From Acidobacteriota bacterium (GTDB lineage: Bacteria; Acidobacteriota; Vicinamibacteria; Vicinamibacterales; UBA2999): a stretch of DNA of 64,000 nucleotides. Location of the stretch: contig JAKFYH010000047.1 of NCBI GenBank assembly GCA_021730945.1, positions 1 to 64,000 of the forward strand, written 5' to 3'. The notes beneath the pieces are model-generated. The model had not been told where the DNA came from. It saw only the letters and a list, made by a program, of their open reading frames with translations, and did no database searches. Below are positions 1-64,000 of the stretch, one piece after another. The translations under genes were made by a program, and so were the position numbers. The stretch's first letter is position 1, and the number at the start of each line of letters is the position of its first letter.

Positions 1-52
1 GCCCTACCCGCCCCACCCGCCTCATCCGTGATACAACTCCCGTGCGCCTGTC

Positions 53-2014
53 ATGCCACGAGAGCTCCGCCCCCGGCTCGCGGTCGTGCTTGGCTTCGTG
101 TTGGTCGCCCTTGCCTTCACCTGGCCGCTGCCCATTCAACTCGGGACCCATCTCACCGGGGATCCCGGCGGTGATACCAGTGTGTACCTGTGGAACCAGT
201 GGGTGTTCCACCAGGAGGCGATGCGGGGCAACAACCCGTTCGCCACCACGCAGATTCTGTCGCTGACCGACCGCCTCGACCTGTCGCAGCATAACTACAC
301 GGTCTTCCCCAATCTGCTGGCGCTGCCGCTGATCTCCCTGGTCGGCGTGGTTGCCGCATTCAACCTGGTCTACCTTGCCATCGGCGTCCTGACTTCGCTT
401 ATGACCTACGGGTTGGCCCGGGCCACGACCAGTGCCTCGCGCATCGAAGCCTTCCTTGCCGGTGTGGCGTTTGCCTGGTCGCCGGTGCTGGTCGCCCGTA
501 GTACCGGCCACTTCAGTCTGGCCGCCGCGGCGCCGTTGCCCGCGTTCATCTGGGCGCTGGTTCGAGCCGAACGCAACCGCACGCCCGGCGACGCCGCTCT
601 GGTGGGCTTGTGCATGGCCTGGGCGGCGCTCTGCGACGTGTACTACGGCATCTACTGCGTGATGATCGCCGTGCTGTATCTTGCGACGGTCGCGATCCGC
701 GTGACCCGCGCGCCGGCCCCGGCGGCTCGCCGGCCGTGGGTGTGGTTGCTCGACGTCTTGATCGTGTGCATCGGCGGGCTGGTCGTGGGCCTGGCCATCG
801 GCCGGGGCGGCGACTTCTCCGTGCTGGGGGTCGCCATCCACATGCGCAGCCTGTACACCCCGGTGCTGATCCTGACCGTCCTGGTGGCCGCCCGGTTCGC
901 GGCCTGGTGGCGGCCACGGGTGTCGCGGCGCCCTGACCTGGGTCCGCTGCCGATCAAGGCGCTGCTGGTCGGCGTCCTCGCCTGCGTTGGTCCGCTCTCA
1001 CCGGTCTTGTACGGAATGGTCGGGCGAATCGCCGATGGCCGGTTTGTGAGCCCGCAGATCTTTTGGCGCAGCAGTCCTCGCGGCGTGGATCTGCTGGCGC
1101 TGGTGACGCCCAATCCCAACCACCCCCTGATGCGATTGCTGGTCGGCGATGAGCAGTTGACAGCGCCGACGCGGTTTGTCGAGTACACGGCGTCGCTCAG
1201 CCTGGTGGCTCTGCTGGTGGTGCTCGCCGCGGTCGCCTGGGCGAGGTTCCGCCCGCAGGCCGGGTGGGTCGTATTGACGATAGGCTTCGCGCTGCTGGCG
1301 CTTGGCCCCTTCGTCTTCGTGGCCGACGCCAACACCCATATTCCCGGGCCGTGGGCGCTGCTGCGCTACCTCACACCTGTGAGCCTCGCCCGCATGCCAA
1401 CCCGTTTCGCGATCGTCGCGGCCCTCGGACTGGCAGTGTTGCTGGCCGGCGCCCTGGCGGCGATCGGCGAACGGTGGCCGCAGCGGCGGCGCGCGATCAC
1501 GGCCCTGATCGCGGTGCTGTTGCTCGTCGAATTGTGGCCGGCGCCCCGCACCCTGTACTCCGCGGAGATCTCTCCGGTTTACGACACCATCGCCCAGGAC
1601 CCGCGGGATGTGCGGGTGCTGACGCTGCCCTTCGGCATTCGCGACGGGGTCTCCTCGCTCGGCAACTTCCGGCCGCGTTCGCAGTTCAACCAGACGCGCC
1701 ACGGCAAGCGCCTGATCGGCGGCTACCTCTCGCGCATCTCGGCGCGCCGCGCCGAGCAGATGCGCCGCGGATTTCCGACCCTGGCGATTTTGATGAAATT
1801 GAGCGAGGAGCAACCACTGAGCGACGAAGACACGGCGGCACTCGCCGAGCGCGGACCGCGGTTTGTGAGCAGCACCGACCTTGGTTATGTCGTCATTGAT
1901 CGGCGCTTCGTCTCGGAGTCGTCGGCGCACGCAGTCATCGCGGCCTGGAACCTCGAGGAAGTGCAACGCGATCGCCACCTGACGCTCTACCGCCCGGCCG
2001 CCAGCCGCCCGTAG
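53..2014 (+). CDS. Polytopic membrane protein, glycosyltransferase-like, function unknown
   Basis: A 653-residue protein that is mostly hydrophobic helices, with about a dozen predicted membrane spans. The first is at residues 9-28. A loop after it holds a G-D-P-G-G-D stretch and a conserved-looking W-N-Q-W segment, the acidic first-loop layout common in GT-C type glycosyltransferases and YfhO-like proteins. The last 130 or so residues are soluble and carry an R-G-F-P-T-L segment. These are family-level resemblances, not proof of enzymatic activity. No neighbour gives context. The ATG at 53 follows a TACAAC -10-like element at 32-37. A role in envelope polysaccharide or lipid glycosylation is the best guess. 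Confidence 0.7.
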   Translation: MPRELRPRLAVVLGFVLVALAFTWPLPIQLGTHLTGDPGGDTSVYLWNQWVFHQEAMRGNNPFATTQILSLTDRLDLSQHNYTVFPNLLALPLISLVGVVAAFNLVYLAIGVLTSLMTYGLARATTSASRIEAFLAGVAFAWSPVLVARSTGHFSLAAAAPLPAFIWALVRAERNRTPGDAALVGLCMAWAALCDVYYGIYCVMIAVLYLATVAIRVTRAPAPAARRPWVWLLDVLIVCIGGLVVGLAIGRGGDFSVLGVAIHMRSLYTPVLILTVLVAARFAAWWRPRVSRRPDLGPLPIKALLVGVLACVGPLSPVLYGMVGRIADGRFVSPQIFWRSSPRGVDLLALVTPNPNHPLMRLLVGDEQLTAPTRFVEYTASLSLVALLVVLAAVAWARFRPQAGWVVLTIGFALLALGPFVFVADANTHIPGPWALLRYLTPVSLARMPTRFAIVAALGLAVLLAGALAAIGERWPQRRRAITALIAVLLLVELWPAPRTLYSAEISPVYDTIAQDPRDVRVLTLPFGIRDGVSSLGNFRPRSQFNQTRHGKRLIGGYLSRISARRAEQMRRGFPTLAILMKLSEEQPLSDEDTAALAERGPRFVSSTDLGYVVIDRRFVSESSAHAVIAAWNLEEVQRDRHLTLYRPAASRP

Positions 2015-2034
2015 GTTTCCGACACGGCCGCCCC

Positions 2035-2148
2035 GATCCCCACGAGCGCCGCAAGGCGCAAGCCCCACGAGCGCCGCAAGGCGCAAGCCCCACGAGCGCC
2101 GCAAGGCGCGATCCCCACGAGCGCCGCAGGCGCGAGCCCCACGCGCCC
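2035..2148. repeat. Intergenic 24-25 bp tandem repeat
   Basis: Four near-identical copies and a partial fifth of a unit reading CCCCACGAGCGCCGCAAGGC plus a GC[AG]A[GT] tail lie between the membrane protein and the spermidine synthase fusion. Copies start near 2037, 2062, 2087 and 2112. Copies 1-3 are essentially identical, copy 4 lacks one A, and copy 5 is truncated. Each unit contains GCGCC...GGCGC, so each could form a small hairpin. There are no variable spacers, so this is not a CRISPR array. Recent slippage or amplification is likely. Confidence 0.85.
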
Positions 2149-2183
2149 AGACGTGCGCGCGCCCATCTGATACTCTGTCAGCA

Positions 2184-5100
2184 ATGCGGCGTGGCCCGTT
2201 CCTGATCCTGTTTGCGGTGTCCGGCGCCGCGGCCCTCGTTTACGAAGTTGTCTGGACGCGGCTGCTCACGCTGCAGATGGGCCACGGCATCGCCGCGGCC
2301 AGCACCGTCCTGGCGGCGTTCATGGGTGGCCTCGCAATCGGCGCGGCGGCCGCCGGCCGGCTGGGCGGACGCCTCAGCCCCCGCCGCGCCCTCGCCGTCT
2401 ATGCCGGACTTGAACTGGCCATCGGTGCCCTGGCGCTGCTGCTCCCGCTGGCATTGACCTCGGTTCGGCCGCTGCTGGTCAGCGCCTACGCCGACGGCAC
2501 CGGCGGCGCCACCTTCGCCCTCTTGCGGCTGGCAACCAGTGTGCTGTTGTTGGCGGTCCCGGCCGCGGCCATGGGCGCCACCTTTCCGATCGCCTCGCGA
2601 TGGATGGTCCGCACGGCGGCCAGCGCCGCGCAGGAGGCCGGCGGCTTGTACGCCGCCAATACTCTTGGCGCGGCCGGCGGCGCCGTACTGGCGGGATTCG
2701 TCCTGATCCCCTGGCTCGGTCTGAGCGGGTCGACGTGGGTCGGGGTGGCCTTGAACATCCTGGCCGCAGCCGGCGCCACGGCGATTGCGCGCCTGCCGGC
2801 CACCGACTCGGTTGAAGCCGCCAACCCTGGGGCCTCGCGCCCGTCGAAAGCGGCCAGGCGTGCCGCTGTGGCCGGCGAACCGCCGGCCATGGGCCGGCCC
2901 TGGCTGGCGGCGCTGGCTCTGGGCGCTTCCGGCTTCGCCTCACTCACGCTGCAAGTGGTCTGGACCAGGCTGCTCGTGCAGATCCTCGGCCCAACGACAT
3001 ATGCCTTCAGCCTGGTCGTGGCCATCTTCATCGTCGGTCTCGCCGGCGGGTCGGCGATCGGTGCCTGGATGGTGGCACGAACGCGCAGTGCCGGTGCGGG
3101 CCTGGCCACCTGCATGTTGCTTAGTGTGGGGCTCTCGCTGGTGGCGGCTTCAGCCGTGGATTGGGCGCTGCTGACGCTGGCGGGAATTGTGGCGCGCCCG
3201 GACGTGCTGTTTACCGAGGTGTTGGCCCGCGAGGCCCTCCTGGTCACGGCGCTGCTGCTGCCGATGACCCTGGCATTCGGCGCCGCGTTTCCGTTCGCCG
3301 TGGCGGTGGCGACCGGGCGCGAAGAGTCGGTGATCGAGAACATTGGCCGCATCTACGCCGTGAACACGGTTGGGGCCATTGCAGGCGCGCTGCTGGCTGG
3401 GTTCGTGCTGGTGCCGCAGGTCGGCCTGCATCTCACCATTCGCCTGGTGGCCGTGCTGGTTGGTCTCAGTGCCACTGCAGTCCTCGTGCGCGCCGGTCAG
3501 GGGCGCGGCCGCCTCGCCGCCATCGCCCTCGCGGCGGCGATGATCGCTGGGGCCTGGGCGTTGCCGCAGTGGGATCCGCTCCTGCTGTCGAGCGGCGCCT
3601 ACAAGTACGCCGCGGCCCAGCGCGGCCCGAGTCTTGAAACGGCTCTGGCCGCCGGCGAACTGCTGTCATACCGCGAGGGAGCGGCGGGCACCGTCGCCGT
3701 TCGGCGGCTGGCCGGCACCGTCTCACTCGCAATCGACGGCAAGGTCGATGCCTCAAATGCCGGCGACATGCTGACGCAGCGGCTGCTCGCGCACGTCCCG
3801 CTGTTGCTGCACCCGGCCCCACGGCGCGTGGCCATTCTCGGACTGGGCAGCGGCGTCACGCTGGGCTCGGCACTGACGCATCCGATCGAGTCGGCCACCG
3901 TGCTCGAGATTTCTCCAGAGGTCGTCGATGCCTCGCGGTTCTTCGCGGCCGAGAATCACCAGGCGCTGGCCGACCCGCGCACGCGGCTGATTATCGGCGA
4001 CGGCCGCACCCACTTGATGCTTGGCCGCGAGACCTACGACGTGATCGTCTCGGAACCGTCGAATCCGTGGATGGCCGGCATCGCGTCGCTCTTCACGCAG
4101 GAATTCTTCGCCGGCGCCAAGGCGCGACTGGCGCCCGGCGGCGTGCTGTGCCAGTGGGCGCACACCTACGACATCAGCAGCGACGACCTCCGATCGATCG
4201 TCGCGACGTTTCTGACGGCGTTTCCCGACGGTTCGATGTGGTTGGTGGGCGACGCCGATGTCCTCCTGATCGGATCGGCGGCACCGGTGGACGACCGTGT
4301 CGGCGGCATCGCCGCCGCCTGGCAACGTCCCGGCGTGGCGGCCGACCTCGCCTCGGTCGGCGCACTGGATGCCTACGCCGTCACGTCGCTGTTCATCGCA
4401 CAGGGCCCGGCCTTGCAGGCGTGGGCGGCCGGTGCGCCGCTGCAGACCGACGACCGGTCGCAGATCGAGTTTTCCGGACCGCGCAATATCTTCGGCCCCT
4501 CGCGCGAGGACATTGCCGCGTTGCTGCGAGACCTGTCGTCCCGCAGTCCCAAGCCGCCAGCCGTGACGGCCGCCACCAGCGCCGCGACCGCGGTCAGCCG
4601 GCGCGATCGCGGACTGATGTTCCTGAAGTCCGACGCCTACCGGCCGGCCTACGACGACTTCGTCGAGGCGCTCAGCCTGGAACCCACCGATCCGGCCTCG
4701 CTGGACGGCCTGATCCGTGCCGCTGCCGCCGTGACCCGCATCGACGAAGCGCGAGCGCTCTTAACCCGCCTGGCCTCGTCGCCGGCCAACGGCGAGGCCA
4801 AGCTCGCCTTGTCCAAAGTTCTCGCCTCCCAGGGCGCCATAGACGAGGCGGTCCGGATTCCGCTCAGCGTGTTGCAGTCGGCACCAGGCAACGTCCGGGC
4901 GCTCGAACAACTGGCGTCGATCCTGTCCGACGTCGGCGACGCCGAACGGCTGGAACCGGTGGTCGCACGCCTGGTGGCGGATGCCCCGAAGAACACGTGG
5001 GCGCACTATTACGCCGGCTCGCTCTTCTTCATGCAGAACCGGCTCGACCTGGCCGTGCAGGCGGCTCGCAGTGCGGTGACGCTCGACCCGGCCAACGCCA

Positions 5101-5345
5101 AGGCGCACAACCTGCTGGGGGCGTGCCTGGCGAGCATGGGCCAGGCCGATGCCGCCCGGGCGGCGTTCCAAACCTCGATCACAGCTGACCCGCGGGAGTC
5201 GGGTACCTATACCAACCTGGCCACGCTCGAGCTTCAAGCCGGCCGCCCCGACCTGGCGCGGCAATACTTCGCCGAAGCGCTGACCGTCGATCCCCTCTCG
5301 CAGTCCGCGCGCGACGGACTCGCGTCATTGCGCGCGCCCCGTTAG
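2184..5345 (+). CDS. Membrane-anchored spermidine synthase-like fusion with C-terminal TPRs
   Basis: A 1053-residue fusion. Residues 1-210 and about 235-470 are two sets of membrane helices that look like an internal duplication: each begins with a G-A-x-A-L-V-Y-E-V-V-W-T-R-L or G-F-A-S-L-T-L-Q-V-V-W-T-R-L type segment. Residues about 480-760 are a SpeE-like aminopropyltransferase or methyltransferase fold with G-L-G-S-G-V-T, L-E-I-S-P and V-S-E-P-S-N-P-W motifs. Residues about 800-1053 are TPR-like helical repeats. Such fusions are often annotated as fused MFS/spermidine synthase, and most have no proven polyamine activity. The ATG follows a GATACT/TACTCT -10-like element at 2169-2176, so the mRNA leader may be very short. 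Confidence 0.85.
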   Translation: MRRGPFLILFAVSGAAALVYEVVWTRLLTLQMGHGIAAASTVLAAFMGGLAIGAAAAGRLGGRLSPRRALAVYAGLELAIGALALLLPLALTSVRPLLVSAYADGTGGATFALLRLATSVLLLAVPAAAMGATFPIASRWMVRTAASAAQEAGGLYAANTLGAAGGAVLAGFVLIPWLGLSGSTWVGVALNILAAAGATAIARLPATDSVEAANPGASRPSKAARRAAVAGEPPAMGRPWLAALALGASGFASLTLQVVWTRLLVQILGPTTYAFSLVVAIFIVGLAGGSAIGAWMVARTRSAGAGLATCMLLSVGLSLVAASAVDWALLTLAGIVARPDVLFTEVLAREALLVTALLLPMTLAFGAAFPFAVAVATGREESVIENIGRIYAVNTVGAIAGALLAGFVLVPQVGLHLTIRLVAVLVGLSATAVLVRAGQGRGRLAAIALAAAMIAGAWALPQWDPLLLSSGAYKYAAAQRGPSLETALAAGELLSYREGAAGTVAVRRLAGTVSLAIDGKVDASNAGDMLTQRLLAHVPLLLHPAPRRVAILGLGSGVTLGSALTHPIESATVLEISPEVVDASRFFAAENHQALADPRTRLIIGDGRTHLMLGRETYDVIVSEPSNPWMAGIASLFTQEFFAGAKARLAPGGVLCQWAHTYDISSDDLRSIVATFLTAFPDGSMWLVGDADVLLIGSAAPVDDRVGGIAAAWQRPGVAADLASVGALDAYAVTSLFIAQGPALQAWAAGAPLQTDDRSQIEFSGPRNIFGPSREDIAALLRDLSSRSPKPPAVTAATSAATAVSRRDRGLMFLKSDAYRPAYDDFVEALSLEPTDPASLDGLIRAAAAVTRIDEARALLTRLASSPANGEAKLALSKVLASQGAIDEAVRIPLSVLQSAPGNVRALEQLASILSDVGDAERLEPVVARLVADAPKNTWAHYYAGSLFFMQNRLDLAVQAARSAVTLDPANAKAHNLLGACLASMGQADAARAAFQTSITADPRESGTYTNLATLELQAGRPDLARQYFAEALTVDPLSQSARDGLASLRAPR

Positions 5346-5565
5346 GGTGTTGCACCCGCATCCAATTGCCTGAAGTTTGATCCAACTGCGCCGACCGCGT
5401 GAGCGCGCCGGCCGGTCGCTGTGTGAGAACGACCTACGCAGTGTGTAAGAACTGACACGCTTCAGCACACGCGACGATCCTGTCACGCCGCCGCCCGAGG
5501 GGGAACACACCCACCGCACTTCGGCATGAGCTTTGCTAGCTGTCGGTTACGGGGGGAGCAATTCG

Positions 5566-5781
5566 ATGAGCGTCGTTCGTATTCTGGGGTTTTCGACGCT
5601 GTCGTGCGGGTGTGTCGTCGGTCGCTACCGAGACGTCGCCAGCACGCGCGAGGTCAGCTACGTGGAAGAGAAGGGTGTCGGCTGTGACAGCCATGCCCAC
5701 CGCCGCAACCACACGGTTTCGGCCGAGCGCGAGCGGTTTGCCGCCGTTGCCGGTACCACGCTGACCGCCCGGGCCTCGTAA
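5566..5781 (+). CDS. Small Cys/His-rich hypothetical protein
   Basis: A 71-residue ORF starting at the ATG at 5566, chosen because a GGGGGAG ribosome-binding sequence lies at 5551-5557. An upstream in-frame start at 5533 has none. The N-terminal half holds a C-G-C triplet (L-S-C-G-C-V-V-G-R-Y), then an E-E-K-G-V-G-C-D-S-H-A-H-R-R-N-H segment dense in Cys and His. This could bind a metal such as zinc, but the spacing matches no family I can name. The last 20 residues look less ordered. It stands alone, before the methyltransferase. Confidence 0.55.
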   Translation: MSVVRILGFSTLSCGCVVGRYRDVASTREVSYVEEKGVGCDSHAHRRNHTVSAERERFAAVAGTTLTARAS

Positions 5782-5890
5782 AGGCCCCGGCAAGACCAAG
5801 CCGTCTGGCGCCGGCCGGACGCCATGCCTGTTGCCCAGCCGTCCGCATTCGACGGATGGCCAGGAAAGGCCACGGTACAATCGTACCGAC

Positions 5891-6766
5891 GTGCCTGCTC
5901 GCCTCCCCACTCCCTTTGCCGACCTGCGCCGTGGACGCCAGCGGCTGCGCTTCTACCACGGTGACGCGCTCGACATCCTCGGCCGGCTCGCCCCTGCCTC
6001 GGTCGACGCGGTGGTCACCTCGCCACCCTACAACCTGGGGATCCGCTATCGCAGCTACGACGATGGCCTGCCGCGGGCGGCATATTTGGAGTGGACCGGC
6101 TCGTGGATTGCCGCGGTCAAGCGGGTGCTGGCCCGGCAGGGGTCGCTGTTTCTGAACGTCGGTGCCAAGCCGAAGGACCCCTGGACGGCGCTCGACGTCG
6201 CCCAGGCGGTGCGGCCCTACCTCGAACTGCAGAACATCCTGCACTGGGTGAAGTCGATCGCGATCGAGAAGTCGCTCGCGGGCGCCCGCGCCGGCCTGGC
6301 CGGCGACCTTGCCGTCGGTCACTACAAGCCCATTAACAGCGACCGCTTCCTGAACGACTGCCACGAGTTCGTGTTCCACTTCAGCCCGACCGGTCACACC
6401 CCTCTTGACCGCCGCGCGGTCGGCGTCAAGTATCAGGACCCCTCGAACGTGACCCGCTGGCAGGGTGCCGGGTCGGGCCTGCGCTGCCGTGGCAACACCT
6501 GGTTCCTGCCCTACGACACCATTCAGAGCCGGGACAAGGAGCGTCCCCACCCGGCCACCTTTCCGTGGCGCTTGCCGGCGTACTGCCTGAAGCTGCATGG
6601 GCTGCCCCGAATCGGCCTGGCCGTGGACCCTTTCCTCGGCCTTGGCAGCAGTGCGGTGGCGTGCGCGGAGCTCGGGGTGAATTTTGCCGGCGTCGAGCTC
6701 GACGAGCACTACCTGGCGGAGGCGGTGGCCCGGACGCGCGCGGCGCTCAAGAAGCCCTCACCATAG
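5891..6766 (+). CDS. Orphan beta-class DNA methyltransferase (N4-cytosine or N6-adenine)
   Basis: Site-specific DNA methyltransferase of 291 residues. The catalytic motif IV T-S-P-P-Y-N is at residues 43-48. The AdoMet-binding motif I D-P-F-L-G-L-G-S-S is near residue 245, after motif IV, which defines the beta class. TSPPY is the form most often seen in N4-cytosine enzymes, so m4C is more likely than m6A, but this is not certain. The GTG at 5891 was preferred over the upstream ATG at 5831 because a TACAAT -10 element at 5876-5881 would put the 5831 start outside the transcript. No restriction endonuclease gene is adjacent, so it is an orphan enzyme. Confidence 0.88.
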   Translation: MPARLPTPFADLRRGRQRLRFYHGDALDILGRLAPASVDAVVTSPPYNLGIRYRSYDDGLPRAAYLEWTGSWIAAVKRVLARQGSLFLNVGAKPKDPWTALDVAQAVRPYLELQNILHWVKSIAIEKSLAGARAGLAGDLAVGHYKPINSDRFLNDCHEFVFHFSPTGHTPLDRRAVGVKYQDPSNVTRWQGAGSGLRCRGNTWFLPYDTIQSRDKERPHPATFPWRLPAYCLKLHGLPRIGLAVDPFLGLGSSAVACAELGVNFAGVELDEHYLAEAVARTRAALKKPSP

Positions 6767-6825
6767 TTCTCCTTGAATCCATCTCTCTCGCAGATGTATG
6801 CTCTCATGCAATCCGGGAGGGTTTG

Positions 6826-7728
6826 GTGGACCTTCGACAACTAGAAATCATAAGAGCGATCGCCGAAACAGGTTCGTTCACGGCCGCCGGCCACAAGCTG
6901 CACGTCTCGCAGTCGGCCATCAGCCGTCAGATCCTGCTGCTCGAAGACGAGTTGAAAGAGCCGGTGTTTCTCCGCGTCGGGCGCCGCATTCGCATTACCC
7001 CGGCCGGCGAGGCACTGCTCCAGCTCAGCCATCGGGTGTTCCAGGACCTGAAGGACACGACCGCGGGCATTACCGACAGCCAGGAATCGCTGCGCGGCAC
7101 GGTGCGGCTGCTGGGCGGCATGACGGTGTGCCTCTATGTCTTTCCGCCGCTGCTGACCGAGCTCAAGCGTCAGCACCCCGAGATCGAACTCAAGTTGATG
7201 TCGGGCAGTTCCGAACAGTGCCTGGCGCGCCTGCGATCGGGCGCCGGCGATCTGGCGCTGTTGACGCTTCCCGTCGAGCAGCCGGACCTGGTGACGGTTC
7301 CGGTGTTGCAGGAAGAGCTGCTGGTGGTGACGGCGGCGAAACATCCCCTGTCGCGCAAGAAGAAGGTGCTGCCACAGGATCTGGTGCGCCAGCCCTTCGT
7401 CTTGTTCGAGCCCGGCTCCAACACCCGCCGGGCCGTCGACGAGTTTTTCGCGGCCGCTCGGATCGAACCGCAAATCGTCATGGAGACCGAAAACGTCGAG
7501 ATCATCAAGGCGCTGGTCCGCAACGGCCTCGGCATGACGATCATCCCCTACCAGGCGGTGGCCCGCGACGTGACCAGCGGTCAGATGCACTGCGCCCGCA
7601 TCGAGGGGCGCTCGCTGGTGCGGGAAACCGGCTGGGTCTACCCGAAGATGAGCCGGACGCCGCGCGCGGTGCAGGAAGTGATCAAGGCGTTCGAGCGCGT
7701 CCGGCCCAAGCTGAAGCTGGCGCCCTGA
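6826..7728 (+). CDS. LysR-family transcriptional regulator
   Basis: A 300-residue LysR regulator. Residues 1-60 form the winged HTH (L-E-I-I-R-A-I-A-E-T-G-S-F-T-A-A, then V-S-Q-S-A-I-S-R-Q). Residues about 90-295 form the substrate-binding domain with G-L-G-M-T-I-I-P-Y near the C-terminus. It resembles the CysB/CynR/CbbR half of the family, but the effector cannot be read from sequence. The GTG at 6826 is chosen because GGGAGGG lies just upstream at 6815-6821; the ORF stays open further upstream into the methyltransferase gene. It follows the methyltransferase by 59 bases on the same strand, with no clear divergent target gene. Confidence 0.92.
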   Translation: MDLRQLEIIRAIAETGSFTAAGHKLHVSQSAISRQILLLEDELKEPVFLRVGRRIRITPAGEALLQLSHRVFQDLKDTTAGITDSQESLRGTVRLLGGMTVCLYVFPPLLTELKRQHPEIELKLMSGSSEQCLARLRSGAGDLALLTLPVEQPDLVTVPVLQEELLVVTAAKHPLSRKKKVLPQDLVRQPFVLFEPGSNTRRAVDEFFAAARIEPQIVMETENVEIIKALVRNGLGMTIIPYQAVARDVTSGQMHCARIEGRSLVRETGWVYPKMSRTPRAVQEVIKAFERVRPKLKLAP

Positions 7729-7755
7729 GGCGGGCCGGCGGCAAGTCTCCCAGAC

Positions 7756-7797
7756 ATGATCGAATCGGATGAATCCGATTCGATCATTGTATTTTTG
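7756..7797 (+). terminator. Perfect 15-bp inverted repeat followed by T-rich tract
   Basis: Perfect inverted repeat with 15-base arms at 7756-7770 and 7773-7787, separated by only GA, followed by TGTATTTTT. It sits 28 bases after the LysR stop codon and fits an intrinsic terminator. The two-base loop is too tight for a normal RNA hairpin, so the inner pairs would open. A dyad operator for the next gene is the alternative. Confidence 0.6.
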
Positions 7798-7850
7798 GGA
7801 ATGTCAGTTCTCGCTAGGATCGACCTATCCGTCCCTGAAGCGAGGCCTGC

Positions 7851-8039
7851 ATGGAAATCAGCCGTGAACGTGTGATCTCAATTGTCCTGAACGAACAGGA
7901 GTGGCAGAACCTGGTCCGCCGCCATCCCCAGCCCGTGGCCTGGCTGCGCGAACGCATCCAGGAGACCATCGGCACCGACCCCGTTATTGCGCCTTCGGCG
8001 GCTGGCGCAGCGAGTATGACGTCCGCGACCACACGCTGA
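7851..8039 (+). CDS. Small hypothetical protein
   Basis: A 62-residue ORF with a natural-looking N-terminal 45 residues (M-E-I-S-R-E-R-V-I-S-I-V-L, then Q-P-V-A-W-L-R-E-R-I-Q-E), likely a beta strand followed by amphipathic helices. An AAGCGAGG ribosome-binding-like stretch lies at 7838-7845. The final 17 residues (A, S, T-rich) run antisense into the VWFA gene, a 56-base convergent overlap, so the true end may be less conserved. I do not recognise a named family. Confidence 0.5.
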   Translation: MEISRERVISIVLNEQEWQNLVRRHPQPVAWLRERIQETIGTDPVIAPSAAGAASMTSATTR

Positions 8040-9222
8040 CGCCCGGCTTGTTCACCAGCTTGACCTCAATCTTGCGCGTGCGCTTGAGCGGATCGGGGTT
8101 GGAGGACGAGTAGCCCAGCACGTAGTAGTCGCTGGTTTCCGCGTCGATGCGCTTGAGCGCCTTCTCGAAGTTGTTCTGGTTCACCACGGCAATGCCGCCG
8201 GTTTCCTCGGCCAGCACGCGCAGGCTGTCCTGCGACTTGCGCACGTACTCGCCAAACTCCACCGGGTCGAGCTGCTCGTCGAGGTCGGTCCCCGCCACCA
8301 GGCCGCGCGGATCGATCGTGTAGAGCGTGGCGTTGGCGCGGTTGGCGGTGCGCGTCACCTCCGCCAGCTCGCGCGCCAGGTCGGCGTCGGCGAACTGCTG
8401 GCCGCTGAACTGCCCCTGCTGCTCCCGGCCTTCCTCGCGGGTCTGGCCGAAGCGGCCGCCAAACACCGGGTCTTCACCCAGCCGCGATTCGGCGAAGGGA
8501 TTGAAGTCGTAGCCGTTGCTGACCCAAATCACCGCCTTGCGGCGATTGTTGATCTTCTCCATCTGCGACAGCATGTCGTAGGCGGTGGAGAACGCGACGT
8601 GGGCGCGGTAGCGCACTTCGCTCGGGCCATCCGATCCCTCGGCACCCTGGATGATGTCGGACGGCTTCAAACCGCTGCCGGTAATCTTCTTGATCGACTC
8701 GTCCAGGACCTTGCGGTCGTAGGTGGGATCGATCGCCAGTGACGAAGGGCCGGTCGACACGATCGAGAACATGTCACCCTCGTGCACCAGTTCGCGCGAG
8801 ATCTTCTTGAACAGGTCGCGGATGCGGCCGGTGTTGCGGAAGTCCAGGTGCAGGTCGTCCACGATAATCAGGAAGATGCGCCCGGCGGTGTCGTTGCGCG
8901 GCCGCGACGGCGGCAGGATGATGCCTTCCTGCGCCGCCGGCGCCGGCGGCGCGGCCAGGTTATGGACCCGGCCGCCATGCACCAGGGTCAGGCCGGTGAT
9001 CTCCTGCTTCACGCCGTCTTCGAAAATCTCGAAGTCGCCCCGGGTCAGGTCGGCCACGAACTGATCCTGCGAGTTGCGCACGATCGCATCGGTCGTGACG
9101 TAATCGATGGCGACGCGAAACTGCGGCTGGCCGGCCGGCGCCGGCTGCGGCGCCTGGGCGCCAAGCGCCGTCGTCAGCGCCACGGTGGCAAGGGCGGCCA
9201 GGCGGTAGCTTGCGGTCTTCAT
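7984..9222 (-). CDS. VWFA-related acidobacterial domain secreted protein
   Basis: A 412-residue exported protein. A Sec signal peptide is visible at residues 1-21, ending in A-L-G-A-Q-A. It is followed by an F-R-V-A-I-D-Y-V-T-T-D strand, a D-F-E-I-F-E-D-G-V-K-Q segment and a von Willebrand A-like domain that opens with F-L-I-I-V-D-D-L-H-L-D-F rather than a canonical DxSxS MIDAS. This layout is typical of a family defined mainly from Acidobacteriota (VWFA-related acidobacterial domain) and is the best taxonomic marker in the window. Its role is unknown, probably adhesion or envelope interaction. The start at 9222 is chosen over an upstream ATG at 9348 because TATACT lies at 9229-9234 (minus strand) and because the signal peptide starts there. 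Confidence 0.88.
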   Translation of the reverse strand: MKTASYRLAALATVALTTALGAQAPQPAPAGQPQFRVAIDYVTTDAIVRNSQDQFVADLTRGDFEIFEDGVKQEITGLTLVHGGRVHNLAAPPAPAAQEGIILPPSRPRNDTAGRIFLIIVDDLHLDFRNTGRIRDLFKKISRELVHEGDMFSIVSTGPSSLAIDPTYDRKVLDESIKKITGSGLKPSDIIQGAEGSDGPSEVRYRAHVAFSTAYDMLSQMEKINNRRKAVIWVSNGYDFNPFAESRLGEDPVFGGRFGQTREEGREQQGQFSGQQFADADLARELAEVTRTANRANATLYTIDPRGLVAGTDLDEQLDPVEFGEYVRKSQDSLRVLAEETGGIAVVNQNNFEKALKRIDAETSDYYVLGYSSSNPDPLKRTRKIEVKLVNKPGVSVWSRTSYSLRQPPKAQ

Positions 9223-9334
9223 GTTGACAGTATAAGACGGGATTGGGGCTGGTGTGGCCGGGGCGGGCTGGTGGGCCGGGTGGGAAAATCGCCCAACCCA
9301 CCTGACCCGCCCCACCTGCCCTACAATTCCTCTT

Positions 9335-9793
9335 ATGCGCATCGCCATTGGCGCCGATCACGCCGGTTTCGAAATGAAACGTGACCTGGCGGGCTTTCTC
9401 GCCCAGGCCGGACACGAAGTGACTGACCTTGGAACCCACACGACCGCGCCGGTCGACTACCCCGATATTGCTGAGGCGGTGGCCCAGGCCATCCGCAACG
9501 GGCAGGCCGATCGCGGCGTGTTGCTCTGCGGCAGCGGCGCCGGCGCGGCGGTCGCCGCGTGCAAGTTCCCCGGCGTCCGGGCCGCCGTGTGCCACGACGC
9601 TTACTCGGCGCGGCAGGCGGTCGAGCATGACGATCTGAACGTCCTCTGCCTGGGATCGCGGGTGATTGGTCCGGCCCTGGCCCGCGTCCTCGCCGAAGCC
9701 TTCCTGGCCGCAAGTTTTTCGAGTGACGAACGGCACCTGCGGCGCCTCGCGAAGATCGATGCGATCGAGTCCCGCTATTCGCGGGAAGGCTAG
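9335..9793 (+). CDS. rpiB: Ribose-5-phosphate isomerase B
   Basis: A 152-residue RpiB/LacAB-type isomerase that interconverts ribose 5-phosphate and ribulose 5-phosphate in the non-oxidative pentose phosphate pathway. It shows the substrate motif G-A-D-H-A-G-F near residue 7, the catalytic cysteine in L-L-C-G-S-G at residue 65, and the R-Q-A-V-E-H-D-D-L-N-V-L-C-L-G-S-R-V motif. Length is normal. The ATG at 9335 lies 7 bases after TACAAT (9322-9327), with no ribosome-binding site. It diverges from the VWFA gene over a 112-bp region and overlaps the next convergent gene by 4 bases. Confidence 0.95.
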   Translation: MRIAIGADHAGFEMKRDLAGFLAQAGHEVTDLGTHTTAPVDYPDIAEAVAQAIRNGQADRGVLLCGSGAGAAVAACKFPGVRAAVCHDAYSARQAVEHDDLNVLCLGSRVIGPALARVLAEAFLAASFSSDERHLRRLAKIDAIESRYSREG

Positions 9794-10488
9794 CCGAGCA
9801 ATTCCTGGCGTAACGATTCGAAGAGGCCGTCAGCGCGCCGCACGCCCTCGAGGATGGCTTCCGGCGTCAACCACGAGTCCGGGTCGAGCGGTTCGGCGCG
9901 CGTCATCCAGTGCTCGCGATCGATGCCATCGGCGTGACGCTCGTGAATTCGCGCCGAGAGCTCGGAATAGCGCGCCCGCAGCCGAGTGGCAATCTCCCGC
10001 CCCACCAGTTCTTCGAGCAGGCCATGCACATGGCGCGGCGCCGGTGGCGCGTCTTCATCAGCGCTAAAGTCGTTGGCGATCGCTTCGACCACCAGCGGCT
10101 CGGCACGATCCTCGGGTGACTCGGTGGTCGCGGCATCCACCGGCGCGATGGGTGCCGGCGGCGCCGCCTCGGCCCGCGGCGGCCTGGACTGCGAGTCGCG
10201 CGGCCGCTGCCGGCGGCCTTCCGGCTGGCGCGGCCGGGCCGGGGCCTCGTCTTCCGGCGTCATCACCTCGCTCAGCGCGAGAATGGCCGGCCAGTCGAAA
10301 TCAATTTCCGGATGCTGGTCTTCGATGGTCCGGATGGCCTCTTCGTCAAGCGCCGAGCGGCCAAGGATGATGCTGGGAGCGGTCCGATACCAATAGAGCA
10401 GCTTGGGCCGATCACCCGGGCGGTCGGCATGCAGCAGGTAGGTATTCTCGGTACCGCGACGGTCGCGGGTCAGTCGCAGAAATGGCAC
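9790..10488 (-). CDS. Hypothetical protein with Pro/Arg-rich linker
   Basis: A 232-residue protein I cannot assign. An N-terminal region of about 95 residues (R-G-T-E-N-T-Y-L-L-H, L-L-Y-W-Y-R-T-A-P) looks folded. Then comes a Pro, Arg, Ala-rich linker at about 95-150, and a helical C-terminal region with H-V-H-G-L-L-E-E-L-V-G and R-A-R-Y-S-E-L-S-A-R-I. It starts 10 bases after the stop of the nuclease-like gene on the same strand, so the two are probably cotranscribed. Confidence 0.65.
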   Translation of the reverse strand: MPFLRLTRDRRGTENTYLLHADRPGDRPKLLYWYRTAPSIILGRSALDEEAIRTIEDQHPEIDFDWPAILALSEVMTPEDEAPARPRQPEGRRQRPRDSQSRPPRAEAAPPAPIAPVDAATTESPEDRAEPLVVEAIANDFSADEDAPPAPRHVHGLLEELVGREIATRLRARYSELSARIHERHADGIDREHWMTRAEPLDPDSWLTPEAILEGVRRADGLFESLRQELLG

Positions 10489-10498
10489 GAACCCACCT

Positions 10499-11170
10499 CT
10501 AGCGCCGCTTCTTGGCCGGCTTGGCGGGCTTGGCCGGCTTGCCCTTCTTGGCGGCCTTGGCCGGCTTGGCCTTGGCGGCGGGCTTCGGCTTGCTCTTCGC
10601 CTTCGCTGCCGGCTTGGCGGCCTTGGCGGCCGGCTTGGCTTTCGCGGCCGGCTTGGACTTGGCCACCGGCTTAACCGCGGCTTTGGCCGCGGGCTTGGCC
10701 TTGATCACGGGTTTGGACGGTGAGCTGACCTTGACGACCGGCGCGTCAGGCGACCGGTAGATCATCGTGAATCGCACCTGATCGTAGGTCGTGTGAAACG
10801 TCCAGAGCTCGGCGATGGGAATGCTGTACTCGGCACACAGCCGGCGGGCGGTATCCACCGACGTCGGCGGCACGTATAAGTGCAATGGCACCTTCAACTT
10901 ACAAAAGACGCCCCATTCGGCCCGCGCCTCGAGCGCGTTCACCGATTCGCCGGTCTCCACTTCAATGGTCCCCAGCAGCTTCTTGCCACCCTCGGTCAAC
11001 AGCAGCAGGTCTGGATAGACCACAAGCTCGCCAACCGTCACCGACTGGTTCAGCTCGTTGCCGGGGTTCATGATGACTTCGTTCTTACGCTTGTAGCGGG
11101 CCTGCAGCAGGCGAATAACCCGATCGTGCTCGAGTTGCTCGCGCACCGGGCGAGTGAGAATCGGGCTCAC
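10499..11170 (-). CDS. Predicted PD-(D/E)XK-fold protein with histone H1-like tail
   Basis: A 223-residue two-part protein. Residues 1-145 hold V-Y-P-D-L-L-L-L (Asp54), then G-T-I-E-V-E-T (Glu70, Glu72), which matches the spacing of a PD-(D/E)XK nuclease core with Glu in place of the usual Lys, as in BamHI-like enzymes. Trp86 and a following hydrophobic strand fit the fold. Residues about 155-223 are lysine, alanine, proline repeats (A-K-P-A-A-K-A type) like bacterial histone H1-like tails, expected to bind DNA without sequence preference. Nuclease activity is inference. The GTG start at 11170 is chosen because the further upstream region reads as non-coding. It is likely cotranscribed with the gene at 9790. 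Confidence 0.72.
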   Translation of the reverse strand: MSPILTRPVREQLEHDRVIRLLQARYKRKNEVIMNPGNELNQSVTVGELVVYPDLLLLTEGGKKLLGTIEVETGESVNALEARAEWGVFCKLKVPLHLYVPPTSVDTARRLCAEYSIPIAELWTFHTTYDQVRFTMIYRSPDAPVVKVSSPSKPVIKAKPAAKAAVKPVAKSKPAAKAKPAAKAAKPAAKAKSKPKPAAKAKPAKAAKKGKPAKPAKPAKKRR

Positions 11171-11265
11171 TGGTGGACCGTCCGTTCGGTATGGAAAGGG
11201 GCCGTGCTTCGCAAAAGTCACGGCACTATAACACGCGGCCCCGGCGGCCCGGCTAGAATGGACGG

Positions 11266-11379
11266 ATGTTCCTTCACGGAATTGCGTTTCTCGTCGCACC
11301 GGCCACAGCCGGGACCGGCAGGGCCCGGTCCACCTGGCCCCCCGCCCCGGCCCCGCTTCCGACCGGTGTCAGGCCATGA
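11266..11379 (+). CDS. Leader ORF overlapping the arginase start
   Basis: A 37-codon ORF begins at the ATG at 11266, 6 bases after TAGAAT (11254-11259). Its TGA stop at 11377-11379 overlaps the arginase ATG at 11376-11378 as ATGA. Arginase has only a weak ribosome-binding site of its own (TCAGG), so translational coupling is plausible. The predicted peptide starts M-F-L-H-G-I-A-F-L-V-A and includes three arginines, at positions 19, 21 and 36. It may be a real leader peptide or just a fortuitous ORF in the arginase leader. Confidence 0.4.
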   Translation: MFLHGIAFLVAPATAGTGRARSTWPPAPAPLPTGVRP

Positions 11380-12284
11380 GGGCCGTGCATCTGATCGGCG
11401 TACCGCTCGACCTGGGCGGCAACCGGCGTGGCACCGACATGGGACCGTCGGCGTTTCGCATTGCCGGCCTGCGCGAGCAGCTGGCGGCGCTGGGGTTGGC
11501 GGTGACCGACAAGGGCGACGTCCCGTCGCCGATTCCAGAACGCAAGGGCCCCGGCGACCCCAGCAAGCGCTACGTCAAGGAGATCGCGCGGGTGTGCCAA
11601 CGCCTCTTCCAGATGTCGCTGGCCTCGCTCGAGGATGGCGCCACGCCGATTGCCCTGGGGGGCGACCACAGCCTGGCGGCCGGCTCGGTGGCGGCGGCGG
11701 CGGTTCACGCCCGGCGCCGGAACAAGCCACTCGGCCTGATCTGGGTGGATGCGCACGGCGACATGAACAGTCCGGCATCCACCGGTTCGGGCAATGTCCA
11801 CGGCATGCCGCTGGCCGCGCTGCTGGGCGGCGCGCCATCCGAGCTGGCGCATTTTGCCGGTGACGCCCCGGCCGTCCAGGCCCGGCACACAGTGCTGGTG
11901 GGGATTCGCAACCTCGACGATCGCGAAAAAGAGATCGTGCGCGCGGCCAAGGTACACGTCTTCACCATGAAGGAGATCGATCGGCTGGGCATTGCCGAGG
12001 TCATGGAGCGCGCCATCGCGATCGCATCACGGGGGACCGGCGGCTTTCACGTCTCGTACGACCTCGATGCCTGCGACCCCACGGTGGCGCCTGGCGTCGG
12101 CACGCCGGTCAAAGGCGGCCTCAGCTACCGCGAGGCGCACGTGGTGATGGAGATGATCGCCGAGTCGGGCCGGTTGACCTCGTTCGACCTGGTCGAAGTC
12201 AATCCCGCGCTCGACGTGCGCAACACCACAGCCGAATTCGCCACCGAACTGGCGTTGTCGGCGCTCGGCAAGAGAATCTTGTAA
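11376..12284 (+). CDS. rocF: Arginase
   Basis: A 302-residue ureohydrolase that would hydrolyse L-arginine to ornithine and urea with a binuclear manganese centre. Visible metal motifs are G-G-D-H-S (His98), D-A-H-G-D (Asp125, His127, Asp129) and S-Y-D-L-D-A-C-D-P (Asp229, Asp231). These and the N-terminal V-P-L-D-L-G-G-N-R-R-G segment favour arginase over agmatinase. Length is normal for a bacterial arginase. No urease or ornithine genes are nearby. Expression may be coupled to the short leader ORF that overlaps its start codon. Confidence 0.93.
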   Translation: MRAVHLIGVPLDLGGNRRGTDMGPSAFRIAGLREQLAALGLAVTDKGDVPSPIPERKGPGDPSKRYVKEIARVCQRLFQMSLASLEDGATPIALGGDHSLAAGSVAAAAVHARRRNKPLGLIWVDAHGDMNSPASTGSGNVHGMPLAALLGGAPSELAHFAGDAPAVQARHTVLVGIRNLDDREKEIVRAAKVHVFTMKEIDRLGIAEVMERAIAIASRGTGGFHVSYDLDACDPTVAPGVGTPVKGGLSYREAHVVMEMIAESGRLTSFDLVEVNPALDVRNTTAEFATELALSALGKRIL

Positions 12285-12294
12285 CGGAGCTGTT

Positions 12295-12699
12295 CTAGGA
12301 GGCGGCGATGCGGCCGAAGCCGCTCTGGTTGCCCTTCGACTCCTCGAGCATGTCTTCGAGGGTGTCCATGAGCATGACCAGCGAGTAGGGCTTTTCGACC
12401 AGCCGGGTGTTGGGGCGGAGCGTTTCGAGGTCGGCCGATTCCGAGCGCAGGCCTGAGAAGATGATTACCGGCACGCCGGCCGGGAGCGACACCACCACTT
12501 CTCGACCGGAACCGCGCCGCAGGCGAAGATCGACAATGGCAGCGGCCGGCCGATGGGTCTTGATCGCGTCGAGGCCCTCGTCTGCTGTTTCGGCGGTCAC
12601 AACGGTGTACTGCCGCATCTGCAGGAACTTGACGAGCGGCTGGCGGACGGCGCTGTCGTCCTCGACCACCAAGACCACGGGCGACACTTCTCTAACCAC
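12295..12699 (-). CDS. Stand-alone response regulator receiver protein
   Basis: A 134-residue single-domain receiver. The acidic pocket E-D-D is at residues 13-15, the phosphoacceptor is Asp57 in I-V-D-L-R-L, a Ser lies in I-I-F-S-G, and the conserved Lys is in V-E-K-P-Y. There is no output domain, so it acts through protein contacts like CheY or passes phosphate in a relay. No kinase gene adjoins it. The GTG start at 12699 lies 6 bases from a GATAAT -10 element (12706-12711, minus strand), consistent with a leaderless mRNA. Confidence 0.9.
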   Translation of the reverse strand: MVREVSPVVLVVEDDSAVRQPLVKFLQMRQYTVVTAETADEGLDAIKTHRPAAAIVDLRLRRGSGREVVVSLPAGVPVIIFSGLRSESADLETLRPNTRLVEKPYSLVMLMDTLEDMLEESKGNQSGFGRIAAS

Positions 12700-12803
12700 G
12701 GCGGAATTATCGTTCTATAGCCAAGGGAACGCCAGAGGGTAGTGGTAGGACATCGCAGTCCGGAATGTGCGTTTAACGGACTGAGGCGACATGGCGCCGG
12801 TAT

Positions 12804-13301
12804 TCAGCGCCGCGCGCGAATCTGTTTCTCATGATGACGGGTGTGAATCAGATGAAACCGCATCCACTGGTCGACGGTGAATGCGCCCAGGATCGGGTGG
12901 TCCAGCATCCGGCCGGTGCCAAGCGCCGCCCGCGTGCGAACCGCCGCATCGTCCAACCACTGCAGATCGCGGGTAACTGCGGCGAGGACCGCGGGCAACG
13001 CGACGCCGCCGATCGGCACGATGTGCTTCGGTGCCGTGCGTCCTTCGGGAAAGCGGCCCAGGTTCACGACGACAAAGGTCTGGATGACTTGCTTGACGCT
13101 GGGAGTGGTCGCCAGTGGCGCGCCCTTTTCGAGGCAGCGTTCGAACCCCTTCGCGGTCCCGGAGTAGGCGCGCTGCAAGTGTTCGACGATTTCCACCACC
13201 GACCAGCGATCGCCGTGACGCCTGGCCGCTGATTCCTCGGAAACACCATCGGTCGCGTCCCGGATCACCGCGAGGCACCTATCCAGGTAGGGGCTGACCA
13301 T
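12804..13301 (-). CDS. DinB-like four-helix protein
   Basis: A 165-residue protein with the DinB/DUF1569-type four-helix layout. A His in V-V-E-I-V-E-H-L-Q-R, a mid-protein region, and a C-terminal F-H-L-I-H-T-R-H-H-E motif give the usual three-histidine metal site. Family members include thiol transferases and metal-dependent hydrolases, but most have no known function. The ATG at 13301 is chosen over an upstream start because a TACACT -10 element lies at 13308-13313 on the minus strand. The gene diverges from tRNA-Lys. Confidence 0.82.
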   Translation of the reverse strand: MVSPYLDRCLAVIRDATDGVSEESAARRHGDRWSVVEIVEHLQRAYSGTAKGFERCLEKGAPLATTPSVKQVIQTFVVVNLGRFPEGRTAPKHIVPIGGVALPAVLAAVTRDLQWLDDAAVRTRAALGTGRMLDHPILGAFTVDQWMRFHLIHTRHHEKQIRARR

Positions 13302-13326
13302 TCCCCAAGTGTACAATGGGAGATTC

Positions 13327-13401
13327 GGGCCGGTAGCTCAGTGGTAGAGCATCTGACTTTTAATCAGGTGGTCGTGGGTTCGATCCCCACCCGGCCCACC
13401 A
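13327..13401 (+). tRNA. tRNA-Lys (anticodon TTT)
   Basis: Complete cloverleaf. The acceptor stem GGGCCGG (13327-13333) pairs fully with CCGGCCC (13391-13397). The anticodon loop C-T-T-T-T-A-A gives anticodon TTT, read as Lys. The T-arm carries GTTCGATCC, and CCA is encoded at 13399-13401. Confidence 0.97.
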
Positions 13402-13439
13402 GCGTCAGCACTGGGCGGCACCCTGTCCGGGGGCGCGTG

Positions 13440-13787
13440 TTACACCTGCCGAATTAATCCAAAGGTCACTCCCGCCGGGTCGCGCAACACTGCCATGGTG
13501 TCGCCATCGGGCAGCGTGGTCGCGGGGACGACGACTTGAGCGCCGAGGGTGACGGCCTGGGCCACTGATTGCTCGACGTCGGGCACACCAATGAACAACT
13601 GAACGAAGCTCGGCGCGTCCGGCGGCGCCGGCCAGAGGCCGCCAGGGAGACCGCCGCCGGTCCCAACCTGCCGGTAGCCCATGGCGTTTTTCGCGGTGAC
13701 CGTCCAGCCAAATAGCGACTTATAGAACGCCGCGACCTCATCCGGCCGGTTCGAAACGATTTGCCACTGCGTGACGGGAGCGACCAT
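13440..13787 (-). CDS. VOC (glyoxalase/bleomycin-resistance) family protein
   Basis: A 115-residue one-domain VOC protein with a beta-alpha-beta-beta-beta repeat: V-A-A-F-Y-K-S-L-F-G-W-T-V at residues 18-30 and D-T-M-A-V-L-R-D-P-A-G-V-T-F-G-L near the end, ending V-T-F-G-L-I-R-Q-V. These proteins bind metals or small molecules; the substrate cannot be told. It starts inside the 3' end of the HTH gene on the same strand (50-base overlap), so the two are probably cotranscribed and may be translationally coupled. Confidence 0.88.
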   Translation of the reverse strand: MVAPVTQWQIVSNRPDEVAAFYKSLFGWTVTAKNAMGYRQVGTGGGLPGGLWPAPPDAPSFVQLFIGVPDVEQSVAQAVTLGAQVVVPATTLPDGDTMAVLRDPAGVTFGLIRQV

Positions 13788-14193
13788 GTTTCTGTTCTCC
13801 TGGTTGGGTGAGCTGCCATTGCTGCGTGGACGGCATGCGCAGCCGGGCGGCGCACAACAGTGAGTGGATGGCGATGTTGACCCGATCGACGGGAATGCCG
13901 GCGATGGTGGCCAGCCAGCGCGAGTTGGGCCGAAACGATGCGCGGCCGATGCCGGAGACCACGGCGGCGGCGTCCTCGCGCGCGACCATGGCCGCGATCT
14001 CCGATTGCGAGAGACCCAGTCGCGGCCCGAGCGACTTAATGGTTCGCTCCTGCACGGGCCGCGTGCCGGCCAATAGCCGCGAGACGGTGGCGTGACTCAC
14101 CGCCAAGGTTCGCGCGAAACCGCGGCGTGAATATCGAGGGTTCTTGAGCCGTCGGCGGTCGAGTTCAGCGGCGAGCGCTTCGCGGAATCGCAC
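13738..14193 (-). CDS. HTH-domain DNA-binding protein
   Basis: A 151-residue protein with an N-terminal HTH: Y-S-R-R-G-F-A-R-T-L-A-V-S-H-A-T-V-S-R-L-L-A-G at about residues 20-43, close to lambda repressor-like (XRE) and TIGR02147-type regulators. The rest is helical and less clear; the final residues lie in the region overlapping the VOC gene. The GTG at 14193 starts the clearly coded part. It may regulate the VOC gene, but no operator is evident. Confidence 0.65.
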   Translation of the reverse strand: MRFREALAAELDRRRLKNPRYSRRGFARTLAVSHATVSRLLAGTRPVQERTIKSLGPRLGLSQSEIAAMVAREDAAAVVSGIGRASFRPNSRWLATIAGIPVDRVNIAIHSLLCAARLRMPSTQQWQLTQPGEQKHGRSRHAVANRFEPAG

Positions 14194-14284
14194 GCCGCAT
14201 CGTAACGCGGTCGCGCACCGCGCGGTGGCGGAGCCAAGGCGAAACTGGTGCAACCCCTACCCGCCGGCCGACCCAGGAGGGCTA

Positions 14285-14293
14285 TGCTATAAT
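14285..14293 (+). promoter_or_regulatory. Extended -10 promoter of tRNA-Glu
   Basis: TGCTATAAT is a perfect extended -10 (TGn-TATAAT, hexamer at 14288-14293), 19 bases before the tRNA-Glu gene. I see no convincing -35, as is usual for extended -10 promoters. Confidence 0.8.
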
Positions 14294-14312
14294 TCGTTGT
14301 TTCTCACCACGC

Positions 14313-14388
14313 GTCCCCGTCGTCCAGAGGCCTAGGACGTGGCCCTTTCAAGGCTAAAACACGGGTTCGAATCCCGTCGGGGACGCCA
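14313..14388 (+). tRNA. tRNA-Glu (anticodon TTC)
   Basis: Acceptor stem GTCCCCG (14313-14319) pairs with CGGGGAC (14378-14384). The anticodon loop CTTTCAA gives TTC, read as Glu. The T-arm carries GGTTCGAATCC and CCA is encoded at 14386-14388. Its 3' end is duplicated at 16233-16246, so this gene looks like the integration site of the island that follows. Confidence 0.97.
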
Positions 14389-14423
14389 TCCCTTCCTGGT
14401 CTATACCGGAGACATGGGTAACA
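14377..14423. repeat. Left copy of imperfect direct repeat (att-like, tRNA-Glu 3' end)
   Basis: This segment runs from the last 12 bases of tRNA-Glu (TCGGGGACGCCA) through TCCCTT into CCGGAGACATGGGTAAC. A close copy lies at 16233-16280, with one C/T change in the tRNA part and a few changes in the middle. The right part is also an IS481-type terminal repeat. The tRNA part is not IS sequence and is most simply read as an integration target duplication. Confidence 0.55.
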
Positions 14424-15255
14424 GCTCATTCCGGAGACATGGGTAACACTTTCGGCCGAAACGGGTTCTCGATCGGCTCCAGACGGCACGTCTCGTCATC
14501 AAAATACCCCAAGTCGTAGTCCATAAAGCTGACGAGCCAGATGTGCTCGCTGACCTGGGCCACGCCGACCTTCTGGCCGGCAACGACCGTACTTAAATTC
14601 ACTTTTCGCTTCTCGTAGCAGATGCGTCCGCACGTGGTGACGATGGCCGTCCAGTCGTGCAGGGGATACTCGAGCTCCACGAGCCCCGCATACGGGCGCG
14701 ACGACGGTCGGTAGTCGTCCGCCGGCACGCGCATGTCCAAGGCGTGATGTGGGCGCTCGTCGTTGTAGCGCGCAAGGAAGGTGTCGAAGCGCGCTTGCTG
14801 CTGCAGGAAATTGGGCGAGGCTCGGGGCCTCCTTCGTCGAGGTGAGCGCCTCGCAGCGCAGCAAATAGCGCGACGCGAAATCGGTAATCGTCAGCGGAAA
14901 ACAGTACCGCCGATCGGTGAGCATGAATTCGCCTTTGAAATCCGCGCACCACAGCTCATTGGGCTGCAGGGGCCGCGAGAGTGCGGTACCGCGTGCCGAT
15001 ACGGCCGCCGACTCCGATCGGTCAGTCCCAGCGCGCCGTGCTCCTGATACCGCTCGAAAATCTTGTAGCCGGTCTTCCGGGAAATCCCGAATTCCTTGCA
15101 CAACCCGGCCATTTGCTCGCCGTCTAACAGCCGGGCCACGAACCGAAGACGTTCATCCTCCACCTGACACTCCTTCCACGGCATTGCCGGCCCCCTTTCC
15201 AGGGGCGAAGTGTCACCTATGTCTCCGGAATGAAGTGTTACCTGTGTCTCGGGTT
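14403..15255 (-). mobile_element. Decayed IS481-family element with doubled terminal repeats
   Basis: Both ends carry two copies of an IS481-type terminal repeat (core CCGGAGACATGGGTAAC). Left copies are at 14403-14423 and 14428-14450; right copies, inverted, are at 15209-15231 and 15234-15255. The inside is a deleted transposase. The doubled ends suggest that one element inserted into, or recombined with, the end of a relative. Confidence 0.8.
14437..15184 (-). pseudogene. IS481-type transposase, deleted and frameshifted
   Basis: Three minus-strand pieces match successive parts of an IS481-type transposase of about 400 residues. From 15184 runs the HTH part (L-C-K-E-F-G-I-S-R-K-T-G-Y-K, D-R-S-R-R-P-Y-R-H-A). 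In another frame near 14830-15000 is the catalytic start (L-W-C-A-D-F-K-G-E-F-M-L, T-D-F-A-S-R-Y-L-L). From about 14770 to 14437 is the C-terminal part (R-P-Y-A-G-L-V-E-L, V-S-F-M-D-Y-D-L-G-Y-F-D-D-E). The linker and the part with the second catalytic Asp are deleted, and two frame changes are needed, so it is inactive. The nearest ancestral start is M-P-W-K-E-C at 15184. Confidence 0.82.
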
Positions 15256-15447
15256 ACTCACCTGAGCACACTTGGCCGGCGCTAAGTATCTGAAAAGCGG
15301 TGCGGTTACGGCGGTTCGATTAAACCGTTCTCCGTCGCACGCGAGCCCCTCCGGGAAGAACAGCTGCTGCTGCAGCCGCTGCTTGTAGTCGAGCGACGCC
15401 TGCACCCAGAGGTGCGCTGGAAGCGAACCGGCCGCGACGACGAGCCG
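15256..15447 (-). pseudogene. C-terminal remnant of a serine recombinase
   Basis: An open minus-strand frame of about 64 codons has no start codon and reads A-S-L-D-Y-K-Q-R-L-Q-Q, then L-F-F-P-E-G-L, then F-N-R-T-A-V-T-A-P-L-F. This is the tail signature often seen at the C-terminus of large serine recombinases. It begins just past the vapC stop codon and ends at the IS481-type repeat. It fits the loss of an integration gene from this island. The match is from memory of the family, not from a search. Confidence 0.55.
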
Positions 15448-15448
15448 G

Positions 15449-15871
15449 TCAACCTGCCAGAGCCTTGAACGGGTTGCGGATGGTCAACCGCTCGTCGATG
15501 ATCTGGCCATCTTGGAGATCCTCCGTGTAGAGCGTTTCGCAGTCCGCCGCGAGCGCAGACGCGACGACCAGGGCGTCGTACATGTGGAAGCCATGCGTTC
15601 GCGCGATCTGGACCGCCGCGTCGTGCGTGTCGATCGAGACGGGCCGCAGTGACGGGCACAGGACGCGGACCGCATTGAGCACCTCGGTGATGTCGTCCCA
15701 CGACATGCCGAGCTTCCGCCGCGCCGTGGCCGCGAACTCGTTGAAGACCTGCACGCTGACGACGCCACCCGCCGCCAGAAGGGCTTCGGCGATCTCCGAC
15801 CGCGCGTCGCCCTTCGCCACCGCGTAGATCAGGACGTTGGTGTCGAGAAAGGGACTAACGGGCATTGGCAT
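15449..15871 (-). CDS. vapC: PIN-domain toxin, VapC family
   Basis: A 140-residue PIN-domain endoribonuclease toxin. The acidic metal ligands are visible: Asp in F-L-D-T-N-V-L-I-Y-A-V near the N-terminus, Glu in V-F-N-E-F-A-A-T-A-R, Asp in H-M-Y-D-A-L-V-V-A-S-A, and an acidic pair in L-Y-T-E-D-L-Q-D-G. VapC toxins cleave tRNA or rRNA when free of antitoxin. The start is either the ATG ending at 15871 or the in-frame ATG two codons later at 15865; both overlap the end of vapB, so translation is coupled. Intact, unlike its neighbours. Confidence 0.88.
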   Translation of the reverse strand: MPMPVSPFLDTNVLIYAVAKGDARSEIAEALLAAGGVVSVQVFNEFAATARRKLGMSWDDITEVLNAVRVLCPSLRPVSIDTHDAAVQIARTHGFHMYDALVVASALAADCETLYTEDLQDGQIIDERLTIRNPFKALAG

Positions 15872-16085
15872 CGTCGCGGTCAAAGACGAAACCCGAGGGA
15901 AGAGGCCGACGGAGCTTTCGCAGCGTGTCGAGTGCGACCTGACGACTCCGGTCTCGCCGGACCTCAAACGTCCTCACGTCGGCTATCCGAATCTCGATCT
16001 GGTCGCCTTCCTTCAGTTCGAGCGCCTCGACGACAGCGGCTGGAAGCCGAACAGCCAAGCTGTTGCCCCACTTCGCGACCTGCAT
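15855..16085 (-). CDS. vapB: AbrB/MazE-fold antitoxin, VapB family
   Basis: A 76-residue antitoxin with an N-terminal SpoVT-AbrB swapped-hairpin domain (M-Q-V-A-K-W-G-N-S-L-A-V-R-L-P, then L-K-E-G-D-Q-I-E-I), followed by a basic C-terminal part that would wrap the toxin. The ATG at 16085 has a strong ribosome-binding site (GGAGG on the minus strand, 16093-16097). An upstream start at 16115 lies within the operator and is unlikely. It overlaps vapC and should both neutralise it and repress the operon. Confidence 0.9.
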   Translation of the reverse strand: MQVAKWGNSLAVRLPAAVVEALELKEGDQIEIRIADVRTFEVRRDRSRQVALDTLRKLRRPLPSGFVFDRDDANAR

Positions 16086-16099
16086 GCTTGCACCTCCGT

Positions 16100-16123
16100 G
16101 ATATACAAACGCCATTGTATATC
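16100..16123. promoter_or_regulatory. Palindromic vapBC operator
   Basis: Perfect inverted repeat GATATACAA / TTGTATATC (arms 16100-16108 and 16115-16123, 6-base spacer), just upstream of vapB. Both arms hold a TATA core that can serve as a -10. It is the expected binding site for the VapBC complex in autorepression. Confidence 0.7.
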
Positions 16124-16232
16124 AACCGATGGTCTTCGGGAGTGTCCGCGCGCCTCCGGACGTGTCATGCCAGCCGCCGCGGAGCCTCGACCTGCCGCAA
16201 CCACCCATCCAGCTGATTCCAACTCGCGAAAA

Positions 16233-16280
16233 TCGGGGATGCCATCCCTTCTTTGGTCCATTCCGGAGACATGGGTGACA
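16233..16280. repeat. Right copy of the imperfect direct repeat (att-like, with solo IS end)
   Basis: Near copy of 14377-14423: TCGGGGATGCCATCCCTT matches the tRNA-Glu 3' end with one change, and CCGGAGACATGGGTGAC matches the IS481-type terminal repeat. No transposase adjoins it. It marks the right edge of the tRNA-Glu island, 29 bases before the end of the FAD oxidoreductase gene. Confidence 0.55.
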
Positions 16281-16308
16281 CTCTGGCTAAACAGAGTCTC
16301 GTGTGGGC

Positions 16309-17505
16309 TCACGTCACCCTTTCGGCAAACACAGGCTCGAAGTCGACCGCGCGGAAGCCGTCGGGAAACGCTCCCTCCCGCATCAGGTGCGCCGCTACCC
16401 GCCCAATCCCGTCAGAGCACATCGCCGACCAGCCGTTGCCAATCGCGACATAGAGGTCCTTATCGACCTGGCCAATGTAGGGATTGCCGTGCGAGGCCGT
16501 CCGCGTGAGAATGCACCGCTTGGTGAGGAACCCGTCGAACCTCGCATGGGGCATGATGGTCGCCAGCGCCTCGCGCATCTTCTCCAGGTGAGCGTCACTG
16601 TCGCCGCTGCGAAACCACTCCTGAATGTGGCTCAGTTCATGCTCGAAGTAGCGGTCCTCAGGCAGGTTGCATCCCATCTTCAGGTAGAAATGCCCGTCGG
16701 GATACCGCACGGGTGCCACCGCGTAGATCCCTTCCAAGGCCGGGACGTCAATGTCGTACAGCAGCGACGGCATCGACTCGAGCCGCCGCGCCTCCTCGCG
16801 GCTCACCCGCGCCAGTAACACCGTTTCACTCTTGATCGTCAGCGCCAGCCGACGCCGGGTGAGGCCGGAGGTGCGCGAAAAGGCTCCCATCGAGAGCAGC
16901 ACTTTGCGCCCATGAAATGCCTTCCCCTCGCGAGTGTGCACTTCAATGCCGGCGGCCCGGTGCACCAGTCGCTCGACCACGTCCCGCACGACCAGTCCAC
17001 CGCCCCGTTCCACAATCCGCAACTGCGCCTTCACCAACCGCCGCGGATCGATGTGCCCGGAGGGAGTCGCCTCGTAGAGACCACGGGATGCCGCCGGGAA
17101 CCTCATCTCCGGAAACGCGGTGGCCAGCGCGCGCGCCTCCTGATAGACCTCAACGTCGACGCCGAAGCGGGCGGCCCGCCCCGGCGCCTCGTCCAGGTAC
17201 GGGTTGCGCCCCACCGGATCGACGTAGAGGCACCCGGCACCGCCGTGAAACGGGATCCCGCTCTCCTGCTGCAACCAGTCGTAGTGCTCGAGGGCGAGCA
17301 GATTCAGCCGGGTCATCGCATCGTTGTGGCCCACCCGCCGCTGCACACGACCGGAATCGTAGTGACTGGCAAAGACCACGGCGGAGCCGGCATCGGCCGG
17401 CTCGTCTGGTCCGACAAGGGCCACCAATTCTCCCGCCCGGCCCAGGTGTTGGGCGGCGGCGGAGCCGATGAGGCCGCCGCCAATGATGACCGTATCGAAC
17501 TGCAC
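16309..17505 (-). CDS. FAD-dependent oxidoreductase (DAO family)
   Basis: A 398-residue D-amino-acid oxidase-like flavoprotein. The N-terminal dinucleotide motif is V-I-I-G-G-G-L-I-G-S-A-A-A (Gly9, Gly11, Gly14). A middle region has G-L-Y-E-A-T-P-S-G-H-I-D-P-R-R-L, and the C-terminus has L-Y-V-A-I-G-N-G-W-S-A-M-C-S-D-G-I-G. It resembles sarcosine oxidase and N-methyltryptophan oxidase-like proteins; the substrate is unknown. The GTG at 17505 is chosen because TAGAAT lies at 17514-17519 on the minus strand. It diverges from greB with only 28 bases between starts. Confidence 0.88.
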   Translation of the reverse strand: MQFDTVIIGGGLIGSAAAQHLGRAGELVALVGPDEPADAGSAVVFASHYDSGRVQRRVGHNDAMTRLNLLALEHYDWLQQESGIPFHGGAGCLYVDPVGRNPYLDEAPGRAARFGVDVEVYQEARALATAFPEMRFPAASRGLYEATPSGHIDPRRLVKAQLRIVERGGGLVVRDVVERLVHRAAGIEVHTREGKAFHGRKVLLSMGAFSRTSGLTRRRLALTIKSETVLLARVSREEARRLESMPSLLYDIDVPALEGIYAVAPVRYPDGHFYLKMGCNLPEDRYFEHELSHIQEWFRSGDSDAHLEKMREALATIMPHARFDGFLTKRCILTRTASHGNPYIGQVDKDLYVAIGNGWSAMCSDGIGRVAAHLMREGAFPDGFRAVDFEPVFAERVT

Positions 17506-17533
17506 GACGCGGTATTCTACTTGCCTCCGACGC

Positions 17534-18139
17534 ATGAAAAGACCGCTCAGAAGACCCGCCGACGAACCGATCCCGGCCGTGCGGGTGAAGAACTACATCA
17601 CCCCCAGTGGCCTGCAGCGGCTCAAGGACGAGCACACGTTTCTGCTCAACCGGGAACGGCCGGCGGTGACCAGGGTGGTGACCTGGGCGGCCAGCAACGG
17701 CGATCGCAGCGAGAACGCCGACTACCAGTACGCCAAGCGCCGCTTGCGCCAGATCGATAACCGGATTCGCTTTCTCGCCAAGCGCATCGATGCGGCGGAG
17801 GTCGTGGATCCGGAGATGCCACGCACCGGGCGCGCGGCAGCCCACATTTTTTTCGGCGCCACCGTGCGCTACGCCGATGCCACCGGCCACGAGCGCGAGG
17901 TAAGCATCGTCGGGGCCGACGAAGTCGACCTTGAGCGCAGTCACATTAGCTGGGTGTCGCCACTGGCGCGGGCCTTGATGAAGGCCGGCGCCGGCGACCG
18001 TGTCGTCCTGCGCGCGCCTGGCGGCAGCGATCGCCTGGAGATACTCGAGGTGCGCTACGAACGGATCGGGGTCGCGGCGTTTTGCGAGCCCCCTGGCGCC
18101 GAGTCAGCGAGAACGCCCCGGGCCGCCTCGACGGAGTGA
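17534..18139 (+). CDS. greB: Transcription elongation factor GreB
   Basis: A 201-residue Gre factor that enters the RNA polymerase secondary channel and stimulates cleavage of backtracked RNA. The N-terminal coiled coil holds the catalytic tip motif N-G-D-R-S-E-N-A-D-Y-Q-Y, and K-R-R-L-R-Q-I-D-N-R-I-R-F-L after it is typical of GreB rather than GreA. The C-terminal FKBP-like domain includes I-S-W-V-S-P-L-A-R-A-L. A short basic N-terminal extension and a 20-residue C-terminal tail are extra. The ATG at 17534 was chosen over an upstream start that would overlap the divergent oxidoreductase gene. Confidence 0.92.
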   Translation: MKRPLRRPADEPIPAVRVKNYITPSGLQRLKDEHTFLLNRERPAVTRVVTWAASNGDRSENADYQYAKRRLRQIDNRIRFLAKRIDAAEVVDPEMPRTGRAAAHIFFGATVRYADATGHEREVSIVGADEVDLERSHISWVSPLARALMKAGAGDRVVLRAPGGSDRLEILEVRYERIGVAAFCEPPGAESARTPRAASTE

Positions 18140-18152
18140 GGGCGGTGGCGCC

Positions 18153-18509
18153 CTACGGCGCCGCCCACAACTCGGCGAATGGCTTCGGGTCGCAGACGAC
18201 GCGGATTGACGTGATCTTGTCGTCGCTGAGCTTGAACCACCCCGCGACCAGCGTCACATCGCCACGCCTGGTGTGCGCGTCATAGAGCAGGCACACGTCG
18301 GGGCCGTCGGCGAACAACTTATGGACGTCGGCCTTGACGATGAAGCCGCGGACCTTCCTGAGGGCTTCGAGGTAGCGGTCGGGGTCGTCGAACTGCCCGA
18401 ACCAGCCGACAAACGAGAACGGCCCGCCGAGGCACTGGCGCGCCGACGGAAAATCCTCGCGGTGCAACGCGCCGAGGAACGCCTGAACGGTCTCGACCGG
18501 CCGCGCCAC
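18153..18509 (-). CDS. NTF2-like (SnoaL-fold) protein
   Basis: A 118-residue single-domain protein. It has an N-terminal helix pair (V-E-T-V-Q-A-F-L-G-A-L), then alternating strands including G-P-F-S-F-V-G and T-L-V-A-G-W-F-K-L-S-D-D-K-I-T-S-I-R-V-V, the usual NTF2/SnoaL cone fold. Many such proteins bind small ligands or are enzymes; no catalytic set is obvious. Its start lies 1 base after the pilT-like stop, so it is the last gene of that operon. Confidence 0.78.
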   Translation of the reverse strand: MARPVETVQAFLGALHREDFPSARQCLGGPFSFVGWFGQFDDPDRYLEALRKVRGFIVKADVHKLFADGPDVCLLYDAHTRRGDVTLVAGWFKLSDDKITSIRVVCDPKPFAELWAAP

Positions 18510-18510
18510 G

Positions 18511-20022
18511 TCAGGTTGCCGAACCCTGCACGAACTTGGTGTCGATGTTGGCCCGCTTCAGCAGGCCCTCGAAGCCGGCCTTGTCGACCGCCTTCAGGTA
18601 GGCCTCCTGGGGCTCGACCAGCTTCTTCGACACCAGGTCCATCAGCGCGTCGTTGAGCGCCACCATGCCCTGGGCGCGGCCCACCTGCATCATCGACGGA
18701 ATCTGGAACGTCTTCGCCTCGCGGATCAGGTTGCTGATGGCGCTGTTAATCAGCAGCACCTCGAGCGCGGCGACGCGGCCGCCGCCGATCTTGCGGCACA
18801 GGTTCTGCGCGATCACGCCCTTCAGCGACTCCGACAGCATGATGCGGATCTGCGCCTGCTGCTCCTGCGGGAACTGATCGATCACGCGGTCCACGGTCGA
18901 GGCCGCGGTGGTCGTGTGCAGCGTGCCGAACACCAGGTGGCCGGTCTCCGCCGTCTCGATGGCAATCGCCACCGTCTCGAGATCGCGCAACTCCCCCACC
19001 AGGATGATGTCGGGATCCTCGCGCATGGCCGCCCGCAGCGCGGCCTTGAACCCGCCGGTGTGGGTGCCCACTTCACGCTGGTTGATCAGGCAGCTCTGGT
19101 TCTCGTGCACGAACTCGATCGGGTCCTCGATCGTGATGATGTGATCGGTGCGCGTCTTGTTGATGTAGTCGATCATCGCGCACAGCGTCGTCGACTTGCC
19201 CGACCCGGTCGGGCCGGTCACCAGCACCAGCCCCTTGGTCAGCCGGCACAACTGCAGGATGTGCGGCGACAACCCGAGCTGCTCGGCCGTGAGGATCTGG
19301 GCGGGGATGACGCGGAACACGGCACCGGGCCCCTTGCGATCCATGAACATGTTGGCGCGGAAGCGCGCCAGGCCCTTGATCTCGTAGGCGAAGTCGGTGT
19401 CGTGGCGACCGTCGAATTCTTCCTTGTTCACCGCCGGCATGATCGGCTGCAGCAGCGCCATCACATCGTCGGGCGCCATCGGTCCGAGACCCGGGTCGAG
19501 CGGCTTCATGTGCCCGTCCTTGCGGATGAGCGGCGGCATCGTCGACGACAGGTGCAGGTCGGATGACTTGCTGTCGACCATCAGCCGGAACAAGGTATCG
19601 ATCGCATTGACGCCATCGGCACCCGGCGTGGTTACGACGGGCCGGGTCACGGCCGGCGCCGCCGGTGCGGCGGCGGTGGCCGCGGCGGCAGCCGACGGCG
19701 CGGCGGCCGGCGCGCGATCCGGGGCGAAACTCACCGCCAGTTCCGCGCCGCTGCGCAGCACCGTCACCTTGAACGCGCCGGCGTCGGACGAGACATAGTC
19801 GAACTCGACAGTCGATTCCTGCGGCAGCCGGCGGCGCGCGTGCTCGGGAATGATCGGGCTCAACAGCGCCAGGATTTCCTGGCGGCTGAGCGGCGTGCTG
19901 GTGGCGTCTTGCGCCGTGCCGGAGGCGTCGATCATGCGTGCCGGACTGCCGACCGCCAGGCGCAATCCGCGCGCCCGGGTCTCGGTCATGCTCTTCAACA
20001 AGCCATCAACGGCTGCGGCCAT
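18511..20022 (-). CDS. pilT: PilT-family type IV pilus retraction ATPase with duplicated N-terminal domain
   Basis: A 503-residue secretion ATPase. Walker A G-P-T-G-S-G-K-S-T is near residue 268, Walker B D-I-I-L-V-G-E-L-R-D near 336, and the His box A-E-T-G-H-L-V-F-G-T-L-H-T follows. PilT pulls type IV pili back for twitching motility. Standard PilT has about 350 residues; here residues 1-105 repeat the fold of residues 145-245, separated by an Ala/Pro-rich linker (about 105-140). The first copy has L-S-R-Q-E-I-L-A-L-L-S-P-I where the second has M-A-P-D-D-V-M-A-L-L-Q-P-I. The start codon shares one base with the stop of the upstream gene (TAATG). Confidence 0.92.
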   Translation of the reverse strand: MAAAVDGLLKSMTETRARGLRLAVGSPARMIDASGTAQDATSTPLSRQEILALLSPIIPEHARRRLPQESTVEFDYVSSDAGAFKVTVLRSGAELAVSFAPDRAPAAAPSAAAAATAAAPAAPAVTRPVVTTPGADGVNAIDTLFRLMVDSKSSDLHLSSTMPPLIRKDGHMKPLDPGLGPMAPDDVMALLQPIMPAVNKEEFDGRHDTDFAYEIKGLARFRANMFMDRKGPGAVFRVIPAQILTAEQLGLSPHILQLCRLTKGLVLVTGPTGSGKSTTLCAMIDYINKTRTDHIITIEDPIEFVHENQSCLINQREVGTHTGGFKAALRAAMREDPDIILVGELRDLETVAIAIETAETGHLVFGTLHTTTAASTVDRVIDQFPQEQQAQIRIMLSESLKGVIAQNLCRKIGGGRVAALEVLLINSAISNLIREAKTFQIPSMMQVGRAQGMVALNDALMDLVSKKLVEPQEAYLKAVDKAGFEGLLKRANIDTKFVQGSAT

Positions 20023-20492
20023 TACCCGGTCACCTCGCGAAGCGAAACAATATGGAGGGAATTGATCAGCAACGTGCGATCAGACTGCTCCACGTAGCGG
20101 AATCGATCGTCGATATGCGCGTAGTCGCTCAGGCGATCGCGTCCCGGCGGCCGGTACACCGCCACATGCCCGGTAATGGTCTCGCCATTGGACAGAAGGA
20201 TCGACACGTGCCGGCGCGTCGCCACGTCGTAGCCGTCATCGAGCTGAGCCTCGATCACGTTTTCCGGCAGGACCACCTTGATGACGTGGGCACGGTTAAT
20301 CAACGCCGTCTGGCCATCGCCGGCCTCGAACGGGAAGAATCCGGGCTCGAGATTGAGCAGGTCACCCACCCGTTCCGGACCGGCGTGCACCTGGCTCGAT
20401 CCCGAGAGGAAGAAGTGCCCGGCCACGGGCATGCCGGTCGAGAGCGTGATCTCGGCGGCCTCGCGACGCTTCTGGACTCGGAATTCAGACAC
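20022..20492 (-). CDS. Hypothetical protein cotranscribed with pilT
   Basis: A 156-residue, mostly beta protein I cannot name. It has what look like two related halves, each with a strand motif ending in an L-I-N line: T-A-L-I-N-R-A-H-V-I-K-V-V-L near residue 70 and T-L-L-I-N-S-L-H-I-V-S-L-R-E-V near the end. A V-S-I-L-L-S-N-G-E-T-I-T-G-H-V-A-V-Y segment lies between them. Starts at the GTG ending at 20492. It overlaps the pilT start by one base, so the two are probably coupled and may work together in pilus control. Confidence 0.7.
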   Translation of the reverse strand: MSEFRVQKRREAAEITLSTGMPVAGHFFLSGSSQVHAGPERVGDLLNLEPGFFPFEAGDGQTALINRAHVIKVVLPENVIEAQLDDGYDVATRRHVSILLSNGETITGHVAVYRPPGRDRLSDYAHIDDRFRYVEQSDRTLLINSLHIVSLREVTG

Positions 20493-20496
20493 GATG

Positions 20497-21417
20497 CTAC
20501 GGCCTCCCGGGCTCGGTGACGACCATGGCGACCGCGTCGCCCGCCGGCGACACCGCCAGGCGGCTGATGCCGGCCCACTCAAACGCGGCTCCGTCGAACA
20601 CCTCGGTCCAGCCGCTGGCCCCGCGCGTCCACGACCACACCTTGGTCCCCGCCGACATCAGAATGGTCCGGCCGTCTGGCATCCAGGCGTAGTCAGAGTT
20701 ACCGCTGCCTTCGACCGTGCGGACGATCGCCGTGATCACCCGCGAGTCGATGTCGATCTCCTTGATCGACGAGACCGTGTTCGACTCGTGCTGCACGAAA
20801 CTCACGCGCCGGGTAGCCGGCACGCGATGCAGCGAGCGGCCGATGTCGCTGGCCACCACGTCGGTCTTACCGGTGGCTGCCCGGCCCACCTGCAGCGTGG
20901 CCGGCTGGCCCAGAATGAACAGGGCCAGGTGATCGGGCGCGACCCACGCGTGATAGCCCACCGGCTTGACGTCGGCCAGCACCAGGTGCGGGTGCTTGCC
21001 GTCAGCGTCGAACCGCCACAGTCGCTGACTGCGGTCCGGCTCGGTCTGGACCACGGTGAAGCTGCCGGGCTCGCCGGCCCCCGCGGGCACGAAGGTGGGC
21101 GAGTTCTCGTTCTCGGCGGTGTGGGTCACCTGCGTCTGGCGGCCACTGGCGCGGTCGAAACTGTAGATGTCAATCTGCTTGCCGTCGCGGTTCGCCGCGA
21201 ACAGCACTCGCTGGCCGTCGGGACTGAACATCGGCTGGTTGTCATAGCCTGGTGCCACCGACAGCGGCGTGGGCTTGGCGTTTCGCAAGCTGGCCACGCC
21301 CGCCACCATGGGCACCAGGTAAATGTCGGTGGCGGGTGGTGGCGCGGCGGCCGGCGCCGGGGCCGGCGCCTGCGGCAACCCGAGGCCGACCGCCACAAGA
21401 AGCATCAGCGCTCGCAT
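20497..21417 (-). CDS. Secreted TolB-like beta-propeller protein
   Basis: A 306-residue exported protein. A short signal peptide (M-R-A-L-M-L-L-V-A-V-G-L-G-L-P-Q) is followed by an Ala/Pro-rich stretch and then WD40/TolB-like blades, seen as repeated motifs such as P-M-F-S-P-D-G-Q-R-V-L-F-A-A-N-R-D-G and Y-A-W-M-P-D-G-R-T-I-L-M-S-A-G. It probably binds other proteins in the periplasm; it is too short for a full TolB. The start at 21417 lies 6 bases from TATACT (21424-21429, minus strand). It precedes the pilT pair by 4 bases and may share the transcript. Confidence 0.82.
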   Translation of the reverse strand: MRALMLLVAVGLGLPQAPAPAPAAAPPPATDIYLVPMVAGVASLRNAKPTPLSVAPGYDNQPMFSPDGQRVLFAANRDGKQIDIYSFDRASGRQTQVTHTAENENSPTFVPAGAGEPGSFTVVQTEPDRSQRLWRFDADGKHPHLVLADVKPVGYHAWVAPDHLALFILGQPATLQVGRAATGKTDVVASDIGRSLHRVPATRRVSFVQHESNTVSSIKEIDIDSRVITAIVRTVEGSGNSDYAWMPDGRTILMSAGTKVWSWTRGASGWTEVFDGAAFEWAGISRLAVSPAGDAVAMVVTEPGRP

Positions 21418-21479
21418 CGCAGAAGTATACCGTGCGCGTCGCGGCGGCGAACCGCGCTTGCACAGCCAGGCGCCCGCCG

Positions 21480-21866
21480 CTACATCTTCGGCTTGTCGTT
21501 CTTCAACTCGACGATCACGACCTCGATCGGCTCCTTGCCGCGGTTCATGTCGCCGTGCTGGGTGCCGGCGGGGTCGGCGTCCAGCCAGTAGGCCTTGCCG
21601 GTTTCCCACTGGTAGGTCTGCTTGGTGGCACCGGCCGCATCCACCACGTCGAGGTTGCCGCCTTTCAGCACGACGGCGGCGCGTCCGTGATCGTGCCGGT
21701 GCAGCGCCAGCGGCTGGTTCGGCATGATGATTGACTTCCACACGCGAAGCTCGCTGTTCTCGAACTGTGGCTCGCGGCGGCTTGCGCCCGTCTGCTGCCC
21801 CACCGCCACGCCGGCGGCGAACACTGCCCCGACAACCGTCGCCCCAACCATCACCTTGATCTTCAT
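21480..21866 (-). CDS. Exported cupin-domain protein
   Basis: A 128-residue protein with a signal peptide or N-terminal anchor (M-V-G-A-T-V-V-G-A-V-F-A-A-G-V-A-V-G) and a single small cupin: P-L-A-L-H-R-H-D-H-G-R-A-A-V-V-L gives the metal-ligand histidines and G-T-Q-H-G-D-M-N is the second His motif. The ligand is unknown. A strong ribosome-binding site (AAGGAG on the minus strand near 21871-21876) supports the ATG at 21866. It follows the amidohydrolase by 46 bases and may be cotranscribed with it. Confidence 0.85.
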   Translation of the reverse strand: MKIKVMVGATVVGAVFAAGVAVGQQTGASRREPQFENSELRVWKSIIMPNQPLALHRHDHGRAAVVLKGGNLDVVDAAGATKQTYQWETGKAYWLDADPAGTQHGDMNRGKEPIEVVIVELKNDKPKM

Positions 21867-21912
21867 GTCTGCTCCTTGATCGATTGCCAAAGTTCCTCGC
21901 CCGGGCGCCCGC

Positions 21913-22887
21913 TCAGACGCCGAGCAACGTCGCCGCGTTGCGGCCGTAGATTCCTTCACGCTCGGCCGGCGACACCGGCAGGCGGGCGATCGCGTCCAGC
22001 ATCTTCGGAATGCTGCCGATCTGGTGCGGATAATCGCTGCCGGCCAGAATGTGATCCGCCCCCGCGAACTTCACGGCCAGCTCGATCGCGTTGACGTCAA
22101 AATTCACCGTGTCGTAGTAGAACTGCTTCAAGTACGAGCTTGGCGCCCGGCTGATATTGGCGCGGCATTCGGCAAAGGCCTCGTAGCCGCGATCGAACCG
22201 CTCGGCGAGGTAGGGCACGGCGCCGCCCATGTGGCACAGCACCCACCGGATCTTCGGGTAGCGCTCAGGCACGCCGGCAAACACCAGGTGCGCCGCCGCC
22301 AGCGTGGTGTCCATCAGGAAACCGACCAGCGGCATCAGCCAATACTGCTCCATCGCCTCCACGCCCAGGGGATGGGCCGGGTGGATGTAGATGACCGCGC
22401 CGAGCTGGTTCGCCTTCTGCCAGAGCGGCTCGTAAACCGCATCGGCCAGCGCCACGCCGTTGACGTTGCTGAACACCATGGCGCCCGGCAACCCGAGCGT
22501 GGTCATCGCCCGCTCGAGTTCCACGACCGACGCGGCCGGATCGTTGAGCGGCAAGGTGGCCAGCGACAGGAAATGCTGCCGATCCCGCACCGCCGCGGCG
22601 AACGCGTCGTTGACGTGCTGCGCCATCGCCACCGCGGTCGCGGGCGCTTCGAAGTGCGTGCCCGGCGTCGTGAAGGTTATGACCTGCTTGTCAATGCCGT
22701 GCTGCTTGAGGACGCCCTCGCGAAAATCGAGGTCGCGATGGCCCGGGACCAGGATGTTGTAGTCGCCGGGATAGTGCAGGCGCGGGTTGCCGGCGGCGTC
22801 GAAGTCCATGCGGACCTTGGCCGGCCCGCGCTTGACCGCGGCCAGGTACTCCGGCGGGTAGTAATGATTGTGGAAATCTATTTTCAT
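21913..22887 (-). CDS. Amidohydrolase 2 / ACMSD-like metal-dependent decarboxylase or hydrolase
   Basis: A 324-residue TIM-barrel amidohydrolase of the aminocarboxymuconate-semialdehyde decarboxylase group. Metal motifs are D-F-H-N-H-Y-Y-P at the N-terminus, I-H-P-A-H-P in the middle, and G-S-D-Y-P-H near the C-terminus. The W-V-L-C-H-M-G-G-A-V-P segment is typical of the family. Members decarboxylate or hydrolyse ring-cleavage products; the substrate here is unknown. The neighbours (cupin, amino-acid permease) hint at aromatic or amino-acid catabolism, but this is inference. Confidence 0.88.
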   Translation of the reverse strand: MKIDFHNHYYPPEYLAAVKRGPAKVRMDFDAAGNPRLHYPGDYNILVPGHRDLDFREGVLKQHGIDKQVITFTTPGTHFEAPATAVAMAQHVNDAFAAAVRDRQHFLSLATLPLNDPAASVVELERAMTTLGLPGAMVFSNVNGVALADAVYEPLWQKANQLGAVIYIHPAHPLGVEAMEQYWLMPLVGFLMDTTLAAAHLVFAGVPERYPKIRWVLCHMGGAVPYLAERFDRGYEAFAECRANISRAPSSYLKQFYYDTVNFDVNAIELAVKFAGADHILAGSDYPHQIGSIPKMLDAIARLPVSPAEREGIYGRNAATLLGV

Positions 22888-22923
22888 AAGTTCGGTCTCG
22901 GCCCGTGCAGCCCGCGCCAGGAT

Positions 22924-24216
22924 CTACCGGCGCCGGGTCCAGAAATAGTATGCGGGCAGACCCGACGCGACAATCAGCAAACCGATCGCGCTATCGGCCG
23001 GATCGGCGCGCACCTGATTGACGACGATCGCGGCGGCGGCGAGGACGAACAGGATCGGCGCCCACGGCACCAGAGGCATGCGCCAGCCCGGCCGGTACCC
23101 GGGCCGCCGCCGCAACAGGATGACGCCGATCGCCAGCAGCGCGAAGAAGATCCACTCGGTGTAGATGACCCGGGTAAAGAGGGCGCGGTAGGTACCGGTC
23201 ATCACCAGCACTGACGACCAGACCGCCTGCAACAGGATGGCGCGCCCCGGCGTCTGGTAGGTGGGATGGAGTTGCCCGGCCCACTTGAACCACAGTCCGT
23301 CCTGCGCCATCTGGTAGTAGACCCGCGGCCCGGCCAGCACAATCCCGTTGAGCGCCCCGAAGGCACTGAACATCACCAGGCCGGAGATCGCACTGCCGCC
23401 TCCCGCGCCCAGCAGGATATCGAAGGTGTCGGCGGCCACCCGCGTCGAGGCAATGACCTGATCGATCGAAAGCACGCTCAGGTAGACCGCATTCAGGCCG
23501 ATGTAGCACACGGTGACCACCACCACGCCGATCAGCAACGACCGCGGAATGGTCCGCGCCGGATCCACGGTTTCCTCCGCGGTGTAGGTGACCATGTGCC
23601 AGCCGCCGAAGGCGAACAGGCCGGCGCCCACCGCCAGCAGGAAATTCCCCGCGCCAATACTCACGTCGGGCGCGACCGGCGCCACGGCCGCCGGATCGCT
23701 CAGGACCCACCCGAGCGCGATGATGGCCGCGACCGCGATCACCTTGACCAGGGTGAACGCCGACTGCAGGCCGCCGCCGAAGCGAACCCCGAGGTAGTTG
23801 ATCGCCGACAGGGCGACAATCGCGCCGACGGCCACACCGCGAGTGGCCGCGTCGCCCATCGGGACAAAGTAACCGGCGTAGCGGGCAAACACGGTCGCGA
23901 CGGCAGCCAGGATGCCGCTGTGCATGGTCCACAACATGGCCCAGCCCCAGAGAAAGCCCAGCGCCGGCGTGTAGATCTCCTTCAGGAAGACGTAGACGCC
24001 TCCGGTTTGCGGGAAGGCCGACGCCAGTTCGGCGCAGACCAGTGCGCCGATCAACGTGAGCAGGCCGGCCGCGGCCCACGCCAGCACCACCGCCCCTGGC
24101 GACGGCACCAGCGCCGTGATCTCGGACGACTGGACGAAGATGGACGAGCCAATGATCGTCCCCACCACCAGGGCGGTGGCGGCCGGCAGCCGGATCGCGC
24201 GACGCAAGGTGCTCAT
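22924..24216 (-). CDS. APC-superfamily amino-acid permease
   Basis: A 430-residue transporter with 12 predicted membrane helices. The first helix carries V-V-G-T-I-I-G-S-S-I-F, the substrate-binding G-[ST]-G-like bend of the APC fold. A helix with F-A-F-G-G-W-H-M-V follows near the middle. It should import amino acids or polyamines with protons or by exchange. It ends 36 bases before the amidohydrolase start on the same strand, so uptake and breakdown of the same compound is a fair guess. Divergent from the TauE-like gene, with 32 bases between starts. Confidence 0.92.
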   Translation of the reverse strand: MSTLRRAIRLPAATALVVGTIIGSSIFVQSSEITALVPSPGAVVLAWAAAGLLTLIGALVCAELASAFPQTGGVYVFLKEIYTPALGFLWGWAMLWTMHSGILAAVATVFARYAGYFVPMGDAATRGVAVGAIVALSAINYLGVRFGGGLQSAFTLVKVIAVAAIIALGWVLSDPAAVAPVAPDVSIGAGNFLLAVGAGLFAFGGWHMVTYTAEETVDPARTIPRSLLIGVVVVTVCYIGLNAVYLSVLSIDQVIASTRVAADTFDILLGAGGGSAISGLVMFSAFGALNGIVLAGPRVYYQMAQDGLWFKWAGQLHPTYQTPGRAILLQAVWSSVLVMTGTYRALFTRVIYTEWIFFALLAIGVILLRRRPGYRPGWRMPLVPWAPILFVLAAAAIVVNQVRADPADSAIGLLIVASGLPAYYFWTRRR

Positions 24217-24248
24217 CGTGGGTGATCCGGGATGCTATACGATCTGGC

Positions 24249-24995
24249 GTGCCTTTCTGGCTTGAACTCGCCGCCCTTGCCCTCGCCGGCGTCGTCGCCG
24301 GCGCCATCAACGTGATCGCCGGAGGCGGTTCGTTCCTGATTCTGCCGCTCCTGCTCTTCTTCGGCTTGCCGGCCTCACTGGCCAACGGCACCAACCGGGT
24401 GGGAGTGCTGTCCCAGAATCTTGGCGGCATCATCGGCTTTCACCGCAGCGGCGCCGTCGATTGGCCATGGGCGCTCAAGGCCAGCGTTCCGGCCCTGGCC
24501 GGTGCGGCCCTCGGAGTGTGGGCCGCCCTGGCGGTGCCGGACTTCGCCTTTCGCCGCATCCTGTCGGTGGCGATGGTGGCCGTGACCCTGTGGTCGCTCT
24601 TCAACCATCGGCGGCAGGCCGGCGCGGCCACATCGCTCAAGCCCCCCACGCACTGGACGGTGGTCCTCGGGTTCTTCGTGGTCGGGATCTATGGCGGATT
24701 CATCCAGGCCGGTGTCGGCTTCCTGGTCCTGGCCATCACCTCGGCCGCGGGCATGGACCTGGTGCGCGGCAATGCCGTCAAGTTGCTGAGCGTGATGCTG
24801 CTCACCATTCTGTCGCTGGTGGTGTTTGCCGGCGCCGGCCAGGTCGATTGGCCGCGCGGCCTGGCCCTCGCCCTCGGTAACTGGGTCGGCGCCGTGATCG
24901 GAGTCCGGATGGCCGTGCTCAAGGGGCACGCCTGGCTGCAACAGGTGGTCACGGTGACCGTGATCCTGTTCGCCGTCCTGCTCTGGTTCAATTAG
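24249..24995 (+). CDS. TauE/SafE-family (DUF81) anion exporter
   Basis: A 248-residue membrane protein with about 8 helices and the family motifs G-A-I-N-V-I-A-G-G-G-S-F-L near the start, A-N-G-T-N-R-V-G near residue 48, and a second-half repeat at G-F-I-Q-A-G-V-G-F-L. TauE/SafE proteins move sulfite, sulfoacetate or other organic anions. The GTG at 24249 follows TATACG (24236-24241) by 7 bases, so the mRNA is probably leaderless. No sulfur genes adjoin it. Confidence 0.88.
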   Translation: MPFWLELAALALAGVVAGAINVIAGGGSFLILPLLLFFGLPASLANGTNRVGVLSQNLGGIIGFHRSGAVDWPWALKASVPALAGAALGVWAALAVPDFAFRRILSVAMVAVTLWSLFNHRRQAGAATSLKPPTHWTVVLGFFVVGIYGGFIQAGVGFLVLAITSAAGMDLVRGNAVKLLSVMLLTILSLVVFAGAGQVDWPRGLALALGNWVGAVIGVRMAVLKGHAWLQQVVTVTVILFAVLLWFN

Positions 24996-25082
24996 ACGGC
25001 CGCCTCCGGCGTTACACGGTCGTCACAGGCTGAGGTACGCCGTTTTTGGAACGGTGTCTGACACCGTATATGCTCAGGGTTT

Positions 25083-27251
25083 ATGCCTAGCCCGACCGCC
25101 GCCACCCGCCGACCCCGCAAGCGCCGCGGCGGAAGCCCCGCGCCGGTCGAGGCGGCGATCCAGCGGGACTGGTCGGCGCTCGACCCCAACGACCTCTCCG
25201 CACCCGCCCTCTTCATCAATCGCGAGCTGAGCTGGCTGGCTTTCAATGAGCGGGTGCTCGCGCAGGCGCAGGACGTGACCCACCCCCTGCTCGATCGGGT
25301 CAAGTTCCTCGCCATCTCCGGCACCAACCTCGACGAGTTCTTCATGGTGCGCGTCGCCACCATTCTCAAGAAGTTCCGCGCCGGCATCGAAGAGGTCTCG
25401 ATCGACGGCATGACCACCGACGTCGAGCTGGCCACCATTCGCAGCCGCGCCCTCGCGCAGATCGATGCGCAGAATGCCTGCTGGTCACAATCGATTCGGC
25501 CGCTGCTGGCGGCCGAAGGCATCCACTTCCTCGACCAGAAGGACTACACGCCGGCGATCGATGCCTGGCTGGCGCAGTACTTCAAGGACCACATCTTCCC
25601 GGTCTTGACGCCGCTGGCCTTCGACCCCGGCCACCCGTTTCCCTACATCTCGAACCTCAGCATGAACCTGGCGGTGCGGGTGCGGCACGCCGGGCGCACC
25701 AAGTTCGCCCGTGTCAAGGTGCCGGGCATGCTCTCGCGCTTCATCGCCCTGCCCGAAGCCCTGTCGCCCCTCGGCGGCATGGCCCACGTGTTTCTCGAAG
25801 ACGTCATTCGCCGCAACATCCAGAGCCTGTTTCCGGGGACGCAGGTGGAAGGCACGCACCTGTTCCGGATCATTCGCGACACCGACATGGTGATCCAGGA
25901 AGACGAGGCCGATGACCTGCTGGAGACGGTCGATCGCGGCCTCAAGCAGCTGCGCCACGGGGCCTTGTCGCTGCTGCACGTCGAAGCCGACATGCCCAAG
26001 CGCGTATTGAGCATCCTGATCGAAAACTTCGAAGTCGACGAAGACGTCGTCGCGCGCGCCAGCGATCGGCTGGGGTTCGGCGACTGGCACACCTTGTTCA
26101 AGCTCCACCGGCCGGCGCTCAAGTATCCGGCGCTGGCGCCGCGCACGCTGTGGGCGCCGGACGAGACCGACAAGGTGTTCGAACAGATCGCCGACCAGGA
26201 TTTCCTGCTGCATCACCCGTTCGACTCCTTCACCTCGGTGGAGACGTTCTTGCGCGCCGCGGTGCAGGATCAGAACGTGATTGCCATCAAGATCACGCTG
26301 TATCGCATCGGCGCCAACTCGCCGCTGGTCGACCTGCTGATCGAGGCGGCCGAGCAGGGCAAGCAGGTCGCGGTGCTGGTGGAGCTCAAGGCGCGGTTCG
26401 ATGAACGCAACAACATCGCCTGGGCCACCCGGCTGGAGTCGGCCGGCATCCACGTGGTCTACGGCCTGATGAACCTCAAGGTCCATTGCAAGCTGTGCCT
26501 GGTGGTCCGTCAGGAAGGCGACGGCATCCATCGTTACGCCCACGTCGCCACCGGCAACTACAACCGTGTCACCTCACAGGTCTACACCGATCTCGGGCTG
26601 TTCACCGCCGACGAGAGCATCCTCGACGATGTCACCGAGGTGTTCAATTCGCTGACCGGCTACTCCAACAAGCGGTCGTACCACGCGCTGTTGGTGGCGC
26701 CGGTGGGGCTGCGCCAGGGCTTCCGCGCCCTGGTCGAACGCGAGATCGAGCATGCCAAGGCCGGCCGGCCGGCCCGCATGATCGTCAAGAACAATGCGGT
26801 GGCCGACCAGGGGATGATCAAGACGTTCTACCGCGCCTCACAGGCCGGGGTCGCCATCGACATGATCGTGCGCGGCGTCTGCTGCCTGCGGCCGGGCATT
26901 CCCGGCATCAGCGATCACATTCGCGTGCGTTCAATCGTCGGCCAGTTTCTCGAGCACTCGCGCATCTACTATTTCGAGAACGGCGGCGCCCCCGAGGTCT
27001 ACATCGGCAGCGCCGACCTGATGGAGCGCAACCTCGACCGCCGGGTCGAAGTGCTCTGCCCGATTACCGACACCGGGCTGAAGCAATCGGTCCGCGACGC
27101 AGTGCTCGAAGTCCTGCTGAGCGACAGCGACCGGGCCTGGACCTTGCAGACCGACGGCGCCTATGTCCGGACCACGCCGGCCGACGGCGTGCCGCCCCTG
27201 AACTCGCAGCGCTTCCTCCAGGATTGGTACGCCGCCCAGCACGAGTTCTAG
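25083..27251 (+). CDS. ppk1: Polyphosphate kinase 1
   Basis: A 722-residue PPK1 that reversibly builds inorganic polyphosphate from ATP, with all four domains in order (N, head, C1, C2). The N-terminus shows F-I-N-R-E-L-S-W-L-A-F-N. The autophosphorylated His lies in Y-A-H-V-A-T-G-N-Y-N near residue 486, and the second His in F-L-E-H-S-R-I-Y-Y-F near 624. About 30 extra basic residues precede the domain. The start follows TATATG (25067-25072). A small dyad GGTGTCTGACACC lies at 25054-25066. No ppx or phoU is nearby. Confidence 0.96.
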   Translation: MPSPTAATRRPRKRRGGSPAPVEAAIQRDWSALDPNDLSAPALFINRELSWLAFNERVLAQAQDVTHPLLDRVKFLAISGTNLDEFFMVRVATILKKFRAGIEEVSIDGMTTDVELATIRSRALAQIDAQNACWSQSIRPLLAAEGIHFLDQKDYTPAIDAWLAQYFKDHIFPVLTPLAFDPGHPFPYISNLSMNLAVRVRHAGRTKFARVKVPGMLSRFIALPEALSPLGGMAHVFLEDVIRRNIQSLFPGTQVEGTHLFRIIRDTDMVIQEDEADDLLETVDRGLKQLRHGALSLLHVEADMPKRVLSILIENFEVDEDVVARASDRLGFGDWHTLFKLHRPALKYPALAPRTLWAPDETDKVFEQIADQDFLLHHPFDSFTSVETFLRAAVQDQNVIAIKITLYRIGANSPLVDLLIEAAEQGKQVAVLVELKARFDERNNIAWATRLESAGIHVVYGLMNLKVHCKLCLVVRQEGDGIHRYAHVATGNYNRVTSQVYTDLGLFTADESILDDVTEVFNSLTGYSNKRSYHALLVAPVGLRQGFRALVEREIEHAKAGRPARMIVKNNAVADQGMIKTFYRASQAGVAIDMIVRGVCCLRPGIPGISDHIRVRSIVGQFLEHSRIYYFENGGAPEVYIGSADLMERNLDRRVEVLCPITDTGLKQSVRDAVLEVLLSDSDRAWTLQTDGAYVRTTPADGVPPLNSQRFLQDWYAAQHEF

Positions 27252-27297
27252 CAAGAATCCCTCTCACCAGCCTCGACAATTGCGCTAGGGTATCGGT

Positions 27298-28422
27298 GTG
27301 AAGGTTCAACAGAATCAGTGGTCGCACGACGCCGGCTGGGAAGGGCCCGCGGCCGCGCCCGGTGCCCAGCTCGTGCTCATCTTCGGTGACCGCGCCAGTG
27401 TGACGCATCAGGCGCTCGGGCCGGCGCTGACCGCGCGCTGGCCACGCGCGACGCTGCTTGGCTGCTCCACCGCCGGACAGATCCACGACACCCAAGTCAG
27501 CGACCAAGGCGTCGTCACCACCGCCATCGAGTTTGCGCACACCACGGTGCGCGCCGCGACCGCGCCGGTGACGGCGGCCGATAGTGCGGCGGCCGGCGCG
27601 GCACTGGCGAACACGCTGGCCGATCCCGACCTGGTCCACGTCATCGTGGTCTCGGAAGGCCTCGACATCAACGGCGAGGCGCTGGTGCGGGGCCTGGGCC
27701 AGAACCTGCCGGCGAGCGTGTCGGTCACCGGCGGTTTGTCTGCCGATGGCGAGCAATTCAAAGAAACGGTGGTCCTGTTTAACGGCGTCCCCCAAACCAA
27801 TACGGTGGCGGCGGTGGGCCTGTACGGCAGCCGGCTCAAGGTGGGCTACGGTTCACTCGGCGGCTGGGACTCGTTCGGTCCCGAGCGCCAGATTACCAAG
27901 TCGGCCGGCAACGTGCTCTACGAGCTGGACGGCCAGTCCGCGCTGGCACTCTACAAGCGCTACCTCGGCGCACACGCCTCGGACCTGCCCGCCTCCGGCT
28001 TGCTCTTCCCGCTGTCGCTGCGCACCCACGGCGACAGCGCGCCGGTTGTGCGCACGATCCTGTCGGTCAACGAGGACGAGCAGAGCTTGACGTTCGCGGG
28101 CAACGTGCCCGTCGGCGGCTTCGTGCGGCTGATGAAAGCCAACTTCGACCGGCTGATTGATGGTGCCGTGGGAGCCGGACGGATCAGTTCCGAGGCGCTG
28201 GGCACGCCGGTGGACCTGGCGCTGCTCATCAGCTGCGTCGGCCGGCGGATGGTGCTGCGGCAACGGGTCGAAGAAGAAGTCGAAGGCGTGCGCGAGATCG
28301 TCGGGCCGGACGCGGTCATCGCCGGCTTCTACTCGTACGGCGAAATCTCCCCCTTCACGCCAAAGGCCCGCTGCGAACTGCACAACCAGACCATGACCGT
28401 CACCACTCTGTCCGAACGCTGA
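27298..28422 (+). CDS. FIST domain signal-sensing protein
   Basis: A 374-residue FIST protein. The N-terminal FIST domain has L-G-C-S-T-A-G-Q-I near residue 57 and G-L-S-A-D-G-E-Q-F near 146; the FIST_C domain spans about 220-360 and ends with G-F-Y-S-Y-G-E-I-S-P. FIST proteins sense small ligands, and NosP, a member, binds haem and nitric oxide and controls a partner kinase. The one-base overlap with the kinase gene that follows (TGATG at 28420-28424) says that the two form a pair. The GTG start lies 6 bases after TAGGGT (27286-27291). Ligand unknown. Confidence 0.9.
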   Translation: MKVQQNQWSHDAGWEGPAAAPGAQLVLIFGDRASVTHQALGPALTARWPRATLLGCSTAGQIHDTQVSDQGVVTTAIEFAHTTVRAATAPVTAADSAAAGAALANTLADPDLVHVIVVSEGLDINGEALVRGLGQNLPASVSVTGGLSADGEQFKETVVLFNGVPQTNTVAAVGLYGSRLKVGYGSLGGWDSFGPERQITKSAGNVLYELDGQSALALYKRYLGAHASDLPASGLLFPLSLRTHGDSAPVVRTILSVNEDEQSLTFAGNVPVGGFVRLMKANFDRLIDGAVGAGRISSEALGTPVDLALLISCVGRRMVLRQRVEEEVEGVREIVGPDAVIAGFYSYGEISPFTPKARCELHNQTMTVTTLSER

Positions 28423-30227
28423 TGGCCGATCTGCACAGCCTGCTGCGGCGACAACTTAAACGGCATTTTCCTGATCAGGCCCCGCCGGCGGAGCTGGCGG
28501 CGATGCTCGCCGGCATCGATCAGGCCTACCGGCAGTTTGATGACGACCGCGCCATGCTCGAGCGGTCGCTCGACCTGAGCTCGCAGGAGCTGCTACAGGC
28601 CAACGCCGAGCTGCGCGGGCTGGTCAGCGCGTTTCCGGATCAGATCCTCAAGCTTGACCGCAGCGGCCTGATCCTGGACATGAAGGGCGCCGCCCACGCC
28701 GAGGCCGCTCGCGGCTGGGCGGTTGGCCGCACGGTCACCGAAGTTCTCGACGCCGCCGCCCGCGGCCCCATCGTCGACGCCCTCGGCCGTATCGCCGGCG
28801 ACAGTCTGCCGATCCACCTCGAGTTGGAACTGGGCGCCGACACGCCGACGCCGCGCCTGTATGAGGCGCGTCTCCAGCCGATGGCCGGCACCGAGGTGCT
28901 GCTGATTCTGCGCGACGTCACCGAGCGCCATTACGCCGAAAAGCAGCTGCGCGCCAGCCAGATGGCCCTGCACGAGGCGCACCGCGACCTCGAGCGCCGG
29001 GTCGACGAACGCACCGCCGCCCTCGCCCGTGCCAACGACGAACTGCGGCGCGAGATGGCCGACCGCCAGGCCGCCGAGCAGGCGCGCACCGAGCTGGAGG
29101 AGCAGTTGCGGCATGCGCAGAAGATGGAGGCGATTGGCCGCCTGTCGGGCGGCATCGCCCACGATTTCAACAACCTGCTGACTGCGATCCGCGGATACTC
29201 CGAGTTGTTGCTGACCTCGCTCGAAGGCTCCCCGCTGCGCGCCGATGTCGAGGAGATCTTCAATGCCGCCGAGCGGGCGGCCACGCTGACCGGCCAGTTG
29301 CTGGCCTTCAGCCGCCGGCAGATTCTCAGCCCCGAAATCCTGGTCTTGAACCAGCGGGTGATGGACATGAGCCGCTTGTTGAGCCGGCTGATCGGCGAGC
29401 ACATCGCCATCGACCTCCACCTGGCCACTGACCTCTGGTCGGTACGCGCCGACGCCGCGCAATTGGAACAGGTGCTGGTCAACCTGGCGCTGAATGCCCG
29501 CGATGCCATGCCCGATGGCGGCCGGCTCGCGATTGAGACGGGCAACCGCGAAGTCACCCTCGGGCAGGCGCGGACGCTCGAGATTTCACCGGGATCGTTC
29601 GTCGAGCTGATCGTCCGCGACACCGGCGTCGGCATTGCGCCGGACGTGCAGGCCCGGATCTTCGAACCGTTCTTCACCACCAAGCCCAAGGGCGCCGGCA
29701 CCGGCCTGGGTTTGTCGATGGTCTATGGCTTCGTGCGCCAGAGCGGCGGCACGGTGACGGTGCAAAGCGCGCCGGGGCACGGCAGTTCGTTCTCGCTGCT
29801 GCTGCCGCGCACCGACGACACCACGGTGGCGCCGCCGACGCCGCGCACGCTGACCGCCGCCAGCCTGGGCACCGGCACCATCCTGATTGCCGAAGACGAG
29901 CGGGCCTTGCGGCGCCTGTCGGCGACCGTCCTGCGACAGGCCGGCTATCAGACGCTGGAGGCATCCGACGGCCAGCAGGCGCTGGACTTGTATACGGTGC
30001 ATGCCAGCAAGATCACCATGGTGGTCACCGATGTGGTGATGCCACGCATGGGTGGCATCGAACTCGCCAGGTGCCTGCGCAAGCTGCGACCCGACGTCCG
30101 CCTGCTGTTTGTCACCGGTTACGTGGACCAGAGCGAGGCGTTGCACGAGCAGGGCACGCCAGTGTTGCTCAAGCCCTTCTCGCCCGACGCGCTGCTGAAG
30201 GCGGTGGCCGCCGCGCTCGCCGGCTGA
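28422..30227 (+). CDS. Hybrid sensor histidine kinase with PAS and C-terminal receiver
   Basis: A 601-residue soluble kinase. Residues 1-65 are helical. A PAS domain spans about 65-175 and a coiled coil 180-235. The H-box G-I-A-H-D-F-N-N-L-L has its His near 246. The ATPase domain has an N-box L-V-N-L-A-L-N-A-R-D-A-M, G1 D-T-G-V-G-I-A and F-F-T-T-K-P-K-G-A-G-T-G-L-G-L. The receiver (about 485-601) has the phosphoacceptor Asp near 536 in V-V-T-D-V-V-M-P. No membrane helices, so the signal is probably passed from the FIST protein encoded just before it. There is no HPt or output gene next to it unless the PilZ protein serves. Confidence 0.94.
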   Translation: MADLHSLLRRQLKRHFPDQAPPAELAAMLAGIDQAYRQFDDDRAMLERSLDLSSQELLQANAELRGLVSAFPDQILKLDRSGLILDMKGAAHAEAARGWAVGRTVTEVLDAAARGPIVDALGRIAGDSLPIHLELELGADTPTPRLYEARLQPMAGTEVLLILRDVTERHYAEKQLRASQMALHEAHRDLERRVDERTAALARANDELRREMADRQAAEQARTELEEQLRHAQKMEAIGRLSGGIAHDFNNLLTAIRGYSELLLTSLEGSPLRADVEEIFNAAERAATLTGQLLAFSRRQILSPEILVLNQRVMDMSRLLSRLIGEHIAIDLHLATDLWSVRADAAQLEQVLVNLALNARDAMPDGGRLAIETGNREVTLGQARTLEISPGSFVELIVRDTGVGIAPDVQARIFEPFFTTKPKGAGTGLGLSMVYGFVRQSGGTVTVQSAPGHGSSFSLLLPRTDDTTVAPPTPRTLTAASLGTGTILIAEDERALRRLSATVLRQAGYQTLEASDGQQALDLYTVHASKITMVVTDVVMPRMGGIELARCLRKLRPDVRLLFVTGYVDQSEALHEQGTPVLLKPFSPDALLKAVAAALAG

Positions 30228-30268
30228 GATCGGCGGTCCGGCGCGGAGCGTGGTACACTCCCCCTCCT

Positions 30269-30925
30269 GTGTCGTCGCGTATTGTTCTGATCGGCCCCGC
30301 GGACGCCCTGCCAGCCCTCCAGGGCCGCCTCGAGACCGGCAGCGAGGTGCAGGCGTTCTCCGACAGCGATGCGCTCGAAGCGCTCGATCACATCATCCGG
30401 ACCAAGCCGTCGATCGTGGCGCTGCAGGACGAGTTCTCGACCACCTCACGCGGCACGGCGCTGATCAACCGCATCAAGGACGACCCGGCCCTCACGTGCG
30501 AGGTGCGGGTGCTGGCACGCGACAGCGAGCTGAACCGCGTGGCGGTCAAGCGCGGCCAGGCCGGCGGTGCAGCGGTCGCGGTCGACGAACCGGCGCCGGC
30601 GCTCGACCAACGCGGCACCAGGCGCGCGGCGCGGATTCGTGTGCGGGACGGCGTCGAAGTGGCGGTGGACGGCAATGCGGCGGTGCTCGTGGATCTGTCG
30701 ATGGTCGGTGCGCAAGTGGTCTCGGCCACCGTGCTCAAGCCCAACCAGCGCGTGCGGATCACCATCGGCGACGCCAAGGCGCCGGTGCGTTGCGCCGGCG
30801 CCGTGGCTTGGGCGGCCTTCGAAATGCCCAAGGGGATGCCGACGCGCTATCGCGCCGGGATTGACTGGGGCATGACGGCAGACGGGCCGGCGATTGAAGA
30901 CTTCGCGGAAAAGAATAAGAAGTAA
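30269..30925 (+). CDS. PilZ-domain protein with receiver-like N-terminus
   Basis: A 218-residue protein. Residues 4-95 have a receiver-like alternation (R-I-V-L-I-G-P at the start, S-I-V-A-L-Q-D-E in the middle) but no clear phosphoacceptor set. Residues about 113-205 are a PilZ domain with R-R-A-A-R (Arg118, Arg122) and D-L-S-M-V-G (Asp142, Ser144, Gly147), the c-di-GMP-binding signature. It should bind c-di-GMP and modulate motility or pili. The GTG at 30269 follows TACACT (30254-30259) by 9 bases, so it probably has its own promoter, 41 bases after the kinase gene. Confidence 0.88.
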   Translation: MSSRIVLIGPADALPALQGRLETGSEVQAFSDSDALEALDHIIRTKPSIVALQDEFSTTSRGTALINRIKDDPALTCEVRVLARDSELNRVAVKRGQAGGAAVAVDEPAPALDQRGTRRAARIRVRDGVEVAVDGNAAVLVDLSMVGAQVVSATVLKPNQRVRITIGDAKAPVRCAGAVAWAAFEMPKGMPTRYRAGIDWGMTADGPAIEDFAEKNKK

Positions 30926-30939
30926 CGAAGCGTCAGCTC

Positions 30940-33783
<2,844 letters not shown>

Positions 33784-33870
33784 TTTCCATCTGCACTTTC
33801 AGTTTGACAAGCGGAGCACCACTGCTTAGTTTCTTATCTTCGCAATCGCCCCTCTGATCCTGATCGTTTG

Positions 33871-35534
<1,664 letters not shown>

Positions 35535-35538
<4 letters not shown>

Positions 35539-36683
35539 TGGCTCCCCACGCCGGCCTTGAACGCCGGGTCCTCGCCGCCCTCGACGCCACGCCGCCCCGC
35601 ATTCCGGTGGTCATCGGCGGCTGCGGCTCTGGCCGCACCACGCTGCTGCATGCGCTCAACGACCGCATGGGGCGCGAGCAGTGCCAGTATGTCGACGTCG
35701 AACGCGCGGCCAGTACGCCCGAGCGTTTCCAGCAGGCGCTGGCGGCGGCTTCCCCGTTTTCGATCAATGGCCAGAGCGCGGCGGCGCCGCAGGAGGCTGC
35801 CGGTTCGGCGCGCGCGGCGTTTGACCGCACCCTTGGGCTGATCACCCGTGCGCGCGCCAGGCACGACGCGCCCGCCACGTTCCTGTTCGACGAAGCGCTC
35901 GAACTCCGGACCTTCGAAAGCTTTCCCGGCCTGCGGCACGTGCTGCGTGAGATGTTGCACGCCATGGCGGAGAGCGCCAACCGCTTTGTGCTGACCAGCC
36001 GCTATGTCGCACGCGCGCACCGCTTGCTGCGCGACGGCCATCCCCGGTTCGAAGTGATCCACCTGCCGGCGCTCGGCGCCGCCGAGGTCACGGCGATGCT
36101 GCCGCCGATGGGCGTGACGTCGGCCGACGACCGCGACTATCTGGGCCGCACCATCCAGGTGCTGGCCGACGGACGCGCGGCCTACGTCCGCGCGATCAGC
36201 GAAGCGACCTCATCGATGAGCGGCGGCGGCGGGGATCCGATCAGTGCCTTGACCGCCTTGCTCACCGGCGAGGGCGCGCTGGCCAGTTGGTGCGCGCACC
36301 GGTACGAATTGCGGCTGCATAAGGCCCGCGGCTATGGCGCGCTGAAGGCGATCCTGGAAATTCTTGCCGAGGATGAGCCGCTGACACTGACCGAGGTCGC
36401 CCATCGGCTGCATCGCACACCCGGGTCGACCAAGGATTACCTGTCGTGGCTGGAAGACGTCGACCTGGTCGTGTCGCGGCAGAAGCGCTACAGCTTTGCC
36501 GACCCGCTGATGCGCTTGTGGGTACGGCTGCACTGCCGGCCCGTGCCGCCGTCGGTCGACGAAGTCGCACGCGAAGTGCAGGCCTACGCCGTGTCACGCC
36601 TGCCGCACGCCGAGCCCGCGCACGCGATGGCCGCCGCCGGCACCGCCGACCGCAAGGACTGGGGCATTATCGAGATCGACTGA
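35535..36683 (+). CDS. STAND/archaeal-type ATPase with winged-helix C-terminus
   Basis: A 382-residue P-loop protein. Walker A reads G-G-C-G-S-G-R-T-T at residues 28-36, so the usual Lys is Arg34. Walker B is A-T-F-L-F-D-E-A near 120. A helical region and a winged helix (about 285-345: [25 protein letters not shown]) follow, as in archaeal ATPases and STAND proteins. It overlaps hutU by 4 bases (ATGA), so it is coupled to histidine breakdown, perhaps as a regulator. Weak or altered ATP hydrolysis is possible given the Arg. Confidence 0.82.
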
Positions 36684-36954
36684 CCGCGGTGCCGTAGCGT
36701 TCGGCCGCGCGGGCCTTGGCTTTCAGCGCCTCTTCCTCGCGATTCTTCGGCGCCGCGTTGGTCGCCAGTTGATCGACCAGCCGCCTGGCGACCTCGGCCA
36801 CTTCGTCCACGGCCTTGGCAAACACGGCTTCGTTTGCCTTCGACGGCGCCGTGAACCCGCTCAGCTTGCGGACAAACTGCAGGGAGGCGGCCCGCACTTC
36901 CTCGTCGGTCGCCGGCGGATCAAAGTTGAACAGCGTCTTGATGTTTCGGCACAT
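36667..36954 (-). CDS. DUF2277-family protein
   Basis: A 95-residue protein that starts M-C-R-N-I-K-T-L-F-N-F-D-P-P-A-T, the fixed N-terminus of the DUF2277 family, followed by three helices with F-V-R-K-L-S-G-F and A-V-D-E-V. Function unknown; the whole family is small, soluble and helical. It overlaps the convergent ATPase gene by 17 bases and starts 12 bases from the 14-bp tandem repeat that separates it from rnc. Confidence 0.88.
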   Translation of the reverse strand: MCRNIKTLFNFDPPATDEEVRAASLQFVRKLSGFTAPSKANEAVFAKAVDEVAEVARRLVDQLATNAAPKNREEEALKAKARAAERYGTAVSRSR

Positions 36955-36966
36955 GGCGTTTCGTGA

Positions 36967-37022
36967 TTATTCGTTCTTCGTTATTCGTTCGTCGTTATTC
37001 GTTCGTCGTTATTCGTTCGTCG
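36967..37022. repeat. 14-bp tandem repeat at the rnc stop codon
   Basis: Four copies of TTATTCGTTCGTCG (36967-36980 with one mismatch, then 36981-36994, 36995-37008, 37009-37022). Copy 3 supplies the rnc stop codon (TTA at 36995-36997, read as TAA on the minus strand) and copies 3-4 encode the last rnc residues. The unit is not a multiple of 3, so a gain or loss of copies would change the protein's end. The repeat is far more AT-rich than its surroundings. Confidence 0.92.
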
Positions 37023-37966
37023 CTCTTCGCAATTTCCGCCAAGGCAAGCCGGGCGCCCTCCTGCTCGGCTTCCTTCTTGGTGCGGCCGGCGCCTTGCGCC
37101 AGCACCGTCTCGCCCACGACCACTTCGACGTAGAACAACTTGCGGTGGTCGGGCCCAATTTCGCTGGCGATGCGATAGGACGGCAGCGGCCGGCCCAGGC
37201 CCTGCAGCCGTTCCTGGAGCCGCGACTTATGGTCGCGACCGAAGTACTCAGGCTGGCGGGCATCCTCGATGTCAGGCGCCAGCTCGCGCAGCAGGAACTG
37301 CCGCGCCGGCTCCAGGCCGCCGTCCAGATAAATGCCGGCAATCAGCGCTTCGCAGGTGTCGGCCAGCAAGGCATGCTTGAGGCGGCCGCCGGTCTTCTCC
37401 TCGCCGCGCCCCAGAATCATGTGGTCGCCGAGGCCGATCGACCCGGCCATTTCGGCCAGCGCCACGGTCGACACCAGGTTGGCTTTGATCTTCGACTTCT
37501 GCCCTTCCGAGTACCCCGGAAACGCGCGGAACAACGCTTCGGACACCACCAGCCCAAGCACCGCGTCGCCGAGGAACTCGAGCGACTCGTTGTCGGTGAC
37601 GCCGCCGCTCGGATCCTCGTGGGCCTTCGACCTGTGGGTCAGCGCATGCTCCAGCAGGCCGCGATCGCGAAAGTGGTACCCGAGGCGCCGCTCGAGCGCG
37701 TCGAACGCCTGCGGCAGCGTGACCACCATGCCGCCACCCACCTGCTCGCGATGGCTGTCGATGATTCGTTCGGCTTCGGCGGCCTCGTGGTCGCGCACCG
37801 CGATCTGCGTTTCACCAAGCGGATTGAGCGCGAGCGGGAAGAGGCCCGGCGCCGGGCCGGCCGTGCGCATGGTTTCGACGCCGTGGCTGTCGAGCAGCGC
37901 TTCGATCACGTTGGCCTCGATGTCCGACTGGGTGCGGAAGATCACCGTCAGCCCGCTGTCCGTCAC
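36995..37966 (-). CDS. rnc: Ribonuclease III with N-terminal DUF2007 fusion
   Basis: A 323-residue RNase III that cuts double-stranded RNA (rRNA precursors, mRNA). Residues 5-74 form a DUF2007-like domain (T-V-I-F-R-T-Q-S-D-I-E-A-N-V-I-E-A-L-L-D) that normal RNase III lacks. The catalytic domain starts near Met80, with the signature N-E-S-L-E-F-L-G-D-A-V (Glu127, Glu130, Asp134) and Glu206 in D-T-C-E-A. The dsRNA-binding domain is at about 246-315. An alternative is that Met80 is a second start giving a normal-sized enzyme. It begins inside the last codons of the phosphatase gene (4-base overlap). Confidence 0.92.
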   Translation of the reverse strand: MTDSGLTVIFRTQSDIEANVIEALLDSHGVETMRTAGPAPGLFPLALNPLGETQIAVRDHEAAEAERIIDSHREQVGGGMVVTLPQAFDALERRLGYHFRDRGLLEHALTHRSKAHEDPSGGVTDNESLEFLGDAVLGLVVSEALFRAFPGYSEGQKSKIKANLVSTVALAEMAGSIGLGDHMILGRGEEKTGGRLKHALLADTCEALIAGIYLDGGLEPARQFLLRELAPDIEDARQPEYFGRDHKSRLQERLQGLGRPLPSYRIASEIGPDHRKLFYVEVVVGETVLAQGAGRTKKEAEQEGARLALAEIAKSDERITTNE

Positions 37967-40206
37967 GAGGTCAGCCTCGCAACCGGCGCCACCGCCGCGA
38001 TGCTGCCCGGCAGCGTCACCGGGGCGTCGATCTTCATCAGGATCATCGTCATGTCGTCGTGCTGGTCAGCGCCGCTGGCGAATCCGCGCAGCTCGGCGAG
38101 GATATACGCGCGCAACTGGTCGAACGGCAAGTGAGCGTACTGCTCGACCACGTGGGCCAGGCGTTCTTCGCCAAAGCAGTCGAAGGCATCGTTCATGGTC
38201 TCTGAAATGCCGTCGGTAAACCAGACCACCAGGTCGCCGGGCTCAAGCGCTACGGTCTGCTCCTGCAGCAGCGAGTCGAACATGGTGCCGTCATCAATTT
38301 GCAGGCCCACCACCAGGCCGTCAGGGACCAGGAAGCGCGCCTTGCGGCGGCCGGGCGGCTGGTCGGCGGGCACCAGAATCAGCGGGCAATGGCCGGCCCG
38401 GGCAAAGGTCATCTCGCGGCGCTCGAGGTCGATCACGCCGTAGGTCATGGTGATGAAGCTCTTGCCGTCGAGGTTGGCCGACACCACCTTGTTGACGGCC
38501 GACAGGAATTCCTTCGGCTCGTGGTGCAGCCGCGCCAGCGACTGCACGATCACCTTGAGCTGAGCCATGTAGAGTCCCGCCGCCAGGCCCTTGCCCGCGA
38601 CATCGGCAATCAGCACCCCGGTCATGGTGTCGGTGATCGGCAGGAAGTCATAGTAGTCCCCGGCCACTTCGCGCGCCGGTTCACAAAACGCCGACATCGC
38701 CAGGCCGGTGATACGCAGCGGGCCGGCCGGGAGCAGCTTCTGCTGGATCTCGCGGGCCGCGAACATCTCCTGCTCCATGCGGCCCTTCTCGGCCATCTCG
38801 CCCAGCAGCGTCGTCACCTCACCGGTCATCAGGTTGAACGACTCGGCCAGTTCACCGAGCTGATCGCGGGCCCGTACCGGAATCTGGTGACCGAAGTCGC
38901 CGGCGCGAACGTGCTGCGTGCCGGTGAACAGGTCGTGCACCGCGCCGGTGATCTGCCGGGCCAGCACAAAGCCGATCACCAACGCCACGAACTGGATGAT
39001 CAGGAAGAGCGCGCCGATCACCGCCAGCACCGCCAGCAGCAACTGACCGAAGCTGACGCCGCCGACGCCCGCCTGTGACACCACCGAGATGCGGTTGTAG
39101 ATCTCCCACACGTTAATCAGGATCGCCACCGACGCACTCTCGGTCTCGCCGGTGGTCCAATCGGAGAAATCGAGAAACGCCACCCAGCGCTGGGTCGCCA
39201 GCGAGAACAGCGGCGTATTCTGGGGATCGGGCGGCCGGACTTCGAACGACCGCCCTGGGATGGGCTGTCGCCCCTCACCGGTGAACGCGGTCACCTCGCC
39301 CATGCGAATCCCCGTCTCATCGAGGATGCGCTGCTCGATCACTGCCGACAGCGGCATGTCGAGCACTACCGCCCACGCCGGATTGGGTACTTCCGGCAGA
39401 GCCACCGCCCGCATGACCAGCCGGGTGCGCCCTTCGTCACCAGCGGCGGCGCCAGGCGGCAGGTCAAAGGCGATGATGCCGGTAAACCCATCGCAGCCGA
39501 TCCACGGCGGCAGCACGACCGGCACATCAAGGTGCGCCCAGGGGCCGGCCGACAGCGGCAACGCCGACGGCAAGGTCCGTGAAATGCGCGCCGCCCGGGC
39601 CGCCTCGACCTTGCAGGTCAGGCCGCTCATCGGGACGACGGCCAGCGACAGGTAGGGATAGCGCGTCTCGGTACTGGACTGCCGCCGCTCGAGCGCTTCG
39701 CCCACGGCCTGCGCCGTGGCGCTGCGCTGCACTTCCACCTGGGCGGTTTGCGCGAGGAATCGCGCCTGGTCCGTGAGCGCGCGCACGCGTGACTGCACCA
39801 GGTAGGAACTGACGTTGAAGAACAGGATCAAGCCGGCCAGCAGGAAGAACGTGATCACGAGCAACGCCGGGACGACGCCGACGAACACGTACGAGAGGAT
39901 CAGCTTGCGGCGCACGCGCCAGAGCAGCCGGCGTTTGGCCCACATGCCGAGCCGAGCCAGGCCGTAGGCGCACGCAAACAGCAACGCGAGGCTGCCGACC
40001 AGGTCGAGGGCTTCGATCGCCGGGGGCAGGATCATGGCCGTGCCGGGCGGCCACGTGACGGCCTTCACGAGCAAGCCCAGCGTCAGGATTCGGCCCGGAA
40101 ACGTGCCGAGCAGCCACGAGCGCCAGCGGCGCCACCGCGATGGCGGGTGGCCAGGCAGCGCAGCGGCAGGACGGGCGGGATAATTCATGAGGCGCGGCGG
40201 AGCCAC
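37963..40206 (-). CDS. Membrane SpoIIE/PP2C-type serine phosphatase with HAMP domain
   Basis: A 747-residue membrane phosphatase. Predicted membrane helices lie near residues 30-85 and 105-135, with an extracytoplasmic sensor region (about 140-370) and another helix at about 385-420. A HAMP domain (F-V-L-A-R-Q-I-T-G-A-V-H-D-L-F, then G-D-F-G-H-Q-I-P-V) follows. The C-terminal PP2C-like domain shows E-I-Q-Q-K-L-L-P, V-A-G-D-Y-Y-D-F and L-I-A-D-V-A-G-K-G, with D-D-M-T-M-I near the end. Such RsbU-like proteins act on anti-sigma antagonists in stress signalling; no partner is nearby. ATG at 40206 or six codons on, at 40188. Confidence 0.9.
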   Translation of the reverse strand: MAPPRLMNYPARPAAALPGHPPSRWRRWRSWLLGTFPGRILTLGLLVKAVTWPPGTAMILPPAIEALDLVGSLALLFACAYGLARLGMWAKRRLLWRVRRKLILSYVFVGVVPALLVITFFLLAGLILFFNVSSYLVQSRVRALTDQARFLAQTAQVEVQRSATAQAVGEALERRQSSTETRYPYLSLAVVPMSGLTCKVEAARAARISRTLPSALPLSAGPWAHLDVPVVLPPWIGCDGFTGIIAFDLPPGAAAGDEGRTRLVMRAVALPEVPNPAWAVVLDMPLSAVIEQRILDETGIRMGEVTAFTGEGRQPIPGRSFEVRPPDPQNTPLFSLATQRWVAFLDFSDWTTGETESASVAILINVWEIYNRISVVSQAGVGGVSFGQLLLAVLAVIGALFLIIQFVALVIGFVLARQITGAVHDLFTGTQHVRAGDFGHQIPVRARDQLGELAESFNLMTGEVTTLLGEMAEKGRMEQEMFAAREIQQKLLPAGPLRITGLAMSAFCEPAREVAGDYYDFLPITDTMTGVLIADVAGKGLAAGLYMAQLKVIVQSLARLHHEPKEFLSAVNKVVSANLDGKSFITMTYGVIDLERREMTFARAGHCPLILVPADQPPGRRKARFLVPDGLVVGLQIDDGTMFDSLLQEQTVALEPGDLVVWFTDGISETMNDAFDCFGEERLAHVVEQYAHLPFDQLRAYILAELRGFASGADQHDDMTMILMKIDAPVTLPGSIAAVAPVARLTS

Positions 40207-40303
40207 AGTGGCGCACGGGCACGTGGCAATTGCGCCCGAAAATCATACCAGAGTATCGTTAGGCTGCCCGATTGACCCACGTACCACGTAGCGAACCCAT
40301 TCC

Positions 40304-41464
40304 ATGAAACTGAACGATACCGCCCGCTTCAGCACCATTTGCATTCATGCCGGGCAGGAGCCCGACCCGGCGACCGGCGCCATCATCACGCCGATTTACC
40401 AGACGTCGACCTACGTGCAGGATGGTCTCGGCCAGCCGCACGCCGGATTTGAGTACGGCCGGACCCAGAACCCGACCCGTATGGCGCTCGAACGCAACAT
40501 CGCCGCCATCGAGGCGGGCTCGGCGGCGTTTGCCTTCGCATCGGGGATGGCGGCGATTGACGCGGTCCTGACCCGGCTCGAGTCTGGCGACCACGTGCTG
40601 GTCAGCGACAACACCTACGGCGGCACGTTCCGGCTGTTCGAGCGTGTCCGTCGCAAGTTCGGCCTCGACTTCTCCTATGTCGACACCTCGAAGCCTGAGT
40701 TGGTGGGACCGGCGATCAGGCCGAATACCAAATACCTGTTTATCGAGACACCGACCAACCCGATGCTGCAGATCACCGACATCGCCGCGGTGAGCGAGAT
40801 CGCGCACGCTCGCAGTGTCCGGGTCATCGTCGACAACACGTTCGCCAGCCCGTACCTCCAGCGGCCGCTGACGATGGGCGCCGACATGGTGCTGCACAGC
40901 ACGACCAAGTTCCTCAACGGCCACAGCGACAGCGTCGGTGGCGTCGTCATTCTCAAGCATCAGGACGACGTGGACTGGATGAAGTTCGTGCAGAACGCGG
41001 CGGGCGCCATCCTGGGACCGATGGATTCCTGGCTCATCCTGCGCGGCACCAAGACCCTGACCGTGCGCATGGAGAAGACCAACAGCAACGCGGAAGTGAT
41101 TGCCGGTTTTCTGGCCGGCCACGCCAAAGTGCAGCGGACGATCTATCCGGGCCTGAAGTCCCACCCGCATCACGCCCTGGCCACGCGCCAGATGCGCGGG
41201 TACGGCGGCCTGATCTCGTTCGATGTCGGATCGCTCGATGCGGCCAAGAGCGTGCTCAACAACCTGAAGCTGATGGCGCTCGCCGAGAGCCTGGGCGGTG
41301 TCGAAACACTGATCTCGCATCCGGCGATCATGACGCATGCTTCGGTGCCGCCTGACCGTCGCGCGATGCTGGGGATCACCGACGGACTGGTCCGCATCTC
41401 GGTCGGCATCGAGGATGTCGAGGATCTGCAGGCCGACCTGGCGCAAGCGCTGGCGGCGATCTAG
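40304..41464 (+). CDS. Cys/Met-metabolism PLP enzyme (cystathionine gamma-synthase/lyase type)
   Basis: A 386-residue gamma-family PLP enzyme. The PLP Lys is Lys202 in H-S-T-T-K-F-L-N-G-H-S-D, with the phosphate-binding S-G-M near residue 80 and Y-G-R-T-Q-N-P-T-R at 51-59. Sequence cannot tell cystathionine gamma-synthase (metB), gamma-lyase and O-acetylhomoserine sulfhydrylase apart with certainty; the length and E-Y-G-R motif favour synthase or lyase. It overlaps the convergent cutA gene by 4 bases. No other met genes are in the window. Confidence 0.9.
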   Translation: MKLNDTARFSTICIHAGQEPDPATGAIITPIYQTSTYVQDGLGQPHAGFEYGRTQNPTRMALERNIAAIEAGSAAFAFASGMAAIDAVLTRLESGDHVLVSDNTYGGTFRLFERVRRKFGLDFSYVDTSKPELVGPAIRPNTKYLFIETPTNPMLQITDIAAVSEIAHARSVRVIVDNTFASPYLQRPLTMGADMVLHSTTKFLNGHSDSVGGVVILKHQDDVDWMKFVQNAAGAILGPMDSWLILRGTKTLTVRMEKTNSNAEVIAGFLAGHAKVQRTIYPGLKSHPHHALATRQMRGYGGLISFDVGSLDAAKSVLNNLKLMALAESLGGVETLISHPAIMTHASVPPDRRAMLGITDGLVRISVGIEDVEDLQADLAQALAAI

Positions 41465-41775
41465 GTCACGCTCCCGTCAAGCCACGCCAGATACGCGGCC
41501 CCGCCCGCGTTGACGGCGAGCACGACAAACTCAGGCACCTCGTAAGGGTGCAATTCGCTCACGCGCGATTCAAGGGCCGCCACCTGGGCGGCCTTTGTCT
41601 TGATGAGCACCTGCCGCTCGTCGGCCGTCTCTACTTGCCCCTGCCATCGGTAGGTTGACCGCATCGGCGGCAGCACGTTCACGCACGCCGCCAGCCGCTC
41701 CTCCACCAACTGGCGCGCGAATGCATCGGCGTCGCCGTCCACCGGATAAGTCGTCAACACCACCACGAACTCCAC
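41461..41775 (-). CDS. cutA: Divalent cation tolerance protein CutA
   Basis: A 104-residue CutA1 trimer subunit, ferredoxin-like fold: V-V-V-L-T-T-Y-P near the N-terminus, E-R-L-A-A-C-V-N-V, Y-R-W-Q-G-Q-V-E-T, L-I-K-T-K and H-P-Y-E-V-P-E-F. Role linked to metal tolerance, though this is unclear in most bacteria. The GTG at 41775 gives the standard family length; the ORF upstream runs into tandem repeats and is not coding. Confidence 0.93.
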   Translation of the reverse strand: MEFVVVLTTYPVDGDADAFARQLVEERLAACVNVLPPMRSTYRWQGQVETADERQVLIKTKAAQVAALESRVSELHPYEVPEFVVLAVNAGGAAYLAWLDGSVT

Positions 41776-41784
41776 GTCTGGATT

Positions 41785-41954
41785 ATGGGGCCTGGCCCCC
41801 ATTTTCACCATTTGGTGTATCGGGGCCTGGCCCCAATCGAACATTGGTAGATCGGGGCCTGGCCCCAATCGAACATTGGTGGATCGGGGCCTGGCCCCAA
41901 TCGAACATTGGTGGATCGGGGCCAGGCCCCGATACACTGCCCCCCGATACACTG
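41785..41954. repeat. 32-bp palindromic tandem repeat array
   Basis: Three copies of a 32-bp unit (41819-41850, 41851-41882, 41883-41914) begin ATCGGGGCCTGGCCCCAATC and end GAACATTGGTGG or GAACATTGGTAG. A degenerate copy precedes them (41785-41818) and a truncated one follows (41915-41939), then a further partial CCCCCCGATACACTG. Every unit has the dyad GGGGCC-T-GGCCCC, so each can form a strong 6-bp hairpin. The last copy reads GGGGCC-A-GGCCCC. It lies between cutA and the RHH gene. Not CRISPR: no unique spacers. The gap 41776-42081 otherwise holds only the RHH promoter. Confidence 0.93.
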
Positions 41955-42081
41955 ACCCGTAAACCCGTATAAACGTAATTATGCTTGCATGTGAATACTG
42001 CTTAGTGTAAAAACGTGCAGGAACTTCACCGCGTTTACGTCTTGCCGTTGTCCCGTAAGGATAGATACACTGCTGCCCGTA

Positions 42082-42273
42082 GTGGCGGCACGACGGACTG
42101 ACAGCGACACGGTGAAAACGACCGTCGAACTCCCCGGGGAGCTTTGGCGGGCCGCGAAGATTCGGGCCATGGATGAGCGGGCCGATCTTCGAACGGTGCT
42201 GATTCGCGCACTCGAGGACTACCTGCGCGACGGCCAACCGGAACCGATTGTTCGCGACAGTCCGACGAGCTGA
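42082..42273 (+). CDS. Ribbon-helix-helix protein, antitoxin-like
   Basis: A 63-residue protein of RHH type: V-K-T-T-V-E-L-P-G-E-L-W-R-A-A-K strand and helix, then L-R-T-V-L-I-R-A-L-E-D-Y-L-R. It resembles VapB-like or CopG antitoxins, but no toxin gene follows; the next gene, overlapping by one base (TGATG), is FtsB-like. It may be an orphan regulator. GTG at 42082 lies 10 bases after TACACT (42066-42071); a GTG ten codons later is the other option. Confidence 0.72.
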   Translation: MAARRTDSDTVKTTVELPGELWRAAKIRAMDERADLRTVLIRALEDYLRDGQPEPIVRDSPTS

Positions 42274-42632
42274 TGACCGAATCCATCGAACCCCAACCGC
42301 CGCTCGCCCCCGCCGCCGCACCCAAGGCGACTCTTGCCAGCCGTGGACGACGCTGGCTGCGGCACGGGCTGGTCTTCTTCACCGTGGTCATCGTCGTGGA
42401 CGCCGTCGCCGGCGAGAAGGGACTGCTTGCCCTGCTGGAGGCGCGTCGCGAGTACGCCGCTCTCGAGCGCGCGCTTGACCGCGCCAGGAGCGAGAACGCG
42501 GCGCTGCGTGAATCGGCCCGGCGCCTGCGCGAAGATCCCCAGGCAGTCGAGGAACAAGCCCGGCGCGAGCTGGGCCTGATCAAGCCGGGCGAGATGGTCT
42601 TCTTCATCAAGGACGCCGGCCAGAAGCCATAA
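42273..42632 (+). CDS. FtsB/DivIC-like septum formation initiator
   Basis: A 119-residue single-pass membrane protein. It has a proline/alanine-rich N-terminus of about 30 residues, one membrane span (L-V-F-F-T-V-V-I-V-V-D-A-V), a coiled coil (about 52-90), and the family end G-L-I-K-P-G-E-M-V-F-F. FtsB proteins join FtsL and FtsQ in the divisome. Most lie beside eno; here the partner is an RHH protein that overlaps it by one base, which is odd. Confidence 0.85.
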   Translation: MTESIEPQPPLAPAAAPKATLASRGRRWLRHGLVFFTVVIVVDAVAGEKGLLALLEARREYAALERALDRARSENAALRESARRLREDPQAVEEQARRELGLIKPGEMVFFIKDAGQKP

Positions 42633-42698
42633 GCTCTTGGGCGTCCGCGCCCTGCCGGTGTACGCTGTCCTTCTCGCAACATTTCTCGAGGAGGATTC

Positions 42699-43124
42699 AT
42701 GGCACGTCAGGCAGAAGCAGAGTGGAAGGGCGATCTCAAGGGCGGGGGCGGCCGCGTCAAGCTGGGCAGTGGCGCCTACGAAGGCAACTACTCGTTCGCC
42801 ACCCGTTTCGAAGACGGCACTGGCGCCAACCCTGAAGAGCTGGTCGGCGCGGCCCTGGCCGGCTGCTATTCCATGGCGCTGGCCAACTCGCTGGCCCAGG
42901 CCGGCTTCACCGCCACCAGCGTGCACACCAGCGCCAACGTCCACCTGGGCAAGGATGACATCGGCTTCCTGATCAACCTGATCGAGCTCACCGTGACGGC
43001 CACCGTGCCAAACGTCGACAACGCCACCTTCCAGCAACACGTCGACAAGACCAACATCGGCTGCATTATCAAGCGCTCACTGGCCGCCGTCCCGGCCATC
43101 AAGGTCGCAGCGACCCTCAAGTAA
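42699..43124 (+). CDS. osmC: OsmC-family organic hydroperoxide peroxidase
   Basis: A 141-residue OsmC that reduces organic hydroperoxides through two redox cysteines: Cys56 in L-A-G-C-Y-S-M-A and Cys122 in N-I-G-C-I-I-K. The F-E-D-G-T-G-A-N-P-E-E-L segment is typical. A strong ribosome-binding site (GAGGAGG, 42687-42693) supports the ATG at 42699. It is one of few genes here with a classic Shine-Dalgarno sequence. Confidence 0.94.
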   Translation: MARQAEAEWKGDLKGGGGRVKLGSGAYEGNYSFATRFEDGTGANPEELVGAALAGCYSMALANSLAQAGFTATSVHTSANVHLGKDDIGFLINLIELTVTATVPNVDNATFQQHVDKTNIGCIIKRSLAAVPAIKVAATLK

Positions 43125-43205
43125 GCCTTCCCCGGGGACGGCATGGCGATGCCGTCCCCGCGTTGCCCTCCCAACCGAACCCTGGGCACTGCCGTCAAAG
43201 ACTCC

Positions 43206-45704
43206 ATGGGCATGCTGTCTTCGCTGGGGCGGGATCTCAGGTTTGCGCTTCGCCAGTTGCGCCAGGCCCCCATCGTCAGTGGCGTTGCCCTGCTCTCGCT
43301 GGCGCTTGGCATCGGCGCCAACGTCGCCATCTTCTCGCTGGTCAACGCCCTCATGCTGAAGGCGCTGCCCGTGCACGAGCCCGATCGGCTGGCACTGCTG
43401 GCCTTCGAGTCGCCGCGCGGGCCGAGCACGTCGTTCACCAATCCGCAATGGGAATACCTGCGCGACCACCAGGACATCTTCACCGGCCTGACGGTGACCG
43501 GCGGCGCCCGCTTCAACCTGAACGCGGGAGGCGAATTGCGGCCGGTGGCGGGTATCTTCGTCAACGGGCAGTATTTCGACGCACTCGGCGTGTCTGCGAT
43601 TGTCGGCCGCACGTTCAGCCACGAGGATGATCGTCGCGGCGGTGGACCAGACGGGCCAGTGGCCGTCGTCAGCTACGGATTCTGGCAGCGCGAGTTTGGC
43701 GGCGATCCCGACGCCATCGGCCGGTCGATCGCGCTTGATGGCCACCCATTCACGGTCATTGGCGTCACGCCGCGCGATTTCTTCGGGGTGCAGGTCGGGC
43801 GTGCATTCGACGTGGCGGTGCCGCTCGGCACCGAGCCGATCATCCGCGGCCCGGAAAGCTCGCTGGATCGGCGCAGCAATTGGTGGCTGACCGTGATTGC
43901 GCGGCTGGCACCCGGGCAAACGCTCGCGCAGGCGGAAAGCCGTCTCAGGGCACTGCAGCCGCAATTACGCGAGGCCACCCTGCCGCAGGATTGGCGGCCG
44001 CAGGACCAGGCCGGCTACATCAAGGAGCCACTGGTGCTGACGCCTGCCGCGACGGGCATTTCGTCGCTGCGCACCCGCTACAGCCAGCCGCTCTATGTGC
44101 TGCTGGGGATCGTCGGGCTGGTGCTCACCATCGCCTGCGCCAACATGGCCAACTTGCTGCTGGCGCAATCGGTGGCCCGCCGCCGCGAACTGGCGGTGCG
44201 CCTCTCGCTCGGCGCCGGCCGCTGGCAGTTGATCCGGCAGTTGCTGGTGGAGAGCATCATGCTGTCGCTGCTCGGTGCTGGTGCCGGCCTGTTGCTGGCG
44301 GCGTGGGGCAGCCGGGCCCTGGTCACGATGCTCTCCACGCGCACCAACCTGGTGGCGCTCGACCTGTCGATGGACTGGCGCGTCTTCAGCTTCACGGCCG
44401 TGATCGGCGTGGTCACCGGCCTGCTGTTTGGCGTGGTGCCGGCGCTACGCGGCACGGCCGTGGCGCCGGCCGATGCCCTGCGCGATCACGCGCGCGGTGT
44501 CGTCAGCGGCGGCGGCCGCTTCAACGCCGGTCACGCGCTGGTCGCGCTGCAGGTCGCGTTGTCGTTTGTTTTGGTGTTTGGCTCCACGCTGTTTGTCCGC
44601 ACGCTGGTCGGCCTGACATCGCAGGACGCCGGCTTCCAGTCCAATCGCGTGCTGCTGGCGGGGGTCGACCTGCGGCGCACGGGGGTGAGCGACGAGGCGG
44701 GACGCCTGCGCCTGTTCGAACAGATCCGCGAGGCCGTCGGCGCCGTTCCCGGAATTGAAGTCGCGGCCGCCTCGTTCCTGACGCCGGTCAGCGGCAGCAC
44801 CTGGAACCAGCGCATCGCCGTGCCCGGCTACGACGCCCCCGAGCCGGATCGGCTCGCCTACTTCAATGCGGTGACTGAGGGCTACTTCAAGGCGCTGTCC
44901 ACGCCGCTGCTGGCCGGCCGCGACATCAGCCGACAGGACACCGCCAACGCCCCCACCGTGGCCATCGTCAACGAAACCTTCGCCCGGAAATTCTTCGCCG
45001 GCCAGTCGCCGATCGGGCGGACCTACGTGGTGGAACAGTTTGGCAACGCGCGCCAGAACCGGCAAGTGGAGATCATCGGACTGGTGGCCGACACCAAGTA
45101 TCGGTCGCTGCGCGAGCCCGCACCGCCAACCATGTACCTGCCCATCCCGCAAGTGGATCGTCTCGGCTCGTCCCTGCGATTGGCGCTGAAAACATCGACC
45201 CCGCCGATGTCGGCCGGCGCTTCGGTGGTGGCCGCGGTCGGCGTTGTGAACGAGGAAGTCGTCGTTGACTTACGGACGATGGACGAAGACCTGAGCGCCA
45301 GTGTGACGCAAGAGCGGTTGGTGGCGTCGCTGTCGGCCTTCTTTGGCGGACTCGCGCTGTTGCTCGCGGCGCTCGGTCTCTACGGCGTCATGTCCTACTC
45401 GGTGTCGCGCCGCCAGAACGAGATCGGCATTCGCATGGCTCTTGGCGCCGAGCCAGGGAACGTGGTCCGCATGGTCCTGATGCACGTGGGGGTGATCACG
45501 GCCATCGGCATCGCCGCCGGCGCGGTCGGCGCCGTGGGCAGCGGCCGTTTCATCAACGCCCTGCTCTTCAACCTCGCCACCAGCGACACGACCATGATTG
45601 GTGTGACCACAGCGACGCTGGCCGTGGCGGCGGCGATCGCCGGCTACCTGCCGGCGCGCCGCGCCGCGCGGATCGATCCCATGACCGCGTTGCGGCAGGA
45701 CTAA
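43206..45704 (+). CDS. MacB-like ABC transporter permease, ADOP family
   Basis: An 832-residue double permease of the type called acidobacterial duplicated orphan permease. An N-terminal prefix G-R-D-L-R-F-A-L-R-Q-L-R is followed by a helix and a MacB-type periplasmic core (about 50-270), three helices in FtsX-like order with T-I-A-C-A-N-M-A-N-L-L-L-A-Q, then a second core and final helices with G-L-Y-G-V-M-S-Y. No ATPase gene is adjacent, as usual for this family. The ATG at 43206 matches the family start; an upstream ATG at 43143 gives 21 extra residues. Confidence 0.9.
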   Translation: MGMLSSLGRDLRFALRQLRQAPIVSGVALLSLALGIGANVAIFSLVNALMLKALPVHEPDRLALLAFESPRGPSTSFTNPQWEYLRDHQDIFTGLTVTGGARFNLNAGGELRPVAGIFVNGQYFDALGVSAIVGRTFSHEDDRRGGGPDGPVAVVSYGFWQREFGGDPDAIGRSIALDGHPFTVIGVTPRDFFGVQVGRAFDVAVPLGTEPIIRGPESSLDRRSNWWLTVIARLAPGQTLAQAESRLRALQPQLREATLPQDWRPQDQAGYIKEPLVLTPAATGISSLRTRYSQPLYVLLGIVGLVLTIACANMANLLLAQSVARRRELAVRLSLGAGRWQLIRQLLVESIMLSLLGAGAGLLLAAWGSRALVTMLSTRTNLVALDLSMDWRVFSFTAVIGVVTGLLFGVVPALRGTAVAPADALRDHARGVVSGGGRFNAGHALVALQVALSFVLVFGSTLFVRTLVGLTSQDAGFQSNRVLLAGVDLRRTGVSDEAGRLRLFEQIREAVGAVPGIEVAAASFLTPVSGSTWNQRIAVPGYDAPEPDRLAYFNAVTEGYFKALSTPLLAGRDISRQDTANAPTVAIVNETFARKFFAGQSPIGRTYVVEQFGNARQNRQVEIIGLVADTKYRSLREPAPPTMYLPIPQVDRLGSSLRLALKTSTPPMSAGASVVAAVGVVNEEVVVDLRTMDEDLSASVTQERLVASLSAFFGGLALLLAALGLYGVMSYSVSRRQNEIGIRMALGAEPGNVVRMVLMHVGVITAIGIAAGAVGAVGSGRFINALLFNLATSDTTMIGVTTATLAVAAAIAGYLPARRAARIDPMTALRQD

Positions 45705-45841
45705 ACGTAAGTTGTGTGTGGAGTCAGGCGGTGGATGGGTGCTCAGGGCCGAAACCCCGAGCCCTCACGCAGAGGCCCAACGAGAGCAGCCGGAACATCG
45801 CTAGATAACCGGCCGCTCGAGATGGTAGGTAGTAAACGCTA

Positions 45842-45862
45842 GGTTGGGCGCGGTGCCCAACC
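45842..45862. terminator. Hairpin between the ADOP permease and the cold-shock gene
   Basis: Perfect 8-bp inverted repeat GGTTGGGC / GCCCAACC with a 5-base loop, 6 bases past the cold-shock gene stop. No long T-run follows on either strand. It may end both converging transcripts. The rest of 45705-45868 shows nothing I recognise. Confidence 0.55.
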
Positions 45863-45868
45863 GACTAA

Positions 45869-46066
45869 CTAGACGACCTGGACGTTCTCGCCGCGGGGAC
45901 CCTTGGGGCCCTGGCCCTTTTCGAACGTCACGTTCTGGCCTTCACGCAGCTCGTCGAAACGAGTGTTGGTGCAGGCGCTGTTGTGGAAGAAGTATTCGTT
46001 GCCGTCGCTGGCAAGGATGAAACCGAAACCCTTGTCGCTAACGAGCCGCTTGATCGTACCGTTCAT
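45869..46066 (-). CDS. Cold-shock domain protein
   Basis: A 65-residue CspA-type OB-fold RNA chaperone. RNP1 is K-G-F-G-F-I. RNP2 reads E-Y-F-F-H-N-S-A in place of the usual V-F-V-H-x-S. The end is G-P-K-G-P-R-G-E-N-V-Q-V-V. The ATG at 46066 gives the family length; an in-frame GTG at 46075 with GGAG ahead or the ATG at 46090 are options. The 290 bases up to the divergent PAS gene hold no other gene and may include a structured 5' leader. Confidence 0.92.
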   Translation of the reverse strand: MNGTIKRLVSDKGFGFILASDGNEYFFHNSACTNTRFDELREGQNVTFEKGQGPKGPRGENVQVV

Positions 46067-46359
46067 TGGTGCCACGTGAGACTCCGTCATCCATCGAGTA
46101 AATTTGGCAGGTTTGGGAAATTCCCCAGCGCTGCCCTGAGGCCGTCGGCGCTGGATAGACGCTGGCAGGCGTGAGAACGAACAGTCAGGATACACGGTTT
46201 CACCGCCAACAGCCAGACTTATCTCATCCGGTGTGCGAGACCGGGCGTGCGGGGCCGTCCCGCACACCTGGGCGCACAGGCAAAAACCGTTACATTTGCG
46301 AATTTGCTCGACATTTCGGCGGTTTGTCCTTGGCACGGCCAGTGCTTTGCTTCACGGTC

Positions 46360-46779
46360 ATGACGGACAAGACCATCCCCTCCTACCAGATTGACGGTCG
46401 CTGGACCATCGTTCGGGCCAACGAGGCCTTCTGCCGGACGCTCCATTGCACCGAGTCAGGCCTGATTGGCCGGGACGTCCGCGACCTGCTGCGGGCGGAC
46501 TGGCGCCTCGATTTCCGCAGCTACATTGCGCGGGCGTTGGTGGGCGTCGGCGACCGCGACATCACCTTGCCGATGGTCGCACCGTGCGGCCAGGAAGCGT
46601 GGGTCCGCCACCAAATCGAACCGATCATGAGCGACGGCGCGCTCGCCGGGTACCAGGCCACGATCCAGCCGCAGTTCGCGGCCGCGACCGAATCGCCGGC
46701 GCCCTGGTGGCGGTGGCGCCCGGTGGCGTTCAGCGAGGTGTGGAGCACCGAGAACGAGGCGGCTGCGCGGGCCAGCTAG
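46360..46779 (+). CDS. Stand-alone PAS-domain protein
   Basis: A 139-residue cytoplasmic protein that is almost only a PAS domain: W-T-I-V-R-A-N-E-A-F-C-R-T-L near residue 15, G-R-D-V-R-D-L-L, then strands with V-R-H-Q-I-E-P-I-M. A 30-residue tail (P-W-W-R-W-R-P) follows. No output domain, so it probably passes its signal to another protein. Cofactor unknown. The ATG at 46360 is chosen over an upstream start at 46171 whose added residues look non-coding. A sigma-54-like TGGCAC-N5-GTGCT sequence lies just upstream. Confidence 0.78.
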   Translation: MTDKTIPSYQIDGRWTIVRANEAFCRTLHCTESGLIGRDVRDLLRADWRLDFRSYIARALVGVGDRDITLPMVAPCGQEAWVRHQIEPIMSDGALAGYQATIQPQFAAATESPAPWWRWRPVAFSEVWSTENEAAARAS

Positions 46780-46874
46780 CCGCGAACGGCCTGAGGTCCT
46801 CACGCCTTCCGGGCTTGACCCCAGCCGCCGGCCAGAGAAGAATCAAGCCTTCGGTGCTTCATCAAGGAATGAAC

Positions 46875-47105
46875 ATGACCACGAAGGCTGGACGCAATGA
46901 TGCCTGCCCCTGCGGCAGCGGCAAGAAATTCAAGAAGTGCTGCGAGCAGAAACAAGAGAAGAGCCGCGGCAACATGGCGCTGATGGTGATCGTCGGTTTG
47001 CTGATGGCCGCCGGGTTGGTGGTCGGCATCACGTCGCTGACCGGCGAGCGCGACGTGGCGCAACCGGGCGGCGTGTGGTCAGCGGAACACGGGCACTACC
47101 ACTAG
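46875..47105 (+). CDS. Small SEC-C motif membrane protein
   Basis: A 76-residue protein. An N-terminal SEC-C zinc motif (G-R-N-D-A-C-P-C-G-S-G-K-K-F, then K-K-C-C) is like the SecA tail that binds SecB. One membrane span follows (M-A-L-M-V-I-V-G-L-L-M-A-A-G-L-V-V), then a short outside tail ending H-G-H-Y-H. AAGGA at 46864-46868 points to the ATG at 46875; a second ATG at 46869 is too close to it. A small membrane-bound SEC-C protein could tether translocation or chaperone partners. Confidence 0.75.
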   Translation: MTTKAGRNDACPCGSGKKFKKCCEQKQEKSRGNMALMVIVGLLMAAGLVVGITSLTGERDVAQPGGVWSAEHGHYH

Positions 47106-47473
47106 GGCGCGCCGCCGGCGCACCCGTCCAAATCCGGCACCTGATGCGATCCGTTGGCGCCGACTGGCAGGGGCCGAGTCCAGACGGCCGCGCTCACGGG
47201 CAACGCCGTGTAGAGGTGGGGGAACAAGTCACCACCCCGTGACGGCTCCCACCGAAGGTCAAGTCCCTCCGTCGCGACCGCCACCAACACCAGATCCGAC
47301 TGGCCGGCAAAGTGCCTGGCCGCTGTCGCCGCCACCTGGGCGGCGGTTGAAAAGTGAATGAACCCGTCCCGCAGGTCGGCGGGCGAACCGGCGAAGCTGC
47401 CCTGCTCCACCGCCGCGCGCCACAAATCCGCGGGCGCGATCTTGTAGATGAGGCCGGTCACCGCGCCGGGCAT
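47102..47473 (-). CDS. DUF952-family protein
   Basis: A 123-residue protein of the DUF952 family: I-Y-K-I-A-P-A-D-L-W near the start, G-F-I-H-F-S-T-A-A-Q-V with the conserved H-F-S, and L-Y-T-A-L-P-V. The fold is related to ADP-ribosyltransferase-like proteins, but the function is unknown. It overlaps the SEC-C gene by 4 bases and the end of the upstream gene by 16 bases. Confidence 0.88.
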   Translation of the reverse strand: MPGAVTGLIYKIAPADLWRAAVEQGSFAGSPADLRDGFIHFSTAAQVAATAARHFAGQSDLVLVAVATEGLDLRWEPSRGGDLFPHLYTALPVSAAVWTRPLPVGANGSHQVPDLDGCAGGAP

Positions 47474-47892
47474 GTCGCGTTCAGCAGCCGCCACGACTCC
47501 ACGTCGATGACCGCCTGGCTCACGCCGGAGTCGCGCCCGGCCGTGCTGCCGACCGGTGATCGCCCCGGCATGACGCGGATGCGGCCGCCGGCCAGGCCTA
47601 CGCCCGGCTCGATCAGATCCGAGTTACGCACCAGTCCGGTCAACTCGACCATGTCGCCCTTGCGGGCCTTGATCTCCTCCAGCAGCTTCTTGGGACCCGA
47701 CAGGCGCAGCCGGCGGCCGGGTTTCATGTCGGAGCGCGGCATCTCGTTCTCGGGGCTGATGTCGACGATGAACAGCCGATCGTAGGCGCAGCCGGGCACC
47801 GACAGGCGCGTGGAATCCCTGGGCACTGGCTTCTCCTGCGCCATGACGGGCGTGGGCACGATCAGTACCGCCACCAGCAGCCAAGACCTCAT
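47458..47892 (-). CDS. Exported hypothetical protein
   Basis: A 144-residue protein with a clear signal peptide (M-R-S-W-L-L-V-A-V-L-I-V-P-T-P-V-M-A-Q). The mature part, with L-F-I-V-D-I-S-P-E-N-E and D-M-V-E-L-T-G-L-V-R, looks like an OB-fold beta barrel. One Cys near the start of the mature part and one near its end could form a disulfide. No named family is recognised. Overlaps DUF952 at its 3' end. Confidence 0.68.
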   Translation of the reverse strand: MRSWLLVAVLIVPTPVMAQEKPVPRDSTRLSVPGCAYDRLFIVDISPENEMPRSDMKPGRRLRLSGPKKLLEEIKARKGDMVELTGLVRNSDLIEPGVGLAGGRIRVMPGRSPVGSTAGRDSGVSQAVIDVESWRLLNATCPAR

Positions 47893-47919
47893 GACCTCAG
47901 CTTACTCCACGCGTATAAT
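47891..47919 (+). promoter_or_regulatory. Sigma-70-type promoter for a 49-codon gene
   Basis: ATGACC (47891-47896), 17-base spacer, perfect TATAAT (47914-47919). It reads rightward into a leader of about 78 bases and the small membrane ORF at 48004. Confidence 0.7.
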
Positions 47920-48003
47920 GGAAACCTTAGTTCCGCTTTCCTGAGCACTGCGGCCATTCTGGCCACCAGCCCTCACCAAGGCACGTCTCCCAGGGCTTGT
48001 GAC

Positions 48004-48153
48004 ATGGACACGACCACGATTTATATGACGCTGGCGGCCGGCAGCATCGCAATTCTGTTCCTGATGGGCCGCTATTGGGCCGAGTCCAACACGAAGGACA
48101 TGGGCACCATGAGCCGGCAATGGCTCGCCGAGTACGACCAGTCGCATCCCTAG
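48004..48153 (+). CDS. 49-residue single-pass membrane protein
   Basis: An ORF of 50 codons with one membrane span (I-Y-M-T-L-A-A-G-S-I-A-I-L-F-L-M-G) and a short polar tail that ends E-Y-D-Q-S-H-P. It lies behind a good promoter (TATAAT at 47914-47919) with a leader of about 78 bases, which holds no obvious ribosome-binding site. Nothing is known of its role; the size and placement are like other small membrane regulators. Confidence 0.55.
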   Translation: MDTTTIYMTLAAGSIAILFLMGRYWAESNTKDMGTMSRQWLAEYDQSHP

Positions 48154-48157
48154 CGGT

Positions 48158-49117
48158 TCAGCGCTGGCGCCGGTCTGGTGACGGGCGCTCGGCGGCGCGA
48201 AATCCTCTTAGCATGTTGGTCAGCGAATAGTTCGCCTCGTGGCAGGCGTACTCGTAGATCCGCTCGGTTGATCGCGCCATCGTCAATTCGCCTCTCCACG
48301 GCGCCGTGAAGGCCGTGGGGTTGTCAATCTCGAACTGATAGAGCAGCGTGTCGGCGTCCAGTAGACGGAAGCGTTCGATCACTCTCAGGTTGCGATCCCA
48401 GCCGAAGTTGCCACCGGCATCTCCATAGAATCCGCCGCCATCGTCGAAGTTGGTGGTGTCCACGACCAGCGTGTCGCCCTCCCAGCGCCCGATCGAATCG
48501 CCCAGCCCCTGCCTGATGCTCGACGGCAGGTGCGGGCGGCCATCGAGGTGGATGATGCGGGCGTCGTGAATCATCTCGGCATGGATCAGCACCGCATCGG
48601 CGGTCTGCACAATCTGGTAGTTGCTGTTGTAGGAGTAGGGCAGCATCGGCGGTCCGGCGGTGAGGAAGGCCAGGCATTGATCCTGCAGGCCGAGGGCCTC
48701 GGGATTCTCGAACTTTTTCAAGCCTTCCAACCGGCGGCGCTTGACCTCGGCGGCGGCGGGCGTGAGCGCGGGAATGCGGCCGTCGGCGGGCTCGGTGATG
48801 ATGGAGGTCCGCAACGTCTTCACGGTGCGGGTGCCGTACTCTCGATAGACGGTGTTGTAGGTGCCGGTCCCCGTCCGGACCGCCGCTGGAGCCGGTTCCT
48901 CGTTGCGCCTGGCGAAGTCGCGCTCCCACTCGGCGGCCTCGGCGGGCGTAAAGAACGGCTTGTCTTTCAGCTCGCGCGGGCGTTCGAGCGGCGTCGCGGT
49001 GGCGGAATTCCACATGCCGTCGAGCCGCGGCAGGCGCCCACCGGTAGCTGATTGTCCCGACACGACGGTCGTCGCCAGCGCGGCGACCACCGCCCCTCGC
49101 AGCAGCAAACTCAACAT
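48158..49117 (-). CDS. Secreted hypothetical protein, acidobacterial type
   Basis: A 319-residue exported protein. A signal peptide (M-L-S-L-L-L-R-G-A-V-V-A-A-L-A-T-T-V-V-S-G-Q with cleavage near residue 22) is followed by a single beta-rich domain with D-G-M-W-N-S-A-T near the start, L-P-Y-S-Y-N-S-N-Y-Q-I-V-Q in the middle and W-E-G-D-T-L-V-V-D-T-T-N-F, a motif seen in many secreted proteins of soil bacteria. Function unknown. TAGAAT (49125-49130, minus strand) lies 7 bases from the start. Confidence 0.82.
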   Translation of the reverse strand: MLSLLLRGAVVAALATTVVSGQSATGGRLPRLDGMWNSATATPLERPRELKDKPFFTPAEAAEWERDFARRNEEPAPAAVRTGTGTYNTVYREYGTRTVKTLRTSIITEPADGRIPALTPAAAEVKRRRLEGLKKFENPEALGLQDQCLAFLTAGPPMLPYSYNSNYQIVQTADAVLIHAEMIHDARIIHLDGRPHLPSSIRQGLGDSIGRWEGDTLVVDTTNFDDGGGFYGDAGGNFGWDRNLRVIERFRLLDADTLLYQFEIDNPTAFTAPWRGELTMARSTERIYEYACHEANYSLTNMLRGFRAAERPSPDRRQR

Positions 49118-49203
49118 GGCGCTGATTCTACATGCGCAGGGTGGCTGCGGTTGGGCGACACCGGGGATTGACTTTGTAATTAGAAGTCCTTTATATTTCT
49201 CCC

Positions 49204-50568
49204 ATGCCGACCGCCGCCCACGAGGAACTGATCGCCCAATGGCGGGAATACCGGCGCCGGCGGTCCGACCGCGAAATGGCCGCCACCGCCGATCTGGAAG
49301 GCGACCTGCGCCGCCACCTTGGCACGCTGACGGAGGCGGGCCTGGCGGCAGACGAGGCGTTCCTGGTGGCCGTCGCGAGACTGGGGCGCATCGACCCGGC
49401 ATCACGGGCATTCGTGACCGCCTCGACGGATCGATTCTGGCAGCCGACCGCCGCGGTGTCAGACACCCATCGGCCGGATGGCGGCACCGCCACGGAAACG
49501 CTGGTCGCGCTGGGATTGGCGGTCGCCGCCGGCATCGCCGTCAAGATTCCGGAGCTGTTTGGCCACACCCTCAGCCCGAACGAGGAGCTGCCGCCGTTCT
49601 ACGCCAGGAATGCCAGCCTGTTCGTGTTCCCGCTGCTCGCGCTCTATTTCGTGTGGAAGCGCAAACTGAGCGTCGCCATGGCTGGATGGCTGGCACTGCC
49701 ATTCGTCGCCGGCGCGGTCGCGGCCAACGTCTACCCGTTTGCCGACGGCAGTGACACCGCCGTCCTCACCGTCCTGCACTTGCCGATCGCCTTGTGGCTG
49801 GCGGTTGGCCTCGCCTACACGGGCCTGCGTTGGCGTGGCGAAGGTGGGCGGATGAACTTTGTCAGGTTCTCTGGCGAGCTGGCCATCTACTACGTCCTCA
49901 TCGCCCTGGGCGGCGGCGTCTTCACCGGCGTGACCGTCACGATGTTCGCGGCCATCGACATGCAGGCCGAGTGGTTCGTGTTCCCGTGGCTGGTGCCGTG
50001 CGGGGCCGCCGGCGCGGTGATCGTCGGATCCTGGCTGGTGGAGACCAAGCAGCGCGTCATGGAGAACATGGCGCCGGTGCTGACCCGGCTGTTCACGCCG
50101 CTCTTCACCGTGCTGCTGCTGGTGTTTCTGGCCACCATGGCGTGGACCGGCAATCCCATCAATGTCGAGCGCGAGGTGCTGATCCTGTTCGACGTGCTGC
50201 TGGCGATGGTGGTGGGGCTGGTGCTCTATGCCGTCTCGGCGCGCGACCCGCATGCGCCGCCCGGCTTCTTCGACCGCCTGCAACTGCTGCTCGTGGTGGC
50301 CGCACTGGTGGTCGACGGCGTGGCCCTGTGGGCGATCGCCGCTCGCATCAACGAGTTTGGCTTCACGCCGAACCGGGTGGCGGCGCTCGGCGAGAATCTA
50401 ATCCTGCTGGCCAACCTGGCCGGCTCGGCGTGGCTCTATGCGAATTTTCTGCGCCGCCGGGACACGTTTGCGGCGCTCGAACAGTGGCAAGTCTCCTACC
50501 TGCCCGTGTACTCCGCATGGGCCGCACTAGTGGTCGTGGTGTTTCCGCCGCTCTTCGGCTACCGCTGA
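49204..50568 (+). CDS. Permease-prefix domain 1 membrane protein (DUF4153-like)
   Basis: A 454-residue protein. Residues 1-75 are a cytoplasmic permease-prefix domain 1 (helical, W-R-E-Y-R-R-R-R, D-L-E-G-D-L-R-R-H-L, A-F-L-V-A-V-A-R-L-G), found mainly ahead of ADOP-like permeases. About 10-11 membrane helices follow, like DUF4153. It probably regulates or replaces a permease. The start follows TATATT (49192-49197) by 6 bases. It is the last chromosomal gene before the phage element. Confidence 0.82.
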   Translation: MPTAAHEELIAQWREYRRRRSDREMAATADLEGDLRRHLGTLTEAGLAADEAFLVAVARLGRIDPASRAFVTASTDRFWQPTAAVSDTHRPDGGTATETLVALGLAVAAGIAVKIPELFGHTLSPNEELPPFYARNASLFVFPLLALYFVWKRKLSVAMAGWLALPFVAGAVAANVYPFADGSDTAVLTVLHLPIALWLAVGLAYTGLRWRGEGGRMNFVRFSGELAIYYVLIALGGGVFTGVTVTMFAAIDMQAEWFVFPWLVPCGAAGAVIVGSWLVETKQRVMENMAPVLTRLFTPLFTVLLLVFLATMAWTGNPINVEREVLILFDVLLAMVVGLVLYAVSARDPHAPPGFFDRLQLLLVVAALVVDGVALWAIAARINEFGFTPNRVAALGENLILLANLAGSAWLYANFLRRRDTFAALEQWQVSYLPVYSAWAALVVVVFPPLFGYR

Positions 50569-50603
50569 TCAGGCAAACGCCACGAGCCGCTGCGCTTAAG
50601 GAT

Positions 50604-50650
50604 TGGTTGCGGGGGGGGGATTTGAACCCCCGACCTTTGGGTTATGAGCC
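50604..50650 (-). other. 3' half of tRNA-Met(CAT), prophage attachment site
   Basis: On the minus strand the anticodon loop CTCATAA, variable region, T-arm with GTTCAAATCC, acceptor 3' strand CCCCGCA and CCA of a tRNA-Met are intact. The matching 5' acceptor TGCGGGG and the D-arm are absent. The break falls in the anticodon stem near 50650. This is the usual residue of an element that integrated in a tRNA gene; a whole tRNA-Met should be at the other end, outside the window. Confidence 0.85.
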
Positions 50651-50735
50651 TTTCGCCACTGACCCTATCGTGTTGACTTGCTTACCTTTAGGTATATACC
50701 CCATTCTCTTACCCCATGCCTGGGCTGTTTTCTTG

Positions 50736-50822
50736 ACCTATTGACGTATACATGGAATCCATGTATACTTGTCTTCGTTCGGCAATCACGCCGGCCCTCT
50801 TTCAAGGGTTGTGAGCAGATGG
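50736..50822 (+). promoter_or_regulatory. Promoter-operator block, copy A (ArdC gene)
   Basis: TTGACG (50741-50746), 17 bases, TATACT (50764-50769). A palindrome of 10-bp arms, GTATACATGG / CCATGTATAC (50746-50755 and 50759-50768), covers the promoter core, so binding would block RNA polymerase. The 87-bp block is repeated upstream of higB with only a few changes, including the leader and the GTGAGCAGATGG start context. Confidence 0.9.
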
Positions 50823-51631
50823 CAGATTCAAAGACCGCCCCGTCGTTTTCCGAGTTGCTGGCCACCGTCGTCACCGAGCCAGGCAAGCTCGAGCAGGCCT
50901 TCTCCCGGTTCCATAACTACTCAATCGGCAACCAGCTGCTGGCCCTGATCGAATGCTTCCGCCGCGGCATCGAACCCGGCCCGATCGCCACCTACGCCGG
51001 CTGGCAGGCCCTCGGCCGCCAGGTCCGCAAGGGCGAGAAGGCGATCGAGCTCTGCATGCCGATCACCTGCAAGCGCACCGTGAAGGACGAGACGACTGGC
51101 GACGAGTCGCCCGCCACCTTCACGCGGTTCGCCTTCAAGCCGCGCTGGTTCGTGCTGGCGCAGACCGACGGCGTCGACTACGTGGCGCCGGCGCCGCCGA
51201 CCTGGGATAAGGCGCGCGCGTTGGCCGCGCTCGACATCACGGAGGAGGCCTTCGCCTCCATGAACGGCAATTCACAGGGCTACGCGGTCGGCCGGCGCGT
51301 CGCTATCTCGCCCGTGGCTGAACGCCCGTTCCCGACGCTCGTGCACGAGCTCGCGCACGTCATCCTCGGTCACACCACGAACGGTGCCCGCCTCGAGGAC
51401 GGCGCGGTCATCAGCTACGCGGCCGCCGAGGTCGAGGCTGAATCCGTGGCGCTGCTCGTCTCGGGCTCGCTGGGCCAAGACGGCCTCGAGTACTGCCGCG
51501 GCTATGTGCAGCACTACCTCCGCGGCGCGGCGATCGACGAGCGCACCGCGCAGCGCATCTTCAAGGCGGCCGACACGATCCTTCGTGCCGGCCGCGTCGA
51601 CCAGGTCGAAGAACTGCCGGTCGCGGCCTAA
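50819..51631 (+). CDS. ArdC-like antirestriction protein / metallopeptidase
   Basis: A 270-residue two-domain protein. Residues 5-110 look like the ArdC N-terminal ssDNA-binding domain (F-S-R-F-H-N-Y-S-I-G-N-Q-L-L-A-L, Y-A-G-W-Q-A-L-G-R-Q-V-R-K-G-E-K-A-I). Residues about 150-260 are a zinc metallopeptidase with V-H-E-L-A-H-V-I-L-G-H (HExxH near 174) and a downstream E-V-E-A-E-S-V-A. ArdC proteins on plasmids and phages counter restriction enzymes. The ATG at 50819 is set by the repeated promoter block. Confidence 0.88.
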   Translation: MADSKTAPSFSELLATVVTEPGKLEQAFSRFHNYSIGNQLLALIECFRRGIEPGPIATYAGWQALGRQVRKGEKAIELCMPITCKRTVKDETTGDESPATFTRFAFKPRWFVLAQTDGVDYVAPAPPTWDKARALAALDITEEAFASMNGNSQGYAVGRRVAISPVAERPFPTLVHELAHVILGHTTNGARLEDGAVISYAAAEVEAESVALLVSGSLGQDGLEYCRGYVQHYLRGAAIDERTAQRIFKAADTILRAGRVDQVEELPVAA

Positions 51632-51678
51632 GTTCAGCTAGCCGACCTTTAGTGAACCAGTTAGAGAAGGAGTAATCG

Positions 51679-52065
51679 ATGCCGACCTACATCTTGCGTG
51701 ACCTCGATGCCGGCCCCTGGACCCGCTTTAAGGAACGGGCCCACAAGGACGGCTGGCCACTGCGGCCGCTGTTCCTGCAGCTGATGGCCGACTACGCCGA
51801 CGGCAAGCTGACGTTGTCGAAAGGTCCGGGCCCGCGGCCGCTGGCTGGCTTCAGCGTGCTGACTTGCAAGAACCTGGCGTGCCCGGCCGGCGGCCAACCC
51901 CAGCAGGTGACCACCCGGAAAGACGAGGTGCCGGCAATTCTCAAAGCCAAGGGTGTTACCTGCCCGGCCTGCCGGACGCTGATTCCGCTGGAGGCGCAGG
52001 AGCTCGAGCACTTGGAATCGTGGTTCCACACCAGCGACCCCAACCCCGGCGAGTTCGGCGGCTAG
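51679..52065 (+). CDS. Zinc-ribbon hypothetical protein
   Basis: A 128-residue protein. Residues 1-45 (Y-I-L-R-D-L-D-A, W-T-R-F-K-E-R-A, L-R-P-L-F-L-Q-L-M-A-D-Y-A) resemble a short RHH-like DNA-binding fold. Residues 60-105 hold a C-x4-C ... C-x2-C set (T-C-K-N-L-A-C, T-C-P-A-C-R) for one zinc ion. A ribosome-binding site GAGAAGGAG lies at 51664-51672. It follows the ArdC gene by 47 bases and has no promoter of its own that I can see, so it is probably cotranscribed. I do not recognise a named family. Confidence 0.68.
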   Translation: MPTYILRDLDAGPWTRFKERAHKDGWPLRPLFLQLMADYADGKLTLSKGPGPRPLAGFSVLTCKNLACPAGGQPQQVTTRKDEVPAILKAKGVTCPACRTLIPLEAQELEHLESWFHTSDPNPGEFGG

Positions 52066-52070
52066 CGATC

Positions 52071-52155
52071 ACCTATTGACGTATACATGGCATCCATGTA
52101 TACTTATTTTCGTTCGGCAATCACGCCGGCCCTTTCAAGGGTTGTGAGCAGATGG
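52071..52155 (+). promoter_or_regulatory. Promoter-operator block, copy B (higBA)
   Basis: Same layout as copy A: TTGACG (52076-52081), 17 bases, TATACT (52099-52104), palindrome arms 52081-52090 and 52094-52103 with a CAT spacer in place of AAT. Leader differs by two substitutions and one 2-base gap. HigA-type antitoxins bind such palindromes over their own promoters. Confidence 0.9.
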
Positions 52156-52457
52156 CGATTAAGAGCTTCAAGTCCCAGACCGCGCAAGACATTTTCCTCG
52201 GCGATAACACGAAGGCGGCCCGCAAGGTCGCGCAGAAAGCATGGACGGCGGCGAGCCGTCGCCTGCAGCTGCTGCACACGGCAGCGAAGTTGTCGGACCT
52301 GTCGATGATCCCGGGGCTGCGTTTCGAGCCGCTCAAACACGACCGGCCCGGGTTCTACAGCATCCGGGTCAACGACCAATACCGGATCACGTTCCGGTTC
52401 GAAGATGGCGAGGCATACGATGTCGAAGTCGAAGACCCGAGGTACCACCAGCCGTAA
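52152..52457 (+). CDS. higB: HigB-type ribosome-dependent mRNA interferase toxin
   Basis: A 101-residue RelE-superfamily toxin. It has an N-terminal helix pair (A-R-K-V-A-Q-K-A-W), then the core P-L-K-H-D-R-P-G-F-Y-S-I-R-V-N-D-Q-Y-R-I with the catalytic-type basic residues, and F-E-D-G-E-A-Y-D-V-E-V-E-D. Free HigB cuts mRNA on the ribosome. As in HigBA systems, the toxin gene comes first. It overlaps higA. Confidence 0.92.
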   Translation: MAIKSFKSQTAQDIFLGDNTKAARKVAQKAWTAASRRLQLLHTAAKLSDLSMIPGLRFEPLKHDRPGFYSIRVNDQYRITFRFEDGEAYDVEVEDPRYHQP

Positions 52458-52827
52458 GGCTGGTCCGTTTCCAATGCCTGAGGATTGGCTGGCGCGCCTG
52501 CGCCAGCCACCTCCGCATCCTGGTGTGGTGTTTCGCGAACAGTTCCGCGAGTTGCAGGAGCCACCGATTTCCACGAGGGCCACGGCGGCACGCATGGGTA
52601 TCTCAAACAATCGGCTGAATGAAATCGAGCTTGGCAAGCGCAGCGTGACCGCTGAGACGGCGTTGCTGTTCGAGGCTATGACCGGCTTCGGCGCCGAGAG
52701 CTGGTGCCGGATGCAGATGCACTACGACCTCTGGCACGCAATGCAGGCCGCGAAGAAGAACAGGCCACTGATTCCCGGCGACCCGTTCCCGACCACAGTT
52801 CCTTCGACGCACCGATCAGGAAATTAG
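52420..52827 (+). CDS. higA: HigA-type antitoxin, XRE-family repressor
   Basis: A 135-residue XRE protein. The HTH is I-S-T-R-A-T-A-A-R-M-G-I-S-N-N-R-L-N-E-I-E-L-G-K-R-S-V; H-P-G-V-V-F-R-E-Q-F precedes it, the typical HigA entry. The C-terminal W-C-R-M-Q-M-H-Y-D-L-W is also family-like. It should neutralise HigB and bind the palindromes at 52081-52103 and 50746-50768. The ATG at 52420 (38-base overlap with higB) or the ATG at 52474 could be the start. Confidence 0.9.
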   Translation: MSKSKTRGTTSRKAGPFPMPEDWLARLRQPPPHPGVVFREQFRELQEPPISTRATAARMGISNNRLNEIELGKRSVTAETALLFEAMTGFGAESWCRMQMHYDLWHAMQAAKKNRPLIPGDPFPTTVPSTHRSGN

Positions 52828-52876
52828 AACACCAGCCTCGGTGACCGGGGCAGCCACCGCTCCCAGCGACCAGCTT

Positions 52877-53035
52877 CTAATTGCACCTGACCGGCACGTC
52901 GAACTTCGGCGGCCAGAGAAACTCCGTGCCGCAGCATTCACAAACAAACCGGCCACGCCCCACTGGTGTCGGGGGCGTGGCGGTGTCGCATCGCTTCGGG
53001 CAGCGCGGCTCGATGGCGTCAGGCTTGGCCGCCAC
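52877..53035 (-). CDS. Small phage zinc-finger protein
   Basis: A 52-residue ORF with five cysteines: R-C-P-K-R-C, F-V-C-E-C-C-G-T-E-F and a final R-C. It likely binds one zinc. The GTG at 53035 overlaps the end of the upstream gene by 17 bases, like the other overlaps of this leftward phage block, and it is the last gene before the converging higA. Confidence 0.5.
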   Translation of the reverse strand: MAAKPDAIEPRCPKRCDTATPPTPVGRGRFVCECCGTEFLWPPKFDVPVRCN

Positions 53036-53234
53036 GTTTGCGCGCGCGGTCCTTGCGGGCGCCGGCATCGGCCAGCCGCGCCTTCATACCGGCGAGCTGC
53101 TCGGGCGTGATGCCGGCTTTCGGTAGCAGGTCGCCGATGACGTGCAGCACGACGCCGGCGATCGGCGACTTCACCAGCTTCTCGCCGGCAGCGAGCCACT
53201 TTTCGAGCTGTTCAACTTTGAGGGTGGGCGGCAT
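53019..53234 (-). CDS. Phage hypothetical protein
   Basis: A 71-residue, mostly helical protein: V-E-Q-L-E-K-W-L-A-A-G-E-K-L near the start and a basic tail (A-R-K-D-R-A-R-K-R). The segment I-A-G-V-V-L-H-V-I-G-D-L-L is hydrophobic but too short to be a sure membrane span. It overlaps the lipoprotein ORF by 23 bases. May belong to the lysis or end-of-tail set; function unknown. Confidence 0.55.
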   Translation of the reverse strand: MPPTLKVEQLEKWLAAGEKLVKSPIAGVVLHVIGDLLPKAGITPEQLAGMKARLADAGARKDRARKRGGQA

Positions 53235-53955
53235 CGGTCTTCTCCTTGGGCAACAGGGCCTTGATGGTGTTGTAGAGGCGCATCAGGTCGTCGAGCACGG
53301 CGGTGGCCTGCGGCCGCGCGCTGGTGACGGCGGCGCTCAGCTGCTCGAGCGCGTCCAGCATGGCCGGCACGCCGGCAATGGAGCCTTCCTGCGCGGCCTT
53401 GTTGTAGACCTCGTAGGCCGACCAGGCGGCCGCGATCGACCCGTTGAACGCCTTGCAATCGTCTTCCGACCGCAACCTGGCGTCGCAGGCCGCATTGATC
53501 GCATCGTCGGCGCCGGCGATGGTGGCGTGCATGGCCCGCTCGGTCTCGACGAGCACTTTGCCGGTAGACGCGCAACCGGCCGACAGGCCGACGGCCAGCA
53601 GGATCGGCAGCACGTAGAGGTCGCGACTGCCCCGCCGCATCGTGGCGTCCTGGGCGCGGCCCGACTGCTCGAGCGGTTTGACGCCGGCACGCCACCATTC
53701 AACGGCACCGGAGGCCGCGAGCGCCTGGATGATCGCTTGCATCAGCAGCTCACCTCGATCACCGCCAATCAGGTGGAACACGTCGCGCGACAACAGCGTG
53801 AGCACGATCGAGACCAGCACGACGTAGGCCGCGACGGGCAGCTTCTCGAGCAGCGGCACACTAGCCAGCCAGCCCTTGAGGCCGTGCACGATGGTGATGG
53901 TGAGGGCGACGATGCCCGCGATGGTGGTGAGGTCGATCGAGAAACTGGGGTCCAT
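53212..53955 (-). CDS. Holin-like membrane protein fused in frame to a lipoprotein
   Basis: A 247-residue ORF. Residues 8-62 have two membrane spans (I-A-G-I-V-A-L-T-I-T-I-V-H-G-L, A-A-Y-V-V-L-V-S-I-V-L-T-L-L) as in phage holins. From Met106 it reads as a separate lipoprotein: R-R-G signal start, I-L-L-A-V-G-L-S-A-G-C lipobox, then helices. AGGA lies just before the codon of Met106 (53640), so two products are possible: a full-length protein and a shorter lipoprotein that could act like an outer-membrane spanin. Confidence 0.72.
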   Translation of the reverse strand: MDPSFSIDLTTIAGIVALTITIVHGLKGWLASVPLLEKLPVAAYVVLVSIVLTLLSRDVFHLIGGDRGELLMQAIIQALAASGAVEWWRAGVKPLEQSGRAQDATMRRGSRDLYVLPILLAVGLSAGCASTGKVLVETERAMHATIAGADDAINAACDARLRSEDDCKAFNGSIAAAWSAYEVYNKAAQEGSIAGVPAMLDALEQLSAAVTSARPQATAVLDDLMRLYNTIKALLPKEKTDAAHPQS

Positions 53956-53967
53956 GGATTGTTCCTT

Positions 53968-54312
53968 TCAGAGTCGGGTTGGGAGGATCGAGAGATCGAT
54001 CGGCTTGAACCAGCCGTCGATTTGCAGGATGACGGCCGTTCGACCGTGTGGCTTCGCGGTATTCACGCCGACAATCGACGCTGGCAGGCCCTTCGCCATG
54101 TGACCAACGAAATCCGTGGTGCTGACTGCTTGGTCTGTCCACGGCGCCGCGATCAGGTCGAAGTCGCGCTTCAACGAGCCGTGCACGCCCACGGCGTAGC
54201 CAACCTCGCGCGCGAGCTTCCAGATCAGCCGAAGGTCCGGCACGGCGGGGTCTACCCAACCTGGCGCCGGGTTCTCGTGCTGTGGCGGCGCGATGATGTC
54301 CGGCCAGATCAC
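53968..54312 (-). CDS. Phage nucleotidyltransferase-like protein
   Basis: A 114-residue protein with H-G-S-L-K-R-D-F-D-L-I-A-A-P-W near residue 43. The G-S, then D-x-D (Asp, Phe, Asp) pattern is the motif of the Pol beta-like nucleotidyltransferase fold. A C-terminal P-H-G-R-T-A-V-I-L-Q is also seen in related phage proteins I recall. The reaction is unknown. The GTG start shares GTGA with the stop of the 57-residue ORF before it. Confidence 0.62.
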   Translation of the reverse strand: MIWPDIIAPPQHENPAPGWVDPAVPDLRLIWKLAREVGYAVGVHGSLKRDFDLIAAPWTDQAVSTTDFVGHMAKGLPASIVGVNTAKPHGRTAVILQIDGWFKPIDLSILPTRL

Positions 54313-54482
54313 GGCTTGCGCCTCTCGGCGCGGCGCACGAGCGTGGCGGGCTCGACCTTCATCCCGAGTCGCTGGGCGGCAACAGCGGCCTGGCCGCGGC
54401 CGCGGTAGACGTCGGGTGAGTGTCCGCGCGACACCCGCCGCGACTTCGGATGCACGACGACGTAGACGTCTAGCGGCTTCAC
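54309..54482 (-). CDS. 57-residue phage hypothetical protein
   Basis: A 57-residue basic protein that starts V-K-P-L-D-V-Y-V-V-V-H-P-K-S-R-R-V-S-R. Its GTG overlaps the stop of the glycosidase-like gene as GTGA (54479-54482), and its TGA overlaps the next GTG in the same way. These two overlaps support it as a real gene, though it is short and no family is evident. Confidence 0.6.
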   Translation of the reverse strand: MKPLDVYVVVHPKSRRVSRGHSPDVYRGRGQAAVAAQRLGMKVEPATLVRRAERRKP

Positions 54483-55900
54483 GCGAGCCGACCCGTCTCG
54501 ACGTAGCCCCACGCGCAGTCGACGATGCGCCGCACGTCGACGGTCTGCCGCTCCTGCCGCGGCCGCGCCGCCTGCTCCGGCGGCCCGTAGACCACCTCGA
54601 CATACCGCCCGGTGCCAGGGTCGATCGCGAAGTCCGCGCGCCACTGGTCGACGGCGGCATGGATGCGCGTGCCTCGGAAGCGGTCCCCGCCGTGGCCGAG
54701 GATGTCGAAGCGCATCAGGTCCTGCGGGAGCTGGCGCACCGCGGCCGGCGTCTCGCGGAAGCCCGGCATAGCCTCGAGCGGTTCGTCGAAGAGGATGACG
54801 CCGGGCCCGGACATGAACGTCCAGGCCTGGCGCGCTACGGCCGCCATGCAGGCCGCCAGTTGCATCACGCCGGCGTCGAGCTCGCCGTGGCCATCCATCG
54901 CCGAGACGAGCCGGCCGGGGCCGAAGGGTTCGCCCTGCCAGCCGAGGCGACGAACGACCGGCGCTTCCCCGCCGATCGAGTACAGGTGCCGGATCTTGTC
55001 GTGCGCGCGGCCGCCGCGGTAGCCGTGCAGGTAGTAGTGGCCGCACCAGCCAGGCGTGAAGGCGCGCAGCACGTCCCGGTCCTCGGTGCCGGTGTACGCC
55101 GACAGCGAGTAGAGCAACTGCGGGTGACGCGCCCGGACGCGGTTGACCAGCCGCTCGAGCTCGGCCGGCTCGGTGTCGTCGGCGTCGCCGGTGTCCCGGA
55201 CCTCGTTGCAGGCCTCCACGAGCGCGAAGTACTGCGGGCCCACCTGGTCGATGGCCGTGGCCAGCAAGTCGAACAGGGCGTCTTCCTGGCCGTTGCTGAG
55301 GCTGTCCAGGCCGCCGGCCGACAAGTGCCACGTCAGCTTGCGGTCGGCCGCCGCCTGCAGAATGGCGATGAACTGGCCCGGGTGGTCGAGCGGGTTCCAC
55401 CGCGGCGCCGGGCGATGGCCCCAGAACGGATTGCCAGGCGCCGCCGGCAGCACGAACCACGAGCGCAGACCGTGGTAGCCCGCCTCGGCCGCCAGGTCGA
55501 GGACCGGCAGGACGCGGTCCAACCCGAGCACCAGCGCCTGGCCGATCAGGTCGCCGGCATGCAGCAGGACCGGCAGCCGCGGCCCGTTGGCGTCCGCGAA
55601 GCACCGATCCCCGTAGCGCAGTCCGAGCAGCGGATCCGGGTGGACGCCAGGCGCCGGCGGATGCGCAACGCGATCGATGCGCCGGTAGAGTTCCTCTTTG
55701 CAGAGCTGCAGGCGCACGTCGGGCGCCTGGCCGGCGCCCAGGCCGCCGACCCATAGCGACACGAAGCCCTGCGAGCCGTCGATCCACACCGCGGCCGCGC
55801 GAGCGTCGAAGGTTTCACCGAGGAGGCCGGGATAGATCTCGTTGGCCAACCAGTTGCGCACCGTGAGAGTCAGGTCATCAGGCGGATAGTCAATTCCCAT
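54479..55900 (-). CDS. Phage glycosidase-like TIM-barrel protein
   Basis: A 473-residue protein with a middle region typical of TIM-barrel glycosidases: L-T-W-H-L-S-A-G-G, then Y-F-A-L-V-E-A-C-N-E-V-R-D, where the N-E pair looks like the acid/base site of clan GH-A enzymes, followed later by W-C-G-H-Y-Y-L-H-G-Y and G-V-I-L-F-D-E-P-L-E-A-M as a possible nucleophile region. A phage enzyme for host surface sugars is likely, but the family is not sure. It reads leftward from the phage block. Confidence 0.62.
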   Translation of the reverse strand: MGIDYPPDDLTLTVRNWLANEIYPGLLGETFDARAAAVWIDGSQGFVSLWVGGLGAGQAPDVRLQLCKEELYRRIDRVAHPPAPGVHPDPLLGLRYGDRCFADANGPRLPVLLHAGDLIGQALVLGLDRVLPVLDLAAEAGYHGLRSWFVLPAAPGNPFWGHRPAPRWNPLDHPGQFIAILQAAADRKLTWHLSAGGLDSLSNGQEDALFDLLATAIDQVGPQYFALVEACNEVRDTGDADDTEPAELERLVNRVRARHPQLLYSLSAYTGTEDRDVLRAFTPGWCGHYYLHGYRGGRAHDKIRHLYSIGGEAPVVRRLGWQGEPFGPGRLVSAMDGHGELDAGVMQLAACMAAVARQAWTFMSGPGVILFDEPLEAMPGFRETPAAVRQLPQDLMRFDILGHGGDRFRGTRIHAAVDQWRADFAIDPGTGRYVEVVYGPPEQAARPRQERQTVDVRRIVDCAWGYVETGRLA

Positions 55901-55929
55901 TGGTCGTTTCGTCCCTTCCGAGAAAAAGC

Positions 55930-56007
55930 GAAGCGATCAAACGCAAAACGGCCCGCAGGGCGCGCATGGTGCGCGAACCTACGGGCCGCTTCTTGCCCGA
56001 TCGCTTC
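55930..56007. repeat. Nested imperfect inverted repeat between phage genes
   Basis: Three nested arms: GAAGCGATC / GATCGCTTC (55930-55938, 55999-56007), CGGCCCG / CGGGCCG (55949-55955, 55982-55988) and an inner CGCGC / GCGCG. It lies between the DUF5675 and glycosidase-like genes, the largest gap in this block (196 bases). It could be a terminator, a recombination site or an RNA structure. Confidence 0.7.
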
Positions 56008-56096
56008 TTGTTGGTCCCGGCCGGTGAAGCCCACCGTGCGTCACCGCCGTTGGGGTGGCCACCCCTCAGGCGATCAGCCGAGACAACCCTTGCGTG

Positions 56097-56543
56097 TTAC
56101 TCGCTATGATCTCCTGCCGCGTAGGCGGGCGGATTCTCAATGTCGATCCAGATCTCGCCAGTGGTCGCCGTTAGACGCTCCATCAGCCGCTGCAGCGCCA
56201 TCTGCGACCGTCCAATCGTCGCAGCGCCGCGGTCGAGGCCAACGAGGAGGCAGCCCTCCGTGTCGACCGATTTGTTGCCGGCGTGAATCAGGACCCACTC
56301 GAATCCAGGCACGTCCTGGAGCCACGGCAGCATCCGACCGAAGCGCGGCGACTGACGCAGCGCAACGCGGTAGCGGCCGGCGGGAATGGCCGTCTGGCCC
56401 TTCACCTTCCAGGTGCCCACGGGCTGGTCGAGCTGCTCGCGGACCTCGTCTTCGAGCGTGTCGCACAGCCGCACGCCGTCGATGTAGAGACTGCCTAGCG
56501 TGGCCCCGCCTCGCGAGGGTTCGCGGATGACGCGGAGATTCAT
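56097..56543 (-). CDS. DUF5675-family phage protein
   Basis: A 148-residue protein that matches the DUF5675 layout: L-C-D-T-L-E-D-E-V-R, T-A-I-P-A-G-R-Y-R-V, S-P-R-F-G-R-M-L-P-W-L, W-V-L-I-H-A-G-N and D-T-E-G-C-L-L-V-G. The H-A-G-N ... D-T-E-G-C pair is like the L,D-transpeptidase/peptidase core, so a cell-wall enzyme is possible. The ATG shares ATGA with the PAS gene stop. Confidence 0.88.
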   Translation of the reverse strand: MNLRVIREPSRGGATLGSLYIDGVRLCDTLEDEVREQLDQPVGTWKVKGQTAIPAGRYRVALRQSPRFGRMLPWLQDVPGFEWVLIHAGNKSVDTEGCLLVGLDRGAATIGRSQMALQRLMERLTATTGEIWIDIENPPAYAAGDHSE

Positions 56544-57145
56544 GCCGCCTCCGGTGTTTCGAATGTGCCCTGCCACTCGAGCACGCGGGCGCCGGCCTTC
56601 ACCGGCACGGCGTCGACGCAAACCGACAGCTCATCTCCGGAGGCCTTCACCAGCACGCATTCGCGTCGTAGCATGCGCCCGTCTCGGATCGTGTGATTCC
56701 AGGCCACCATGAAGGCCTCCACGTGATCTTGGTGAATCAGGTTCACCCACCCCATTCCCAGTAGGTCGCGCGCGGGGTAACCGGTCAGCATCTCGAAGGC
56801 CCGATTCACAGACACGAACCGCCCGGTTGCGTCGGCCTGGAACGCCGGCCGCGCCATGCTGTCGAAGATCGCCGCCTGCCTGGCCGCGATCACGGTGACC
56901 TGGTCCTTCATACTGCCGCCGCCGTTCGGTCCAAGCTCGGCCTCGACGCGGCGCTTGATCTGCGTGACTTCGCCCTCCATGCGGTCGACGGTCGCCACCA
57001 TCCGATGGACACCACGAAAGTGATCGACGATTGGCGCGGTGGCCCAGCGCCAGAGGCGCAGAAGCGCAGGACGCACCAACGCGTAGACGATCCCAGACGG
57101 TGCAACGATTGCGGCCAGCCAGGCCCACTCCTGGAGCGTCAACAT
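56540..57145 (-). CDS. Phage-encoded membrane PAS-domain protein
   Basis: A 201-residue protein. One membrane span at about residues 8-28 (W-A-W-L-A-A-I-V-A-P-S-G-I-V-Y-A-L-V) is followed by a coiled coil (V-D-R-M-E-G-E-V-T-Q-I-K-R-R-V at about 53-67) and a PAS domain (about 88-195: A-T-G-R-F-V-S-V-N-R-A-F-E-M-L-T-G-Y, with W-V-N-L-I-H-Q-D-H after it). It has no kinase or output domain. It lies between tail-fibre and cell-wall genes in a chain of ATGA overlaps, the place where phages keep lysis genes. A sensing role in lysis is an idea, not shown. Confidence 0.82.
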   Translation of the reverse strand: MLTLQEWAWLAAIVAPSGIVYALVRPALLRLWRWATAPIVDHFRGVHRMVATVDRMEGEVTQIKRRVEAELGPNGGGSMKDQVTVIAARQAAIFDSMARPAFQADATGRFVSVNRAFEMLTGYPARDLLGMGWVNLIHQDHVEAFMVAWNHTIRDGRMLRRECVLVKASGDELSVCVDAVPVKAGARVLEWQGTFETPEAA

Positions 57146-57149
57146 TGCC

Positions 57150-57548
57150 CTAGACCTCCGCCGTCAGCCTCTGCAACAACAGAGTCTTCGCCGTCGTCTT
57201 CACGTTCTGAACCGAACGCTCCTGCGCTGCCTCGTCCCACCGCCCAGCCTGAATCGCGCCGACGACGGTCGGAAGGTGCGTGAATGCGGCTCGAATGATG
57301 ACGTCTCCTGTGGCCAGCGCCTCCTCGAGCTTGGCGTTCAGCATCGCGGCCTGCGCAGCCGCGCGCTCATCAGCCGTCCGTGCACGCCGTTTCGTGGGGC
57401 TGCCAGCATCGAACATCTCGAGCTCGCGGTCGGGCATCCGCTCGTCCGGTAGGGTCACGACACCCTGGGTCAATGGATCAAACGTGGGCTCATAGAAGCC
57501 ACCGTAGAGGAACATGCCGTCAGCCAGGCGATAGACCCAGTTATTCAT
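57150..57548 (-). CDS. Phage tail-associated hypothetical protein
   Basis: A 132-residue protein: M-N-N-W-V-Y-R-L-A-D-G-M-F-L-Y-G-G near the start, then a charged middle (P-T-K-R-R-A-R-T-A-D-E-R), and helices. The start shares ATGA with the tail-fibre stop. Could be a fibre chaperone or assembly protein by position. No named family is seen. Confidence 0.65.
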   Translation of the reverse strand: MNNWVYRLADGMFLYGGFYEPTFDPLTQGVVTLPDERMPDRELEMFDAGSPTKRRARTADERAAAQAAMLNAKLEEALATGDVIIRAAFTHLPTVVGAIQAGRWDEAAQERSVQNVKTTAKTLLLQRLTAEV

Positions 57549-58996
57549 CGCAACCACTCAAACGCATCGAGGTAGAAGGTGGCCGTGCCGCTGGGATAGC
57601 AGCTCGGATATACGCCCTGCCAGTCCACGAGGCACGACGCCACGAAGTTCTCGTTCGCGACGCGGGCGGTGAAGCCGCCGACACCAGCCAGGCGCGCCGA
57701 GGGATTCAAGTAGGACCCTTCCGGCGCGCCCGCAATCATGGCCTGCGACCCCAACGTGTCGCAGTTGATGAAGGTCGACAGCAGGCACGGAACAGGTGGC
57801 ACAAATGCCGCGACGTGATTGACCGACTGGTACGCCGACGCGATTGCCCCGACGGTCACACTCTCGATGGGCTGATTCCAACGCTCGTGCTGCACGAACT
57901 TTCGCAACACGTTGGAGCCGGTGTTATAGACGTAGCCAACCTTACAGGACTGCGTCCAGCCCGACGGGAGCGTCAACGCTGCGCTATTTCTTGTGACGTA
58001 GGTCTTGAACGCGAAATCATGGGTGGCGGTGAGCGTCCAGGTGGTCGGGTTGTACGTGGCGTACGAGCCGCCGGCGTAGCTACTGGCCCCACCCTTCGCG
58101 GACCAGACGAAGTTGTTCGAGGCGTGGACCGTGTAGTCGCCCTGCATGACGATCCAGTACTGCGTGCCCGCGGTCAGCGACACGGGCGTCCGGAACGGGA
58201 ATCGAATATTGCCGAGCCCAGAGCTCATGTCGGTCACGACGAGCTTGTCTGACGTTGCCAGGGGTGTGCCACTGGGGACTCCAGCCGCGTCAGCCTCGAT
58301 GGTCAGCCAGATATTGCCGGACGGCGTGCCGGTGCGATAACCGAGGATGTCGATCATCTCGCACAGGCCGGTGGTGCCGGGCTGAAAGCCCTGCGCGAGC
58401 TTGGTGGTCGCCGTGCTCGAGCGCAGCTGCGCATAGGTATCCTGGGTCGTCTGCGACTGGTCGAGCGTCCAGTCTTTCTCACGATGCAGCAGCAACCGCA
58501 GGTCACTGGCGAGCTGCGTCGAGGCCTTGCCGATCAGGTAGATGCTATACCACGTGCTCGCGGTGCGGCTCCCCGTATCGAGGCCGGCTGCGCCACTCGC
58601 GGTGATGTCAGCCTCGAGTGGAAACGTCAAGCCGCTATAGCGCACGCCGTCATCCATGACGACTTCTTCCAAACCGACGAGGGCCACTTTGTTGGCCGCC
58701 GCGTCTCCGTCTTGGTGGGTGCGCAAGTGGAGGCCGCGAAAGGACTGCGGCCCGGCGACCGACACCATTTCCCACCCGCTGCCATCGGCCTTAAAGTGCG
58801 GCACCTTTCCTGCCACGGCCGCCACGCGCGTCAACTGACTGGCGCTCGCGGCCGGTATGAAGTCGTGAGCCGTCTGGCTTGGGATCGCAATGCCACCGTC
58901 CCGCACGACGAGGATGTTGTCGAACGCGCGGTCGAAGTGATCTTTCTTGGTCGACAACCCCACGCTCACGGGATTGGTCGCATTAAAGGTCGGCAT
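57545..58996 (-). CDS. Phage tail-fibre / receptor-binding protein
   Basis: A 483-residue, low-Lys protein of beta structure. Residues about 200-310 resemble a lectin-like anchor module (M-I-D-I-L-G-Y-R-T-G-T-P-S-G-N-I-W-L-T-I, V-P-S-G-T-P-L-A-T-S, L-T-A-G-T-Q-Y-W-I-V-M) common in secreted and phage surface proteins. The start P-T-F-N-A-T-N-P-V and end T-A-T-F-Y-L-D-A-F-E-W are fibre-like. Likely determines host binding. It overlaps the small zinc protein gene before it by 14 bases. Confidence 0.75.
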   Translation of the reverse strand: MPTFNATNPVSVGLSTKKDHFDRAFDNILVVRDGGIAIPSQTAHDFIPAASASQLTRVAAVAGKVPHFKADGSGWEMVSVAGPQSFRGLHLRTHQDGDAAANKVALVGLEEVVMDDGVRYSGLTFPLEADITASGAAGLDTGSRTASTWYSIYLIGKASTQLASDLRLLLHREKDWTLDQSQTTQDTYAQLRSSTATTKLAQGFQPGTTGLCEMIDILGYRTGTPSGNIWLTIEADAAGVPSGTPLATSDKLVVTDMSSGLGNIRFPFRTPVSLTAGTQYWIVMQGDYTVHASNNFVWSAKGGASSYAGGSYATYNPTTWTLTATHDFAFKTYVTRNSAALTLPSGWTQSCKVGYVYNTGSNVLRKFVQHERWNQPIESVTVGAIASAYQSVNHVAAFVPPVPCLLSTFINCDTLGSQAMIAGAPEGSYLNPSARLAGVGGFTARVANENFVASCLVDWQGVYPSCYPSGTATFYLDAFEWLR

Positions 58997-59216
58997 CTGA
59001 CTGCGACTCCTTCCTGAAGTCGGCCGCGTACGCCGGATGCTGCGTCACGCGCGGGTCGGCTAGCCACGTCGCCAGGCACAGCAACGAACAGAAATCCAGT
59101 GCACCCGTTGTCATCACCTCGCTCTGCTGCTCCATGACCCACCATGTCTTGGGCCGGCCTTCGCTGGGCCGCTCCTTGCCGCAGGCATCACAAACGACCG
59201 TTACTGCTCGAGCCAT
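58983..59216 (-). CDS. Small phage zinc-ribbon protein
   Basis: A 77-residue protein with V-C-D-A-C-G-K-E-R-P near the start and F-C-S-L-L-C-L-A-T-W-L in the second half: two Cys pairs that likely bind zinc. The ATG at 59216 sits 7 bases past the hub gene stop. Its role is unknown; small zinc proteins are common between phage structural genes. Confidence 0.7.
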   Translation of the reverse strand: MARAVTVVCDACGKERPSEGRPKTWWVMEQQSEVMTTGALDFCSLLCLATWLADPRVTQHPAYAADFRKESQSDADL

Positions 59217-59223
59217 GAATCCC

Positions 59224-61194
59224 TCACCACCACAACGACACGCCACCCGAGGCCGGATCGCCTGAATCGGCCAGGCCGGAGCTGTCCGTCCAAAAGCCAG
59301 AGGCCAAGCGCTGCGCGGCGGTCGACGTCGACCAATCAGGCGCACTGCTATCCATCCAGCGACCAATGCGGCCGCCCAGGCCGCGTAGGTTCCCCATCCG
59401 CCCCACAACGTTCAGCCGTGGGCCCAATGTCAGCTCGCTCGAGAGAATCTCAAACGGTTGCCCATCGTAGGCACCACTCACCGTCGGCGCCGGTGTGTAG
59501 CTGATGAACGCCTTCTCACCGGCCACCAGCGCCGCCAGCTTCGCCCCGCGTTCGGTAAAGTCCGCTTCAACGGTCACCGAGCCAGCTAGTAGGGCGTAGC
59601 GCTGCGCAATCGTCTGTGCGTTGGCGGCGGTCGTTAGGCATGTGAAGATGTCGAGCGTGTCGCGCGAGCCCGTGCGGTAGTGCGTGGCGGCATCGGTGAC
59701 CTCAACGACGGCCCATTCCTTGCGCACGTGGTCAAAGCCGTAGTGCACGCGCACGGCGGTGTAGATGGTCTTCAGCTTCGGCGCTGGCCGGAACGCCGCG
59801 AAGTCGGCCTGCCGAAGGGTAGTGGTAATGGCGTCGACGTCCGGATTCCAGATCCGCACCGTCCACGCGCCGTCGACAGTCTGCTGAGCAGTGCCCATCA
59901 CCGACCGCCCAAGCGAGCCCAGCCCCCCCTCGCCCGTGGCGAGAATCGACGCCAGGGCGCGCGGCTGCTTCACCCAGAGCGCCAAGACCGCGTCGGCCTC
60001 GGCATCAGCCGCGGTGAAGGCCGGGGCATCAAGATCGCCAGCCGCGACATCGAGGAACGTCTGCAGCAAGTCCTGGACGATGTCGGCGTAGGTCTCGATG
60101 GCGCTGCCTAGTCCGTCCGGCTTACCGGTGACGTCGACCGCCAGTGTGTAGTCGGCATGCGGGTAGGTCGCAGATACGATGGTCACCGTGCAGGCCGTCA
60201 GGTCTTTGGTGTAGTGCGTGGTCTCAGTGAGCGCCGTCCAGACGCCGGTGTTCTTGCGCACGGCCCACACGGCGTGGATGGCGAACAGGGTCTGGTACGC
60301 CGCGTCGGCGACGGTGTAGACACCGTAGCTCGTGGTGTCGGTCAGGTCGGGGGGGATGATGGCGCGGCCGTAGCCGATCCACTTGCGCGTGCCTCGCACA
60401 CCGTCGCCCAGGTTCGGGTAGGCATCATCGAAGAACGGCGTCACCGGCAGCTCGATGTTGGTGAAGCGCTGGCGCGGCTGCAGCGCGAAGGCGCACACGT
60501 CCTCGGCCGGCGCGACGTCCTCGATCACCATCGTGGCGACGGTCGCATACTGCGCGCGGGTCAGCGTCAGGCCGTTATAGCTGCCACCCACCGCGAACCG
60601 GATCGTCTTGTTCTTCCAGTTCCAGGGGCCATCGGCCGCTACCAGCCGCGACCACACCTGGTGGCCATTGACGAACGACACGCTGCCGCCAGGAATATAG
60701 GTCGAGCCCGACAGCAGGTCCTCGACCTCGCGGCGGATCGTTGGGAGCGCGTCGGTCAGCCACGGGTGATAGAACACGGCCGTTGCCGGCGTGCCCGGGC
60801 TCGTCTCGAGGACGATCGGCGCGTTGGCCAGGTGCAGCCGCACGGTAGCCTGGACCAGGGTGAAGCTGTCCGGGTTACTGCCGGTGGTGGTGTGGACGTA
60901 GAGGATTTCGTTCGCCTCATCCCACCAATAGCTGCCGGCGTTGGCGTCGACCGCGGCCAGCGAGGCCTCCGCATCGAGCGTGATGTCGTTCTGCTGGGCG
61001 CCGATCACCGGGCAGTACAGTCCACCCGTGAGCAGCGCCGTCTGCGTGTGCCGTGGGAAGGCGATCTCGTAGGTGTTCGGCGCGCCACCGCCGACGGCCG
61101 TGAACCCCATCAGGCTGACCGACGGCTCGACCTCGCACAGCACGACCTCCGTGCGCACGGTCGCGTCGAGCCAGGCCGCGAAGGTGGCCGCCAT
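59224..61194 (-). CDS. Phage tail hub / baseplate-like protein
   Basis: A 656-residue protein of tail type. The N-terminal 130 residues are beta-rich; the middle has P-F-F-D-D-A-Y-P-N-L and W-I-G-Y-G-R-A; residues 500-620 resemble hub proteins (Y-T-A-V-R-V-H-Y-G-F-D, L-L-A-G-S-V-T-V-E-A-D-F). A Ser/Ala-rich tail ends S-L-W-W. The start shares one base with the stop of the gene before it (TAATG-like join at 61194). Placement after the tape measure and distal-tail genes fits a siphophage tail tip. Confidence 0.75.
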   Translation of the reverse strand: MAATFAAWLDATVRTEVVLCEVEPSVSLMGFTAVGGGAPNTYEIAFPRHTQTALLTGGLYCPVIGAQQNDITLDAEASLAAVDANAGSYWWDEANEILYVHTTTGSNPDSFTLVQATVRLHLANAPIVLETSPGTPATAVFYHPWLTDALPTIRREVEDLLSGSTYIPGGSVSFVNGHQVWSRLVAADGPWNWKNKTIRFAVGGSYNGLTLTRAQYATVATMVIEDVAPAEDVCAFALQPRQRFTNIELPVTPFFDDAYPNLGDGVRGTRKWIGYGRAIIPPDLTDTTSYGVYTVADAAYQTLFAIHAVWAVRKNTGVWTALTETTHYTKDLTACTVTIVSATYPHADYTLAVDVTGKPDGLGSAIETYADIVQDLLQTFLDVAAGDLDAPAFTAADAEADAVLALWVKQPRALASILATGEGGLGSLGRSVMGTAQQTVDGAWTVRIWNPDVDAITTTLRQADFAAFRPAPKLKTIYTAVRVHYGFDHVRKEWAVVEVTDAATHYRTGSRDTLDIFTCLTTAANAQTIAQRYALLAGSVTVEADFTERGAKLAALVAGEKAFISYTPAPTVSGAYDGQPFEILSSELTLGPRLNVVGRMGNLRGLGGRIGRWMDSSAPDWSTSTAAQRLASGFWTDSSGLADSGDPASGGVSLWW

Positions 61195-61967
61195 CAGCGG
61201 GCCTCCTCGAAGCCGATCGATACGCCGTAACGGCCGATGGCCATGCCTGGCTCAATCTCCCAGCCCAGCGGGCCCGAGAAGCGCGCGAACCAGGTCGTCC
61301 AGCTCACGGCGGTGTCGAGCACGATGAAGAGCGGGGTCTCGATGCCGATCGCGTCGAAGATGGCACGGAGCTGGTCCAGCTGCGCCGGCAGGACGGCATC
61401 CCAAGTCAGCGCGCCCGTGAAGTACTTGGTGCGCGTCGCGTAGGTCTGCTGGCCATCCGAAGAGGCCGACCCGATCGACGGCGCCTGGCGCGAGACCGGC
61501 ATCGGCACCATCACGTTGACGGCCGGCTCGATGTAGGTGCCCAGGAACGCGTAGCCCAGTTCGGCGTAGTCGCTATCGGACCCCGGGTTGGTCCACTTCA
61601 GCTGCCAGTGCCGGTGACTCTGGCTGGCGAAGAAGGCGGCCACGGCGCGTGTGTCGCGGTCCTGCGCGGCGAAGGTGGCCACCAGCGTGGCCGACCCGGC
61701 GCTGCCGGCATCTCCCCGCTCGTAGAGCTCGACCACGCCGGAGCCGAGCACGCTGACGTTGGCCAGGACGGCGCAGGTGACGGCCAGCACCGCGCCCAGG
61801 TCGATGTCGATGGTCTGCGTCCCGGTGGCTGTCGCCGACCGCCACACATACGAACGGTCGGTGTTCTGGCTCGCGGCGACTGGCAGCGCCGACACTTCGG
61901 ACGAGGCGGCCAGCACCGTGCCCGCGGCGGTATAGCGGTTCTCGTAGGCCAGGCGGATGTTGGCCAC
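61194..61967 (-). CDS. Phage distal tail-like protein with discoidin-like region
   Basis: A 257-residue protein. Residues 40-140 look like a carbohydrate-binding F5/8-type jelly roll (T-I-D-I-D-L-G-A-V, V-L-A-N-V-S-V-L-G). The second half has Y-F-T-G-A-L-T-W-D-A-V-L and F-I-V-L-D-T-A-V-S-W-T-T-W-F-A-R. It sits right after the tape measure gene, as distal tail proteins do. It may form the tail-tip ring and bind sugar. Confidence 0.72.
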   Translation of the reverse strand: MANIRLAYENRYTAAGTVLAASSEVSALPVAASQNTDRSYVWRSATATGTQTIDIDLGAVLAVTCAVLANVSVLGSGVVELYERGDAGSAGSATLVATFAAQDRDTRAVAAFFASQSHRHWQLKWTNPGSDSDYAELGYAFLGTYIEPAVNVMVPMPVSRQAPSIGSASSDGQQTYATRTKYFTGALTWDAVLPAQLDQLRAIFDAIGIETPLFIVLDTAVSWTTWFARFSGPLGWEIEPGMAIGRYGVSIGFEEAR

Positions 61968-64000
61968 CTACCGCCCCCTCTGGCTGATGTTGCGCGACGG
62001 GACGGTGATGCCGCCGGCGTTGACGCGGTCCTGGATCTGCCGGAACTCGCTTTCGGTGACTTGGCGCGCGCCGGTGAAGTCGTTGACGACGTAGACGTTC
62101 GGGGCAGGCACGACCGCTGTCGCCACACTGGCGGCCATGGCGGCGCCACCGAGCCAACGCTTCGCGGTCTCGATGCGGTCTTCATAGGGCACGATCGCCT
62201 CGCGGCCGTGTGCGACGATGTCGGTGCCTCGGCCGAAGTCGGGAAAGTCGTAGCCGTGCTTACGATAGGTGCCGCCCGAGTAGCCGTTCTCGTCCCGGCC
62301 ATCGCCGTTCATGTCGTAGGAACGGTTTGACTGCGCCGGGAAGGACCCGCCCATGGTCCCGTTGACGACGCCATCTGGCAAGGGGTCGACAGTGACCCCG
62401 ATGTGGATCGTCCGGTCGACGGTGGCAGCGTCCAGGGCCGACTCCAATCCGCTGGCGGCGTCTGACACGCCGTCGATGACGGCCTTGATCGCGGCGATCG
62501 CGGCTGCAGATTCGCCGGCCCCTTTCTTACTGGACTGCCACAGCCGTTCAGCGGCCGCTAGTGCCTCGGCTTCCGTCCGTCCAGCCGCGATGTACGCATC
62601 GCGGATAGCGATGACCGTCATCTTCCAGGATTCGTTCCCGGCCTCGTTGCGTTGGGTCTGGTTCAGCAGCGAATGGAGCTGCGCCTCGAAGTCCGCCACG
62701 GCTTGCCGTCCACGCAGCTCTTCCGCCGACGGCCCGCCGAAAATCGACCGGAAGAACCCACCGATGCGCTCGGCGATGGGGCCGAACAGCGCCCCCAGCG
62801 TCGGCAGCAAGGCGTTCACGGCCTCGCCAATTCCGAAGGGCAAGGCGTCCTTGATTGCCGGCCCGAACTTCTCCTGGAACTTGCTCATCAGCGACGTGCC
62901 GATATGGGCACCGGCGGCTGCGATCACCGATCCGCCGCCCTGGATGGCGCTCATGATGACGTTGGGCAGGCCGGCCATCAGCTGGCCGAAGCGGCTGACG
63001 CTCTGCGTGCCGGTCTCGTCGAGCTGCTGCCCTAGCGCCTTGATGGACGGCGCGAGGGTGGCGTTGTTCTCAAAGGCCCACTTCTCCGCGGCCGCGGTCA
63101 TTTCGGCGGTCTGCTGGATGGTGCGCGTCATGATTGGCTGGCCTTCGACCAGTGACGCGCGCTGAACCTTGAACCAGTCTGGCGTCGCGGCTACCTGGCC
63201 AAGCGTCTGCTTCAGGTCCTCGTAGTGCTGGATCTGCTTGGCCAGCGACTTCGTCAACCGGTCGATCGTAGGATCCAGCTCCTCGTTGGCGGCCTTGACC
63301 TTCTTCGACGCTTTCTCGTTCTCGCCGTAGTTCAGGTTGAGGGTGGAGATCGTGCGCGCCTGCGTCTCCTGCTTCGCCGATGTGGTGATGGACTGTGCGG
63401 TGAAGATCGCCAAGCCGTCCTTCGCCTGGGCGACGTTGGCCTTGAGGCCGGCGATGGTCTCGCCCGAGAAGCCGATCGCCTTGCCGAGTAGCGGGATGCT
63501 GTTGACACCTTCGGCGATGCTCAGCAGGAACTCGTTGAACCAGATCTTCATGTCCATGAACGCGCGGCCCAGGCCGAGCGACAGGGCATCCGTGACGAAC
63601 CTGACCGCGCCTGGCAGGGTCTCGCCCATCCATTTCGCGACCGTGGTCAGGACCGGGATCATGGGCTCGAGGACCTGGGCGATCACGGACTTGCCGACCG
63701 CGGCCAGTGTGCCCATGGTGTCGCCGAACTCGTCGCCGGCGCGCACGGCATCCTCGCTCAGCACGATGCCGAGGCGATCCGCGGCCGAGGCGGTCTCGGA
63801 CAGGTTCCCCTTCATCATCGGCAGCAGGTCCGCGCCGGACTTGCCGAACAGATCCATGGCCAGTTTCGACTGGGCCATCGGGTCGGGGATCTTCGCGATG
63901 GAATCGGCGATGGTCGTGAAGGCCTTGTCCGGAGCCATGCCCCGGATCTGGTCGAACGACAGCCCGAGGGCGTCGAGCGCGCCGACGGCGGACTTGTTGC
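61968..64000 (-). CDS. Phage tail tape measure protein, 5' end beyond the window
   Basis: The open frame runs off the right edge with no stop, so at least 677 residues are present and the start is missing. It has helices with low-complexity Ala/Lys stretches, K-L-A-M-D-L-F-G-K-S-G-A-D-L-L-P-M-M-K near the N-terminal part (a typical TP901-like tape measure segment), a membrane-like region, and a C-terminal D-M-N-G-D-G-R-D-E-N-G-Y segment. It sets tail length and enters the cell at infection. Confidence 0.88.
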   Translation of the reverse strand, partial: NKSAVGALDALGLSFDQIRGMAPDKAFTTIADSIAKIPDPMAQSKLAMDLFGKSGADLLPMMKGNLSETASAADRLGIVLSEDAVRAGDEFGDTMGTLAAVGKSVIAQVLEPMIPVLTTVAKWMGETLPGAVRFVTDALSLGLGRAFMDMKIWFNEFLLSIAEGVNSIPLLGKAIGFSGETIAGLKANVAQAKDGLAIFTAQSITTSAKQETQARTISTLNLNYGENEKASKKVKAANEELDPTIDRLTKSLAKQIQHYEDLKQTLGQVAATPDWFKVQRASLVEGQPIMTRTIQQTAEMTAAAEKWAFENNATLAPSIKALGQQLDETGTQSVSRFGQLMAGLPNVIMSAIQGGGSVIAAAGAHIGTSLMSKFQEKFGPAIKDALPFGIGEAVNALLPTLGALFGPIAERIGGFFRSIFGGPSAEELRGRQAVADFEAQLHSLLNQTQRNEAGNESWKMTVIAIRDAYIAAGRTEAEALAAAERLWQSSKKGAGESAAAIAAIKAVIDGVSDAASGLESALDAATVDRTIHIGVTVDPLPDGVVNGTMGGSFPAQSNRSYDMNGDGRDENGYSGGTYRKHGYDFPDFGRGTDIVAHGREAIVPYEDRIETAKRWLGGAAMAASVATAVVPAPNVYVVNDFTGARQVTESEFRQIQDRVNAGGITVPSRNISQRGR

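Follow-up and report, generated by a model that had tools for sequence, protein, structure and literature searches.

Why does a prophage carry a gene for a membrane-anchored PAS protein among its late genes? The window, meaning the whole stretch of DNA analyzed (64,000 nucleotides from an Acidobacteriota bacterium, GCA_021730945.1, contig JAKFYH010000047.1, positions 1 to 64,000), apparently contains one end of a prophage; the contig measures 101 kb. The strand of the PAS gene also bears genes for the terminase large subunit, the portal, a head protease, the neck and the tail, among them the tape measure. A preliminary description had placed this gene between a cell-wall-type gene and a fibre gene. 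It suggested that the product gates lysis by redox, light or a ligand, or is part of the virion, and proposed structure prediction and a search for homologues in the same place as checks. The reading to which we lean, with confidence just short of even, is that the PAS protein is a membrane component of the lysis module, acting as holin, antiholin or regulator, and that its PAS domain is a sensor on the cytoplasmic side. The genes concerned are:

61968..63938, minus strand: tape-measure gene (PHROG-type match), which marks the tail-to-lysis order
57545..58996, minus strand: fibre-like gene, 483 aa, so named in the preliminary description; its PHROG matches are to families of unknown function only
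57150..57557, minus strand: 135-aa gene between the fibre-like and PAS genes, with no convincing family
56540..57145, minus strand: gene for the membrane-anchored PAS protein, 201 aa, ATG start (Pfam, AlphaFold)
56097..56543, minus strand: DUF5675 gene, predicted L,D-transpeptidase (YkuD)-like fold (Pfam, AlphaFold, motif)
53212..53955, minus strand: another holin-like candidate, 247 aa, with two N-terminal hydrophobic segments and a third at residues 113-131

Because the 135-aa gene (57557..57150) intervenes on the fibre side, only the cell-wall gene of the two neighbours first named directly adjoins the PAS gene. The stop codon of the PAS gene and the start codon of the DUF5675 gene overlap as ATGA (TCAT at 56540-56543 on the plus strand), as described earlier. 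Within and just upstream of the PAS gene the following parts were assigned:

57155..57159, minus strand: GGAGG, likely ribosome-binding site, 9 nt 5' of the ATG (sequence)
57062..57118, minus strand: predicted membrane span, residues 10-28 (hydropathy 1.67; K/R after the span)
56933..57061, minus strand: remainder of the long helix (coil), residues 29-71 (AlphaFold model)
56903..56938, minus strand: E-x3-NGGGSMKD motif, residues 70-81, common to PAS-less phage lysis-module proteins
56558..56857, minus strand: PAS domain, residues 97-196, without an output helix behind it (Pfam, AlphaFold, alignment, structural matches)

Pfam matches to the protein at E values up to 1 came from six models, all of them PAS. 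PAS_3 (3.4e-10; 40.5 bits, cut-off 25.6) and PAS (4.7e-10; 39.9 bits, cut-off 22.6) exceeded their cut-offs, as did PAS_4 and PAS_8. Structure prediction with AlphaFold from a 38-row alignment of the family yielded a PAS fold with pLDDT 91.8, and about 95–98 in the PAS core. The model consists of a single long helix (residues 4-71), a second helix (79-96) and the strands and helices of the PAS domain (101-196). Its best VIA-align match was 9vf7 (Z 16.1, 2.3 A, 116 residues), and its Foldseek and VIA-align neighbours included LOV proteins, NifL, MmoS, FixL and the PAS domains of EAG/hERG. The Pfam scan of the 201 aa detected no output domain such as a kinase or cyclase, so the protein does not classify as a PAS histidine kinase. 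The D-[ILV]-[ST] motif with its output helix was absent from the last 40 residues of the 38 aligned rows; the lone match to the pattern is in L090, where more PAS domain comes after it. The architecture first described, one membrane span, a coil and a PAS domain with no output domain, is borne out by hydropathy, AlphaFold and Pfam, the span being weak.

The likeness to LOV short proteins and to the FAD-PAS domains of NifL and MmoS lies in the PAS fold (Z 15–16, about 100-120 residues), and FixL is among the Foldseek matches. Unlike these sensors, the window protein has no kinase or output domain, ends with its PAS domain and lacks the LOV cysteine. The position that we equate by motif with the flavin-reactive cysteine of LOV domains is Trp133 in the window. 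Because Trp occupies this position in 37/38 rows, light sensing by LOV chemistry, one of the inputs first suggested, appears very unlikely. The fold matches to EAG/ELK/hERG potassium channels offer an analogy only, that of a membrane-conducting protein to which a PAS domain is coupled. Those are eukaryotic channels with an N-terminal PAS domain, unlike the window protein.

The DUF5675 gene product belongs to a Pfam family of unknown function. The AlphaFold model of the window member (pLDDT 81) matched structures of the L,D-transpeptidase fold, 23 of which were listed, the best being Pgp2 (Z 9.2, 3.9 A, 118 residues), with DpaA, Csd6 and LdtMt2 among the others. We take all 23 to have this fold; the title of one does not say so. 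A search for a solved structure homologous to DUF5675 by sequence found none. Relatives were collected from 51 IMG/VR loci, and H-x-GN-x4-T-x-GC is invariant in the 24 sequences that were aligned. The YkuD motif has a longer spacing. Because the structural matches agree and the His/Cys motif fits, though Z values of 8–9 are middling, DUF5675 is likely a cell-wall (endolysin-type) enzyme family of phages. The predicted YkuD fold supports the cell-wall-type label that the preliminary description had given the neighbour, and suggests a cell-wall role for the Pfam family. A small membrane ORF lies within 700 bases of 9/13 picked DUF5675 loci, a count made with no control set; the 13 are those left from the 51 after pattern and repeat removal (L173 is a wrong ORF, and several are near-identical). 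The literature on DUF5675 includes PMC10671443.

Homologues were sought in bacterial genomes. The homologue at L014 is 75-76% identical to the window PAS protein, with identities of 87/101 in the PAS domain, 41/51 in the coil and 20/45 in the membrane part. Comparison of the PAS parts of these two genes gave dN 0.074 and dS 0.97 (dN/dS about 0.08). The PAS gene is real and under purifying selection. The preliminary description had also named a host gene put in by assembly error as an alternative, and PAS domains are indeed common in bacterial genomes, with at least one further match in the genome of the window besides the prophage gene. Because homologues stand in similar places in other genomes, this explanation is refuted; the overlapping start and the purifying selection also speak against it, and we give it virtually no credence.

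Three overlapping genome sets were searched, with 99 relatives, 162 members of the order and 396 members of the phylum, at cut-offs of 1e-3, 1e-10 and 1e-12; at most 20 (order set) or 8 (phylum set) candidates were scored per genome. Many long multi-domain proteins matching by PAS alone were returned. With these cut-offs and limits per genome, compact members may have been missed. Seven compact PAS genes were studied: that of the window, L014 and L016 (both in genome G005), L015 (G013), L152 (G108), L150 (G467) and L151 (G495). L017 (G014) was left out; within a frame of 269 residues only 48 were matched, at E 3.2e-4. Four PAS proteins from a scan of the genome contigs were also dropped: a pair of 761 and 1065 aa, and a pair of 153 aa that lack the N-terminal module.

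All seven compact PAS genes lie at most two genes from a gene of endolysin type, of which four kinds are clear and two fall below cut-off. Other prophages thus have homologues in comparable positions, as sought by the preliminary description. The gene next to the PAS gene encodes a Phage_lysozyme (PF00959) in L014 and L016 and a GH108 protein in L015. In L152, on a contig of 4.2 kb, a 101-aa hydrophobic protein (hydropathy 2.32) is followed by Amidase_2. L150 has a receiver-like gene and then an SLT/lysozyme-like gene, both below cut-off, and L151 a 225-aa protein without an assigned family and then an M15-like gene below cut-off. L150, L151 and L152 were counted by their endolysin-type neighbour, not by other phage genes. 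The endolysin-type gene is swapped and the PAS protein stays, a pattern that may be likened to that of holins and their partners.

The N-terminal module of the PAS protein is also found in phage proteins that have no PAS domain, among them members of actinophage lysis modules. The window protein matches phrog_9869 at E 8.1e-6 over residues 36-95. At 0.01, phrog_9869 matches 28/38 rows of the family alignment and phrog_15431, which is named holin, matches 2. PAS-less proteins with a hydrophobic segment, a coil and an E[LV]xPNxGxSxxD-type motif were identified in five phages: Streptomyces phage mu1/6 gp52, Thermobifida phage P1312_040, Arthrobacter phages Sonali gp22 and Wheelbite gp68, and BIM BV-113 00590. 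In mu1/6, gp50 (endolysin) and gp51 (holin) precede gp52; P1312_040 overlaps the gene of an amidase, and Sonali gp22 that of lysin A. Wheelbite gp68 is called a holin by annotation only; it was first matched only weakly, at E 0.9, and it matches phrog_9869 at 5e-19. No named lysis gene was found near BV-113 00590. Two unannotated ct2KA10 records and a protein of Microbacterium phage LilyLou (E 0.8) were dropped from this set, as were two Vibrio phage matches, in one of which the span is C-terminal and the motif absent. P1312_040 (L116:2683-3126) carries the annotation 'sensory protein kinase CreC' but, at 147 aa, belongs with the phrog_9869/15431-type membrane/coil proteins.

Comparison of profiles linked the PAS family to the PAS-less proteins with 98.6% probability across 43 columns. 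From the five PAS-less proteins an HMM was built, which found 36/38 PAS rows at 1e-3, compared with 1/760 shuffles. When the motif was masked, the same HMM found 1/38 PAS rows at 1e-3. Because masking nearly abolishes the matches, the link to the PAS-less proteins is one of short motif and architecture and not of long homology. NGGxSxKD served as a search pattern, which partly accounts for its invariance; the form in L151 has diverged. The phrog_9869/phrog_15431 proteins thus resemble the window protein in their N-terminal hydrophobic segment, coil and motif and differ in size (91-158 aa) and in lacking PAS, with a likeness that is mainly the motif and a holin name that is an annotation.

These relatives bear on an explanation in which the PAS domain senses nothing. 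A lysis-module membrane protein might dimerize or oligomerize through PAS, with no ligand or signal. PAS domains commonly pair, PAS-less relatives occur in lysis modules, and neither Cys nor His is conserved in any column across the family (the best His column has 16/38 and the best Cys column 18/38). Against this, conservation between the window and L014 is highest in PAS, though an interface alone could account for that, and many of the top structural matches are cofactor-binding sensors, which reflects the fold only. We place pairing alone on the unlikely side.

PAS genes were also sought in phage sequences. With five PAS members (window, L015, L061, L046, L041) as queries, tblastn against 50,697 phage records found nothing at E ≤0.01; a single Gordonia phage, in two records, appeared at E 0.1 and was dropped. 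A single-sequence scan of IMG/VR with the PAS protein likewise found nothing. A scan with a 4-row alignment gave 91 loci, 80 of which were kept, forming 36 clusters at 70% identity. Thirty-four clusters were counted, excluding L098 and the L095/L099 cluster, which have no PAS; the later-found L256, L263 and L264 were not added. All 34 align over PAS. The best single Pfam PAS model matches 25/38 rows at 0.01, and in the other rows the assignment of PAS may rest on the alignment alone. The earlier claim that PAS is rare in phage lysis or structural blocks thus stands for the named phages and fails for uncultured phages. Proteins named 'PAS domain' have already been deposited for uncultured phages; two from uncultured Caudovirales phages, A0A6J5NY05 (205 aa) and A0A6J5QVN9 (195 aa), are the best viral structural matches and are known by name only. 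A literature search for PAS and phage, conducted largely outside subscription journals, found no paper on the PAS protein. PMC12542753 concerns a host kinase and is not relevant.

A small membrane ORF (40-135 aa) lies directly downstream of the PAS gene in 18/34 clusters, compared with 24/251 control genes, the control being other genes of ≥150 aa in the same IMG/VR loci (Fisher 1e-8, an overstated value because 13 of the 18 ORFs resemble each other and are not independent). These 13 look alike by eye, as if from one lineage. In many IMG/VR loci the PAS gene is followed by a hydrophobic protein of about 70 aa (e.g. L033:6485-6751) with the pattern FxLNxxD...KNAxLVGxAAxLTY...DLG...VPIVA...KWxKDN, a family that matched no named one convincingly. 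The small ORFs showed no homology to mu1/6 gp51 and only weak matches to holin PHROGs (E 0.08 and 0.1, in 1/13 each), and they appear holin-like by architecture only.

Most other neighbours in IMG/VR, among them the structural, portal and ribonucleotide reductase genes, were named by reading sequences. The family scan covered 50/107 downstream ORFs, hand-chosen and mostly on the same strand, and 0/100 upstream ORFs; it gives family counts, and assignment to loci was by reading. A GH108 gene, so assigned, lies next to the PAS gene in L067. Adjoining long genes on the opposite strand were read as structural in L020, L024, L041, L037, L056, L066 and L027. The PAS gene of L062 adjoins portal and prohead protease genes, and ribonucleotide reductase lies near the PAS gene in L034, L068, L070 and L082.

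The structural-looking neighbours of some phages, and the position of the PAS gene after fibre-like genes, are what a virion part or an injected inner-membrane tail component would predict. The membrane span, the PAS domain and the endolysin-type neighbours argue otherwise, and the sole structural-family match at 0.01 among 38 relatives is a weak one of a single member to a minor-tail PHROG. The suggestion of a virion part therefore retains something from these phage groups and gains nothing from the prophage cases; we regard it as very improbable.

Several IMG/VR groups have no recognized lysis neighbour, a point against the lysis reading that would suit a membrane-anchored phage modulator of host signalling, acting for example by pairing with a host PAS and having no part in lysis. 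The receiver-like gene that adjoins the PAS gene in L150 (L150:6794-7159) would suit it as well. That gene matches Response_reg at 1.6e-4, below cut-off, and its product has LVLDAGMP at the expected place, which we equate by motif with the phospho-acceptor site; it is a hint at signalling from one case. Against host-signalling modulation stand an endolysin-type gene at most two genes away in 7/7 compact cases and a motif common to lysis-module proteins, and we consider it quite improbable.

The hydropathy of the predicted span is modest in the window, at 1.67, and is 1.71 in L015, 1.40 in L016 and 1.33 in L014. ORFs near the endolysin gene were listed for L014, L016 and L015 (minus strand, ≥40 aa, 19-residue hydropathy ≥1.3). 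In each, the PAS protein was the only listed ORF whose N-terminal segment looked by eye neither lipoprotein- nor signal-like. This argument says little for L014 and L016, because soluble-looking neighbours in these loci reach higher values, having inner segments of 1.4-1.7; both PAS proteins also fall under the cut of 1.5 used in an earlier scan for membrane ORFs. K and R residues are more numerous after the span than before it in 34/35 rows and equal in one, three further rows having no span ≥1.3. The excess predicts an outside N-terminus, so that PAS is predicted to face the cytoplasm.

Holins are usually small, about 60-150 aa. The PAS gene adjoins a predicted cell-wall gene, as expected of a holin, and its 201-aa product exceeds holin size. 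The 247-aa ORF at 53955-53212 argues against the PAS protein as sole holin candidate. According to PMC11413866, lysis timing by T4 holin T and antiholin RI is set by a soluble C-terminal domain on a single membrane helix. The window protein is predicted to share one membrane helix and a soluble C-terminal domain with T4 T. It differs in that the N-terminus of T is cytoplasmic and its domain periplasmic, whereas the window domain has a PAS fold and is predicted to be cytoplasmic. The K/R pattern is thus opposite to the N-in/C-out topology of class III (T4 T-type) holins, by prediction.

We infer a lysis function for the PAS protein from genome context, and the protein may reasonably be supposed to gate lysis. 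In such a mechanism the N-terminal helix would lie in the inner membrane with the N-terminus out, leading through a cytoplasmic coil and the conserved NGGxSxKD hinge to the terminal PAS domain. A change in PAS, whether by ligand, cofactor, redox or PAS-PAS pairing, would pass back along the coil to the membrane helix or to a bound partner. Because nothing lies behind PAS, its signal could act only backwards or on a partner. The state of PAS would set the moment of the membrane lesion, with the PAS protein being either the holin itself or an antiholin or regulator of a separate two-span holin. The lesion would then release the cell-wall enzyme encoded by the overlapping DUF5675 gene.

The novel aspect of the lysis-module reading is a PAS sensor added to a membrane protein of the lysis module. 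Its broadest form, which we hold to be possible but doubtful, is that many phage lineages carry a one-component sensory lysis regulator, a holin or antiholin whose cytoplasmic PAS domain would read host redox, a metabolite or a cofactor and time lysis through the coil. Holin lysis timing is usually described as an allele-set clock. In T4, superinfection is a known input to lysis timing through a periplasmic domain (PMC11413866). If the sensory reading is true, phages may sense the condition of their host as they lyse it. A phage protein that is widespread, stands beside an endolysin and has an intracellular sensor fold provides testable genes for host-state-timed lysis.

Three other loci in the window were also recorded. 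The 247-aa ORF (53212-53955) has two predicted spans followed by a lipoprotein-like stretch (AGCAST), and its product may combine a holin with a spanin-like part. Two small plus-strand genes at 52152-52827 resemble a toxin-antitoxin pair, presumably HigB/HigA, and a similar pair occupies a similar place at L014:5865-6609. A 317-aa plus-strand gene at 50678-51631 has a HELAH zinc-protease-like motif, with a look-alike at L014:4783-5592.
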